From Nitrospirales bacterium (GTDB lineage Bacteria; Nitrospirota; Nitrospiria; Nitrospirales; UBA8639): DNA of 50,697 nucleotides. Of this stretch, positions 1 through 50,697 are shown piece by piece (position 1 is the first letter of the stretch; every line of letters begins with the position of its first letter). Position numbers and translations under genes: made by a program. Below the pieces are notes generated by a model that ran no database searches, was not told the origin of the DNA, and worked only from the letters and a program-made list of their open reading frames with translations. The stretch spans positions 1 to 50,697 of the forward strand of contig BQIV01000035.1 of NCBI GenBank assembly GCA_021604005.1, read 5' to 3'.

Positions 1-222
1 GTCCCGCAAATATCGAGCGAGTCCATGAGGCAGTTCAAGAAGGCCCTGCTTTGTGAAATGTTTGTGGAGGTTCGAGGATCCTGACAGAGTGAGAGGATCT
101 CGTCGTCGTGCGAGACGACACCCGTAGCGACTTGCGGAATCTCGAAGACTGGTAAATTGATACCAATCGCCAGAAATAATGGCGATACACAGAATAGCGC
201 CGAAGACTCCTGCCATAAGCAT
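1..222 (-). CDS. Partial membrane-anchored hypothetical protein (N-terminal part)
   Basis: The reading frame starts at ATG 222 (GTG 240 is an in-frame alternative) and stays open for 74 codons to the window edge, so only the N-terminus is visible. Residues about 2-17 (MAGVFGAILCIAII) form one hydrophobic segment, followed by an Arg-rich stretch (SRYGCRLARRR) and then a soluble-looking region. This pattern suggests an inner-membrane anchor with its positive flank in the cytoplasm. No family is recognised. An overlapping minus-strand frame from 268 is a poorer candidate because it lacks protein-like composition. Confidence 0.5.
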   Translation of the reverse strand, partial: MLMAGVFGAILCIAIISGDWYQFTSLRDSASRYGCRLARRRDPLTLSGSSNLHKHFTKQGLLELPHGLARYLRD

Positions 223-281
223 AGTCGGTGACCATAGCACAGACGTAAGAATTGCCTAAAGTCGACACTCCTGCTTACGCA

Positions 282-311
282 TTGACTTGGGATGGGACGC
301 TCGTCTAGTAT
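282..311 (+). promoter_or_regulatory. Putative sigma-70 promoter of the split tRNA-fMet gene
   Basis: TTGACT (282-287) and TAGTAT (306-311) are spaced by 18 bp and lie directly upstream of the mature tRNA 5' end at 317. The predicted start of transcription falls at about 317-319, so little or no 5' leader would be made. It is a positional call; another promoter further upstream cannot be excluded. Confidence 0.4.
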
Positions 312-350
312 CAGCCTGCGGGGTGGAGCAGTCTGGTAGCTCGTTGGGCT

Positions 351-1005
351 CATTCCGTAGGGTTATCTTGAGTACTAAACTCAAAGGGGACATTGCAAGC
401 AACAAGCTGTTCTTCATGCTCTGAAGCGTGGTTGGGAGGTCCTTAGACCAATCGGAGACCGTTTGCCGTATGATCTGGTCTTTGATGTTGAAGGAACTCT
501 TGTGAAGGTTCAGGTCAAAGCAGCCTGGTTCGATGGAGATCGCGGCAACTATGTTGTTGATAATCGTCGAACGAAGACAAACCGAAGGGTAATGGTTCGA
601 GGACTGTATACCAATTCGGATTTCGATTTTGCGTTGGCCTATGTTCAAGACTTGGACCTATTCTACGTGTTCCCAGTTGAAGTATTCATCAGTTATGCCA
701 GCGAAATTCACCTGGTGGAAACTGACAAGCGTCAACGGAAGCCTCGATCCGCTGAATACCGTGACGCCTGGGATTTAATCCTACATCGGGCTGTACAGAA
801 GGAAACTTTTGTACGAACACCTGTCAAATTCGGGGAAGCCTGTGGCGAGGTAATCCCGAGCCAAGCCCTGATGGTTGATCAACCATCAGAGAAGGTGTAG
901 AGACTTAACGGCAGGCACCCTAACGGCGGTCAAGCCGGTCCGAGGGTGAAGAGAAAGTCCAGACCACAAACTGGTCTCCCAGGCAGCGGAAGCTGTAGTG
1001 GTAAG
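351..1005 (+). ncRNA. Group I self-splicing intron in tRNA-fMet
   Basis: The intron is 655 nt. Visible core elements are P3 (GCCTGT 838-843 pairing with GCAGGC 911-916), a P4/P5-type box (AATCCCGAGCCAAGCC, about 852-867), a perfect 22-nt palindromic hairpin in the P6 position (868-889), and P7 (GACT 902-905 with AGTC about 955-958). P8 is CACCCT 917-922 with AGGGTG 943-948, J8/7 is AAGAGAA, and P9-like hairpins follow, including AGACCA/TGGTCT and CAGC-GGAA-GCTG. These boxes resemble those of cyanobacterial and plastid tRNA introns. A candidate P1 pairs 347-351 with 360-364 and includes U350 opposite G361. The intron ends in G1005. The ORF occupies the segment between P1 and P3. Confidence 0.88.
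368..900 (+). pseudogene. Frameshifted intron-encoded PD-(D/E)XK homing endonuclease
   Basis: The product resembles group I intron-associated PD-(D/E)XK endonucleases such as I-Ssp6803I, which is known from a cyanobacterial tRNA-fMet intron. Residues typical of the fold are visible: PYD in GDRLPYDLVFD, QVK in LVKVQVKAAW, and the conserved NRRTKTNRR and DKRQRKPRSA blocks. Translation from TTG 368 gives MSTKLKGDIA and then ends at a stop at 422. Continuing in the next frame from 397 gives QQAVLHALKRGWEVLRPIGD, so one base is missing near 395-400, where the family has a catalytic Glu. A shortened 145-residue product from TTG 463 remains open but lacks that helix. The last 20 or so codons overlap ribozyme helices P3-P6. 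It is probably inactive. Confidence 0.82.
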
Positions 1006-1066
1006 CATAACCCAAAGGTCGAGGGTTCAAATCCCTCCCCCGCAACCAACTAATTCTGAAATTTAG

Positions 1067-1106
1067 AGGCTCTGTCGTGGAAATACGGCAGGGCCTTTAG
1101 TATTTT
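1067..1106 (+). terminator. Rho-independent terminator of tRNA-fMet
   Basis: AGGCTCTGTCGT (1067-1078) pairs over 12 bp (two G-T wobbles) with ACGGCAGGGCCT (1085-1096) around a GGAAAT loop. The moderately T-rich TTTAGTATTTT follows. It lies 18 bp after the tRNA CCA end. Confidence 0.75.
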
Positions 1107-1212
1107 AAGGTACCATGAATTTCAGTGATCATTTTCCTATCAGATCCCTACCTGTTCTTATCCTGGACTAGTGCCAGTACGCAATTGAAAAAATTCAACC
1201 GTAAAATAAAGA

Positions 1213-1770
1213 TTATCCAACACCTTCACGTTCGAGTAGTTTCTGCTTCCGTTTCACGCCCCAACGATAACCGGAGAGATTTCCGTTCTTTGTGACAACG
1301 CGGTGGCAAGGGATCAGGACCGCCAGAGAGTTCGCCGCACAAGCGTGCGCTACGGCTCGAACGGCTTTTGGTTGCTTGATCATGCTTGCGATATCCGAAT
1401 AGCTGCTGGTTTTTCCAGATGGAATATGACACAACGCATTCCAGACTCTTTTCTGAAAGTCTGTTCCACGTATGTCAAGAGGAATATCTAGATCTGCTTT
1501 TGGGTCTTCAATCCATGTGACAATGTTGTCAGCTCGCTTGTTGAGCGTCCTCTCCGAATTATTACGACACGATTCAGGAAAACGTTTGTGAAAATTTTTC
1601 AGCAATATTGAGGGGTGATCATCCATGTGAACCGCACAAATTCCCTGTTGGCTTTGTGCAATCAGGATAGATCCCAAAATGGAATGCCTGATTGTATAGG
1701 TCATAATGTCTTGCATGGCGAACCGTCCTTTCTCTTGTTTTCGTGGTTGAGAGGCTGCCGTCAGCGACAT
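1213..1770 (-). CDS. ogt: Methylated-DNA--protein-cysteine S-methyltransferase (O6-alkylguanine repair)
   Basis: This suicide repair protein moves the alkyl group from O6-methylguanine to its own cysteine. The C-terminal domain shows the IPCHRV motif with acceptor Cys at about residue 155 of 185, preceded by the winged-helix DNA-binding stretch (TSSYSDIASMIKQPKAVRAVAHA) and followed by LSGYRWGVKRK. The start ATG 1770 is chosen because AGGAGAG lies just before it; ATG 1716 is an alternative and the frame stays open further upstream. It is transcribed away from the Ada-AlkA fusion at 1916 and shares its control region. It supplies the O6-methyltransferase domain missing from that fusion, so the two genes together form an adaptive-response set. 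Some annotators might call it ada C-terminal-like rather than ogt. Confidence 0.92.
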   Translation of the reverse strand: MSLTAASQPRKQEKGRFAMQDIMTYTIRHSILGSILIAQSQQGICAVHMDDHPSILLKNFHKRFPESCRNNSERTLNKRADNIVTWIEDPKADLDIPLDIRGTDFQKRVWNALCHIPSGKTSSYSDIASMIKQPKAVRAVAHACAANSLAVLIPCHRVVTKNGNLSGYRWGVKRKQKLLEREGVG

Positions 1771-1802
1771 ACTCTCTCCTCCCCTTCTTTGCGACATCAT
1801 CC

Positions 1803-1831
1803 AATATACCTGATGATGTGATGTGTCTACT
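1803..1831 (-). promoter_or_regulatory. Putative ogt promoter
   Basis: On the minus strand TAGACA (about 1829-1824) precedes TATATT (1808-1803) with a short 15-bp spacer. Transcription would begin near 1796, upstream of ogt ATG 1770. The short spacer suggests a promoter that needs an activator; one arm of the inverted repeat lies immediately upstream. Confidence 0.4.
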
Positions 1832-1882
1832 CGCCATATTCGGACAGAGAACGATATACATTCCCATGTCCGAATATGGCGA
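1831..1882. promoter_or_regulatory. Perfect 16-bp inverted repeat between ogt and ada-alkA (candidate operator)
   Basis: TCGCCATATTCGGACA at 1831-1846 is repeated in exact inverted orientation at 1867-1882, with 20 bp between. Each arm lies just upstream of, or overlaps, the -35 region of one divergent promoter. This is where a methylated Ada protein would need to bind to activate both genes. A hairpin or attenuator role is an alternative, but a leaderless ada-alkA transcript would not contain it. Confidence 0.7.
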
Positions 1883-1903
1883 TACCTGGAATGGGTTTGG
1901 CGA

Positions 1904-1909
1904 TATAAT
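1904..1909 (+). promoter_or_regulatory. Consensus -10 box (TATAAT) of ada-alkA
   Basis: A perfect TATAAT lies 7 bp before ATG 1916, so transcription would begin at or next to the start codon and the mRNA would be leaderless. No good -35 is present; the expected place (about 1881-1886) is taken by the end of the inverted-repeat arm, which fits an activator-dependent promoter. Confidence 0.5.
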
Positions 1910-1915
1910 CCAGTC

Positions 1916-3388
1916 ATGCGAGAAGATCATTCAACATACTACAAGGCCTATATGGCACGCGATTCACGCTTTGATGGCTTATTTTTTATCGGAGTCACAT
2001 CGACTGGCATCTATTGCCGCCCGATTTGTGTAGCCAAAACGCCCAAGATCTCGAATTGTCGTTTTTTTGATAGTGCAGAAGCTGCTGAGAAAGAATTGTT
2101 CCGTCCGTGTTTACGATGCCGACCGGAATTGGCCCCAGGCAACGCTCCTGTGGATGGTGCGCGTAGACTTGCACAGATCATTGTTCGACGTATTGAAGAG
2201 AGTTTGCTTGATGGAAATGGAAATATAGAAACACTTGCCAAACACGTTAATCTGAGTTCCCGTCAAATTCGTCGTATTATTCAAAAGGAATTCGGTGTTT
2301 CGCCAATTGAACTTGTTCAAACCCGTCGTCTCCTACTAGCCAAACAATTACTCACTGACACAACATTGCCGGTGACCCATGTGGCCTTTGCTAGTGGATT
2401 TTCTAGCCTTCGCCGTTTCAATCATGTCTTTCGATCTCGCCATGGAATGCCGCCAACCCATCTGCGAAAAAGAGCTTCGATTTGCAGTAACGAGTTCATG
2501 GCTCCAGAAACATCGAAATTGCAACTTTCCTTCCGCCCACCTTTTGATTGGCATGGAATCTTACGGTTTCTGCGTCTCCGTGCACTTAGAGGTGTGGAGT
2601 GGGTCTCACAGGAATGTTATGCGCGGACTATTCGGTTAGAGGGGCATAGCGGTTGGGTGAAGGTGAGTCATGCGTCACACACCAATGCTGTATTACTAGA
2701 GTTTACCCATAGCTTAACCCCTGTCCTTCCAGCACTTCTGGGTCAGATACGTCAGGTGTTCGACCTCAATGCCCGCCCTGATGTTATCTCCACTCATTTA
2801 AGGCAAGACCGTTTGTTGGAGCGTGCTGTTGCCGCCAATCCCGGCTTACGTGTGCCCGGTGCCTTTGATGGGTTTGAGTTGGCCGTACGTGCCATTTTAG
2901 GACAACAAGTGACGGTGCAAGCCGCAACAACGTTAGCCTGTCGTTTTGCAGAGGCGTTTGGCCAGGCAGTGGCAACCCCTTTTGACTCGTTAAGCCGGTA
3001 TTCGCCTGAGCCACAACATATTGCTGAGGCCCGCGTGGACGAGCTTGCCAAACTGGGTATTATTCGTGCTCGTGCGAATAGTATTCTTTGCCTTGCACGG
3101 ACGTATGTAGAGGGTGAGTTGCAGCTCAATGCCGGTGTGCATCCGGAAACAGCCATAAAACAGCTTGTCGCACTGCCTGGCATTGGTCCTTGGACAGCTC
3201 AATATATCGCCATGCGAGTCATGTGTTGGCCCGATGCTTTTCCAAAGGAAGATGTCGCGATCCGGAATCGTCTTGGTGGCGTTACCCCCAGGCAGGCAGA
3301 GGAAATTTCACAAGCATGGCGGCCTTGGCGAAGTTACGCCGTGCTTCATCTGTGGAATCATCCGTATATGCAAAATAACAAAGGTTGA
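1916..3388 (+). CDS. Ada-type regulator fused to AlkA 3-methyladenine DNA glycosylase
   Basis: The 490-residue fusion has three parts. Residues 1-75 form the Ada N-terminal zinc domain with C34, C38, C65 and C68 (TGIYCRPIC...FRPCLRCRP); C34 corresponds to the phosphotriester methyl acceptor. Residues about 80-180 are an AraC-type double HTH. Residues about 195-480 are an AlkA base-excision glycosylase with the N-terminal AlkA domain and an HhH-GPD motif (LPGIGPWTAQY) followed by the Asp-containing PKEDVAIRNRL. Ada senses DNA methylation and becomes an activator; AlkA removes 3-methyl purines. The protein lacks Ada's own O6-methyltransferase domain, which is encoded by the divergent ogt. Start ATG 1916 is chosen from family alignment; GTG 1823 would run through the operator. 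Confidence 0.93.
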   Translation: MREDHSTYYKAYMARDSRFDGLFFIGVTSTGIYCRPICVAKTPKISNCRFFDSAEAAEKELFRPCLRCRPELAPGNAPVDGARRLAQIIVRRIEESLLDGNGNIETLAKHVNLSSRQIRRIIQKEFGVSPIELVQTRRLLLAKQLLTDTTLPVTHVAFASGFSSLRRFNHVFRSRHGMPPTHLRKRASICSNEFMAPETSKLQLSFRPPFDWHGILRFLRLRALRGVEWVSQECYARTIRLEGHSGWVKVSHASHTNAVLLEFTHSLTPVLPALLGQIRQVFDLNARPDVISTHLRQDRLLERAVAANPGLRVPGAFDGFELAVRAILGQQVTVQAATTLACRFAEAFGQAVATPFDSLSRYSPEPQHIAEARVDELAKLGIIRARANSILCLARTYVEGELQLNAGVHPETAIKQLVALPGIGPWTAQYIAMRVMCWPDAFPKEDVAIRNRLGGVTPRQAEEISQAWRPWRSYAVLHLWNHPYMQNNKG

Positions 3389-3708
3389 ACAAACGACGTA
3401 TCTCCTCCTTGTCGTTACACGTTTGGGTTTTGGAGTCGCATCAAGGAACTCATCACCATATTTCGTTACATATGGTGGCGTACGTGATTTGACAACGTTA
3501 TGAATGAATTATTAATCTGATCCTTCCTTTCTAAATTTTATTATTCCATTGAAATTTGTGCCATTTTACAATGGCTTTTAGTAGGATGTGCTTCCCTTGA
3601 TATTCAAGATAAGCACCGTGTTGTGCTGTGATAAAAGTACTCAATAGAACGGTGGTTCATTGGGAAGCCATATTTAGTCAATCAGGCCAATGAAGGAATC
3701 AAGCACGT
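3389..3708. other. Intergenic region before the NAGGN cluster
   Basis: AT-rich 320-bp stretch. Short frames here are continuations or shadows of the alkA 3' end. No convincing terminator or consensus promoter was recognised, though the promoter of the downstream cluster should lie here and might be stress-controlled. Confidence 0.5.
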
Positions 3709-5481
3709 ATGTGTGGCATTCTCGGACTCATAAACTTTTCTGATCGTCCTGTGGCTCCCGAAGGATTGAAGGCCATGAGTGCTACGATGATTGACCGTGG
3801 CCCTGACGGCGCGGGGATCTATACTCAAGGAAGATTAGGGTTTGGGCATCGACGCCTGAAGGTTATTGATCTCACGCAATCGTCGCAACAACCCATGGTC
3901 GATTCACAGTTGGGTCTTGGTATTGTGTTCAATGGGGCGATTTACAACTATAAGGAATTGAGAAAAGAACTCGAACAAAAAGGCTATACGTTTTTTTCGC
4001 ACGGCGATACCGAAACGATTCTCAAGGCGTATCATGCATGGGGTGAACAATTCATTCACCGTTTGAATGGGATGTTTGCGTTTGCTATTTGGGAGCGCGA
4101 TTCAGAGCGGGTCCTGCTGGCAAGAGATCGTCTTGGTATTAAACCATTGTATTACTCCGAATCCTCGACACAGTTCCGCTTTGCGTCCACCTTACCAGCA
4201 CTCTTAGCCGGAGGCGGCGTCTCCACGGACATTGATCCTATTGCCCTTCATCATTATTTGATGTTTCACGCCGTTGTCCCCGCTCCCTATACGTTACTCG
4301 CAGGCGTCAGGAAATTAGAGCCTGGCACGATGATGGTGATTGAACCAACCGGAGAGCGTCGGCACCACGCATATTGGCAACTTTCGTTTGACCCCCGTGA
4401 GGATGAAAAAAATCTGACTGAGCAAGATTGGGAGGATCGAGTCTATAACGGACTACGGACGGCTGTCCGCCGCCGACTTGTTGCGGATGTCTCGGTTGGC
4501 GTTCTGTTATCTGGGGGGCTAGATTCAAGCCTCATCGTGGGACTATTGGCTGCTGAAGGGGCCACAGGCTTGAATACGTTTTCAATAGGTTTTGAAACCG
4601 TCGAAGAAGAAAAGGGTGATGAGTTTTTCTACTCTGATATTATTGCCAAAGAATTTTCCACTCAACATCACAAGCTTCCAGTCGATTCGAACAATGTGTT
4701 ACCGAATCTTCTCAATTGTATCCATGCCATGTCCGAGCCCATGGTCAGTCATGATGCCATCGGATTTTATCTGCTCTCCAAAGAAGTCTCGAAGCATGTA
4801 ACCGTGGTTCAAAGCGGTCAGGGCGCCGATGAAATTTTTGCTGGCTATCACTGGTATCCCCCAATGTTGAACAGTCACAACCCCGTCATGGACTATCGGA
4901 ACGTCTTTTTTGATCGTGAGCAAGAAGAATTTTGCCGCGTGGTCCATTCCCGATTTCACCAAGAGGATCATAGTCAGCGTTTTGTGGAAAAACATTTTTC
5001 ACAGCCAGGAGCCTCCCGGGCCATTGACCAGGCGTTACGGCTTGATACCACGATTATGTTGGTGGACGACCCGGTCAAACGTGTTGACAATATGACGATG
5101 GCGTGGAGTTTAGAGGCTCGCGTCCCATTTTTAGATCATGAAGTTGTTGAACTGGCCGCTCGAGTTCCGGCGGAAATGAAAATTGCGCAAGGGGGAAAAG
5201 GGATTCTGAAAGAGGTTGCTCGCCGGGTGATTCCTCACGAAGTGATTGACCGTCCCAAAGGGTATTTCCCGGTTCCCGCCTTAAAATATCTTCGAGGACC
5301 ATATTGGGAGATGGTGCAAGATGCCCTCTCCTCGAAAGCGAGCCAACATCGTGAATTATGCCAGCAAGCCTATGTTGACGAATTATTGGAAAGACCGGAT
5401 GATCATATTACCCCGCTACGTGGATCAAAGCTGTGGCAGCTCGGGTTGTTAGAATTGTGGTTGCAGAGTCATCAGATCTAA
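3709..5481 (+). CDS. N-acetylglutaminylglutamine amidotransferase (asparagine synthetase-like)
   Basis: The 590-residue protein belongs to the class II glutamine amidotransferase/asparagine synthetase B group. After Met removal Cys2 (MCGILG) is the glutaminase nucleophile. The N-terminal Ntn-hydrolase domain covers about residues 2-210, and the ATP-pyrophosphatase domain has the PP-loop SGGLDSS near residue 267. The asnB-like NAGGN branch makes the C-terminal amide of N-acetylglutaminylglutamine, a compatible solute used against osmotic stress. The assignment to this branch rather than plain AsnB rests on the next two genes, which are the other two members of the known trio. Start ATG 3709 is fixed by the need for Cys2. 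Confidence 0.93.
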   Translation: MCGILGLINFSDRPVAPEGLKAMSATMIDRGPDGAGIYTQGRLGFGHRRLKVIDLTQSSQQPMVDSQLGLGIVFNGAIYNYKELRKELEQKGYTFFSHGDTETILKAYHAWGEQFIHRLNGMFAFAIWERDSERVLLARDRLGIKPLYYSESSTQFRFASTLPALLAGGGVSTDIDPIALHHYLMFHAVVPAPYTLLAGVRKLEPGTMMVIEPTGERRHHAYWQLSFDPREDEKNLTEQDWEDRVYNGLRTAVRRRLVADVSVGVLLSGGLDSSLIVGLLAAEGATGLNTFSIGFETVEEEKGDEFFYSDIIAKEFSTQHHKLPVDSNNVLPNLLNCIHAMSEPMVSHDAIGFYLLSKEVSKHVTVVQSGQGADEIFAGYHWYPPMLNSHNPVMDYRNVFFDREQEEFCRVVHSRFHQEDHSQRFVEKHFSQPGASRAIDQALRLDTTIMLVDDPVKRVDNMTMAWSLEARVPFLDHEVVELAARVPAEMKIAQGGKGILKEVARRVIPHEVIDRPKGYFPVPALKYLRGPYWEMVQDALSSKASQHRELCQQAYVDELLERPDDHITPLRGSKLWQLGLLELWLQSHQI

Positions 5482-5498
5482 GTGTGTAAAGAGTGTGT

Positions 5499-7229
5499 AT
5501 GCCTGATCCACGTCAACGACCAGTCGGACCGACTGTCAAAAGCTGGGAAGTTGGTCCGGCGACCTATCAAGGCCGCCGGGTCAAGCCGAAAGTTGTGCTG
5601 GACTGTGGTTGGGGGCGATTGATCTTTGCCCATACCTTTACAGAACCTGAAGAGGTTGCGGCCACATTATTAAAAGAGCGTTCCGGCCGGCGCGACATCG
5701 CCTTTTATTTACGAGACCCGCATGTGGTCTTAGCCCTTCGTCCTCACAAACTGTTTCTCGATCCATCTCATACGTTTCGCCTCTGGCTGGCCGACTATCA
5801 ATCAGTTTCAAGTCAGAAGCACGGATTCATTATCCGCCCAGTTCGATCTCAAGATGATGTGGACTCGCTGAATAGAATTTATTCGGCACGAAATATGGTC
5901 GGTGTTGACTATGACTTCCTCATGAAACATCGCCGCTCTCGAAAGTTGTGGTATCTTCTTGCCAAAGATCAGCGCACGCATGAGGTGATTGGTGTGATCA
6001 TGGGTGTCAATCATTGTGTCATGTTTGATGATCCGGAGAAAGGCAGTAGTACCTGGGCGCTCGCGGTCGACCCTCAAACACATCATCCTGGAGTGGGAGA
6101 GGCCTTAATACGACAAGTGGCCGAGCGTATGAAAGCTCGAGGGTGCCAGTACCTGGATCTGTCGGTGATGCATGACAATCATGAAGCCATTGCGTTGTAT
6201 CGGAAAATTGGCTTTCATCGCATTCCCGTTTTTGCCGTTAAAACACGCAATCGCATTAATGAAAAACTGTTTTCTGGCCCATCGCCTGACCGTCGACTCA
6301 ACCCCTATGCCATGATCATTGTGAATGAAGCGAGACGGCGAGGGATTGACGTGGCGGTGTTGGACGCGGTGGCCGGATACATTAAATTAACGTTTGGCGG
6401 CCGTTCGATCACCTGCCGCGAATCGTTATCCGAATTGACCACAGCCATTGCCATGAGCCGGTGTGCCGATAAGACGCTCACGCAGCGGTTATTAAAAGAT
6501 GTTGGATTATCCGTTCCAGCGCAAATGTTGGCCGATGGGCGAAAAAGAAATCAAGAATTTCTTCGACAGTATCAATCCATTGTGGTGAAGCCGTTGACGG
6601 GGGAACAAGGAAACGGCGTGAGTGTCGATGTCAGCAAGAAAAAGGAAATGGAGGCGGCGATTGCCCATGCCGGAACATTTGGCGAGGAGGTGATTTTAGA
6701 ACAATACGTCAAAGGGGAAGACTTGCGAATTGTATTGATTAACTACCAAGTCGTGGCGGCAGCAGTCCGGCGTCCGCCCAAAATCACCGGAACAGGAAAG
6801 CACACGGTGATGCAGCTGATTGAAAGACAAAGCCAGCGACGATCGCGGTTGACGGGTGGAGAAAGTCGAATCCCCTTGGATCGTGAAGCCAAACGATGTG
6901 TCAAAGACAATGGTTATCGATTGAATGACATTTTGCCAAAAGGCAAGGCGCTGACCGTGAGAAAAACGGCGAATCTGCACACCGGCGGAACCATTCATGA
7001 TGTGACGGAAAAGCTTCACCCTGATTTAGCGGCCGCTGCGGTGCTTGCCGCCAAAACCCTGGCTATTCCCGTCGTTGGATTTGATTTTATTGTATCCAAT
7101 GTTTCAAACTCCGAGTATGTCATTATCGAAGCAAATGAGCGTCCTGGGCTTGCGAATCATGAGCCACAACCGACGGCTGAACGATTTATCGACCTGTTGT
7201 TTCCTCAGACCAAGCATCGGCAACTGTAA
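5499..7229 (+). CDS. ngg: N-acetylglutaminylglutamine synthetase (GNAT/ATP-grasp fusion)
   Basis: The 576-residue bifunctional enzyme forms the acetylated Gln-Gln dipeptide. Residues about 100-245 are a GNAT acetyltransferase with an acetyl-CoA loop (HHPGVGEALIRQ near 192) and a C-terminal LYRKIGFHR motif. Residues about 300-575 are an ATP-grasp ligase with VVKPLTGEQGNGVSVDV near 362 and a late FDFIVSN...IIEANERPGL metal/ATP-binding block. It follows the amidotransferase by 17 bp and is evidently cotranscribed. ATG 5499 is used; GTG 5493 is in frame two codons earlier, and neither has a strong ribosome-binding site. The substrate assignment comes from the cluster. Confidence 0.92.
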   Translation: MPDPRQRPVGPTVKSWEVGPATYQGRRVKPKVVLDCGWGRLIFAHTFTEPEEVAATLLKERSGRRDIAFYLRDPHVVLALRPHKLFLDPSHTFRLWLADYQSVSSQKHGFIIRPVRSQDDVDSLNRIYSARNMVGVDYDFLMKHRRSRKLWYLLAKDQRTHEVIGVIMGVNHCVMFDDPEKGSSTWALAVDPQTHHPGVGEALIRQVAERMKARGCQYLDLSVMHDNHEAIALYRKIGFHRIPVFAVKTRNRINEKLFSGPSPDRRLNPYAMIIVNEARRRGIDVAVLDAVAGYIKLTFGGRSITCRESLSELTTAIAMSRCADKTLTQRLLKDVGLSVPAQMLADGRKRNQEFLRQYQSIVVKPLTGEQGNGVSVDVSKKKEMEAAIAHAGTFGEEVILEQYVKGEDLRIVLINYQVVAAAVRRPPKITGTGKHTVMQLIERQSQRRSRLTGGESRIPLDREAKRCVKDNGYRLNDILPKGKALTVRKTANLHTGGTIHDVTEKLHPDLAAAAVLAAKTLAIPVVGFDFIVSNVSNSEYVIIEANERPGLANHEPQPTAERFIDLLFPQTKHRQL

Positions 7230-7258
7230 TCGGGCCACCTGTGAGCACAAAGGATATT

Positions 7259-8437
7259 ATGAGCGAACTCAAGATTGATCCACACTACCTGACGAACATT
7301 CTTCAACTTTTACTTGCGACTCCAAGTCCGACAGGGTATACCGATCAGATTGTTCACGTGGTATCGGATGAACTCAAGCAATTAGGGATTCCCTTTGAAC
7401 TCACACGGCGAGGGGCCATTCGTGCCACGATGGAAGGGAAGGTCCGTACGCCGGATCGAGCGATTGTCGCGCATCTGGATACGTTGGGAGCCATGGTCAA
7501 ATGGTTGAAGAGCAATGGCCGGCTGGGGATTGTGCCAATTGGAAGTTGGTCCAGTCGATTTGCCGAAGGCTGCCGAGTGACGCTGTTTACCGAAACCGGA
7601 ATGTATCGCGGCACAATTTTACCATTGAAGGCGTCTGGACATACCTATGGTGACGAAATCGACACGCAACCTGTGTCGTGGAAAAATGTTGAAGTTCGTC
7701 TTGATGAAGCCATCGCAGATGATGGCGTGTTTATTCAGCCGTTATCGACCGAACAGGATCTTCGTGCCCTTGGAATCAATATTGGAGATTTCATTGCGAT
7801 TGATCCGTCTACGGAATTGGGGCCCAATGGGTTTATTAATTCCCGACATTTGGATGATAAAGCCGGAGTCGCCACGATTCTGGCCGCGGCCAAAGCTATT
7901 CTTGATTCCGGATCGGCACTGCCGGTGGATTGTCATCTCCTCTTTACCATTTCTGAAGAGGTGGGGTCCGGGGCCTCTGCCGTTCTGCATGGCGATGTTG
8001 CCGAAATGGTCACGATTGATAATGGGACCCCTGCCCCCTTTCAGGCGTCCAGCGAATTTGGAGTGACCATTGCCATGGCCGATTCAGCCGGGCCTTTCGA
8101 TTATCATTTAGTTCGTCGTCTTATTGCACTGTGTTCGGAGCACACCATCCCGTTTCAGCGCGACATTTTTTGTGAGTACCGAAGCGACAGTGCGTCTGCG
8201 GTGGAAGCGGGAAACGATATTCGAACAGCGCTGATCACGTTCGGTGTGGATTCTTCCCATGGATATGAACGCACCCATGTAAGTTCACTGAATGCTATTG
8301 CCAAATTACTCGCTATCTATATGCGGAGCGAACCGGTGTTTTGGAGAGATCGGGATACGTTGGGAGCCGTCAGCGATTTCTCTACGCAACCGATTGAAGA
8401 AGCCTCTTTTCCGACGGCTCACGAGGAAGGCAGATAA
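7259..8437 (+). CDS. M42-family peptidase of the NAGGN osmoprotectant system
   Basis: The 392-residue protein is a dinuclear-metal aminopeptidase of family M42. Metal-ligand and catalytic motifs are visible: AHLDTLGAM (His, Asp), HLDDKAG (bridging Asp), SEEVGSG (catalytic Glu pair) and a late SHGYERTH with His. A member of this family accompanies the NAGGN synthesis genes in other bacteria, where it may process or recycle the dipeptide; its exact substrate is not known to me. ATG 7259 is preferred because AAGGA lies 6 bp before it; GTG 7241 has no such site. It begins 29 bp after the synthetase gene. Confidence 0.9.
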   Translation: MSELKIDPHYLTNILQLLLATPSPTGYTDQIVHVVSDELKQLGIPFELTRRGAIRATMEGKVRTPDRAIVAHLDTLGAMVKWLKSNGRLGIVPIGSWSSRFAEGCRVTLFTETGMYRGTILPLKASGHTYGDEIDTQPVSWKNVEVRLDEAIADDGVFIQPLSTEQDLRALGINIGDFIAIDPSTELGPNGFINSRHLDDKAGVATILAAAKAILDSGSALPVDCHLLFTISEEVGSGASAVLHGDVAEMVTIDNGTPAPFQASSEFGVTIAMADSAGPFDYHLVRRLIALCSEHTIPFQRDIFCEYRSDSASAVEAGNDIRTALITFGVDSSHGYERTHVSSLNAIAKLLAIYMRSEPVFWRDRDTLGAVSDFSTQPIEEASFPTAHEEGR

Positions 8438-8466
8438 CCTCAAGTGTAGAAAACAAACACTCACGT

Positions 8467-10290
8467 GTGCAACATTCGTCATCACCACCTACCCCGGCTT
8501 TCCCGATTCCTGATACCACCAACCCACAGTTGACACTGCGAGCCATTGCGACGGGAATGGTCTTGGGAGCCCTTCTGACTCCGTGTAATATTTATAGTGG
8601 GCTGAAGATCGGCTGGACATTTAATATGTCGATTACGGCCGCGCTTCTCAGCTTTGCCTTTTGGAAAGTGTTTGAAACCACCGCGCATACCAGAAGCTGG
8701 GGGCTTCTCGAAAATAATATCAACCAAACTACCGCTTCCTCGGCTGCATCGATTATCTCGTCAGGGTTGGTCGCACCCATCCCAGCGTTAGCCATGCTGA
8801 CCGGTGAGCAATTGCCGTGGTCTATGTTGTCGGTCTGGGTATTTTCCGTGAGTCTCATCGGGATTGTGGTTGCGATCGGTCTACGGCAACAGATGCTTCT
8901 TCGTGACCAATTGCCGTTTCCTGCTGGAGTGGCCACGGCTGAAACCGTGAAGGAAATCTATGGAAAAGGCGGAGAGGCCTTCGCTCGCGTCAAAGTTCTG
9001 TTGACAGCTGCAGGAATAGCCGGACTGCTGAAAGGGATCAACGAAGCGATTGTGACGATTCCCAAATTTTCCGTTGAGTGGGCCATGCCAGTAAAGGGAA
9101 TGCTTAAGGGTGCGGGGCTTTCGAAAATCTCGCTGAGTAATCTTGGGTTCGTTCTTGATCCCTCACTGTTAATGATCGGATTTGGGACCATTATCGGTAT
9201 GCGCGCAGGGCTCTCTCTCCTTATCGGAGCAATTCTCGCCTGGGGGATTATAGGCCCATGGGTCTTAATTGAAGGGTGGATTCCAACGGAACAGCTGCAT
9301 GCAACCGGCTATTGGTTTGGTCCGATGGTGGAATGGCTACTGTGGCCGGGGGTCACCATGATGGTCATGGCATCACTGACATCGTTTGTGTGTTCATGGC
9401 GAGGGATTATTTCCCAGAATCTAGAAAAACGAATGAATACGACTATTCCTTCCTTCCAACAGAACCTGTCTGAAGTGTCGCGCCGGTGGTTTCTCTCCGG
9501 TCTTGGGGCCTCCCTGGTATTCGCGGTGTTGACGCAAGTGATATTTTTTCACATTTCATGGGTTCTTGCCGTGTTCGCAGTTCTGTTGACATTTGTCTTG
9601 GCCATCGTCGCGGCACGGGTTTCAGGAGAAACCGGCATCACGCCGATCGGTGCCATGGGGAAAGTGACACAACTGACCTTTGGCTTGCTGAATCCTGGCA
9701 ACGTGACGAGTAACTTGATGGCCGGCAATGTGACGGGAGGGGCAGCGGGTCAATGTGCGGATTTGCTTCATGACCTGAAAACGGGATTGCTGATCGGAGC
9801 CTCTCCCCGTTTTCAAGCACTGGCGCAGGTCTTCGGAGTGTTAACTGGATCGCTGGTGGGCAGTGCGGTCTATCTAGTGTTAATTCCAGACCCCCAAACG
9901 ATGTTGCTCACGGTCGAATGGCCAGCGCCTGCGGTGGCAACCTGGAAAGCCGTAGCCGAAGTATTCCAGCAAGGCATTGAGAGTATTCCTCCGGGAAGTT
10001 TGATGGCGATGCTGATCGCCGGCTTTGTGGGAGTAGGAATGGTTCTACTTACCGAAAGCCTGTCTCCACATATCAGTAAATGGTTTCCCAGTGCCTCGAC
10101 GATGGGGCTTGCCTTTGTGATTCCTGCCTGGAATTCACTGTCCCTTTTTCTTGGTGCACTTCTTGGTGCATTCCTGATGAACTATGCCAAAACCTGGTCG
10201 GAGCGATTTCTCATGGCGTTGGCGGCTGGGCTTGTCGCTGGTGAAAGTCTGGCAGGTGTGACGAGCATACTGCTGACAATTCTTTTTTAA
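8467..10290 (+). CDS. OPT family oligopeptide transporter
   Basis: The 607-residue polytopic membrane protein has roughly 14 hydrophobic segments and OPT/YSL-type motifs: NIYSGLKIGWTFNMSITAA near the N-terminus, LPFPAGVATAETVKEIYG near residue 150 and SGETGITPIGAMGKVTQL near 390. OPT proteins move small peptides or metal chelates with protons. It begins only 29 bp after the M42 peptidase, so it is likely the last gene of the NAGGN operon. A role in moving the NAGGN dipeptide or its breakdown products is inference from this position. The start is GTG 8467, with no strong ribosome-binding site; no better start is visible upstream of the first helix. Confidence 0.88.
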   Translation: MQHSSSPPTPAFPIPDTTNPQLTLRAIATGMVLGALLTPCNIYSGLKIGWTFNMSITAALLSFAFWKVFETTAHTRSWGLLENNINQTTASSAASIISSGLVAPIPALAMLTGEQLPWSMLSVWVFSVSLIGIVVAIGLRQQMLLRDQLPFPAGVATAETVKEIYGKGGEAFARVKVLLTAAGIAGLLKGINEAIVTIPKFSVEWAMPVKGMLKGAGLSKISLSNLGFVLDPSLLMIGFGTIIGMRAGLSLLIGAILAWGIIGPWVLIEGWIPTEQLHATGYWFGPMVEWLLWPGVTMMVMASLTSFVCSWRGIISQNLEKRMNTTIPSFQQNLSEVSRRWFLSGLGASLVFAVLTQVIFFHISWVLAVFAVLLTFVLAIVAARVSGETGITPIGAMGKVTQLTFGLLNPGNVTSNLMAGNVTGGAAGQCADLLHDLKTGLLIGASPRFQALAQVFGVLTGSLVGSAVYLVLIPDPQTMLLTVEWPAPAVATWKAVAEVFQQGIESIPPGSLMAMLIAGFVGVGMVLLTESLSPHISKWFPSASTMGLAFVIPAWNSLSLFLGALLGAFLMNYAKTWSERFLMALAAGLVAGESLAGVTSILLTILF

Positions 10291-10641
10291 TACGTAGGTG
10301 TTTTGTTCGTCGCGTTTGGTAGTCAAACGAACGCCGAGTTTTCGGCATCTGCCGAAATATCGGCAGCTAGGTGTACATATAGCCTGGCAATTAAGATAAT
10401 CTATTCGTGAGAGCGATATGTTAAGCCCTGTTTACAATAACGTAAAACCTCTATGCTAGAATCTTTCTTTTGGAACAACCTTTGCTGTTTCTTTGAATGA
10501 AGGCGTGAAAGGGAACAATGCTCATAGGTATCTTGCTATCTTGGAAAACGAAGTGGAGATAGCGAGAGATGCCAAAGTACATAATTTATGTCGGGATGTG
10601 GTGATAGAGTCATGTCTCTCAAATTCAAAAGGATATAGTTC
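10291..10641. other. Intergenic region with two hairpins between the OPT gene and the efflux genes
   Basis: Two inverted repeats lie here: CGTTTG-GTAGT-CAAACG (about 10313-10329) right after the OPT gene, and CTGCCGA-AATA-TCGGCAG (10349-10366). Neither is followed by a proper T-run, so they are weak terminator candidates at best. The rest carries no supported gene. The promoter for the efflux adaptor should lie between about 10400 and 10630. Confidence 0.45.
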
Positions 10642-11763
10642 GTGAGTCGTCGTGGTTGGATTGGATCTTTTCTCATCCTTGTCATCCTTGTCGCTGTCGG
10701 CATAAGCCTGACTGCGTGGAAATATGCATCTATACAGGAAACCCGAGCCAATGCAGCTAATCAACTGGAGCCGATTGAGTCGGTAGAGGCTGCAACGGCG
10801 CGGGAATACGCCTATCAAGCGACGACTACCTCGATTGGAACGGTCTTGGCTCTACGTTCCATCACGCTGCGTAATGAATTGTCGGGAACCGTTCGCCGGG
10901 TGAGGCTCGTTCCGGGACAAGTCGTTGAGGCAGGTACATTGCTGGTTGCGCTTGACGTGTCTGTCGAGCGAGCCGAATTGAAAGCGCAAATAGCGCAGGC
11001 ATCTCTGGCGAAGAGGGTGTTAAACCGCAGGCGGTTCTTGAGTCACGATCTTGCCACGTCTCAGGAAGAGGTCGATCGTGCGCGGGCGGACCTTGATGTT
11101 GCCCTGGCGCAAATCGCTCGCACCAAGGCCATCATCGCCCGTAAAACTATTCGCGCTCCATTCCGTGCGCGTATAGGGATAGCCGATGTGCATCCGGGTC
11201 AATACCTCAATGAGGGGACGCAGCTCACGACACTGCAAGGGGTCGACGATGCCGTGCACGTAGACTTTACGGTCCCGCAGCAGGTTGCGGCAGGCTTGCG
11301 GAAAGGTGAGTCTGTTGAGGTATTTGTTGCCGGTGCCCCATCATCGATTCAGGCCCAGATCGTCGCCCTCGACGCGCGGGTCGACCCTGCGACACGCAAC
11401 GCCATGGTGCGTGCGAGAATCATGCATGCGGTGAATATGCCGACTCCAGGTGCCTCCGTTCGCGTCCATGTCCCTGTCGGTTTGCCGCGTACAGCCGTCA
11501 CGGTTCCTGTGAGTGGTCTGAGAAAGGGGCCTGAAGGGGATCAAGTGTTCGTACTTGCACCGGATAAGGACGAGAAATTGCGAGGGTATGTGCGTCGGGT
11601 TGCTGCCGGCGGAATGGTTGGCGATGAGATTGTGATTTACTCTGGGTTGTCCGCCGGTGAACGAATCGCGGCTTCAGGGTCATTCAAGTTACGTGATGGC
11701 GTGTTGGTTGCCGTGGTTAATGACCCTGAGGATGTGCGCCAACACAATCAAGGGAACCTCTAA
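10642..11763 (+). CDS. RND efflux periplasmic adaptor (membrane fusion protein)
   Basis: The 373-residue protein has an N-terminal membrane anchor (about residues 6-25), a lipoyl/barrel-sandwich half-motif (LSGTVRRVRLVPGQVVEAGTLLVALD near 78-105), an alpha-hairpin (about 110-165), the second lipoyl half (KTIRAPFRARIGIADVHPGQ near 170) and beta-barrel domains to the end. Adaptors of this type link an inner-membrane RND pump to an outer-membrane channel. The GTG start at 10642 follows AAAAGGA by 7 bp. It precedes the RND pump gene by 368 bp. No outer-membrane factor is encoded nearby. The transported substrate cannot be told from sequence. Confidence 0.9.
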   Translation: MSRRGWIGSFLILVILVAVGISLTAWKYASIQETRANAANQLEPIESVEAATAREYAYQATTTSIGTVLALRSITLRNELSGTVRRVRLVPGQVVEAGTLLVALDVSVERAELKAQIAQASLAKRVLNRRRFLSHDLATSQEEVDRARADLDVALAQIARTKAIIARKTIRAPFRARIGIADVHPGQYLNEGTQLTTLQGVDDAVHVDFTVPQQVAAGLRKGESVEVFVAGAPSSIQAQIVALDARVDPATRNAMVRARIMHAVNMPTPGASVRVHVPVGLPRTAVTVPVSGLRKGPEGDQVFVLAPDKDEKLRGYVRRVAAGGMVGDEIVIYSGLSAGERIAASGSFKLRDGVLVAVVNDPEDVRQHNQGNL

Positions 11764-12131
11764 AAACCGTCCCTTTCCGCGATGGCGGCGTCAGCCGCGT
11801 GCTCAAATCCTCATGTCTTGGCTACCTACGATCAAAATAGCAAGAGCTCACTCCCCTCACACAATGGAGGGTTCATCAGTGTAGTGAGAGGCGTCCCACT
11901 ATTGTAGCCAAGGCTCAGGGCAGTGGCCTTGGGCACGATGGGTCAGAGGGCAGACGGCACTGCCATCTTTCCTGTGTTGGGATGGCTTCTCCTTTACGCG
12001 AGAACGATAACAGGTGCCCAAGTTCCGCGCGCGGCTTCCTTGCCCTTACGAAAAAATCCTGGTTTTTAGGGTTACCCTCAAGGAATCGGAAGTCAGTAAG
12101 CCAAGTTAATTCATGCGGCCAGGTTGTTACC
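11764..12131. other. Long spacer between efflux adaptor and pump genes
   Basis: This 368-bp stretch has no supported gene; the pump frame is open back to 11982 but without family-like sequence. It holds a hairpin CCAAGGC...GCCTTGG near 11908-11932 and a second GGCA...TGCC pair shortly after. Adaptor and pump genes are normally nearly adjacent, so an internal promoter, an attenuator or a decayed gene could be here. Confidence 0.5.
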
Positions 12132-15100
12132 ATGCGCTCATTTACCGACGTTTTCATTAAACATCCAGTCTTGGCCGTGGTTGTTAATCTGGTCATTGTG
12201 CTCGTGGGCTGGCGATCGCTCACAGCCCTTCCGGTGCAACAGTACCCGAAGATTGAGAGTTCATCGGTCATCATCACAACGGTCTACTACGGCGCGAGTG
12301 CTGAAACCGTTCGTGGATTTCTGACCACCCCGATCGAGCATGTCGTGTCGGCCATAAGCGGTGTTGATTATGTCGAGTCAACAAGCCGTGCAGGCATTAG
12401 TACCGTCACGGTGCATTTAACGCTCAATCACGACAGTACGGCGGCGCTGGCTGAGGTCACGGCTCGTCTCCAACAAGTCCGTGCGGAACTGCCAACAGAT
12501 GCTGAACCGCCGGTCATCGAAGTCCAACGTGCCGATCGGCCCTATGCGTCGTTTTATCTGAGCTTCACGTCTTCAGAACGTAGCGTACCGGCCATCACCG
12601 ATTGGCTCTTGCGTACATTGCAGCCGCAACTGGCGACCCTTTCCGGAGTGCAGCGTGTGACGATTGAAGGTGGCCGCCAGATCGCCATGCGCGTGTGGAT
12701 CGACCCCGATCGTCTTGCTGCGCTGAATCTCTCGCCCGGCGATGTCCAGGAAGCCTTGCGGCGAAATAATTACCTAGCTGCCGTTGGCCGGACGAAAGGC
12801 AACCTTGTGCAGGTCAACCTGCTTGCGAACACCGATCTTCGCTCAACCGACGAGTTTAAAAATCTGATCATCGCCGAACGTGGAGATGCCATAGTCCGTT
12901 TGAGCGATGTCGCGCGAGTCGAGCTTGGTGCAGAGGAAGCCGAGATGGTCGCGAAGTACAACACGACAGAAGGGGTGTATTTGGGAGTGTGGCCGTTGGT
13001 CGGTTCGAATGAAATTGAAGTCGCCCATGGGTTGCGTGCCGAAATGGAACGCATCCGTCCGACATTGCCGCAAGACATCGATATGCGGCTGGTTTGGGAC
13101 GGTACGATGTTTATGGAGAATGCCCTGAAAGAGATTACGAAGACACTCGGTGAGACCATCTTGATTGTGGCGCTCGTCGTGTTCCTGTTCATGGGGTCAG
13201 CGCGTACCGCGCTTGTGCCGCTTGTCGCCATGCCGGTCTCCCTGATTGGGGCAGCCATGTTTATGGTGCTGTTTGGTTTCAGTTTGAATCTCCTAACAAT
13301 TCTGGCAATCGTGCTGGCTGTCGGTCTTGTCGTCGATGATGCGATTGTCGTCGTTGAGAATGTGGAACGGCATGTACGCTTGGGTAAGTCTCGAGTCGAA
13401 GCGGCGTTGGCCGGTGCACGTGAATTACTCGGTCCGATTGTGGCCATGACGATTACGCTTGCGACTGTCTATGCGCCTATCGGCTTTCAGGGAGGTCTGA
13501 CCGGCTCGTTGTTCCTGGAGTTTGCCATCACACTTGCTGCAGCGGTTGTGCTCTCGGGCATTGTGGCCGTAACGCTGTCGCCGGTGATGAGTTCGCGTTT
13601 TGTGCATCCGCAGGGCCAGGAAAGCCGGCTGACGATATTGGTCAATTGTGGTTTCGAGCGTGTTCGCCGTGGGTATGCGAAACTACTCGACGGTGCCTTG
13701 GAGATCCGCTGGGCCATCGTGCTGGCTTCATTGCTTGTCATGCTTGCGGCATTGCCACTGTACACGTTTTCGCGTCAAGAACTGGCACCGGTTGAGGACC
13801 AGAGCCATATCAGTCTGTTTCTAGAAGCTTCGCCGGATTCAACCGTGGAAGCAAGCAATCGTGATTCGTTGAAAGTGGTACACGCGATCACATCGTTTCC
13901 CGAGGCTGAGTTCATGTGGTCACTCACGACGAATTGGGGAGGGTTCGGCGGTATGGTCACAAAGGATTGGAGTGAACGCGCTCGCTCGACAGAAGAATTA
14001 TTCGGGGAGGTGTTTGGCGCGGTGTCGCAGGTCCCAGGCCTTCGAGTCTTTCCTCGTCTTGACCCGCCGTTGCCAACTCCCGGTCAATACGACATCGAAC
14101 TGGTTCTACAGAGCGATTTTCCAGCCGAACAGATGCTTGAGACAACCGCAGCGGTACTCGATGCAGGATGGCAAAGCGGGAAGTTGTTGTATGTGGACTC
14201 CGATTTGAAAATCGATCTCCCTGAGGCGCGTGTTGTCCTTGACCGTGAGCGCCTCGCCGATCTCGGACTTGACCTGGCCACCGTTGGGCAAGAGCTCGGG
14301 ACGCTGCTCGGTGGTGCATACGTCAATCGATTCAATTTCTTTGACCGTAGTTATAAAGTCATTCCACAAATCGGCGATGCCGATCGCGCCACCGTTGGAC
14401 CCTTGCTCGACGTGAAGATCAAAACGCCGTCTGGCGAGTTGGTGCCCGTCTCCACGTTCACGCATATCGAATCGAACACGGCCCCACGCACGTTGAATCG
14501 GTTTCAGCAGCGCAATGCCGTTCGGATCTTTGGCGGGGTGAAACCCGGCGTCACCAAGGAGGAAGGCTTGCGTGTGCTTGAGGATGCGGCGTTAGCGACG
14601 AAAGGGCCGCGTCTTGTGCTTGATCACGCGGGGGAGTCTCGGCAAATCCGTCACGAAGTGTCGGCGCTGACCGTGACGCTTGGATTTGCAGTGCTTCTCA
14701 TCTATCTGGTCCTTGCAGCTCAGTTCCACAGCTTCCGAGATCCGCTCATTGTGTTGTTAGGCTCTGTGCCACTCGCCATCTCTGGAGCATTGGTGTGTAG
14801 CTTTTTGGATCTCACCACCATCAACATTTACTCGCAAGTCGGGTTGATTACCCTGGTGGGCCTGATCGCAAAAAATGGAATTCTCATCGTGGAATTTGCG
14901 AATACGCTACAGGAGCGTGGGCTCGAGAAAATGGCGGCGTTGCGCGAAGCATCCCTCACGCGGCTACGGCCGGTGCTGATGACGTCGGCAGCGACGGTGT
15001 TTGGTCACCTTCCGCTCATTCTGGTTTCCGGACCAGGATCTGCAGCTAGGTATAGCATCGGGACCGTGTTGATTACGGGTATGACGGTCGGCACATTTTT

Positions 15101-15224
15101 TACGTTGTTTGTTGTCCCTGTATTCTACTCGCTGATTGCGTCTCAACATCAGCCGAATTCAATGCATGAGAATCTTGAGGGCAAGGGACTCCTGCTGGCA
15201 GGAAATCATGAGCGAAATCAATAA
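12132..15224 (+). CDS. RND family efflux pump, inner-membrane permease
   Basis: The 1030-residue protein begins MRSFTDVFIKHPVLAVVVN, the first helix of hydrophobe/amphiphile-type RND pumps, and has the full double repeat of membrane bundles and periplasmic loops. The proton-relay residues are present: the Asp pair in GLVVDDAIVVVEN (TM4) and the Lys in LIAKNGILIVEF (TM10). It exchanges protons for export of hydrophobic or toxic compounds together with the adaptor at 10642. ATG 12132 is chosen by family alignment, with AGG upstream; the frame is open to 11982 but that extension looks random. The C-terminus is close to the usual length. Confidence 0.92.
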   Translation: MRSFTDVFIKHPVLAVVVNLVIVLVGWRSLTALPVQQYPKIESSSVIITTVYYGASAETVRGFLTTPIEHVVSAISGVDYVESTSRAGISTVTVHLTLNHDSTAALAEVTARLQQVRAELPTDAEPPVIEVQRADRPYASFYLSFTSSERSVPAITDWLLRTLQPQLATLSGVQRVTIEGGRQIAMRVWIDPDRLAALNLSPGDVQEALRRNNYLAAVGRTKGNLVQVNLLANTDLRSTDEFKNLIIAERGDAIVRLSDVARVELGAEEAEMVAKYNTTEGVYLGVWPLVGSNEIEVAHGLRAEMERIRPTLPQDIDMRLVWDGTMFMENALKEITKTLGETILIVALVVFLFMGSARTALVPLVAMPVSLIGAAMFMVLFGFSLNLLTILAIVLAVGLVVDDAIVVVENVERHVRLGKSRVEAALAGARELLGPIVAMTITLATVYAPIGFQGGLTGSLFLEFAITLAAAVVLSGIVAVTLSPVMSSRFVHPQGQESRLTILVNCGFERVRRGYAKLLDGALEIRWAIVLASLLVMLAALPLYTFSRQELAPVEDQSHISLFLEASPDSTVEASNRDSLKVVHAITSFPEAEFMWSLTTNWGGFGGMVTKDWSERARSTEELFGEVFGAVSQVPGLRVFPRLDPPLPTPGQYDIELVLQSDFPAEQMLETTAAVLDAGWQSGKLLYVDSDLKIDLPEARVVLDRERLADLGLDLATVGQELGTLLGGAYVNRFNFFDRSYKVIPQIGDADRATVGPLLDVKIKTPSGELVPVSTFTHIESNTAPRTLNRFQQRNAVRIFGGVKPGVTKEEGLRVLEDAALATKGPRLVLDHAGESRQIRHEVSALTVTLGFAVLLIYLVLAAQFHSFRDPLIVLLGSVPLAISGALVCSFLDLTTINIYSQVGLITLVGLIAKNGILIVEFANTLQERGLEKMAALREASLTRLRPVLMTSAATVFGHLPLILVSGPGSAARYSIGTVLITGMTVGTFFTLFVVPVFYSLIASQHQPNSMHENLEGKGLLLAGNHERNQ

Positions 15225-15420
15225 CGACAGGAGACCGGGAGTTTCTCGCCTAATTCTTGATACCCTTGTGGTTGATTGCCTTATAAAGTTTAGAGAGTGA
15301 GAGACACTGATGATTAAGTATAGGATCACGCTTCACATATCCGTAGGAACGACTCCTTGTTGTCTGCATGTGTGAAGTCTCTCCCTGGTGTTTAGTCTCT
15401 TATCGAGAGGCGCTTTCAGA
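15225..15420. other. Intergenic region upstream of the ECF sigma factor
   Basis: It has no gene. An exact TGTCGA-N16-CGAC element like those before the YCII genes is not present here, so the sigma factor gene does not show the obvious autoregulated promoter that its targets have. Confidence 0.45.
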
Positions 15421-16677
15421 ATGAGTGACGGTACGATCAAACAGGTAAGCGAAGTGGTGGATGAGATCTACCGCTCGGAATCGCGTCAGGTCCTCGCAAC
15501 CTTGATCCGGCTCCTTGGAGATTTTGACACTGCAGAAGAAGCACTTCACGAAGCCTTTGCCGTAGCTGTCGATCAATGGTCGCGTGATGGTGTGCCGGCC
15601 AATCCGCGGGCCTGGCTTGTGTCGACTGGCCGTTTCAAGGCTATCGACGGTATGCGTCGGCGCGCTCGGTTCGACGCATCCCTGGTAGAACTCGCCAAGC
15701 AATTAGAATCCCAATTCAGTACAAGTCACGTTGAAGAGCGTGAAGACGAGATCGTCGAAGACGATAGGTTGCGGTTGATCTTTACCTGCTGTCATCCCGC
15801 CCTCTCGTCCGAGGCGCAAATCGCGATGACGCTACGCGAAATTTGCGGCCTCACGACTGAGGAAATCGCGTGTGCGTTTCTCACGAAGCCTTCCACCGTC
15901 GCTCAGCGAATCGTACGTGCCAAGGCAAAGATTCGTGAGGCGCGCATTCCCTATGAAGTGCCGTCAGAGAAAGAACTACCGGATCGACTCGATGCAGTCC
16001 TGCGAGTCATGTATCTGGTATTCAATGAAGGGTATTCTGCATCGTTGGGTGAGTCGCTCACGCGGCATGATTTGTCCAGTGAAGCCATCCGCCTGGGACG
16101 ATTGTTGATCGAATTGCTCCCCGAGCCTGAAGCGTTGGGGCTGTTAGCGCTCATGTTGTTACACGATTCGCGGCGCAAGACCCGGACCTCGCCGTCGGGC
16201 GAGCTCGTTCTTCTGGAAGATCAGGATCGGTCACTGTGGAACCGTGAGCAAATCACGGAAGGACTTTCATTGGTGCAGCAAGCAATATCGAGGGGGGTGG
16301 TTGGTTCCTACACGCTTCAAGCTGCGATTGCAGCGATACATGCACAAGCGAGCCGCTCAGTCGAGACGGATTGGACTCAAATCATCGGACTCTATGACCT
16401 GTTGATGCAGGTTGAGCCATCGCCTGTCATCGAATTGAATCGTGCGGTTGCCGTCGCGATGCGCGACGGTCCATTGGTTGGCTTATCCCTTATCGACGCC
16501 ATCCTAGCCCGTGGAGACCTGCAGAACTATCACTTGGTGCATGCGGCGCGGGCGGATCTCTGCCGGCGGCTCGAGCGAACGGCAGAAGCCCGAGTCTCAT
16601 ATGAGCGAGCCCTGAGCCTCACGAAACAGGATCCCGAACGGCGGTTTCTTCATCGACGATTGACTGAGTTGAGGTGA
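15421..16677 (+). CDS. ECF sigma factor with C-terminal TPR-like extension (ECF42-type)
   Basis: The 418-residue protein has sigma region 2 at about residues 10-85 (LLGDFDTAEEALHEAFAVAV; RAWLVSTGRFKAIDGMRRRAR), region 4 at about 115-175 (ALREICGLTTEEIACAFL-type, here MTLREICGLTTEEIACAFL) and a long helical C-terminal domain of about 240 residues (HDSRRKTR, VGSYTLQAAIAAIHA, PVIELNRAVAV). This layout is that of ECF42 sigma factors, which lack an anti-sigma gene and occur beside DGPF/YCII proteins. Three such proteins follow here. The start ATG 15421 has GAGAGG upstream. The C-terminal domain is thought in this family to be needed for activity; the signal is unknown. Confidence 0.92.
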   Translation: MSDGTIKQVSEVVDEIYRSESRQVLATLIRLLGDFDTAEEALHEAFAVAVDQWSRDGVPANPRAWLVSTGRFKAIDGMRRRARFDASLVELAKQLESQFSTSHVEEREDEIVEDDRLRLIFTCCHPALSSEAQIAMTLREICGLTTEEIACAFLTKPSTVAQRIVRAKAKIREARIPYEVPSEKELPDRLDAVLRVMYLVFNEGYSASLGESLTRHDLSSEAIRLGRLLIELLPEPEALGLLALMLLHDSRRKTRTSPSGELVLLEDQDRSLWNREQITEGLSLVQQAISRGVVGSYTLQAAIAAIHAQASRSVETDWTQIIGLYDLLMQVEPSPVIELNRAVAVAMRDGPLVGLSLIDAILARGDLQNYHLVHAARADLCRRLERTAEARVSYERALSLTKQDPERRFLHRRLTELR

Positions 16678-16807
16678 GATGGCCTTTCATGTTCAAGACG
16701 TTTCTCTCTTTTCGAAATATTTCACTCCATTCTGATCGACTACATTTAGTATCTGTTTGCCGTCGACATACCACATATCATTGAGTCGTTCTTTCTGGGT
16801 GAGCCCA

Positions 16808-16833
16808 TGTCGATTTTGGCTTATTCGCACGAC
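16808..16833 (+). promoter_or_regulatory. Candidate ECF42 promoter before YCII gene 1
   Basis: TGTCGA (16808-16813), a 16-bp spacer and CGAC (16830-16833). The flanks CATGTCGATTTTGG and CGACTATCTC resemble those of the element before YCII gene 2. From memory, the motif reported for ECF42 sigma factors is TGTCGA with CG(A/T)C. Confidence 0.72.
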
Positions 16834-16881
16834 TATCTCATGAACACGTTTTTTTCCTAACCTTATCGGAGGCTCCAAGCT

Positions 16882-17238
16882 ATGCAATACATGTTACTCA
16901 TTTACGGAGATGAACACGCCTTGAACGAAACCGAGCGGCAAGAATGTTATGAGGAGTCCACGCAGCTCGCCCATCGACTCAAGTCTGCCGGACAGTATGT
17001 GGCTGCCAATCCGTTACACCCCACAACCATGGCGACCAGTGTTCAGGTTCGCGGCGGCAAACGGCTTGTGACGGATGGTCCGTTTGCAGAGACGCGTGAG
17101 CAGTTAGGCGGTTACTTTCTTGTTGAGGCCAAGAATCTGGATGAAGCGCTCGACATAGCCGCACGAATTCCCATGGCTCGCAAAGGGACGGTTGAGGTTC
17201 GACCGGTGATCGAAATCCCAGGGCTACCCGCTGAATAA
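16882..17238 (+). CDS. YCII-related (DGPF) protein 1
   Basis: The 118-residue protein is a ferredoxin-like YCII fold with the signature VTDGPFAETREQLGGYFL at about residues 62-79 and an ending EVRPVIEIPGLP. Its closest relative in the window is YCII gene 2 at 17443, from which it differs mainly in the N-terminal half, so the two look like a tandem duplication. The start is supported by CGGAGG about 9 bp upstream and by the MQYMLLIYGDE beginning typical of the family. Biochemical function is unknown in the family; genomic association with ECF42 sigma factors is well established. Confidence 0.88.
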   Translation: MQYMLLIYGDEHALNETERQECYEESTQLAHRLKSAGQYVAANPLHPTTMATSVQVRGGKRLVTDGPFAETREQLGGYFLVEAKNLDEALDIAARIPMARKGTVEVRPVIEIPGLPAE

Positions 17239-17390
17239 TATTTGGCTTGTTGCTGAAGTGAGTTGGCAACGTGAAAATGAGGGAATTATAGTGAATCCAC
17301 ATACGTTCCAAGCAGGAGCATACCGCTAGGCCAGCGCGGTTCAACGTTGCAAGCGGCGGAAGTTATTCAAAACGGCTATAAGAAATCCAA

Positions 17391-17416
17391 TGTCGATTCT
17401 GGAAAGATCCAACGAC
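17391..17416 (+). promoter_or_regulatory. Candidate ECF42 promoter before YCII gene 2
   Basis: TGTCGA (17391-17396), a 16-bp spacer and CGAC (17413-17416). It shares TGTCGATT-TGG and CGACTAT with the element before YCII gene 1. It lies 27 bp before ATG 17443. Confidence 0.72.
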
Positions 17417-17442
17417 TATGAGATGTAAGGAGCATGGGTCTC

Positions 17443-17808
17443 ATGAAATACCTACTGTTGGTTCACCATGATGAAGAAGCGTTCAACGAGCTCAGCGAGA
17501 CCACGCGGAAGGAGATGCTTGAGGAATCCGTGGAGCTCACGCATCAGCTCCATGCCAATGGGCAATATCTGAATGCGTCACCACTGCATCCGGCCTCAAC
17601 GGCGATGATCGTTCAAGTACGAGGTGGCAAACAGTTTGTGACCGATGGTCCGTTTGTAGAAACCCGCGAACAGGTTGCCGGCTACTTCCTTATCAATGCC
17701 CAAGATCTCAATGAAGCCGTCCGTATTGCCTCGCATGTTCCTGGGGCACGCATTGGGACGGTTGAAGTCCGCCCAGTTGTGGAAATCACGGGGCTGCCGA
17801 CTACCTAA
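17443..17808 (+). CDS. YCII-related (DGPF) protein 2
   Basis: The 121-residue protein begins MKYLLLVHHDEEAF and carries the signature VTDGPFVETREQVAGYFL, ending EVRPVVEITGLP. It is a close paralogue of YCII gene 1. The ATG at 17443 is chosen by family alignment, with AAGGAG 10 bp upstream; ATG 17434 is in frame, but that ribosome-binding site would lie only one base before it. It has its own ECF42-type promoter, so it can be made independently of the upstream copy. Function is unknown. Confidence 0.88.
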   Translation: MKYLLLVHHDEEAFNELSETTRKEMLEESVELTHQLHANGQYLNASPLHPASTAMIVQVRGGKQFVTDGPFVETREQVAGYFLINAQDLNEAVRIASHVPGARIGTVEVRPVVEITGLPTT

Positions 17809-17904
17809 TGCGCACGATGTGTTTGAAGTGCATTCGGCTCTAACGAATTCAGCATATGGCCATAGACATGGGTAAATGGCGGGTAAAGACGCATTCCGCG
17901 GGGA

Positions 17905-17931
17905 TGTCGATTTCATAGATTGTTCTTCGAC
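17905..17931 (+). promoter_or_regulatory. Candidate ECF42 promoter before YCII gene 3
   Basis: TGTCGA (17905-17910), a 17-bp spacer and CGAC (17928-17931), followed by a 70-bp leader to ATG 18004. The spacer is one base longer than in the first two elements. Confidence 0.65.
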
Positions 17932-18003
17932 AAAGACAGAGTATTGAGTAGCAAGCAATAAGGAATATGATTCAACCCACAAAACGCGAAAGGAGGTAGG
18001 GCG

Positions 18004-18444
18004 ATGCGATTCATGATTATTGTGAAGGCCACGAAGGATTCCGAAGCCGGCGTGATGCCGAGCGAACAGCTACTCACCGAAATGGGTACGTTCAACGAAG
18101 AGCTGGTGAAGGCGGGTGTGATGCTGGCGGGCGAAGGGCTCCAACCGAGTTCGAAGGGTGCGCGCGTGAAATTCTCCGGTGACAAGCGTACGGTCATCGA
18201 TGGCCCCTTTGCTGAAACGAAAGAGTTGATCGCCGGGTATTGGATTTGGCAGGTGAAATCAAAGGAGGAGGCGATCGAATGGGTGAAACGGTGTCCCAAT
18301 CCTCATTCCGAAGAGTCCGAGATTGAAATTCGCCAAGTGTTTGAGGCAGAGGATTTTGGTGACGAGTTCACTCCAGAACTCAGGGAGCAAGAGGAGCGCC
18401 TTCGCGCGCAAGCCGAGAAACTCACGAAGGCAAAGCCAAAATAG
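18004..18444 (+). CDS. YCII-related (DGPF) protein 3
   Basis: The 146-residue protein has the signature VIDGPFAETKELIAGYWI at about residues 64-81 and is the more diverged of the three YCII proteins. A charged C-terminal tail of about 30 residues (ELREQEERLRAQAEKLTKAKPK) likely forms a helix absent from the other two. A strong AAAGGAGG ribosome-binding site precedes the ATG. The sequence type (MRFMIIVKATKDSEAG) matches the large DGPF subfamily found beside ECF42 genes. Function is unknown. Confidence 0.9.
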   Translation: MRFMIIVKATKDSEAGVMPSEQLLTEMGTFNEELVKAGVMLAGEGLQPSSKGARVKFSGDKRTVIDGPFAETKELIAGYWIWQVKSKEEAIEWVKRCPNPHSEESEIEIRQVFEAEDFGDEFTPELREQEERLRAQAEKLTKAKPK

Positions 18445-18471
18445 TTACAGTGTGACTTAGAGAGTTTGGGC

Positions 18472-18497
18472 TGTTGACTACCGTACATGAAGTCGTC
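18472..18497 (+). promoter_or_regulatory. Possible ECF42 promoter before the VOC gene
   Basis: TGTTGA (18472-18477), a 16-bp spacer and CGTC (18494-18497). One base differs from TGTCGA, and CGTC is the other accepted -10 form. The leader to ATG 18604 would be about 100 nt. Confidence 0.4.
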
Positions 18498-18603
18498 GGT
18501 GATTGAGAGAATCCTGTTCAGGACACAGGAGGAGCACGTGTACTCGATTGATGGTATTCGAGATGCCCTGTTTTAAACATTCAACCAACAAGGAGTTAAG
18601 ACC

Positions 18604-19071
18604 ATGACAATACCACAGGTCAAGCCTATTCCAGAGGGGATGCACACCGTGACGCCACACCTGATTTGCGCCGATGCAGCCAATGCCATTGAGTTCTACA
18701 AAAAGGCATTTAATGCCGTAGAAATCGTGCGGTTGCCGGGCCCGCAGGGAAAACTCATCCACGCTCACATTCAAATTGGTGATTCGGCGGTCATGCTCGT
18801 CGATGAATTCCCCGACTGGGGTTCATTTGGGCCAACATCTCTCAAAGGTTCACCGGTCACGATTCATCTCTATGTCGAAGATGTCGACGCGTTCGTCGAC
18901 CGTGCCGTTGATGCAGGAGCGAAGCTGACGATGCCGCTGGAGGATACGTTCTGGGGCGATCGGTACGGCAAACTCGAAGATCCGTTCGGGCATCAGTGGT
19001 CGGTCGCCACACACATTCGTGAGGTCAGTCCGGACGAGATACAACAGGCGGCACAAAAAGTATGTGGATAA
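18604..19071 (+). CDS. VOC family (glyoxalase/PhnB-like) protein
   Basis: The 155-residue protein is a two-module beta-alpha-beta-beta-beta fold of the vicinal oxygen chelate group: HLICADAANAIEFYKKAF near the start and IHLYVEDVDAFVDRAVDAGAK at about residues 80-100, ending in YGKLEDPFGHQWSVATH. The FGHxW and DPFG pattern is typical of PhnB-like glyoxalase/bleomycin-resistance proteins. It has an AAGGAG ribosome-binding site 8 bp before ATG. VOC proteins are common partners in ECF42 loci; substrate is unknown. Confidence 0.88.
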   Translation: MTIPQVKPIPEGMHTVTPHLICADAANAIEFYKKAFNAVEIVRLPGPQGKLIHAHIQIGDSAVMLVDEFPDWGSFGPTSLKGSPVTIHLYVEDVDAFVDRAVDAGAKLTMPLEDTFWGDRYGKLEDPFGHQWSVATHIREVSPDEIQQAAQKVCG

Positions 19072-19173
19072 TGGCCGAATGAGCGAAATCACGAATTTAT
19101 ATGTACCTGGTTATTTCTGTAAAACGAGAAGACCCATTCATTATGCAAATCATCCAGCTATAAGGAGGTAACG

Positions 19174-19773
19174 ATGCATTACATACTGCTGACTTGTCTA
19201 TCGCTCTGCTTCATGGTGTCAGCCTCTCTCGTTTCTGCAAAGGATACAGGCCAAGAACAATCGATGGATCCGAAGGCAATGATGGAAATGTATCAAAAGC
19301 TGGCCACACCTGGTGAACCACATGCGTTGTTTGCCAGCTTAGCGGGGAATTGGACGACCACAATGAAGACGTGGATGGAACCCGGTAAGCCTCCCATGGA
19401 ATCGACCGGCACTGCGAAAATGACCATGTTGCTGGATGGACGATTTCTTCAACAGGAATTTACCGGCGAGATGATGGGACAACCCTACTCCGGTGTTGGG
19501 ATTGATGCCTATGACAATATGACCAAAAAATATGTCACGATGTGGATCGATACCATGGGCACGGGTATGTTCATGATGGAAGGGACGGCAAGTGCCGACG
19601 GTAAGACCATTACGCTGAAAGGATCACACCCTGAGCCAGGCGGAGGCCAGATGTCCCATCGCGCGGTGTGGACGATAGTCGACGAGAACACTCAGACATT
19701 TGATATGTATGGTACGCACCATGGTGGGGAGGAAATGAAAGTGATGGAACTCACGTATACAAGGAATTCATAG
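19174..19773 (+). CDS. Secreted DUF1579-like protein
   Basis: The 199-residue protein starts with a Sec signal peptide (MHYILLTCLSLCFMVSASLVSA, cleavage near residue 22). The mature part begins with a Met-rich helix (MDPKAMMEMYQKL) and continues as a beta-rich domain (LFASLAGNWTTTMKTW...GTAKMTMLLDGRFLQQEF...MGQPYSGVGIDAYDN) that matches the DUF1579 lipocalin-like pattern. It probably acts in the periplasm or is exported. A strong TAAGGAGGT ribosome-binding site precedes the start. It lies inside the ECF42 locus in the same direction; no exact TGTCGA box is seen before it. Confidence 0.82.
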   Translation: MHYILLTCLSLCFMVSASLVSAKDTGQEQSMDPKAMMEMYQKLATPGEPHALFASLAGNWTTTMKTWMEPGKPPMESTGTAKMTMLLDGRFLQQEFTGEMMGQPYSGVGIDAYDNMTKKYVTMWIDTMGTGMFMMEGTASADGKTITLKGSHPEPGGGQMSHRAVWTIVDENTQTFDMYGTHHGGEEMKVMELTYTRNS

Positions 19774-19869
19774 TGAAATGAGAAGTCTGACGAATACTCT
19801 GTATTGTAGATTCTGTATTGGTCAGCCTATCAGATTCAGTTTGAATTAGGGATTTCACGGTCTTGATCT

Positions 19870-19887
19870 ATCGATATACATATCGAT
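19870..19887. promoter_or_regulatory. 18-bp palindrome upstream of the BNR-repeat gene
   Basis: ATCGATAT-AC-ATATCGAT is a perfect inverted repeat ending 15 bp before ATG 19903. It may be an operator or a weak RNA hairpin over the leader. No matching regulator is encoded beside it. Confidence 0.45.
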
Positions 19888-19902
19888 CGTAGGGAGAATA
19901 TC

Positions 19903-21081
19903 ATGAGCAAGATACGTTTATTGGTTGGAACGCGAAAAGGGGCGTTTGTGTTGACCTCGGACGGGAAACGCAAACAATGGAACATTGAGGGGCCATTCTT
20001 TGGAGGCTGGGAGATGTACCATCTTAAAGGGTCGCCCGCCGACCCGGACCGGATTTATGCATCGCAGACGAGCGACTGGTTCGGGCAAATCATTCAGCGA
20101 TCGAACGACGGGGGGAAGACGTGGGACACGCCCGGTGGTGAGAAGATGCCCGATCCATACCAACCGCCCTCCGGCATGAGCAACAATTTCGTCTACGATA
20201 GTTCTCCGGAAACTGGAAAACCTCTCACGACCCATCAGTGGTATGACGGCACACAACATCCCTGGGAATTCAAGCGCGTGTGGCACCTCGAGCCATCCTT
20301 AACGGACCCTGATACCGTCTATGCGGGTGTTGAAGATGCGGCCTTATTCCGTTCATCCGATGGGGGACGGTCATGGCAGGAACTGCCTGCCCTTCGCGAC
20401 GCCAAAGGCCATCTGTGGCAACCAGGTGCCGGTGGAATGTGTTTGCATACAATCATTGTTGATCCATCGAATCCAGATCGGATGTTTATTGCCATTTCGG
20501 CGGCAGGCGCATTTCGAACCGATGACGGTGGCAAGACGTGGAAACCGATCAATCGTGGGTTGAAGTCGCAGATGGAACTTCCAGACCCGAATGCAGAGGT
20601 GGGCCATTGTGTCCACAGTATCGCCATGCATCCTTCAAGTCCGAACGTGCTCTACATGCAAAAGCATTGGGACGTCATGCGTAGTGATGATGCTGGAGAA
20701 TCGTGGAATGAAGTCAGCGGAAACTTGCCGAGTGATTTTGGATTTCCTATCGCGGTGCATGCGCATGAGCCCGAGACGGTGTATGTGGTTCCCATCAAGA
20801 GCGACTCCGAGCATTATCCGCCAGAGGGCAAACTCCGTGTCTACCGGAGCCGGATGGGAGGCAATGAGTGGGAAGCGCTGACGAACGGTTTGCCGCAACA
20901 ACACTGCTACGTGAATATCTTGCGTGATGCGATGTCTGTTGATGCGCTTGATCCGTGTGGTGTGTATGTCGGAACTACCGGTGGTCAAGTGTATGCGTCT
21001 GCGGATTCCGGTGATAGCTGGATGCCCATTGTTCGAGACCTTCCAGCTGTACTCTCGGTGGAGGCGCAGGTTGTGCCATGA
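19903..21081 (+). CDS. BNR/Asp-box repeat (sialidase-fold) protein
   Basis: The 392-residue protein contains at least five Asp-box repeats: [32 protein letters not shown] and SADSGDSW. These mark a beta-propeller of the sialidase/VPS10-like superfamily. No signal peptide is visible; it begins [20 protein letters not shown], which suggests a cytoplasmic protein. Arg-triad residues needed for true sialidases could not be established, so catalytic activity should not be assumed. A GGGAG ribosome-binding site lies before ATG. The stop codon overlaps the start of the next gene by 4 bp, so the two are translationally coupled. Confidence 0.85.
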
Positions 21082-21374
21082 TTCGGGTGATGTTACCCGC
21101 TCACCTCCGGACCTTGGCACGGATTGAGGGTGAGGTGAAGTTACACGTTGATGGTCCGGTGACAATAGGTTCGATTCTAGAGGCACTCGAAACAGCCTAT
21201 CCCATGCTGCGAGGCACGATTCGCGATCACAGCACACACAAGCGTCGACCATTTGTGCGCTTCTTTGTGTGCGAAGAAGACTGGTCACATCTGCCCACGG
21301 AGACTCCACTGCCCGATGCTGTGGTTTGTGGCAAAGAACCATTTCTGATCGTTGGTGCTATGGCAGGAGGGTAA
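21078..21374 (+). CDS. MoaD/ThiS-like beta-grasp sulfur-carrier protein
   Basis: The 98-residue protein has the beta-grasp pattern of MoaD/ThiS ([37 protein letters not shown]) and ends in exactly AMAGG. The C-terminal Gly-Gly is the part that is adenylated and thiocarboxylated in sulfur carriers. Its ATG overlaps the stop of the BNR gene (ATGA at 21078-21081). No MoaE, ThiG or E1-like activating enzyme is encoded nearby, so it must use enzymes from elsewhere if it works as a sulfur carrier or ubiquitin-like modifier. Its coupling to a BNR propeller suggests the two act together. Confidence 0.85.
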
Positions 21375-21417
21375 TGATCAATCTGCGCACTCGTTTTGTA
21401 AAGTATGTCTGTCCAGA

Positions 21418-21590
21418 CGAGTTAAGCGTGGAACGTGCATCGTGATAAGAGTTTCGTTGTAAAAAAACCGGGAAACTTCATGATGCAGATAATATGGGTT
21501 TTGACACATCATTGCGGAATTGGCTGACTCTTCACGAATTGAAACATCGAGAACGACAAAATACTTCCGTTTCCTTCTTTTCTATTTTTC
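21418..21590 (+). pseudogene. MazF-like toxin remnant (C-terminal part only)
   Basis: Joining frames across two small indels gives VKRGT...KLHDADNMGFDTSLRNWLTLHELKHRERQN, which closely matches the C-terminal part of the second, longer remnant at 24271 (KLSEADVMSLDTSLRNWLDLHEWRRREP). The MazF N-terminal half and its antitoxin are missing. It lies just before the transglycosylase gene and its open 3' end is why that frame appears to extend upstream of ATG 21622. Confidence 0.75.
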
Positions 21591-21621
21591 TTTTGACCGA
21601 CTGACCCGATACACTACACGT

Positions 21622-23772
21622 ATGAGAGGCATTCATCGGTTCAGGCAGAGAACGCGTCATCTATGCCACCTGTTCGTTCTGCTTCGCGCAGTTGTCGTTG
21701 GCTTGTTTTTCCTGGCTGGATGCGGTTCACAAGAGGACTCTCAGGATACATCCAAGCCGACAGCATTCGTCGCGTCTGTCCCCACCTATTTGGAAACCGG
21801 CGACCTTGACGCAATCCTCTCTCGCGGGTATCTACGGGTGCTGAGTCCACCGCGTTCTGACGTCAATTACCTCCCTCGTCAGGGATCTCCTGATGATATG
21901 GCGAATCGGTTACTCGAAGAATTGGCGACCGACTTGAATGTCAAATTAGTGCGGATCAGGGTGGACAACCATAGTGATCTGCTTTCTGCGGTATTGAAAG
22001 GTGAAGGAGATGTGATTGTCGCACAGCTGACGATTACGCCAGAACGTCAGTCGCACATCGATTTTACCGTTCCAGTGGCTATCGTTCGAGAACAACTCGT
22101 CACTCGAGAATCTGACGCAAATCTCAAACGTCCATCCGACTTAAAAGGGCGAACGATTGTAGTACGGAAGTCTTCGACCTTCTGGCAGACAGCTCAACAA
22201 CTGAAGAAACAACATCCTGGAATCACCGTTCAAGAAGCGCCCGAACATTTAGACACGGAACAAATTTTAGATCGTGTCGCGCGTGGCCGCTATGACGTCT
22301 CCATAGCCGACAATGACCTCATGCGTACCGTGGTCACCTACCGGTCAGATTTGCGGACGGCATTCGATGTGACCGATGAACAGCCTGTGGCGTGGGGCAT
22401 TCGCCCAAATTCACCAGCATTGCTGGATACGCTCAATACGTTTTTATCCGCGGCGAAGCTGACGCACTCTCGCCCGACGTTATCGACAGACGATTTTGTA
22501 AACATCAAACAACATGGCGTGCTGCGCGTACTTACTCGAAATAATCCAGCCACGTATTTCCTCTGGCGTGGAGAACTCTTAGGATTCGAGTACGAACTCA
22601 GCCGGCATTTTGCCAATACCCATCATTTGCGAATGGAAATGGTCGTTCCCCCAAGTCGACAGGATCTTATCCCGTGGCTGCTGGAAGGCAAGGGGGATGT
22701 AATTGCCGCATCGATGACGATTGCACCGGAACTCAAAGCAGAAGGCGTCGATTTTTCTCGGTCATACTTTGAAACTTCTGAAATTGTCGTGTCTCGGGCT
22801 GAGGAACAGGAAGACCATCTCAAAGGGCTGCAAGATCTGGCAGGTCGGACGGTCGTCGTTCGACGAAGCAGCTCGTATTGGCTCACGCTTGAAGCCTTGC
22901 AGAAACAAGGCATAGAATTAGAATTGGCGGCAGCGCCGGAAGAATTCGAAACTGAGGAAATCATCGCCCGCGTCGCGGAGGGTGAGTATGATCTGACCGT
23001 CGCTGATAGCCATCTCTTGGATATCGAACTCACCTGGCGGGACGATATTCGTGCCGCCTTTCCTTTGGGAGGCACGAAACATCATGGTTGGGTCGTACGA
23101 GATGCCAACTCCGAACTCTTGAAAACTATCAATACCTTTCTGAAGAAAACCTATCGCGGAGTCTTTTACAATCTCACCGTGCAAAAATATTTTGCCAACG
23201 AACGAGACATCCGCCGTCACGTAGAACATCGCGCTAGCCGATCCGGGGAGCTTTCCCCCTACGATGAGCTTGTCAAGCAGTATGCGGAACAGTACGGGTT
23301 CGACTGGCGGTTGATTGTGGCCCAGATGTATCAAGAAAGCCGGTTTAATCCCGATGCCCGTTCCTGGGCCGGGGCCGTTGGGCTTATGCAAGTCTTGCCG
23401 CGAACAGCCAAGGGGCTGGGATTTCAGGATATTCGTTCACCAAAGAAGGGAATCCATGCAGGCGTGAAATATTTGAACTGGGTCCGAAACCGCTTTGAGC
23501 CGGAACTTCCGGTCAAAGACCGGATGTGGTTCACGCTTGCGGCCTATAATGTGGGACAAGGACATGTCCTGGATGCCCGCCGAGTAGCCCGCCAGCAGGG
23601 ACTGAACCCCAATCGGTGGTTTGGCAACGTCGAACGAGCCATTCCGTTGCTGTCAAAACGAAAATTTTCGAGGAAGGCCCGACACGGCTACTGCCGGTGT
23701 TCCGAACCCGTCAAATATGTGCGCGAAATCAAGCAGCGATATGAAGCCTATGTCCAAGCGACAGGACCGTAA
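21622..23772 (+). CDS. MltF-like lytic transglycosylase lipoprotein with two solute-binding domains
   Basis: The 716-residue precursor has a lipoprotein signal ending in the lipobox FLAGC. Two SBP_bac_3 domains follow: one starting LDAILSRGYLRVLSPPRSD (about residues 50-290) and a second starting NIKQHGVLRVLTRNNPATYF (about 295-530). A C-terminal lytic transglycosylase domain (about 546-680) has the catalytic Glu in AQMYQESRFNP and the GAVGLMQVLPRTA motif. It cuts peptidoglycan glycan strands at the outer membrane. Escherichia coli MltF has only one SBP domain. ATG 21622 is chosen because upstream codons belong to the MazF remnant; no strong ribosome-binding site is seen. Confidence 0.9.
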   Translation: MRGIHRFRQRTRHLCHLFVLLRAVVVGLFFLAGCGSQEDSQDTSKPTAFVASVPTYLETGDLDAILSRGYLRVLSPPRSDVNYLPRQGSPDDMANRLLEELATDLNVKLVRIRVDNHSDLLSAVLKGEGDVIVAQLTITPERQSHIDFTVPVAIVREQLVTRESDANLKRPSDLKGRTIVVRKSSTFWQTAQQLKKQHPGITVQEAPEHLDTEQILDRVARGRYDVSIADNDLMRTVVTYRSDLRTAFDVTDEQPVAWGIRPNSPALLDTLNTFLSAAKLTHSRPTLSTDDFVNIKQHGVLRVLTRNNPATYFLWRGELLGFEYELSRHFANTHHLRMEMVVPPSRQDLIPWLLEGKGDVIAASMTIAPELKAEGVDFSRSYFETSEIVVSRAEEQEDHLKGLQDLAGRTVVVRRSSSYWLTLEALQKQGIELELAAAPEEFETEEIIARVAEGEYDLTVADSHLLDIELTWRDDIRAAFPLGGTKHHGWVVRDANSELLKTINTFLKKTYRGVFYNLTVQKYFANERDIRRHVEHRASRSGELSPYDELVKQYAEQYGFDWRLIVAQMYQESRFNPDARSWAGAVGLMQVLPRTAKGLGFQDIRSPKKGIHAGVKYLNWVRNRFEPELPVKDRMWFTLAAYNVGQGHVLDARRVARQQGLNPNRWFGNVERAIPLLSKRKFSRKARHGYCRCSEPVKYVREIKQRYEAYVQATGP

Positions 23773-24089
23773 CGATAAATTTCCACGCTCACGTATATTA
23801 CGCCCATCAGGCGATCGTATCCTATCCTCATCTTTCATAATCTGTCTTGAGATTGATGTATTTTATAAAACTAGATTTGACCGTGTATACAAAATGCACA
23901 ATAAGTATGAATTGGAACAGGCTTCCGATCATCATTCTCCAATCCATCATACTCTTGACATGGGATGAAAAGACTAGATAATCATCTAGAAGGTTCCGCT
24001 GAAGAATGGGAAAGTTGAAGGTGGTGCAAAGATCTCGTAATCTTCTCACACATAAATAGGAGCCGTAATTAAATTGTACGGAGGTCGAG
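23773..24089. other. Intergenic region with one copy of the dispersed 19-bp repeat
   Basis: It is AT-rich and has no supported gene. It holds a diverged copy of the dispersed repeat at 23867-23883. A CCGTA/TACGG inverted repeat (24063-24081) lies next to the antitoxin ribosome-binding site and may be its operator. Confidence 0.5.
23867..23883 (+). repeat. Dispersed repeat, copy 1 (diverged)
   Basis: TAAAACTAGATTTGACC matches the first 17 bases of copy 2 (24660) with one mismatch. It lies between the transglycosylase gene and the antitoxin gene. Confidence 0.55.
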
Positions 24090-24293
24090 ATGCTAAACAC
24101 TGTTCGTGCCATTATACGAGAGGGGCGAATTGAATTATTGGAGAAGGTTCAAGTTTCTGAAGGGACTGAGTTGCTTGTCACCGTCTTGCCTCAGGAAGAA
24201 GCCGATTTTTGGGTGAACGCAAGCCAAAGTTCGCTCGCTCAGATCTGGGACAACACAGAGAATGATGTCTATGCCGAGCTTCTTAAAGCCTGA
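24090..24293 (+). CDS. Small antitoxin (DUF104/AF2212-like) of a MazF module
   Basis: The 67-residue protein begins MLNTVRAIIREGRIELLEKVQVSEGTELLVTV, the small beta-rich N-terminus of DUF104-like antitoxins, and has a helical C-terminal tail that would wrap the toxin. A strong GGAGGT ribosome-binding site lies 7 bp before ATG. The start of the MazF remnant overlaps its last codons, as in working TA pairs. The toxin is broken, so this antitoxin is either a relic or still binds MazF proteins made elsewhere. Confidence 0.75.
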   Translation: MLNTVRAIIREGRIELLEKVQVSEGTELLVTVLPQEEADFWVNASQSSLAQIWDNTENDVYAELLKA

Positions 24294-24661
24294 AGTCGTC
24301 CTTGTGCGATATCCCTTCTCTGATCTGACCGGAACGAAGGTCAGGCCTGCTGTAATTATTGGTACCCTCACAACTCGCAAGACGTGTTCATTGTTCCGCT
24401 GACCAGTAAGACTACGTCACTTCTGCAGGGTGAATTTATCTAATCAAATTGGCAAGAGGCTGGCTTAAACGTACCCAGTGCCGTCAAGCGTGGCGTGTAT
24501 AGCGTGCATGAAAGTCTGATAGTGAAAAAAGTCGGGAAACTTTCTGAGGCAGATGTTATGAGTCTCGACACATCGTTGCGGAATTGGCTGGACCTTCATG
24601 AGTGGCGGAGACGAGAACCGGCAAAACAAAGCCGTCGATCTTTTTCCTTTTCAACACGATA
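24271..24661 (+). pseudogene. MazF/PemK-type mRNA interferase pseudogene
   Basis: From ATG 24271 (or 24265) the frame gives KPEVVLVRYPFSDLTGTKVR followed by PAVIIG, the MazF N-terminus, then ends early at a stop at 24401. The next frame gives DVFIVPLTSKTTSLLQGEF to a stop at 24442, and a third frame gives WQEAGLNVPSAVKRGVYSVH and then SLRNWLDLHE. Two frameshifts therefore break an otherwise complete MazF of about 120 residues. The final stop codon (TAA) lies within copy 2 of the dispersed repeat. A cut-down second copy lies at 21418. Confidence 0.85.
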
Positions 24662-24678
24662 AAACTAGACTTGACCCC
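24660..24678 (+). repeat. Dispersed 19-bp repeat, copy 2
   Basis: TAAAACTAGACTTGACCCC, used as the reference copy. It marks the end of the MazF pseudogene and precedes short AAGACC/AAGACCCC repeats. Confidence 0.75.
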
Positions 24679-24707
24679 AAGACCAAGACCCCAAGACCAA
24701 AGGACGA

Positions 24708-25868
24708 ATGATGAAAAATTTGTCAGCTAGGATCGCTCAGACACTCAAAATTGCCCTTGTTTTAGGCGCGGCATTTTCTTCCACAAGCTGCGGCCCGCTG
24801 TTTACCCTCTACGCAAGCCACGAAGGATGGGACTGCGAAGGTCCCCAAAAACGGAAGGCCCCCAAAGAATGCGAGGACAGAAAAAGTGTAACGCCACTCA
24901 AAGACGATGAAATGGCGATTGCCTTGGCTGAAAAGTTTGGGCTCATGGCGTTATTCGCTCAAGTATCATATCGACATGACCAGCCAGAGGGAAAACGGGA
25001 TTCAGTTTGTCAAACAAAAGCTAATCCTAATTATGGGATGCCTAAAAATTCTGCTGAAGGTGGAGAGTGGATTCGGTTAAATGATGCAACTCTTCCAAGA
25101 TGGAGCAAAGTGAAAAAACCCAATGCCCGAGGCTGTGTAAATGACGAAAGCGGCTTGTTCTATGAGACATACATATATAAAAATACCGACGAGGTCATAG
25201 AGGAGGCCGTGATTTCCTTTAGAGGGACAGAGAATTTTTCGGACCAGATATTGAAAGATTGGACAACGAGTGCCTCAGCGACTTTTGGAATTCAACCATC
25301 ACAATATGAGCAAGCGAGCAACTATCTTCCTGCCCTTATCGAGTCCCTAAAAAAAGTGAACCTTGAGAATAATCCCATTCCCAGGATTTATGCGGTGGGT
25401 CATTCATTAGGCGGTGGCTTGGCGCAGCAAGCTGGGTATCAATTTAGAGATATTCTCAAAGTCTTTACGTTCAATTCCTCTCCCGTCACGAATTGGACAT
25501 GGTTAAGATTTCGCGGCTTGGTGGAACAAGAATATCCAATTATCTACCGGATCTATCACGGTGGGGAATTCCTTGAGAAACTCCGTTTCTTCACCACAAG
25601 TTTCACCTCCACAAGTTTTCGTCGATACGATGTGGGCATTCAATTCCAACCACGATCAAATATCGGCGGGCATGCCATGTCCATTTTCACCTGTTACTTC
25701 GCCGCGCTAATCACTTCGAGTTCCAAAGATAAGCCGAATGCTACACACTTTTATGGAAGAAAATCTGCTAAGGACACAGTCTTAGGAAACCCAAATATAT
25801 GTAAGCCCGGCTACCAAGAATTGATAAAGGAAACCAATCCAGACCTCATAAAGGTAAAAGGAGATTGA
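24708..25868 (+). CDS. Lipase class 3 family lipoprotein
   Basis: The 386-residue protein starts with a signal whose Cys follows SSTS (GAAFSSTSCGPL), a lipobox-like site, so it is probably a lipoprotein. The alpha/beta-hydrolase core has the nucleophile elbow GHSLGGG (about residue 230) and an upstream oxyanion-type EAVISFRGTENFSD (about 165). A late His (GGHAMSIFTCYF, about 320) may complete the triad with an Asp in between. It would hydrolyse acyl esters in the periplasm or at the cell surface; substrate is unknown. GGACGA lies just upstream of tandem ATG codons. The gene stands alone between repeat copies 2 and 3, and its AAA/AAT-rich codons look unlike its neighbours, which suggests transfer. 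Confidence 0.83.
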   Translation: MMKNLSARIAQTLKIALVLGAAFSSTSCGPLFTLYASHEGWDCEGPQKRKAPKECEDRKSVTPLKDDEMAIALAEKFGLMALFAQVSYRHDQPEGKRDSVCQTKANPNYGMPKNSAEGGEWIRLNDATLPRWSKVKKPNARGCVNDESGLFYETYIYKNTDEVIEEAVISFRGTENFSDQILKDWTTSASATFGIQPSQYEQASNYLPALIESLKKVNLENNPIPRIYAVGHSLGGGLAQQAGYQFRDILKVFTFNSSPVTNWTWLRFRGLVEQEYPIIYRIYHGGEFLEKLRFFTTSFTSTSFRRYDVGIQFQPRSNIGGHAMSIFTCYFAALITSSSKDKPNATHFYGRKSAKDTVLGNPNICKPGYQELIKETNPDLIKVKGD

Positions 25869-26062
25869 TTAGAAGAGATAAAATGGGGGGAGCAACCTCT
25901 ATCGGCTCTCCTACAAATGGGGCGACCTCAGCACCCAACTAGAAAAACAACAATCCCAAATTTACTAATTTTCGATATTTCTGTTTTGCCTAATTGAGAA
26001 GTAGGGCAGAAAATGAAGTCCAATTTCATTTTGTCATAAAAGTTCTTTTTAATTTTCGGTAA

Positions 26063-26425
26063 TTAGGGCGAAACGTAACCAAAATAGAGTTTCAAGAATC
26101 GTTTAAACAAGTTCTCGTTCCGGTGGTTAAATCGATACTCAATTTCTTTTAAGTACATCGGAACATGGTATTTGGAGCCCCCCCGATAGTGATACAAGAT
26201 ATGTTTGGCATAACTTCAAAAGCCTTCGATCCCGTTAATATGATTCTTCGGTTGCCGACGACTGACGAACATTTTGGAATGGTTGATCGTATGATGTTTC
26301 CCATACCGTTTCAAGGATTGATAGCCGCGAAACGCATCCGTGTAATAGACCGACCCTTTGCGCGTCTTGGCTTGGATATGCCGCATGAGTTCATCGGCAC
26401 TGACCGACTCCACGACTTTCGGTTT
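26063..26425 (-). pseudogene. IS1595-family transposase fragment with nonsense mutation
   Basis: Read on the minus strand, the fragment begins near repeat copy 3 and gives VSADELMRHIQAKTRKGSVY, then GYQSLKRYGKHHTINHS and NHINGIEGF. The next codon, normally Trp in this family, is TGA (26216-26218). The frame then continues SYAKHILYHYRGGSKYH to RFLKLYFGYVSP and a TAA at 26063. So the C-terminal part of the DDE domain is kept, broken by one Trp-to-stop change, and the N-terminal zinc-finger and catalytic part are lost. No matching terminal inverted repeats could be identified. Confidence 0.88.
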
Positions 26426-26427
26426 TT

Positions 26428-26446
26428 GGGGTCAGATCTAGTTTTA
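26428..26446 (-). repeat. Dispersed 19-bp repeat, copy 3
   Basis: GGGGTCAGATCTAGTTTTA is the reverse complement of the reference copy with two mismatches. It lies at the broken 5' end of the IS1595 transposase fragment. Confidence 0.72.
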
Positions 26447-26531
26447 TTATTTTCGTATCAAGAATTGGGTAATTAATTTCCTCTCCTTGCTCCTCATCCT
26501 TTCAATTCACCTACCCCTTCGTTTTATCAAG

Positions 26532-26640
26532 AATCTTCGCAAATTCGGATTAAATGTCAAGTCACGCTTCGCGAGTCCTTTCCTACTTGCCGGTTCACGC
26601 CAAACGGCTTTTTATCCTATTTCCATCACGAGTGAGTTAG
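26532..26640 (+). repeat. Noncoding repeat unit A
   Basis: It starts with a 34-bp block (AATCTTCGCAAATTCGG and onward, 26532-26565) that matches unit B at 27133-27166 in 32 of 34 positions. A looser second block (GCGAGTCCTTTCCTACTTGC..., from 26571) resembles 27249 onward in unit B, including CCAAACGGC. No coding content is seen. Confidence 0.65.
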
Positions 26641-26655
26641 TTGGTATGATAGGGA

Positions 26656-27039
26656 ATGATGATGAAGCTTGAAGCCAAGAAGTCTATCGTGTCTCTTATG
26701 ACCTGGGTTGTTGGTATCAATTTTTGGATCGCTTTGGTGCTATTTCCTAATGCGGCTTTTTCGGAAAGTTATGTCGCAGGCCATATTGGCGTTAATTTTG
26801 CCGATCGTCTAGAAGATGTTAAAGGAACAGGCAGCTTGATTGGACTGCAGGCTCAGGATTTTGATTTGAAGAATTCTCTTACCTATGGTGCCAAGCTGGG
26901 ACATTACTTCAATGATAGCTACTTTGGATTAGAAGGAGAAGTCTTCCATACCAACCCCCATATTAAGAATCTCGGCACTATACCCGGTATCCATTTTCGA
27001 GCGACCTCAGCCATGGTCAATTTTTTGGGTCAAGTCTAG
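26656..27039 (+). pseudogene. Truncated outer-membrane beta-barrel protein
   Basis: The 127-residue frame has a signal peptide (about residues 10-36, ending NAAFSES) and the start of a beta-barrel: YVAGHIGVNFADRL, LTYGAKLGHYFNDSYFGLEGEVFH. It stops after FRATSAMVNFLGQV, where LGQV and the TAG stop are encoded by repeat copy 4. A normal barrel of this type needs about 180-220 residues, so its last strands are missing and the sequence was cut by the repeat. It probably makes no functional porin-like protein. Confidence 0.75.
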
Positions 27040-27044
27040 TTTTA
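27027..27044 (-). repeat. Dispersed repeat, copy 4
   Basis: GGGTCAAGTCTAGTTTTA is an exact reverse complement of 18 of the 19 bases of the reference copy. It supplies the stop codon that ends the truncated barrel gene. Confidence 0.75.
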
Positions 27045-27132
27045 TAAATTCTATATTCACACATTTCCATAACGCTGAATTCTCACGGCTCTTTAGACGC
27101 GAAATCTTCCTGATAACAGGAGTAGACGGAAA

Positions 27133-27300
27133 AATCTTCGCAAATTCGGCTTAAATGTTAAGTCACACGCTTTTTGGCCCGTCTCGACGGTTCTGCCGGA
27201 TTAGAAAAACAGGTTGTCAGTGTATTGAGAATCTGGGAATTGATCAGTTTGCGAGGTCTTTCGTCCTTTCTGGTCTCGGCCAAACGGCCGTTTTTCATGT
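27133..27300 (+). repeat. Noncoding repeat unit B
   Basis: Second copy of the unit seen at 26532. The first block (27133-27166) is 32/34 identical; about 80 extra bases then separate it from the second block (from about 27249). It fills most of the space between the truncated barrel gene and the acetyltransferase gene; nothing else is recognised there. Confidence 0.6.
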
Positions 27301-27365
27301 TTATTCAACTAACTATTTCCCATGTTCACTTGAGAAGAATCGACCAGCAATGAGTAGACGACGGA

Positions 27366-27920
27366 TTAGAGTTTCCGGATGACACGACAGGGGTTGCCTG
27401 CGGCGACGACACCGGCTTTGACATCGCGGGTGACCACGCTGCCGGCACCAATGACCGTACCATCGCCGATGACCACTCCCGGGCAAATAATTGCCCCGCC
27501 TCCAATCCACACATCATTGCCAATGGTCACCGCCTTTGCATATTCCAGTTCTGAACGCCGTTCATCAGCGTTCAGTGGATGTACGGCTGTGTAGATATGC
27601 ACGCCTGGGCCGAACAAGACATGGTTCCCGATCGTGATTGGCATGACATCGAGGAGAACACAGTTGAAATTAAAATAAGCCTTTACGCCGAGATGAATGT
27701 TATATCCGTAATCACAAAAAAATGGTGGCGTCACGTACGCATCGGTATCTGTGTGAAAAAGATCTGCAAGTATTGCCTGGCGGTCGGCCTCTGGTGCGGT
27801 TGCTGGTAGTGCGTTCAACTGTTGACAGAGGAGTCGTGCCCGTTGACGCTCCGCAACGAGTTCTAGATCAGTACCGTTATACAATTCTCCCTTGAGCATC
27901 TTCTGTTTTTCGGTGGACAT
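27366..27920 (-). CDS. maa: Maltose O-acetyltransferase-like sugar acetyltransferase
   Basis: The 184-residue protein begins MSTEKQKMLKGELYNGTDLE, the N-terminal helix pair of Maa/LacA-type enzymes, and has left-handed beta-helix hexapeptide repeats in the second half (VTIGNDVWIGGGAIICPGVVIGDGTVIG). The catalytic His lies in IYTAVHPLN. It transfers acetyl from acetyl-CoA to a sugar hydroxyl in the cytoplasm. ATG 27920 is chosen because GGGAGAG precedes it and the family starts there. Exact sugar preference cannot be read from sequence. The gene appears single. Confidence 0.9.
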   Translation of the reverse strand: MSTEKQKMLKGELYNGTDLELVAERQRARLLCQQLNALPATAPEADRQAILADLFHTDTDAYVTPPFFCDYGYNIHLGVKAYFNFNCVLLDVMPITIGNHVLFGPGVHIYTAVHPLNADERRSELEYAKAVTIGNDVWIGGGAIICPGVVIGDGTVIGAGSVVTRDVKAGVVAAGNPCRVIRKL

Positions 27921-28063
27921 TGGAGCTCTCCCCTTTCCTAAAGTAATACCATACTCCATGTATGGATCAATTGATGAAGTTCGTCAAGTTGAGAAGCTGC
28001 GCAATGGCAAATGAATTGGTGAAAGATTTTGGTGATCTACCTCATAGGTAAACGTGCGCTATG

Positions 28064-28462
28064 TTAAACCACTGGCGCTAACCCCACGACGAGTTGCCGT
28101 TCCCGGGGGCCGTCGAGTTCAACCAACAAAACGGACTGCCAGGTCCCCAAACGCAACTCACCGTCTAGGACCGGTAAGGTCAAGGATGCCCCGATCAAAG
28201 AGGCCGCCATATGGGACCAGGCATGAGATGGATCATGGGCATGACGAAAGTTGATCTGAGGAATAACCTTTTCGGCGATTTCCAGGAAGTCTTTTTCCGT
28301 GCCCTCTCCAATTTCCCCAGTCGTGAGGGCCGCAGTCGTGTGCGGGAGAAAGACGTGACACAATCCATTCTGAAAATCTTTTTTCTGAATCACCTCATTC
28401 AGCTTCGGGGTGAGATCCACAATATCTTTGAGTTTCTTGGTTTTAACTTGAAACGTTTCCAT
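28064..28462 (-). CDS. YjbQ (UPF0047) family protein
   Basis: The 132-residue protein matches the YjbQ family: FLPHTTAALTTGEIGEG (metal-binding His, conserved), SHAWSHMAASLIGASLTLPV and GTWQSVLLVELDGPRERQL. YjbQ proteins are proposed to have weak thiamine-phosphate synthase activity and bind a metal, but their main role is not settled. ATG 28462 is chosen because GAGGAA lies just before it; the frame is open to 28519. It ends the same-direction run with mtgA upstream. Confidence 0.9.
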   Translation of the reverse strand: METFQVKTKKLKDIVDLTPKLNEVIQKKDFQNGLCHVFLPHTTAALTTGEIGEGTEKDFLEIAEKVIPQINFRHAHDPSHAWSHMAASLIGASLTLPVLDGELRLGTWQSVLLVELDGPRERQLVVGLAPVV

Positions 28463-28515
28463 GATTTCCTCTTTGGTTCTGTAATGCTTCCTCCAATAAT
28501 TTGAAAGTTCTCGGA

Positions 28516-29298
28516 TCAACGAGTAGACATTCGCCGTAGAATCAATTTCATTTTCTTTTCCACATAGGGCGTCATCTCAGTCGGTTGATGTCGAAGCGGG
28601 CTGGGAATGACTGCGGCTAAGCGGGCACCTTCTTCTCTTGAGAGGCGGGAGGCTGGCTTGTGAAAGTACCGTTGTGCTGCAGCTTCAATACCGAAGACGC
28701 CGTGACCCCATTCAACAATATTGAGATAGAGTTCAAGGATGCGTTTCTTACTCAGGGTGGATTCCAGTATCCAGGTGATGAGGAGTTCTTTGCCTTTGCG
28801 AATCGGGTCGCGGGAGGTCGAGAGATATAAATTCTTGGCCAATTGTTGGGTGATGGTCGAGCCGCCCCGCACGATACGTCCTTGTTTCCAATTGGTTTCC
28901 AGAGACTCCAGCACTTCATGCCAATCCACGCCGGCATGAGAATAAAAGGTTCCATCTTCTGAGACCAGTATGGCCTTGCGTACGTGACGCGGGATGTTGG
29001 TGAGCGCTGTCCATCGATGATCGATTGTGAGCGTGGCGCCTTTCTCGCGGGCTTCATCGGTTCGCTGCCGCATGAGCGCGGTTTCTGTGGGATTCACTGT
29101 GGGCAATTGAAGAAGTGAGAGGAAGGGAAACGTCAGAATTTCAAATATGACATAGAGTCCAATGACACCCAAGAGCATGTTGAATGGAAAAGTACGAAGC
29201 CATCGAAATCGACGGGCACGTGGCTTTCGGCGTGAACCGGTTTTCCAGAGAGCTACATTTGGACGAATGTTCGTGGTTCTTCGAGTCGATCGCTTCAT
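28516..29298 (-). CDS. mtgA: Monofunctional peptidoglycan glycosyltransferase
   Basis: The 260-residue protein has one N-terminal transmembrane helix (about residues 38-58) and a GT51 transglycosylase domain. Catalytic motifs are EDGTFYSHAGVD (motif 1 with Glu), GGSTITQQLAKNLYLS (motif 2), and RKGKELLITWILES with KKRILELYLNIVEWG (motifs 3-4). It polymerises lipid II into glycan chains without a transpeptidase domain. It precedes the YjbQ gene in the same direction, with 53 bp between the genes. Confidence 0.93.
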   Translation of the reverse strand: MKRSTRRTTNIRPNVALWKTGSRRKPRARRFRWLRTFPFNMLLGVIGLYVIFEILTFPFLSLLQLPTVNPTETALMRQRTDEAREKGATLTIDHRWTALTNIPRHVRKAILVSEDGTFYSHAGVDWHEVLESLETNWKQGRIVRGGSTITQQLAKNLYLSTSRDPIRKGKELLITWILESTLSKKRILELYLNIVEWGHGVFGIEAAAQRYFHKPASRLSREEGARLAAVIPSPLRHQPTEMTPYVEKKMKLILRRMSTR

Positions 29299-29600
29299 AC
29301 TGGTGTTCTGGGCTTGGCCTCACTCTCGCGACGGATGCGAGATGATGATGCCCTGATGAATCGGCGAACACAAGGGGTCTGGAGGTGCAGGATGGGAGAA
29401 AACAAAATACGGGACATTATTTGAGGGAAGTCCCGGTCGATATGAAGTGCGCCGTCATTGTGAAACGTTTCGCCGAACGTCTAGGCTTGAGAAATGCCTA
29501 AGGCGTCCGGCGGTGGAAGATTCGGGCCAAGAACGAATACCAGCTTGCTGTCACAACATCCGGATGCAGAGTGCTGACCGCACGTTCGTCGGTATTTGTG
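29299..29600. other. Intergenic region with a long hairpin
   Basis: Holds a long imperfect hairpin at 29471-29512 and no supported gene. It separates the cytochrome gene from mtgA, both on the minus strand. Confidence 0.5.
29471..29512 (-). terminator. Strong imperfect hairpin downstream of the cytochrome gene
   Basis: CGCCGAACGTCTAGGC pairs with GCCTAAGGCGTCCGGCG through about 14-15 base pairs (one mismatch, one bulge) around a 9-nt loop. No T-run follows on the minus strand, so it may stop exonucleases or attenuate rather than terminate. Confidence 0.4.
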
Positions 29601-30119
29601 TTATTTCATGACTCGTCCGCATTGTCCGTTGTTACAAAATGCGGTGAATCCTGAGTGACAGGTGATGCAGGTTTTGGTTGATAATGGTCCTGTTGGAGTC
29701 GTGATGTTCTTACCATCTTCGGTATAGACGCCGTACACCGGTGCGCCACCTTGATGTCCAGTCACAAACAACACTTTCAATTCCGATAGATGCAAAATGA
29801 AATTCTCGCCTTTGGCATATTTGCCGCTTCGGGTTTTGTACGCGTCCAGACTGTCCGGCTTCACCAGCACTTGTGCTTTCCCCGGCCCTTCGGGGCGTAT
29901 CGCGCAATAGGTTGCGACGGTTTCTTGATAAATCGGGGGAAGTCCACTCACGTCGGCATCACAGCCAGGCAGGCCGCCGATTTGACTGACGGCTGTCGTT
30001 ACCGGTTTCCACGTTTTCCAATCACTTGGAAATGTAGCGTCTGCAGCGAACCCCTGGTACGAGACCAGGGCCATACCCATCATGATGCCCAAGGCTGTTA
30101 GTGTCTTTCTTAATCGCAT
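29601..30119 (-). CDS. Small secreted c-type cytochrome-like protein (possibly P460-related)
   Basis: The 172-residue protein has a signal peptide ending at about residue 25 (VSYQGFAADA). Near the C-terminus is a single haem c attachment motif CITCH, followed by a second Cys pair in FCNNGQCG. The middle region (KAQVLVKPDSLDAYKTRSGKYAKGENFILHLSELK) resembles the beta-sheet domain of cytochrome P460/cytochrome c'-beta, with the haem motif near the end as in that fold, but this is a pattern match only. A periplasmic electron-transfer or small-molecule-binding role is inferred. It has a GGAGG ribosome-binding site and stands alone between two hairpin/promoter regions. Confidence 0.65.
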   Translation of the reverse strand: MRLRKTLTALGIMMGMALVSYQGFAADATFPSDWKTWKPVTTAVSQIGGLPGCDADVSGLPPIYQETVATYCAIRPEGPGKAQVLVKPDSLDAYKTRSGKYAKGENFILHLSELKVLFVTGHQGGAPVYGVYTEDGKNITTPTGPLSTKTCITCHSGFTAFCNNGQCGRVMK

Positions 30120-30243
30120 AAATCCTCCTGTTTTGGCGATGCCTCTGTGTCTATGTTTCGATGTATTGGGTTGCCTGTATCACACGATGTTTCATAGGTC
30201 TGTCTCTATGTTGTCTGTTTCACATCGTGCGTACGAGCAAGGC

Positions 30244-31836
30244 TTACACCTGAAATTGGCGAAGACCGTCTTTTAATTGATCGGCGGTTTCATTGAGTTG
30301 CTCAGAAGAGCTCGAAATCACATGCATGCCTTGATTGACCTCGGTCGTGGACTCCACCACGCTATGCGCATGGGTGCGAATTCGTTCAATCATCTCCGAT
30401 TGCTGTTTTGTGGCGTCGGCAATTTGGGTCGTCATGTCGACGATGGAACACGTTAACGTGTTGATTTCTTGAAGTGCATTTCCTGCGCGTTCGGCTCTTG
30501 CTGCATTGCTGTCTACGCTCTTTTTGGTACTGCGAATTAACGAAATCGATTGTGCGATATCGGTCTGAATCGTTGAGATGACACGTGAAACTTCTTTGGT
30601 TGATGAACTGGTTTTTTCCGAAAGCTTTCTCACCTCTTCGGCCACGACCGCGAATCCTCGTCCGGCCTCTCCCGCACGTGCGGCTTCAATCGAAGCATTC
30701 AGGGCTAACAAATTCGTTTGCTCGGCAATGTCTTCAATCACCGTATTGACGTCTCCGATTTGATGCGAACTTTCTCCAAGCCGGTCCATCGATTGACTGA
30801 TTTTGCTCACTTCATCGGTGATGAGATTAATTTCGGCAATGGTTTCATTCACGACGTCATGGCCATCTTGCACCTTCTGTAAAACATATTGAGCATGCGT
30901 GGCAGCCCCCTCACTATGCGTGACGATGTGTTGGACGGCCAACGCGTTGGCTTCCACAGACTGAGCGGCTTCTTCCATATTGACATGCTGTGCCTGTACC
31001 AACGTGAGCAGTTCAGCCGATTTATTATCCATGGTCTGCGCCGAACGGCTGGATAGTTCAGCATGCCGGCGAGCGGCTCCGATGGTTTCCTGAAGCTTTG
31101 CGACAAATCCATTAAACTGGCGAGCCAAATCTCCGATTTCATTGCGAGACTCGCAGGTAATGGTCGTTTGTAAATTCAGACTTTGGGCGACACCGATCAT
31201 GCCATTGGAGACTTGAAGTAGCGTTTTGGAAAATTTTTTACTCACCAAGAATGCAATGACGCCTGCGGCGAATAGAACAGCCAAGGAAACTGGTAAGGAT
31301 TCACTGAAGACACGCCATCCTAACCCTTCCAGTGATCGTGCGGAAAAGCAGGCGACCACCATTCCGCCATTTTTTATAGGTAATGCGTGGCGAACGAATA
31401 GAAACGACGCATCTTCATTCAGGTACGTATCATTCTCCCATTGATCGGGGGGTATGGCACTCAGTGTTGACGTAATCAATTCAGTCGACGCTCCTTGGGA
31501 GACGTAACGGTGGGAAATGGGTTTCGGTGGGATAGCTTCTGCAAACAGCGTTTTCTCGGAGCCTGCGCTGACGCCCGAAATATCGAGAAAGAGCAGATCT
31601 TCATAGGCGGCATAAAGATCTTGGGCTGCCTGGTTGCGCAACGTCATCATGTTGCCGCCGTCAATACTTTTTTCCGAGAGTGTAAGGATTGGCTGGAGTG
31701 AGACGATAGCCTTTTCAGTTAAATGGCGTTTTTCAGATGCCACGTCGCTGAAATATTGCACCATTCCCATACACACAATCGGAAAGACCGCACATCCGAT
31801 CGTGAGTAATCCGATTTCAAGTTTAATGCTGCGCAC
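30244..31836 (-). CDS. Methyl-accepting chemotaxis protein
   Basis: The 530-residue protein has a transmembrane helix near residues 8-28, a periplasmic sensor of about 160 residues, a second helix near 187-207 ([15 protein letters not shown]), a HAMP domain and a long coiled-coil signalling domain. The conserved hairpin tip reads [20 protein letters not shown] followed by [18 protein letters not shown]. It binds CheA/CheW at the membrane. The start is GTG 31836 with AAGGG upstream. No che genes are nearby, so it reports to a chemosensory array encoded elsewhere. Ligand unknown; the periplasmic domain looks PAS/Cache-like. Confidence 0.93.
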
Positions 31837-32331
31837 AGTAATGGCTACCCTTGGCTTAGATGTTAGAAAATTTTCAAGGTCATGGTGAATCTCAGGTCAT
31901 GAATTGGTCTATGGTGACCTGTGATTGAGTGAGGGGATCTCAAGCACGTTCTTCTTGCCTTAACTTCGCCTTTCTTGTCGAAGCTTTCTCATACCATCGT
32001 TTTTGATCTTCGGCACTGGAATTGTAAAACTTTAACGTTATTGAGGATTTATTGACTGAAATTTGGGTTGGACGCGGTGTGTCTGTTTCTGGGGATTCGT
32101 GACTGTGAAGGTGGAGAGGCCTATGACGCTTGAGACTTCAGAATGACTCGTTGCGTAACATGTGGATAAACAGATCATCGTAGAGTTTAGGCTCAACCCA
32201 GGTGCTTTGGAGAGGTATGACTCGATTAGCATAGGTATGGCTATCAGTTCCGCCACAGTCGTGCGGTATACCCAAAAAGCCACTGTCCATTGCCCACGAC
32301 TCTTAAAGTAAAAGGACATTCACTGGCGAGG
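31837..32331. other. Long intergenic region without recognised genes
   Basis: About 500 bp between the chemoreceptor and the small lipoprotein gene, both minus strand. A 93-codon frame at 32038-32319 has no ribosome-binding site or protein-like motif. No repeat or terminator was recognised. Confidence 0.5.
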
Positions 32332-32712
32332 TTATGTAGGATTCTCGTTTATGAGTTCGGCTTCACATTGCCAGCCGTCTCCAGACAATCCATCGACGGT
32401 CTCAACGATATCATTTACCTGTACCGTGCCATCGGTTTTGATGAGAGCCTGTCCTTTTTGAGTCGTCAAGTCCATTTCTTGAACGCCTTGCAACGATTGG
32501 AGTGCAGTGCCAACTGCTCCAAGATATAAATCGCAATTGTTGCCACTGAGTTTCAGCGTGATGTTGGTAGGGTGGCGTATAGACTCTACGGTTTCATCAC
32601 TACACCCTAGAGTTCCGGTTAGGCACATCCCTATGGTGAGCAATGTGGCGAACCGGACGTACGTCTTTCTTCCTTTTCGATGAGTCTGGTGTGTCGTCGG
32701 GGTTTTGTGCAT
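32332..32712 (-). CDS. Lipoprotein with degenerate heavy-metal-associated (HMA) domain
   Basis: The 126-residue protein has a lipoprotein signal with lipobox LTGTLGC (Cys near residue 37) and one HMA-like ferredoxin fold (TLKLSGNNCDLYLGAVGTALQSLQGVQEMDL...KTDGTVQVNDIVETVDGLSGDGWQCEAEL). The usual metal site CxxC is reduced to one Cys (NNCDLYL); a second Cys is far away near the C-terminus (WQCEAEL). So it may not bind copper or zinc in the usual way. ATG 32712 is used; the frame extends further up but without family or signal sequence. Confidence 0.72.
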   Translation of the reverse strand: MHKTPTTHQTHRKGRKTYVRFATLLTIGMCLTGTLGCSDETVESIRHPTNITLKLSGNNCDLYLGAVGTALQSLQGVQEMDLTTQKGQALIKTDGTVQVNDIVETVDGLSGDGWQCEAELINENPT

Positions 32713-32934
32713 GGTCTTATCATACCCTATACATGCCATTGAGTGAAATTCTGCAAAACACGAGCGCGGGATGTAGAACAACATACCCTGCATATGTCCG
32801 TGTGTGCGTGCTGCCTGTGTTCCCGTGTTGAATTACTTGTATTGTGTCGTGTAGAACGAGTAGAGAATTGTTCCGGCTTTGGGGTGTTCTGTCCCGTTGC
32901 ATACATCCAGAGTCATTCAGGAAAGGGAAAAGGG

Positions 32935-33186
32935 ATGATGTTTCATATCCGAATGTTATGGGTCATGATGATTGGGAGTAGTCTCTTACTCGCCATTCCA
33001 GGGAACACTACCATAGCAAGGGTCTTGGGCCACGCAGTGGGGCACTTATTTTCTGCGTTCCTGTTGGCGTCCATTCCGCTTGTGGGCTATTACGTTCTGT
33101 ACAAAGAATTAGGTGAAAAGGAAGTGACGCTGATTTTCCTTGCGGCTTGGTTGTATTTAGTCATCTCGCAAGCCTTGGGCTTTTAA
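32935..33186 (+). CDS. Small integral membrane protein
   Basis: The 83-residue protein starts at tandem ATG codons (32935) after a GGAAAGGGAAAAGG purine run and has three hydrophobic segments: MLWVMMIGSSLLLAI, VGHLFSAFLLASIPLVGYYVL and VTLIFLAAWLYLVISQALGF. No family is recognised. It is not followed by a same-operon gene within 250 bp. The upstream part of the frame (to 32743) is Cys-rich and random-looking, so it was left out. Confidence 0.6.
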   Translation: MMFHIRMLWVMMIGSSLLLAIPGNTTIARVLGHAVGHLFSAFLLASIPLVGYYVLYKELGEKEVTLIFLAAWLYLVISQALGF

Positions 33187-33434
33187 CGGCTCAGCGGGAA
33201 ATGTCTAGGATGAATCGATACGAGACCGTCGTGCTCAATCTTCAGGTGATTGGATGCCGGTTCATGGCATACTCTGTATACCCTACCTACTAGAAACAAC
33301 ATTCTAAATATGGTATCTATATGCTATATGTAACTACTATTAGTAGTATCTGATGAAAATCCTCCGCTGGCCTTATCGTACGCTACATTCCAGCACCAGA
33401 ATTTCCTTCCTTCAATCAACAAGTGAGGCGACCC

Positions 33435-34778
33435 ATGAGTGTCACTAGAGCCCTGAATCTGAAATCATTTCTTTTGCTTTTCATGTTGATGTGGATGGGT
33501 GGCTGTGCCGGTACGCTTGAACATGTGGACCTAGACCCTAAAACGGTTGGTTATCAAGCTCCGGTCCCCAAGGCTGGGACGCGTGTCGTGGTATGGGGAA
33601 ATCATTCTCTGGCAGTGGATAATGCCTCGATGTGGCTCCATCAACGGGGGCTGATTGTGCTCGATCGTACGAAGTTACAGCAAGGCTTAAATGACAAAGG
33701 GGTGCGATTAACCGGCAGTTCAAAAGATTGGGCCAATATACTCGAAGCCGGAAAAAATATTGGAGCCGATCTTGTGGCATTTGTTGAAGTCTCGAATATT
33801 AAAGAGGGGCAGAAGTTTACGTTGTCGCAGGTCCGGTCGGCTCCAACGTTTTCACTGACGGTGGAAATCCGAGGTGTGAATCCCGAAACCGGTGATATTG
33901 TCACAAAATCCAAAGCGTGGCAGACCGGACCGGCAGAGAATTCAGATTTTGTCATTGAGGACTTAACGGCCCGAGCTCTTGTTGGGGCGTGGAAGTCCGG
34001 GACACCCGAATATAAGGTCTTGGCGTTCGATGGAGAAGAAGCCCGAGACGAAGTTGGTCTGAGTCAGGAGACGTTTTCTCAAACGAATTCTCAACGCGTA
34101 CGTGCTCACGACGATGAAAGAGTTATGGAAAAAGAAGAGCCGGCCTCGTCCCTGAACCAGCCTGCCGTTGAGCAAACCGTGGGACAATCCGAGACATCCC
34201 GTGGACCGCACCCCGGGTCGACAATTCGGACGGAAAACGCGAGCCGGCATCACCCTGTGGATCGTGCTGCTGTAGAAGATCGTGTCGCATCCACTCGCCC
34301 AAACGCCGTGATTGAACTACCCAAAAACAATCGTCCAGTCCAACATGCGAAGAAGCACCCAACTGTTGGGTCGACGACTTCAGAACCTACGGGTCTTCAT
34401 CGCGAAGTTGACTCGACCTATCTCAATGGAATGGAGACGGCTTCGTCTACTGAGCCGCCGGTTCGGTCTGAGTCGGATAGTGTGGGAGCACAAGTCGCAA
34501 GCGGCGCGCTATCGATTCTTTATACTCCGGTCAAGCTTGTCTACGCAGGGCTTGGAGGCATTTTCGGCGGCTTGGCGTATGTGCTTACCGGCGGAGATGA
34601 GGCAACGGCGCATACCATCTGGACGGCGAGTGTCGATGGCGACTATTTTCTCACGCCTTCGCATTTGAGAGGGGATAGTTCGGTTCAATTCATGGGGAGT
34701 TCACAAACTAAACCCGTGGTGAATATTCAGGAGACGGAAAGTCCCTATGTCGCACATTCCTCAGAGATGAAAAAATAA
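33435..34778 (+). CDS. Hypothetical lipoprotein with disordered middle region
   Basis: The 447-residue precursor has a lipobox MWMGGC near residue 25. An N-terminal globular part of about 170 residues (GTRVVVWGNHSLAVDNASMW; GADLVAFVEVSNIKEG; LTVEIRGVNPETGDIV) resembles CsgG-like/TolB-type envelope lipoproteins that detect a chain of secretory or assembly factors, but this is weak. Residues about 205-350 are rich in Glu, Ser, Thr and Pro and look disordered. A small Gly-rich hydrophobic segment (LVYAGLGGIFGGLAYVLTG) lies near 380. ATG 33435 is chosen over GTG 33423. A direct repeat GGGTAG(G/C)CTGAAC occurs twice just after the gene. Confidence 0.6.
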   Translation: MSVTRALNLKSFLLLFMLMWMGGCAGTLEHVDLDPKTVGYQAPVPKAGTRVVVWGNHSLAVDNASMWLHQRGLIVLDRTKLQQGLNDKGVRLTGSSKDWANILEAGKNIGADLVAFVEVSNIKEGQKFTLSQVRSAPTFSLTVEIRGVNPETGDIVTKSKAWQTGPAENSDFVIEDLTARALVGAWKSGTPEYKVLAFDGEEARDEVGLSQETFSQTNSQRVRAHDDERVMEKEEPASSLNQPAVEQTVGQSETSRGPHPGSTIRTENASRHHPVDRAAVEDRVASTRPNAVIELPKNNRPVQHAKKHPTVGSTTSEPTGLHREVDSTYLNGMETASSTEPPVRSESDSVGAQVASGALSILYTPVKLVYAGLGGIFGGLAYVLTGGDEATAHTIWTASVDGDYFLTPSHLRGDSSVQFMGSSQTKPVVNIQETESPYVAHSSEMKK

Positions 34779-34856
34779 AGGGTAGGCTGAACCGTGTCAT
34801 TTCAAGGGGTAGCCTGAACGGATGTGCTGGAATACTGGATTATGCAGAGGTTCCGA

Positions 34857-35936
34857 CTATTTCAGTGTTGTTCTTCTGGCAAAGAACGTTTGATACGGTT
34901 TGGTCCCGGCACCTTCGGAATCCATGAGGATTCCCATCCATCGTGTTGTTTCGCTGCCTTCTAACGCGATTTTTACGATCATCGTCATGGGGACGGAGAG
35001 CAGCATCCCGACAGGTCCCCACACCCAACCCCAAAACACCAGTGACAGAAACACGACTAATGTTGATAGTCCTAATTTTCGTCCCATAAGCTTGGGTTCG
35101 ATCACATTGCCAAAAATAATATTGATGACCACATATCCGAGCGCGACGAATAAGGCTCGAGCAAGCCCGAATTGAATATACCCCAAGAGCACGGCTGGAA
35201 CGGCCGATAAAATAGACCCAAGATTGGGGATGTAATTGAGCAGAAAGGCTAAGAGACCCCAGACCAATGGAAAGTCGATTCCCAAGATGGCGACCCAGAT
35301 TGTGACCATGACCCCTGTCCCGAAACTCAGGAGCGTTTTGATGCCAAGGTAACTGTTAATGGCGGTCGTTAATTTGCTGAATTGGAGAAAGGCTCCTGTT
35401 GGATCGCCGAATGCGGCTTGGACTTTGTATCGAAAACTCGAGGCCTCAAGTAAAATAAAGATAACGGTTAATACAATGAGAAAGGTGTTCGTTAAAATCT
35501 TACCGAGCCCTGAGAGCATGTTGGCGACCAATCGCATCGAGGCGCCAGGGTCAATATATTGAAGAATCGTGTCTTCGGATAATTGAATTCCCATCGAGTG
35601 TAACCACCCAATTACGGGGCCGATTTCTTCCATAAGACGGGTTTGATAACGGGGTAACGCTTTTGAGAAGTCTTGCAGGGAGGTCCCGATCAGTGCACCA
35701 AAAGCGAGACTGAGTCCGAGGACGCCCAAGACAACCAAAAAAACGGCAATTGGTCCGGGAACGCGTTTGCGTTGTAACCAGAACACCGGGGATGCGCTAA
35801 TAATGGCAAGTAATGCCGCAACAAGCAGTGGGACCAGGATGGCCTCGGCTGCCCGCATTCCAGCGATCACGATCACAAATCCTGCAGCTGTCAGTAAAAT
35901 GGACCAGGCGTGAGGTTGCGTCGATGGTTCCTGCAT
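34857..35936 (-). CDS. AI-2E family transporter
   Basis: The 359-residue protein has seven to eight hydrophobic segments and the family's typical C-terminal block (LVWGLLAFLLNYIPNLGSIL...NIIFGNVIEPKLMGRKLGLS...FWGWVWGPVGMLLSVPMTM). Members are predicted permeases; some export the autoinducer AI-2 and others exchange sodium and protons. The real substrate here cannot be told. It ends near the lipoprotein gene and is convergent with it. Confidence 0.9.
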   Translation of the reverse strand: MQEPSTQPHAWSILLTAAGFVIVIAGMRAAEAILVPLLVAALLAIISASPVFWLQRKRVPGPIAVFLVVLGVLGLSLAFGALIGTSLQDFSKALPRYQTRLMEEIGPVIGWLHSMGIQLSEDTILQYIDPGASMRLVANMLSGLGKILTNTFLIVLTVIFILLEASSFRYKVQAAFGDPTGAFLQFSKLTTAINSYLGIKTLLSFGTGVMVTIWVAILGIDFPLVWGLLAFLLNYIPNLGSILSAVPAVLLGYIQFGLARALFVALGYVVINIIFGNVIEPKLMGRKLGLSTLVVFLSLVFWGWVWGPVGMLLSVPMTMIVKIALEGSETTRWMGILMDSEGAGTKPYQTFFARRTTLK

Positions 35937-36074
35937 ACGTCGTTTGCTCTGACGGTTTTCTTAGAACACGATACCCTCGACGTATTTGTATCGTCGAGTT
36001 TCTGTAATCGTTGATGTGGTCATGAAGCAGCTAGGAACATGATTGCCCATCGCGGAGTGGATCCATTCGTTGTC

Positions 36075-36590
36075 ATGCATTTTCGGTCGTTTTTCATATG
36101 TGTAGCAAGTCTGCTGCTTCTCGGGTGCAGCTCAGACCCTGCCCCCAAGCCCCTTGTGCCTGAACGGCCAGCAATGCCTCAGCTATCGTCAGACAAGTCC
36201 TGGATTATCGCTCCACCGCTCAAAGGTGATGAGTATGGGGATTGGTATTTTCTCCGGGCACGTGTTACTGCTCATCATATCCTCTTTTACCAGCTATGTC
36301 TTCGTGATCGAAGGTCTGGAGATGATGGATGGGCATTTTATGAGAAGACGTTTAATGAAAAACATCGGGAGTATCCAACCGTCGTGTTGAATCGGAAAGT
36401 TGACCAGAAGGCGGTGATGAAAGAGTTGATTGGGATCATGTTGACAAGGGAAGACCTTGAGGAAGCCATGCAGGAGGAGCTCATTCTTCATGTGAAAGGA
36501 GAATTCGATACCATGCGCGTTCGAATTCAGACGGCCTATGCCCGGGGATTTCTCGAATTAGTCGACGAATATATTCATGAGCCGTATTGA
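36075..36590 (+). CDS. Small hypothetical lipoprotein
   Basis: The 171-residue precursor has a lipobox LLLLGC near residue 18 followed by SSDPAPKPLVPERPAMPQL, a proline-rich linker, and then a soluble domain with a basic/acidic helical end (REDLEEAMQEELILHVKGEFDTMRVRIQ). No family is recognised. ATG 36075 begins the signal peptide MHFRSFFICVASLLLLGC; an upstream ATG at 36039 would add a non-signal extension. It is convergent with mlaA. Confidence 0.6.
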   Translation: MHFRSFFICVASLLLLGCSSDPAPKPLVPERPAMPQLSSDKSWIIAPPLKGDEYGDWYFLRARVTAHHILFYQLCLRDRRSGDDGWAFYEKTFNEKHREYPTVVLNRKVDQKAVMKELIGIMLTREDLEEAMQEELILHVKGEFDTMRVRIQTAYARGFLELVDEYIHEPY

Positions 36591-36625
36591 CCGGTCGGTG
36601 CCAGGTTTTCGTGCCGTACGCTTCA

Positions 36626-37543
36626 TCAGCGTCTGATTTCTTTCAGGCGTTGTTGGAGGTAGCCGTTTCTGACTGCCCCATACAAATCAAGCGTCCCCTC
36701 TTCTACCCCCTGAAATTTCTCTAAATTCAGAGATCGAAGATTTATGGTTTCTCCAACTTTCATTCCAGCTTGAGTGAAGGTGATCGTGTCATCGTGTTGA
36801 ACGAGCCGTGGCGCATCGGCAATTTCAATGATCGGAAGGACCAACCAATTGACAGGATCGATAAACGTATCTCCAACGAAGCCTACGGCGTCGCGAGCGG
36901 TGAACGAGCCCAGGAATGGTAAGACAAGATAAGGACCGGGCGGGGTGCCATACGATCCTAATGTTTGTCCCATGTCTTCCAGTGGCGTGTTCATATCAAA
37001 CATGATTCCCGCAGGATCGAAGAGTCCTCCCACTCCTAAGGTCGAATTGACTAAAAACCGTCCTAATTCTATGCCGGCCCCTTTGAATTTGCCTTGAAAG
37101 ATATTATTAAAAAACCGTGGCGCTGATCGGAGATTTTGAAACACGTTGGAAATGCTGCGCTGGACCTCCGTGGGCATAAGGAAGTTATACCCTTTGGCAA
37201 CAGGCTTTAGGATGTATTTATCGAATTGGTAATTAAATTCAAAAGCTACTACATTATAGGATTCCCAGGGGTCATACTCCTCAATCTTTTCGGACTCCGG
37301 TTCTTCAAACGGGTCGTACCCGAATTCTTCGAATACCTCTTCCGTATCAGCTGTGAGTGGTTCAACCGTTGAAGGCGATGACGCAGACGGCATGCCTGTC
37401 AGGGTATTGGAATGAGCTGCCATTCGCTGTTTCGTCTCTCCCGCACATCCACCGGTACCAAGGGCCACCAGGCCCATCAGTACGGCACAGAGCAGGTTGT
37501 TGACCATTGATGCGGACAGACGTTCCAAGAGATGTCGCTTCAT
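36626..37543 (-). CDS. mlaA: MlaA/VacJ family outer-membrane lipoprotein
   Basis: The 305-residue precursor has a lipobox GTGGC near residue 25, an acidic linker (VFEEFGYDPFEEPESEKIEEYDPWE), and the MlaA domain: NVVAFEFNYQFDKYILKPVAKGY, PRFFNNIFQGKFKGAGIELGRF, GLFDPAGIMFDM and GTPPGPYLVLPFLGSFTARDAVG. MlaA sits in the outer membrane and removes misplaced phospholipid from the outer leaflet for return by the Mla pathway. No mlaBCDEF genes are in the window. The start is uncertain; ATG 37543 has AAGGCG upstream, and 37564 or 37609 are in-frame alternatives. Confidence 0.9.
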   Translation of the reverse strand: MKRHLLERLSASMVNNLLCAVLMGLVALGTGGCAGETKQRMAAHSNTLTGMPSASSPSTVEPLTADTEEVFEEFGYDPFEEPESEKIEEYDPWESYNVVAFEFNYQFDKYILKPVAKGYNFLMPTEVQRSISNVFQNLRSAPRFFNNIFQGKFKGAGIELGRFLVNSTLGVGGLFDPAGIMFDMNTPLEDMGQTLGSYGTPPGPYLVLPFLGSFTARDAVGFVGDTFIDPVNWLVLPIIEIADAPRLVQHDDTITFTQAGMKVGETINLRSLNLEKFQGVEEGTLDLYGAVRNGYLQQRLKEIRR

Positions 37544-38149
37544 GAGAATGTTCGCCTTCTTCATGATGAATAATGGATGCTTGATACCTGGAGTCTTCTT
37601 ATCGGTCAATGTATTACAGAACCGAAGGGGACTGTATCAAAAAAACCGTATGAATCCAATCATTTCTACAGATGTTTTCCTTCTTCCCTTTTCAGCGGGG
37701 ACAGAGGCATTCATGTTGTTCGGCGCTTGTTGCGTATCTTTTGCAGGGAGATGATACGGGGGTTTGAGGATACATGTTACGAGAGAGGCACATGTGTGTT
37801 GATAGAGATGACCGTCAAAAAACTTGTCAGACATTCTACTTTCTGATCCATTCAAGCCGTGTCCGTTACGATCACTAATATCGAATTATGTTGATTTACG
37901 GCAGGCTCCCGACTCATGAATCACCGGCCGTCAATTTCTCTGACAAACTCCATTTGTCCGTCTAAACGAAGACAGGAATCAACCAGGTACACCTGGCCAT
38001 AACATAAGAGAAGTTTGTGGTAAAACATATGAATTCCGCGTGGCACTGCCTTTGCTGACCATTTCACTAGTGCTCGAAGCAAGGTCAGCGACATGAATAG
38101 ACCCCAATCCCTGGGGAATTCTGCAGATGTGCGAGAAAGGATGTGACTC
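37544..38149. other. Intergenic region between mlaA and the sigma factor
   Basis: About 600 bp, with a possible small minus-strand gene at 37921-38094 described separately. Promoters for mlaA and the sigma factor should lie here. No repeat or terminator was recognised. Confidence 0.4.
37921..38094 (-). CDS. Possible small protein
   Basis: A 57-codon frame (MSLTLLRALVKWSAKAVPRG followed by IHMFYHKLLLCYGQVYLVD, ending QMEFVREIDGR) has protein-like composition and a GGGATTGGGG purine-rich run upstream of ATG 38094. It lies divergently before the sigma factor gene. No family is recognised. The frame also opens to 38163, overlapping the sigma factor start. Confidence 0.3.
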   Translation of the reverse strand: MSLTLLRALVKWSAKAVPRGIHMFYHKLLLCYGQVYLVDSCLRLDGQMEFVREIDGR

Positions 38150-39700
38150 ATGGTAAGGAACACAAAGTTGCAGCAGCGTTCAGAAGCGGAAGGACAAGGA
38201 CAGGACCAACTCGATCTTACGCCCGGTGCATCAAGTCATTGGGACGGACATATTCCATTATATTTAAAAGAAATTGGAAAAGTGGCCTTACTTTCTCGAG
38301 AACAGGAGGGTGAGCTTGGGCAAAATATTAAGGAATGCCGGCGCGCAGTCTCTATGCGCATTTTTTCTCTTCCCATTGCCATGACCTATTTTCAGAGGCT
38401 TTTGACACAAGTCCGTGAAGGAGAATGTACGATCGAAGATCTGGTCCAATTGCCCGAAGGGAATGTTGGAGAGCATGGGGAGGCTGAAGTTGTCTCACAA
38501 GAAGAACGAGCCAAGTTGACTGCAGACGTTCTGCAACGTTTGGAAGATATCGTGTTGCTCACCCAGTCGTATCTTTCATGTCGTGCGACAATAAGAGCCA
38601 CGGCATCGCTTAGACAGGGTGCAATATCTACAAAAGAACAATCGGAACTCAAAGATCTTGAAGGCCGGATTGTTCAAGAAATTCTGTCTACTTCATGGTC
38701 TCCTGCTATCCAAAAACACATTGAAGGTCGAGTCAGAGCCGTGGCAAGCGAGCTGTCGGCATCACCTTCCCTCCGTCCGCGTTCCAAAACGCAGCTTCGT
38801 CAATCTCAAAAAAGGCGCCATGATGCGGATGATGAGATGACGCACGATGCAAGCACTGGTCCGGAGTTATTGAGAATTCAGTATCTTGAAGATGAAGTGT
38901 TGTATACGTCGAGTACTGATTTTTTAAAAGCCGTACGTGCTCTTGATAGGGAAAACATTCAACTGGAACGTGCAAAAGAGGCCTTATATGAAGCCAATCT
39001 TCGTCTGGTCGTGAGTGTCGCGAAGCGCTATGTCAACCGAGGATTGGACTTATTAGATCTTATTCAAGAAGGCAATATTGGATTAATGAGGGGCGTTGAA
39101 CGCTTTGATCATGAACGAGGCTATAAATTTAGCACCTATGCCACCTGGTGGATACGTCAAGCCATTACGCGAGCCTTGGCCGATCAATCACGAACGGTGC
39201 GAATTCCCGTTCATGTCTGTGATGCGCTCAATAAAGTGCGGCGCATACGCGACAATCTGACAGGTCAATTAGGCCGGCCGCCAACGGTGGACGAAATTGG
39301 GGCTTATGTTGACCTTCCTCCCGACAAAGTCTTCGCGCTGCTTGAGGCGGGCCAGGGGACGTTTTCGCTTGAAACGCCGGTCGGAGAAGACGAAGGCGGG
39401 CAGCTTGATGAAATTCTCGAGGATGCCGGTGGGGTGTCCCCGCTGTTTTCAGCCGAACGATGCGACCTTCAACGACAGGTCTCCTCCGTACTGGATACGT
39501 TAACGCCTCGAGAGGCGTATATCATTCGAAAGCGCTTTGGCATTGGGGAAGAAGATGATTCAACATTGGAGGAAATTGGGCAAACCTTTTCGGTCACCCG
39601 GGAACGGATTCGACAAATCGAAGAACGGGCTCTGAATAAATTACGAGAACCCGTTCGGAATATGCTTCTACGGAATTTTATGGAAGGAACGGTCTCGTGA
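38150..39700 (+). CDS. Sigma-70 factor of the RpoD/RpoS type
   Basis: The 516-residue protein has region 1.2 ([21 protein letters not shown], about residues 32-52), an insertion of roughly 200 residues, region 2 ([20 protein letters not shown] and [29 protein letters not shown]-type motifs), region 3 and region 4.2 ([20 protein letters not shown]). It recognises -10/-35 promoters as part of RNA polymerase. Region 1.1 is missing and the C-terminus ([16 protein letters not shown]) differs from standard RpoD (KLRHPSRS), so it may be an alternative group 2 factor rather than the primary one. An AAAGGA ribosome-binding site precedes ATG. Confidence 0.9.
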
Positions 39701-39778
39701 CGTTCATGCGAGGAGCATCAATCGGCTATAAGAGGCGGAGTGCATGATGCGCGAGGACTTCGATGGGACCGAGAGTGT

Positions 39779-40507
39779 TCACATGGAATCAATGTGGAGT
39801 TGCTGGTCGTCTTCGTATTGAGCGTGTTGAGAGGGTGAGTCAGGTAGTCCTTGTACATTTGCAAGGTCGGCTGTTTCAAGGTTTTTTGCCTGTACGGTGG
39901 CGCCATGAAGATTGGCTCTATTCAAATTCGCGGTGCCCAAGTCTGTCTCCTTTAATTCTGCCCAAGACAGATCCGCCGCAGTGAGGTCTGCACCATACAG
40001 ATACGCGTGGTTTAAGTTTGCGCCGCGAAGATTCGCATGTCGCAGGTTGCAGCCGCGAAGGTCGGCATCGTGCAAGTCTGCCCAAATTAAGTCAGCCTGT
40101 TGAAGGTCAGCCCACCCTAACACTGCGCGGTGGAAATGTGCTCCTCGTAAATTGGCATGCTGAAAGTTTGCTCCCCGTAAATTAGCGCCTTCAAAATTTG
40201 CTCCCCGCAAATCGGCGCCCTGAAAATTTTTCTCTTGTAAATCTGCATGCTGAAAGTCGGCTCCAGGCAAACTGGCGCGTGCGAACGTGGCCTGTCGAGG
40301 CGGATTCGTTGAGGCGACATGTGGTGTATCACGTATTGGTTCACGTTGGACCGGTTCCGTCGGAGAGTCTGAGCCCGGTTGTGTTTCTTTCCATTCGTCG
40401 TGCGCCTGGAGAAGTTGCTGACGTTCATGACGGTAATGGGTGCGGATCGGCGCGGTGCGAGATCGCGTTGAATGACTCTTGTCATGCCCTGAGCGTTTAT
40501 TCATCAT
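39779..40507 (-). CDS. Pentapeptide-repeat protein
   Basis: The 242-residue protein has a polar, disordered N-terminal 80 residues and then about 27 pentapeptide repeats of the A(D/N)LXX form (GADLRGANFEGANLRGANFQ) at about residues 85-225. These fold as a right-handed four-sided beta-helix. Some members mimic DNA and protect gyrase; others have unknown roles. A short acidic C-terminal tail follows. No signal peptide is seen. It is convergent with the sigma factor gene. Confidence 0.88.
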   Translation of the reverse strand: MMNKRSGHDKSHSTRSRTAPIRTHYRHERQQLLQAHDEWKETQPGSDSPTEPVQREPIRDTPHVASTNPPRQATFARASLPGADFQHADLQEKNFQGADLRGANFEGANLRGANFQHANLRGAHFHRAVLGWADLQQADLIWADLHDADLRGCNLRHANLRGANLNHAYLYGADLTAADLSWAELKETDLGTANLNRANLHGATVQAKNLETADLANVQGLPDSPSQHAQYEDDQQLHIDSM

Positions 40508-40769
40508 GCACGTGTGTGAAGTGGTCTTGTTGGTGGTCTACGAATGCGATTCTGCGCGCTCAAGAAGTTATCCTTGGGTGTTACGCTCACGGGTAGGAGT
40601 CTTCTCTTGGTATACCAAGTAATAGTGCTTAGGTCTAGTCTTAATCTTGTCTGTTGCGTGCAGGAAGCGGAGATTTTAAATTTTTACACTCTGTAAGAGA
40701 AAGCAACGGACAGGGTGTGTGAGGGGCTTGTTCGGTGTACAGTTTCGTTGCCGCGAGGAATGGAGAAGT

Positions 40770-42137
40770 TTAGACTTTGGACTTGAGGTGAACTTGGACG
40801 AGCTCAGACTTTTTATTGGTATGGACAAAAATGGCCGTTCGACGGGGACTGAGGTGTTCCAATATTTTTGGAGGGAGATCTTTTGGTCGAATCGTTTTTG
40901 TAATAAACAAAGAGGGTTCTTCTGCAAGATCAACCACCACGGCTTCATGTTTCGGTGTGTCGGCGACATAGAGTAATAGCAAGGGTTTGGTTGGGGCGTT
41001 CATGTTGATACTCGTGACGATGCCATACGATCCGTCATTCAGTTCGACAATGGTTCCCGGCGGAAAAAGGCTAATACTTTGTATCATCGCGAGGACAATT
41101 TCTATTGGAAACTTTCGAGTACTCGGCTCTTGGTTGGTTTTGAATAGACGCGACAGGGCTTCATGCGGGGTCATGCTCACGTGAGGGTTGGCGGCATTAC
41201 ACAGGTCATCGAATTCATCGATGACCATGATAATTTTTGCAAGAAACGAAATATCCTTATCTTTCAAGCCTAGCGGGTATCCTGTTCCATCTAGTCGTTC
41301 ATGATGCTGAAACACGGCTTCGATGCTGGCTTCAGGAAAGTCTGGAAAGGTTTGCAGCAGTTCCCCCCCTTGGGCGGGATGGAGCGGCAGCGTGTGTGGA
41401 TCGACTTGTGTCATAATGCCGGATCCTTCGAATTTGACTTTGACGGGAAGAAACCGTTGCCCAATGTCATGAAAGAGTGCGGCCAGAGCTAAATCATTCA
41501 GTTGCTCTTTCGACAACCCTAGGGTTCGGCCTGTAATCATTGATAGGATGCAGACATTCAGGGCGTGGTAGGAAATACCTTTCGACATGCCATGAGAGCT
41601 GACCACGTCCATCAGCGTCATTGATGCATTCATGTCCGCTAAGACGGCTCCAAGATTCGAGACCATGGTCTCTGCCTGTTTGAGCCCTTTGACTTTTCCC
41701 TCGCTCACGCCTTTGAAAATATCTTTACTTTCCCCCAGAATTCGCCAATAGGCATTTTCGACTTTTTTCAGTTGTTGCCGATGTTCGTGGAATCGGCGGC
41801 GACGTTCTTCTTTTTCTTTCGTGACAGCCTTTTCGTCAATTGGCGATTCGATTGCGACGTCGTGTATGTCGTCAAGGAGAAGCTCGTCGACTTCTTCTTG
41901 CTCGATTTCTATCGGGGGCGTGAGGTCCTCGTCTATGTTATCGTCAACGGGTGGGTCTGAGAGGTTGGGATCATAATAGATTTTGAGGTTCTTAATCCCT
42001 CGAATGGTAGCGAGCTCTTTGCGGGAATGAATCTTAAAGGTATTTTTCGTGAACGGGTGCCGCCACCACGAACATTCTAATTTGATATACAAACCAATAC
42101 GAAGATCGTCAAAATCGGTTAGTAGAATAAAGGCCAT
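40770..42137 (-). CDS. HD-GYP domain phosphodiesterase with DUF3391 N-terminal domain
   Basis: The 455-residue protein begins with a DUF3391-like domain (LRIGLYIKLECSWWRHPF; FKIHSRKELATIRG), then a coiled-coil linker, and a C-terminal HD-GYP domain with the metal-binding HD pair (LALAALFHDIGQRFLP) and HHERLDGTGYPLGLKDKDIS (HHExxDGxGYP). HD-GYP proteins degrade cyclic-di-GMP and can act in motility or biofilm control. All key residues of the HD and GYP motifs are present. The ATG at 42137 has no strong ribosome-binding site in view. Confidence 0.9.
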   Translation of the reverse strand: MAFILLTDFDDLRIGLYIKLECSWWRHPFTKNTFKIHSRKELATIRGIKNLKIYYDPNLSDPPVDDNIDEDLTPPIEIEQEEVDELLLDDIHDVAIESPIDEKAVTKEKEERRRRFHEHRQQLKKVENAYWRILGESKDIFKGVSEGKVKGLKQAETMVSNLGAVLADMNASMTLMDVVSSHGMSKGISYHALNVCILSMITGRTLGLSKEQLNDLALAALFHDIGQRFLPVKVKFEGSGIMTQVDPHTLPLHPAQGGELLQTFPDFPEASIEAVFQHHERLDGTGYPLGLKDKDISFLAKIIMVIDEFDDLCNAANPHVSMTPHEALSRLFKTNQEPSTRKFPIEIVLAMIQSISLFPPGTIVELNDGSYGIVTSINMNAPTKPLLLLYVADTPKHEAVVVDLAEEPSLFITKTIRPKDLPPKILEHLSPRRTAIFVHTNKKSELVQVHLKSKV

Positions 42138-42465
42138 AATGGAAAGGTGTGAAAGACGATTACACGTTCATGAATAGGAGGGTTTTCCTTATCTTCCTGT
42201 ATCGGAGTCATAGAGAGAATCTATAGTCACTAGTGAGCAATGACGAGAATTCACGCTATAACATGCGATAACGAGTAGAAGTGGGCAGCCTGGGTGCTGT
42301 TTGGTATAGTTTGGGGTTATAGGGCGAATCACATGGTGTCGGTTGGAAACGTCAACCATAGGGATATGGCGGAGGTCAACAGTCGTGCATGTCTTGGGTA
42401 TATACTCTCTCTGCGTGATATGTGCACTATCAACTGACTGAACGTCGAAAAAATTGGTATGTGAT
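42138..42465. other. Divergent control region of the HD-GYP gene and the coiled-coil gene
   Basis: About 330 bp between divergent genes with no supported gene. No clear consensus promoter or repeat was identified. Confidence 0.45.
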
Positions 42466-43155
42466 ATGGATAACGGGTTTGTGTGGATAGGGATCATCGG
42501 TATCGTGGGTGTTGTGATGTTTTTTTTGTGGGTGAGCCAGGCGGTGAAGTATTCAGGGATCGAAGAGTCGAGATGGTTAATCCTGAAAAAGCGAATCCTT
42601 GGTTGGTTTCAAGCCGTCGATCAAGAAGAATTCTTACAGCTGCGTGAGCAATTAGAGCAGCAATGCTCGGAGCTGTCAGATCGAATAAACCGCATGGAGT
42701 TGGACCGGATGCAACAACGGGGTTCTGAACATTGGATAACGGAGGTCAATAGTCGACTCTGTCAATTAGAATTGTCGACGGAATCTCATCGAAAGAAGCG
42801 TCTTCCCGGACTTGCGAGTTCGAAGTCCATCGTGTGTCTTGGCGTTCGAGTGACATTGACTGGTCAGGTTTGGCATGGACTTGGGACGGGCAATCCGCAA
42901 GATCTATCCGACTTGCACATTCGTCAATACATCCAAGGGCCGTTTTGTCGGAATTGTCTGCGTTCACTCGTCGTTCGTGGGGCTGACAAAGGCGAACAAA
43001 CTGTCCGTACGCAATGCCGGTATTGCTCTCTTGTGTGGCGAAAAGATTCGGACTCTCTCATTCCTCTTAGCCAGGTGAAGCGAGAAATCTACGATTACCT
43101 CGATACGGCCTCTCGAAATAGAAAACGGGATGAGCATGAAGACGAACTTACGTGA
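42466..43155 (+). CDS. Membrane-anchored coiled-coil/zinc-ribbon hypothetical protein
   Basis: The 229-residue protein has one N-terminal transmembrane helix (VWIGIIGIVGVVMFFLWVSQA), a coiled coil (QLREQLEQQCSELSDRINRMELDRMQQ) and, near residues 165-205, a four-cysteine zinc ribbon (FCRNC...TQCRYC). No family is recognised. ATG 42466 is chosen because the helix begins there; TTG 42454 would add four residues. Its function might be a membrane-linked regulator, but this cannot be shown. Confidence 0.65.
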   Translation: MDNGFVWIGIIGIVGVVMFFLWVSQAVKYSGIEESRWLILKKRILGWFQAVDQEEFLQLREQLEQQCSELSDRINRMELDRMQQRGSEHWITEVNSRLCQLELSTESHRKKRLPGLASSKSIVCLGVRVTLTGQVWHGLGTGNPQDLSDLHIRQYIQGPFCRNCLRSLVVRGADKGEQTVRTQCRYCSLVWRKDSDSLIPLSQVKREIYDYLDTASRNRKRDEHEDELT

Positions 43156-43271
43156 GACCCTTCTCTGGGTACCGTTCGTGATGATTCACGCTGCCGTACG
43201 GGCTTCTCGCTAAGTTATACGTATGCAAAAGCAAGAAACTTGTGTGTCCTTAGGTGGGATGGTATAAACTC

Positions 43272-43991
43272 ATGGAAATGCGTGCCTGCCAAACCTGTGA
43301 ACAACAAAATCCAGACGAAGCAAACTTTTGCTCACGGTGTGGATCAGCATTTGCTGAATCGCACCCAGAAGCCGACCCCAACTCCCACACCCAGGATCAG
43401 TCTGAAACTGAGGCTATTCCCTCTGGAGTCAGTGAAGCGGACTTGTGGAAGTCGGCGATAGGCGTCAGTAAGTCTATTCAATTCAATATTAAAGATGGCT
43501 GGTCTTGGCGACCGGCCTACCAGTATTATCAAGAAAAATTTCGTCTGTTCCAGACACCAGATGGGCCACGTTTTTCTTTGAGCTGGCATTGGCCGGCAGC
43601 CCTGTTAGATTCGTTTTTGTGGTTCCTCTACCGCAAAATGTATATGTTTGCGTTCCTCTATGCGGTTGGGCCCGTTCTTTCAGCCCTGGCATTTGGCGAT
43701 TGGTCCGTAGGAATTGTCTGGCAAATCGGCGCAGGGGTGAGCGCCAATTATTTATACTATTGGCACATTAAAGACAATATTGAGCGGGTTCGGAAATCCT
43801 CTGACCTTGATGCCATGAATCAGATGCAGGTATTAAGGGAAGAGGGAGGAATTCAACCGTATGTCTTATGGCTAGGTGTGGCATTACATCTATTTAAATT
43901 CGGGTTGATTCTTGCGTTGATGAATCAGGATCTCCCTGTGGGTGAGTCACCGATGCCGACAGAACGACCGGCAGATACGAAGTTTTTTTAG
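43272..43991 (+). CDS. Zinc-ribbon membrane protein (DUF2628-like)
   Basis: The 239-residue protein begins MEMRACQTCEQQNPDEANFC followed by SRCG, a CxxC...CxxC zinc ribbon, then a linker and three or four transmembrane segments (MYMFAFLYAVGPVLSALAFG; VGIVWQIGAGVSANYLYYWH; VLWLGVALHLFKFGLILALM). The FWLFYRKMY-like WFLYRKMYMFAF and YLYYWHIKDNIERV resemble DUF2628 proteins. Role unknown. It follows the coiled-coil zinc-ribbon gene by 116 bp in the same direction. Confidence 0.7.
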   Translation: MEMRACQTCEQQNPDEANFCSRCGSAFAESHPEADPNSHTQDQSETEAIPSGVSEADLWKSAIGVSKSIQFNIKDGWSWRPAYQYYQEKFRLFQTPDGPRFSLSWHWPAALLDSFLWFLYRKMYMFAFLYAVGPVLSALAFGDWSVGIVWQIGAGVSANYLYYWHIKDNIERVRKSSDLDAMNQMQVLREEGGIQPYVLWLGVALHLFKFGLILALMNQDLPVGESPMPTERPADTKFF

Positions 43992-44012
43992 TCGTGCCCG
44001 ATAGCGCGAGGG

Positions 44013-44846
44013 TTAAGGCTCTTGCGTCGTTGAAGGGTGATCTGACTGTTCGGTTTGCCACGTAAGCCACGCGTTAAACCATTGATAGTCCGTTTGATAG
44101 GCCGTATGTGTGGCTTCCAGCCGGCTCCCTTTTTCTTTGAGCATGGTATAGGTGCGTGGCCAGTTTTTTGTCCACCACGACTTAAGTTCTCCTGGTGGAT
44201 AAGGATGTCCGTTTCCTTGAACAATTTCTGCGGCGGCTACCACATCGGCAATGAGTCGCCAGCAACGGTCCTTCCCTAAGCCAATTGAGCGAAAGTGTTC
44301 CCGGAGGAGAAAGACGACCCAGAGTTCCGCGCTATGCCGTTTGTTATGTTTAAAGGGCTGGGTTTGCCGTAAGGGAATGGGGTCGAAATATTTGACAATG
44401 GATGTATAGTCCGGGCCGCCATAGCTTCCGGTAATTTCGGCAATGCCTTCCAGCATTCGGGCGAGTTCGACTTCGACGATCGGAGGAGCGGGGGAGGTCT
44501 CTTGTGCAAGTGGATTGGGCGTGGTGAGGAGATCAATGACGGGTTTGAGTTCTCGCAGGCGGTCCACCGCGGCTTTCAGAATTTGTTCTGACTCTATCCA
44601 ATAATCGGCATCGTGTTTGGCTGTGCGTTCTCGGCCAGGCGGAGGGAGAACGGGAGGAATCCAGTGACGCAGGAGCACAAATAAGACATAATTCGGGTCG
44701 CCCCCTTCTTGGGCAACACGTTCCAATGCTCGGTCTGCTCCCAAGGCATTCGCGAAAAATACCTGTGCTTGTTCTTCAACTTCATGCCGTTGGGCTAGGG
44801 TGGCCCACCAGGCGGCCAATTGTTGCCAGGAAATGTGAGAATTCAT
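44013..44846 (-). CDS. Hypothetical soluble protein
   Basis: The 277-residue protein is rich in Trp and helix-forming residues (WQQLAAWWATLAQRHEVEEQA; NYVLFVLLRHWIPPVLPPPG) with no signal peptide or membrane segment. The C-terminal part (KSWWTKNWPRTYTMLKEKGS; YQWFNAWLTWQ) is also Trp-rich. No family is recognised. The start ATG 44846 is preferred to 44912 because the upstream codons give random-looking sequence. It is convergent with the zinc-ribbon gene, with 21 bp between stops. Confidence 0.6.
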   Translation of the reverse strand: MNSHISWQQLAAWWATLAQRHEVEEQAQVFFANALGADRALERVAQEGGDPNYVLFVLLRHWIPPVLPPPGRERTAKHDADYWIESEQILKAAVDRLRELKPVIDLLTTPNPLAQETSPAPPIVEVELARMLEGIAEITGSYGGPDYTSIVKYFDPIPLRQTQPFKHNKRHSAELWVVFLLREHFRSIGLGKDRCWRLIADVVAAAEIVQGNGHPYPPGELKSWWTKNWPRTYTMLKEKGSRLEATHTAYQTDYQWFNAWLTWQTEQSDHPSTTQEP

Positions 44847-45063
44847 AGGACCGGTATTATCGCCACGTGCAAATTGAGATTGCTCGGCATGGTACGTGTT
44901 GGGTAGAAGCAAAGCAAGTCACCTTCGTCGCTCGTGAATCGTATCTCGTGAAGAAAAGACAGAAAACTCTTCTCACGAAATACGAGCGACGGATAAGAGA
45001 TGCCAGGACAAGACAACTGTTTGAGAACTCTTCAATTTTCCGTATAAGCATCAGGAGGAAGAA

Positions 45064-45669
45064 ATGGCGCAGCTGATATTGATTCGACATGGAGAATCGC
45101 AGTGGAATCTAGAAAATCGATTTACCGGATGGGTTGATGTCGACTTGACCCCCAAAGGTATTCAAGAGGCCAAGGATGCGGGAGAGAAGCTTCGCTCGTA
45201 TCGTTTTGATCAAGCCTTTACTTCAGGGCTAAAGCGTGCTCAAGAAACCCTTCGCTTGATTCTTGAAGTCATCGAACAGACTGAGCTTCCTATCGAGCGA
45301 GATGGTGCTCTGAATGAACGAATGTATGGGGATCTTCAAGGGTTAAATAAAACCGAAACCGTTGAGAAGTTTGGTGAGGAACAAGTCAAGCTTTGGCGGA
45401 GAAGTTACGACATTCAACCGCCTGGCGGTGAAAGCCTGAAAGATACTGCTGAGCGTGTGCTTCCCTATTACGATCGCCGTATCCACCCTGAAGTGTTGGC
45501 AGGCAAAACCATACTTGTCGCAGCCCATGGGAATAGTTTACGAGCCCTTGTCATGCATCTTGAACAGTTATCAAAAGAAGAGATTCTTGAAGTCAACATC
45601 CCAACCGGAGCCCCATTGCTCTATGATATTGATGAACGCGGAAAGGTCGTCAATCACCGGTATCTCTAG
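45064..45669 (+). CDS. gpmA: 2,3-bisphosphoglycerate-dependent phosphoglycerate mutase
   Basis: The 201-residue glycolytic enzyme interconverts 3- and 2-phosphoglycerate. The phospho-His lies in LIRHGESQWNLENRFTGWVD, with ERMYGDLQGLNK and the second catalytic His in VAAHGNSLRALVMHLEQLSK. It is shorter than the 250-residue E. coli type, as in many bacteria with the compact form. A strong AGGAGGAAGAA ribosome-binding site precedes ATG. It stands alone and is followed by a terminator. Confidence 0.93.
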   Translation: MAQLILIRHGESQWNLENRFTGWVDVDLTPKGIQEAKDAGEKLRSYRFDQAFTSGLKRAQETLRLILEVIEQTELPIERDGALNERMYGDLQGLNKTETVEKFGEEQVKLWRRSYDIQPPGGESLKDTAERVLPYYDRRIHPEVLAGKTILVAAHGNSLRALVMHLEQLSKEEILEVNIPTGAPLLYDIDERGKVVNHRYL

Positions 45670-45679
45670 TATTGATACA

Positions 45680-45716
45680 CGTGCGTAATGGTCGCACGCT
45701 TGCTTTGCCTTTTCTT
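45680..45716 (+). terminator. Terminator after gpmA
   Basis: CGTGCG (45680-45685) pairs with CGCACG (45693-45698) around TAATGGT, followed by a T-rich tail (TTGCTTTGCCTTTTCTT). Confidence 0.65.
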
Positions 45717-46247
45717 CGTTGTTGTCTCCTTCCCCGAGTTGTATCGTCAGTATGTTTCACTTGTGCTGATACAGCTATCAAGTGGACTCCCCTGCGTATC
45801 TCTTTGTGAGAGTAATATATCTTTTTGGATACACTGCCTTCCTGTGCAGGTCCTACGCCATCCGGCCTCCTAAGGTCATCCGACCTGTTTCCATTTGCCA
45901 TTTTCCCATTTAACCGCAACAGTCGAAAGTCGTGATCTCTATTTCTACGTCATGAAGCGCATGTGACTCACTGGCATTTCTTTTGCGTTTCCAATTTGAG
46001 TGAGAATGCTGATGTTCTCTTTGTCTCGGCTGGGAGTCTGTATTGCCACAGCTCGAATGTGCGTGATCACGCTTGTAGTCAGCCGAAGCAATGAAAAAGT
46101 TCAGCTATCGAAATGCAAAGTCGATCATGAGATTGGCTACATACAATAGTGAAGTTTTGCGGCAACTGGAGCCTGTAGGTGTATGTTCTCCCCATGTGTC
46201 TACATTCAAGGGTAACGCTTTATGCCCATTCCGTTAAGGAGAAAAAT
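45717..46247. other. Intergenic region before the subtilase gene
   Basis: About 530 bp without a supported gene or recognised repeat. The promoter of the protease gene should lie here. A minus-strand frame at 45650-45919 looks random. Confidence 0.45.
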
Positions 46248-48350
46248 ATGAAACAGAGTCACGGTACAACAACAAGTCTTGCTGTTCTTCTCATTCTGTC
46301 CTTCTTCAATGTTCTTTCCCCGCTCTATGCGCAGAATTCTGAGACGCAACCACGGTTTATTCCTGGGGAAGTTATTGTCAAAATGAAACCATCCGGTAAT
46401 GCAGACGCGATGGCCCGCTCAATCTTTGGTGTTGAAATGAGGGGAAAGAAGACATCTGGAGGCGAAGTCGTCATTACGGTGAGTCCGGCTATGAGACAAC
46501 GGTTTTCCGATGCTCAGATAATTGATGAAACGCTAGCTTTAGTTCAAGAGCTGAACCAACGTCCGGATGTCGAGTACGCACAACCGAATTATATTCTCGA
46601 ACGGCAAACCACCCCAGATGATTCCCGGTATGGTGAGCAATGGTCCTATTTCACGAATGGGTCAGGAGATGGCGAATCTCCCGGCGGCATCGGTTTGCCG
46701 GAAGCATGGGATGTGACCACGGGAAGTCCGGATATCGTTGTTGCGGTATTGGATACGGGAATATTGCCGGAACATCCTGATATCGAAGGGTCGCCAAATC
46801 TCATAGATGGTTATGACATGATTACTGATCCGTTTATGGGCAACGATGGGGACGGCCGGGATGCCGATCCAACCGATACGGGAGATGCTATTCAAGCGTT
46901 TGAATGTGGAAACGGCCCCCCACAAGATCGGGACAACAGTTGGCACGGGACGCATGTGGCCGGAACCGTAGGTGTTGGGAGAACCAACAATTCGCTTGGT
47001 ATGGCTGGCGTGAATTGGAATACGAAGATTCAAGCCGTTCGTGTTCTCGGAAAATGCGGTGGGACGACAGCCGATATTATTGATGCCATCCGGTGGGCGG
47101 CAGGGCTGGATGTTCCTGATGTTCCCACAAATGAAACTCCTGCCAAGGTCATCAATATGAGCTTAGGCGCATCTGGTGTGAACTGTCCCACACAAGACCT
47201 TGCGACGCAAGCGGCTATTCGAGATGCCGTTCTTGCGGGTACGACCGTTGTGGTTGCTGCCGGAAACGACGCCATTGATGCTTCGCAAGCGACACCGGCC
47301 AGCTGTGATAATGTGATTGCGGTTGCGGCTGGCGACGTTCACGGTCATTTAGTTTCGCGATATTCCAACTTCGGGCAGACGATCGACATTTTGGCACCTG
47401 GTGGAGACCTTGCTCGTGGCCCGGCAGGTGGTGTGCTCAGCATGGTGGAAGGCGGGTACGCATTGTATAACGGGACATCGATGGCGGCTCCTCATGTCGC
47501 CGGTGTTGTTGCACTCATTCTTTCTGAAAGTCCAGAGTTGCTTCCAGGACAGATTGAGGCCACATTGAAGCATGATGCGCTCCCGCGTGACGACCATCAA
47601 TGTCCCAAAGCCTGTGGCGCTGGATTGCTTCAAGCGAAATTTGATCGTTCATCAGAGGAAGCCGATCTTGGAGTGCAAGTCGTTGTCATTCCAGAAATGG
47701 GCAAGGTTGACGATGCATTGACCTATTCCGTGACGGTCACCAATCATGGACCGGGTGAGGCAACAGGAGTCATGCTGACCAATACGTTACCCCAAGAGGT
47801 CGAACTCATTTCGAAAGAGATCAATCATGGAACCTGTACCGGAGATTCAGTTGTAACGTGCGATGTGGATTCCTTACCGAATGGTTTTCATGCTCGATTA
47901 ACGATAGTGGTCAACGCTGGAATGGCCGGTTCCATCACGAATCATACCGAAGTCAAAGGAGATCTTCCTGATGAAAATATGAGTAACAATATTGCATCGG
48001 CCATCACCGTCATTGACGATGCTGGTGAACCTCCTCCAACACTGATTCCCGTAGCTCCCCCTTCGACGAACGGTGAACTTACAGAATTTCGGCAGATGGA
48101 CCTGTATCAGGTGAAGGTTGAGACTCAAGGCGAGTACCGGTTCGAAACAGCAGGAGACACGGATGTCATGATGACACTCTATGGGCCGAATAATAGACAT
48201 TCGCGCGTGGCGCAAGATTTAGATGGTGGGGATGGCGTCAATGCAAAGATCGTTGAATCTTTGCAGCCAGGCACCTATTTTGTAGAAGTGAGACATCAGT
48301 CGATTTTTGGATTTGGAGAATATGAAGTATCCGTGCAGAGAACAAAGTAG
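46248..48350 (+). CDS. Secreted subtilisin-like serine protease (S8) with DUF11 and PPC-like domains
   Basis: The 700-residue precursor has a signal peptide (LAVLLILSFFNVLSPLYAQ), a propeptide-type segment (FIPGEVIVKMKPSG...PDVEYAQPNYILERQ) and an S8 catalytic domain (about residues 135-455). The triad is visible: Asp in VVAVLDTGILPEHPD, His in SWHGTHVAGTVG and Ser in YNGTSMAAPHVAGVVALIL. A DUF11-like beta-sandwich (about 475-585; LTYSVTVTNHGPGEATGVML) and a PPC-like C-terminal domain (about 610-700) follow. GGAG lies 7 bp before ATG. It is exported and probably self-processed. Confidence 0.92.
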   Translation: MKQSHGTTTSLAVLLILSFFNVLSPLYAQNSETQPRFIPGEVIVKMKPSGNADAMARSIFGVEMRGKKTSGGEVVITVSPAMRQRFSDAQIIDETLALVQELNQRPDVEYAQPNYILERQTTPDDSRYGEQWSYFTNGSGDGESPGGIGLPEAWDVTTGSPDIVVAVLDTGILPEHPDIEGSPNLIDGYDMITDPFMGNDGDGRDADPTDTGDAIQAFECGNGPPQDRDNSWHGTHVAGTVGVGRTNNSLGMAGVNWNTKIQAVRVLGKCGGTTADIIDAIRWAAGLDVPDVPTNETPAKVINMSLGASGVNCPTQDLATQAAIRDAVLAGTTVVVAAGNDAIDASQATPASCDNVIAVAAGDVHGHLVSRYSNFGQTIDILAPGGDLARGPAGGVLSMVEGGYALYNGTSMAAPHVAGVVALILSESPELLPGQIEATLKHDALPRDDHQCPKACGAGLLQAKFDRSSEEADLGVQVVVIPEMGKVDDALTYSVTVTNHGPGEATGVMLTNTLPQEVELISKEINHGTCTGDSVVTCDVDSLPNGFHARLTIVVNAGMAGSITNHTEVKGDLPDENMSNNIASAITVIDDAGEPPPTLIPVAPPSTNGELTEFRQMDLYQVKVETQGEYRFETAGDTDVMMTLYGPNNRHSRVAQDLDGGDGVNAKIVESLQPGTYFVEVRHQSIFGFGEYEVSVQRTK

Positions 48351-48392
48351 TGAATTATAGAGAGAAAAAACTTTAACCTCTACACACGACAA

Positions 48393-48429
48393 CCGCCCTG
48401 CCCAGCATCCTGGGGAGGGCGGATTGTTT
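48393..48429 (+). terminator. Terminator after the subtilase gene
   Basis: CCGCCCT (48393-48399) pairs with AGGGCGG (48416-48422), and an inner CCCA/TGGG pair closes a GCATCC loop. ATTGTTT follows. Confidence 0.8.
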
Positions 48430-48605
48430 AAGGATGCGGATTCTCCAAACTGTTTTAGTGGTTGTTTGAGTTTACCCAAAACACTACCCCTTCGTTTTCT
48501 CTTTCAACTAACACATTTCTATCCCCTCGCCCCCATTAGATGGGGGAGAGAGTTAAGGTGAGGATGAACATACCAAGGTCCCACAAAACTCAGGGCCATA
48601 TGGCA

Positions 48606-48632
48606 TAATTAGTCTAATTAGTCTAATTTATC
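48606..48632 (+). promoter_or_regulatory. Three tandem 9-bp iterons upstream of the Phd/PIN module
   Basis: TAATTAGTC, TAATTAGTC and TAATTTATC follow each other without a gap and lie directly before a TATAAT box (48642-48647). This is where a Phd-type antitoxin would bind to repress its own operon. Confidence 0.65.
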
Positions 48633-48666
48633 TATTTAGCATATAATAGATGAAGGAGGTTTTTCT

Positions 48667-48918
48667 ATGCAATATGTCTCGGCAACAGACGCAAAACAAA
48701 AACTTGCCGCTATGCTCGATGCAGCGCAGCGTGAACCAATCGTCATCAGACGTCAGAAGCGCGATGTCGCCGTCCTACTCTCTGCACAGGAATATGAACG
48801 CATGCGTGCCTTTAACCGCGAAGAATTTGAGCAGTTTTGTGATCGAGTAGGAAGGCAAGCAAAGGCCAGTGGTCTCACAGAAAAGAAATTGAACCGGATT
48901 CTGGCCCATGAGGGCTAG
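48667..48918 (+). CDS. Phd/YefM-type antitoxin
   Basis: The 83-residue protein begins MQYVSATDAKQKLAAMLDAA, the Phd/YefM DNA-binding fold (IVIRRQKRDVAVLLSAQEYERM), and ends in a helical tail that would wrap the toxin. GGAGG lies 8 bp before ATG. It overlaps the toxin gene start by 11 bp, and iterons upstream suggest autorepression. Confidence 0.9.
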   Translation: MQYVSATDAKQKLAAMLDAAQREPIVIRRQKRDVAVLLSAQEYERMRAFNREEFEQFCDRVGRQAKASGLTEKKLNRILAHEG

Positions 48919-49333
48919 AAAACGTGTCGTGCTAGATACGAACATGCTGGTCAGCCGCTTGTTGACCCCTGGGTCGGTCCCGGCTCAAGCGGTACATAAG
49001 GCTATTCAGGAAGCAGATATACTCATGTCAGAGGCAACCGTGGCGGAGCTTGCCGATGTGCTCAACCGGAAAAAGTTTGACGACTATGTCAGTGTGGAAG
49101 ACCGACAAAAGTTTCTCCGCCTTTTGATCAAAGTCGTAGACATGGTTCCGATTAATACAACGGTATCAGTGTGTCGAGACCCCAAAGATAATATGTTCTT
49201 AGAGCTGGCCATCAATGGTGAAGCTAATATAATCGTGACGGGTGATGATGATCTACTGGCCCTCAATCCTTTTCGAAACATAGAAATTGTGACACCAGCT
49301 GTATTCTTGGAAATGGCAGAGAACCAAAATTGA
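48908..49333 (+). CDS. PIN-domain toxin (COG1569-type)
   Basis: The 141-residue protein is a PIN-family ribonuclease toxin. Acidic metal-binding residues are visible in VVLDTNMLVSRLL, SEATVAELADVL, CRDPKDNMFLELAI and VTGDDDLLAL. Such proteins cleave RNA when free and are neutralised by the antitoxin. Its start overlaps the Phd-like antitoxin gene, so the two are translationally coupled. Phd-type antitoxins usually pair with Doc; pairing with a PIN toxin is also known. Confidence 0.9.
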   Translation: MRARKRVVLDTNMLVSRLLTPGSVPAQAVHKAIQEADILMSEATVAELADVLNRKKFDDYVSVEDRQKFLRLLIKVVDMVPINTTVSVCRDPKDNMFLELAINGEANIIVTGDDDLLALNPFRNIEIVTPAVFLEMAENQN

Positions 49334-49674
49334 TAGAGCTACCGTAGAAAGACAGAAACCCTACAATCGCGTTGTGCAAAAATAAGAATGCCCCTATTTT
49401 CTCCATTTTTCATTTTCCCCATTTCTGGCCAGTCTCTCTCACTGTACCTCTCCCTATCAGAGAGATGTCTGAGTTCCTCTAAGGAACTCAGGGTGAGGGT
49501 GAAGATGTTGAATCTGTCTCAAGGCCTATGATTGAGCCTCACGTAGCCCAGGGCTGATAAATTTCCTCTACCATCGAATTTCAGGACTGGATGATGTGAT
49601 CAGTCTTAGGGAAGGTATTAGAGATTGCCTGCGAATAGGCTCCAATATAATTTGTCTATGATATCATTCCTTGC
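49334..49674. other. Convergent intergenic region between two TA modules
   Basis: Contains a perfect hairpin CTGAGTTCC-TCTAA-GGAACTCAG at 49469-49491, a possible terminator or REP-like element. No gene is seen. Confidence 0.5.
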
Positions 49675-50091
49675 TTAGTGCGATGGCATGACCAGAGGAA
49701 TTTTTTGTCGACGATTCTTGCGGTAAATTAAAAAATCGTCATCAATGGTGAGGACTGAACTTTTAGGAGAGAGCTCCGCCATGCGAACTAAACAGGCATC
49801 GGCGAGAGACATGGGTACATCGGCATAATGAACGAGTAGTTTATCGACGGTGGCCACTTCGTTTTCTAACCTGAAAGAAGTGGTGATAACTCCACGCTTC
49901 ACCATTTCCAAGACAGAGTGAGCCCCGTTGTGAGAACGACGTAGAAGAAAACAGGCTTCAGCCAGGACGGCTTCACATGACAGAAAAGGCGGTTCTGCTT
50001 GCTCCCAGACAGTCTTGGTCCAATCATGAAAATGATCACGACGATTTAGAAACGCGACGAGCGGACCAGTATCCAACAGGATCTGGTTCAC
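49675..50091 (-). CDS. VapC-like PIN-domain toxin
   Basis: The 138-residue PIN ribonuclease has Asp in ILLDTGPLVAFLNRRDHFHD, Glu in CEAVLAEACFLL, Asp in SLADACLVRMAE and Asp residues in LTIDDDFLIYRK. It would cut tRNA or other RNA when unrepressed. The start is GTG 50091, 3 bp after the antitoxin stop. The preceding ribbon-helix-helix gene is its antitoxin. Confidence 0.9.
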   Translation of the reverse strand: MNQILLDTGPLVAFLNRRDHFHDWTKTVWEQAEPPFLSCEAVLAEACFLLRRSHNGAHSVLEMVKRGVITTSFRLENEVATVDKLLVHYADVPMSLADACLVRMAELSPKSSVLTIDDDFLIYRKNRRQKIPLVMPSH

Positions 50092-50094
50092 GCG

Positions 50095-50337
50095 TCAATG
50101 TCCAAAGCCATCTAAGTGGGCTTTGTTGGTTGAAAGATCTTTGGGACCAGTCAAGCAGCCTACGAGGTCCTTGGCAAGATCGAGAGCGGACCCCTGTGGC
50201 AGTCCGTTGGGAACAGACAGGTAGATTTCGAGCGCTTCACGAACAATGTCAGACTGTGTCAGTCCTGAGTGTTTTGACACGGCGATTAACTTTGTCGAGA
50301 GTGCATCATCAAGTTTGAACGAGACCGTTTTCATCAT
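50095..50337 (-). CDS. Ribbon-helix-helix antitoxin of the PIN module
   Basis: The 80-residue protein begins MMKTVSFKLDDALSTKLIAV and has the RHH DNA-binding pattern (SGLTQSDIVREALEIYL), followed by a C-terminal toxin-binding tail. It neutralises the following VapC-like toxin and probably represses its own operon through the inverted repeat at 50389. The gene is the first of the two-gene operon. Confidence 0.88.
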   Translation of the reverse strand: MMKTVSFKLDDALSTKLIAVSKHSGLTQSDIVREALEIYLSVPNGLPQGSALDLAKDLVGCLTGPKDLSTNKAHLDGFGH

Positions 50338-50388
50338 TGTTCTCTCCGTGGGCAGACAAACCGTCTGACTACCGATTCGGCTGAATGG

Positions 50389-50435
50389 GTAATACGTTAT
50401 GTAGAAATCGTATTACATACTCAAAAACTTGTCAA
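50389..50435 (-). promoter_or_regulatory. Promoter and operator of the RHH/PIN module
   Basis: On the minus strand TTGACA (50435-50430) and TACGAT (50412-50407) are spaced by 17 bp. An inverted repeat GTAATACG (50389-50396)/CGTATTAC (50409-50416) with a 12-bp spacer covers the -10 and start region, a natural place for autorepression. Confidence 0.7.
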
Positions 50436-50577
50436 TGTGAGGATTTTCTCTCTACACCTATGTTCTCACAGAATGTGGGGTGCGTGTTCGCCTTCCTATA
50501 GACTCATGAAGAGAAATATGAGTTAGCCACACAGAATCTCACAAAAATAAGAATGTCCCTGACGACTCCCCACAAAA

Positions 50578-50697
50578 TCACCCTGCATGAATTTTCTTGA
50601 GTTGCTGTCGAAGTTGAACGCAGGCTAGGCGAACGTGCCGTTTGGAGAGGACGTCAGTCCCTCGCCGTAAGACGTATCGCCCAAGTGTCACGAAGGA
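50578..50697 (-). CDS. Partial 3' end of an unidentified gene
   Basis: The frame is open from the window edge to TGA 50578 and gives 39 C-terminal residues (GRYVLRRGTDVLSKRHVRL...QLRQQLKKIHAG). The sequence is rich in Arg and Lys and reads like a real protein end, but no family is recognised from so little. It is transcribed toward the TA module. Confidence 0.4.
   Translation of the reverse strand, partial: SFVTLGRYVLRRGTDVLSKRHVRLACVQLRQQLKKIHAG

Follow-up and report, generated by a model that had tools for sequence, protein, structure and literature searches.

It is very likely that the only initiator tRNA gene detected in this Nitrospirota genome is interrupted by a splicing group I intron, which was once mobile and the endonuclease gene of which is now frameshifted. 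The gene lies in the window, i.e. the whole stretch of DNA analysed (positions 1-50697 of contig C35), from a genome of 4.7 Mb in 92 contigs that is rated 100% complete. The kind of intron is already known from Synechocystis, and it turns up in more groups of hosts than the literature consulted describes, in which we found no earlier report from Nitrospirota.

A split initiator tRNA gene

With introns allowed, ARAGORN locates a tRNA-Met(CAT) interrupted by a 655-nt intron at 317-1048, in agreement with the first-pass annotation, which had proposed that two tRNA halves 655 bp apart join into a complete 77-nt tRNA with anticodon CAT; without the intron option, the program finds no tRNA in the window. 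The 5' exon (317-350, plus strand, 34 nt) runs to U33 of the initiator tRNA-Met(CAT), as defined by ARAGORN on the unspliced and spliced sequences and by alignment with relatives, and the 3' exon (1006-1048, plus strand, 43 nt) extends from the anticodon CAT to the CCA end, as defined by ARAGORN and a genome search with the spliced sequence. Run on the joined exons, ARAGORN returns a regular 77-nt initiator tRNA with a GGG/CCC anticodon stem. Window positions 317 and 1044 give this initiator a U1-A72 pair; congeners have the usual C1xA72 mismatch, and both forms occur among intronless relatives. A promoter-like element, TTGACT-N18-TAGTAT, can be read from the sequence upstream of the gene (282-311, plus strand), and a similar motif also precedes the intronless gene at three loci (L070, L071 and L072).

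Intron boundaries and ribozyme core

The proposal of a group I intron in the initiator anticodon loop was borne out by covariance search, with Rfam cmscan identifying Intron_gpI (RF00028) at 777-977 on the plus strand (69.9 bits against a gathering score of 50; E 8.9e-16) as the sole Rfam match in the window. The intron occupies 351-1005 (plus strand, 655 nt), between U33 and C34, an assignment based on RF00028, the boundaries of 47 introns and an empty site in a congener. Because CAT stands at both intron ends, the junction is ambiguous by up to 3 nt when the window is considered alone; after the 5' exon, two relatives (L037 and L044) have CGA or TGG instead of CAT, which together with the group I rules fixes the junction at U33|C34. 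The same relatives rule out the join made initially, in which the intron ended after the anticodon. Comparison of the 47 introns, including that of the window, places the insertion directly 5' of the anticodon; in every one, exon 1 ends with U, the intron ends with G and exon 2 starts with CAT, and a U33.G pair with the guide sequence GGGC(U) is present in 46 of 46 introns. In the window, the internal guide sequence GGGCU (788-792, plus strand) pairs with G30-C34 of the exon-intron junction, with the U33.G wobble at the splice site, and the terminal G is at 1005, as the group I boundary rule demands. Of the six P1 pairs that most relatives have, the window lacks an outer one, with C at 787. 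The insertion site, U33|C34, is that of the parsed cyanobacterial loci.

The ribozyme core (P2-P9; 784-1005, plus strand) is defined by a 17-intron consensus fold, its fold z-score and our model R1. RNAalifold gives a consensus of 60 pairs for the 17 cores, 33 of which show two-sided compensating changes, i.e. the covariation expected of group I core helices; the bases assigned to P7 are nearly invariant and hence uninformative in this respect. The outermost RNAalifold helix, between the guide and the assigned P7 strand, was not taken as real, since the exon is absent from the alignment. The window core has a fold z-score of -4.3 and scores 246 bits with R1, a model built from 17 cores with the window's own included.

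These features are consistent with a route of expression in which a single precursor transcript would cover the whole split gene and the intron would fold as a group I ribozyme, its GGGCU (788-792) pairing with the 5' exon end and holding U33 in the U.G wobble. Exogenous guanosine would then cleave after U33, the freed U33 would attack behind the terminal G (1005), the exons would be ligated and normal tRNA processing would yield the initiator tRNA.

A frameshifted endonuclease gene

The intron contains a homing endonuclease gene of the I-Ssp6803I family (PF11645; 368-900, plus strand), recognised by alignment, PF11645 and PDB 2OST, with a TTG start at 368, a 1-nt deletion near 390-397 and an in-frame remainder at 397-900, the 3' part of which overlaps the ribozyme core. 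The remainder scores 160.2 bits against PF11645 (PDDEXK_5; cut-off 26.1) and matches I-Ssp6803I (2OST) with E 2.4e-61, the homology running from residue 13 to the protein end at ~71% identity. The PD-(D/E)XK endonuclease of cyanobacterial type that had been anticipated is thus present, but its gene is frameshifted here. The deletion follows GACATTGC, and ten aligned relatives are in frame across the N terminus. No intact start-to-stop frame is found in the window: the frame breaks near codon 10, the peptide from TTG 368 stops after 18 residues, and the deletion leaves frame 397-900 without an in-frame start. The deletion falls in the codon that matches position 11, a catalytic glutamate in I-Ssp6803I. 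As judged from its sequence, the window endonuclease is probably inactive.

The reading frame past the frameshift still looks constrained, with comparison of 397-900 with the Nitrospirota locus L032 giving pN 0.08 and pS 0.72, the synonymous sites being near saturation. The scarcity of amino-acid changes downstream points either to a recent break or to an assembly error, and the frameshift could indeed be such an error. An endonuclease still made in active form, owing to a sequencing error at the frameshift or to use of a later start codon, would fit with the frame remaining open for 167 codons after the frameshift and with its few amino-acid changes relative to silent ones, but we consider it rather unlikely: with a start at TTG 463, the first helix would be lost along with position 11, presumably catalytic in I-Ssp6803I, and broken endonuclease genes occur in other relatives too, as degeneration would predict. 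The latter carry frameshifts (L114, L115) or internal deletions (G046, G053, G316, G176, G332), and in the introns of genus g4, another genus of the same family, the endonuclease is absent altogether.

We favor loss of endonuclease activity from a formerly mobile intron. In the mobile state, endonuclease made from the P1 loop would cut an intronless tRNA-fMet gene at the anticodon region, and repair would copy the intron in. Because its endonuclease gene is frameshifted, the window intron is now probably immobile, yet it would still have to splice, as no other initiator tRNA gene was found.

Probable dependence on splicing

A search with a tRNA model reveals 45 tRNAs in the genome. Two other tRNAs have a CAT anticodon, i.e. 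an elongator tRNA-Met (L005) and a tRNA that looks to be of the Ile2 type (L024), as judged from ARAGORN and sequence, and the only good genome matches to the spliced initiator sequence are its own two halves. The count of tRNA-fMet genes in the assembly is therefore one, and the split gene is its sole initiator gene, as the first-pass annotation had suspected. Given that no other initiator gene was found in the assembly, splicing of the window intron is probably essential to the host. G014, a one-contig genome from the same family, likewise has no initiator match besides the split gene, in support of a need for splicing.

An alternative is that the split gene is dead and that an intact initiator gene elsewhere, absent from the assembly, functions in its place. 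We detected neither tRNA-Ala(TGC) nor tRNA-Ile(GAT) among the tRNAs of the genome, so the assembly may lack repeats such as rRNA operons and, with them, a second initiator gene. This alternative is nonetheless very unlikely, considering the single initiator match in an assembly rated complete, the intact exons, identical to those of related genomes, the conservation of the ribozyme core and splice pairing and the same state of the single-contig G014.

Four congeners lack the endonuclease, two of which have an intronless initiator gene. In congener G002, the intronless orthologue is at the same locus, with an upstream flank that is 79% identical. The window exons equal g4 exons at 77 of 77 positions and differ at 2 positions from those of the two intronless congeners, a pattern that would fit co-conversion from a g4-like donor as well as plain inheritance.

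Distribution and phylogeny

A search of 396 Nitrospirota genomes with model R1 recovers the intron in 21 at a score of at least 200 bits, and roughly half of these 21 genomes belong to genus g4 of the same family as the window; the weaker Nitrospirota matches that we examined had tRNA-Asn or tmRNA as hosts, with no fMet introns among them. The hosts found comprise Nitrospirota, Methylomirabilota, Muproteobacteria, Saprospiraceae, Omnitrophota, Doudnabacteria and cyanobacteria, with closely similar introns inserted at an identical position in at least six bacterial groups. All 13 named endonuclease loci are in or beside an intron-bearing tRNA-fMet gene, and the arrangement of intron plus endonuclease recurs in independent genomes of several phyla. 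An assembly chimera was ruled out, since the same architecture is present in about 20 other Nitrospirota genomes as well as in other phyla. The assignment of the host to Nitrospirota held, the sequence of L032 ('Nitrospirae bacterium nzgw276') being present also in G360, a genome of the window genome's order.

A search for carriage on plasmids gave no match, and among deposited phages the only relatives are below 40% identity to the endonuclease. On a viral contig (L105, IMGVR_UViG_3300005936_001382; 2284-2782), a possible carrier, an endonuclease of 57% identity stands free immediately upstream of a tRNA-Met(CAT) that is intact. At L117, an endonuclease fragment lies downstream of an intronless tRNA-fMet, suggestive of intron loss or of a free-standing stage. 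In many cyanobacteria (L038-L040, L106-L110 and L114), the endonuclease is free and located shortly 3' of a tRNA-fMet with an intron too short for it; in others (L111-L113, L115 and L116), it is inside the intron. The tRNA-fMet intron of L035 (2917-3594) is without ~50 nt of the P4-P6 core that is present in relatives, reflecting either a broken intron or an assembly gap.

The trees of intron cores and endonucleases were unequally informative. In the core tree, the window intron joins g4 introns (89/83) within a Nitrospirota clade (93/93) that also contains a Methylomirabilota copy, with the cyanobacterial introns outside; the window core is 87% identical to that of G020, from the same family, and 67-78% identical to those of sampled cyanobacterial introns. 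The endonuclease tree is poorly resolved; the nearest proteins, those of L032 and L033 (Nitrospirota and Methylomirabilota), are 80% identical to the window's, and I-Ssp6803I is 71% identical. The movement between phyla that had been proposed is thus not shown for the window intron, which lies inside the Nitrospirota clade beside introns of its own family, and a cyanobacterial origin is not supported, the nearest intron being in a same-family genome. Although the cyanobacterial members were described first (PMC1995217) and the insertion site and 655-nt length are those of Synechocystis 6803, these core and endonuclease identities and the grouping within the Nitrospirota clade make direct arrival from a cyanobacterium extremely improbable.

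The proposal is supported for a sister pair. L032 (Nitrospirota) and L033 (Methylomirabilota) are 92.4% identical over exactly the 734-bp tRNA gene, with no match elsewhere. Located 9 bp upstream of the L033 tRNA, the gene for RlmN shares 79-87% identity with its counterparts in 11 Methylomirabilota genomes and, over its full length, no more than 55% with those in Nitrospirota. The gene for Fmt, next to the L032 tRNA, shares 64-77% identity with its counterparts in Nitrospirota family f3 and no more than 52% with those in Methylomirabilota. With both flanks typical of their own phylum, misbinning is unlikely to be the cause of the match, and sequence comparison indicates that an intron of this tRNA-fMet family has very probably crossed phyla; this transfer does not show that the copy in the window also crossed. 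The fmt (formyltransferase) gene adjoins tRNA-fMet at several loci of family f3 (L032; G038:C9; G056:C7; G154:C54; G210:C29).

Relationship to known introns

The tRNA-fMet intron of Synechocystis with I-Ssp6803I is reportedly the subject of work by Bonocora and Shub in 2001. In Synechocystis sp. PCC 6803, this intron is 655 nt long and has a 150-aa ORF encoding I-Ssp6803I, a PD-(D/E)XK enzyme (PMC1995217). The window intron is the same in host gene, length and location of the endonuclease inside the intron, and its protein is ~71% identical, but it differs in its Nitrospirota host, its frameshifted endonuclease, the first 10 codons of which are out of frame relative to I-Ssp6803I, and the loss of one P1 pair. 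The site and boundary rules are those of the cyanobacterial loci examined, although the core is only ~67-78% identical to sampled cyanobacterial introns. The endonuclease-free introns of g4 type (275-291 nt; G007, G014, G020 and others) likewise share the site and boundaries, with cores up to 87% identical and exons identical at 77/77 positions, and differ from the window intron in having no endonuclease gene. The tRNAscan-SE 2.0 paper attributes absent fMet or Ile2 predictions in 36 genomes to group I introns, with two cyanobacteria named as cases for fMet (PMC8450103); non-cyanobacterial hosts may already be on record among these 36 genomes. A search of the open-access literature, which does not prove absence, found nothing on group I introns in tRNA genes of Nitrospira or Nitrospirae.

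We think it likely that the initiator anticodon loop, nearly identical in all bacteria, is the target for one homing intron moving across phyla: once inserted into the essential single-copy gene of a host, the intron would lose its endonuclease and persist because its splicing is indispensable, with the Nitrospirota/Methylomirabilota pair representing a recent jump. Endonuclease genes at this one site range from intact through frameshifted and partly deleted to absent, as the homing cycle predicts, and the L032/L033 pair provides a clean match between phyla that stops sharply at either end of the tRNA gene. The results add Nitrospirota and several further groups to the hosts of an intron that is textbook knowledge for cyanobacteria. 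They also imply that translation initiation in these bacteria would depend on a ribozyme, and that their initiator tRNA is overlooked by annotation tools run without an intron option.

Other group I introns were observed in Nitrospirota. Introns of 248-603 nt split tRNA-Asn(GTT) in several families of the phylum (L143-L149 and L151; ARAGORN), and our literature search found no bacterial report of group I introns in tRNA-Asn. Introns in tmRNA have been recorded from 21 phyla (PMC11915505), and the window's own genome has a second group I intron in the T-loop of its tmRNA (L152, G000:C12:4486-5759, minus strand; tmRNA 138.6 bits, R1 match at G000:C12:4986-5259).
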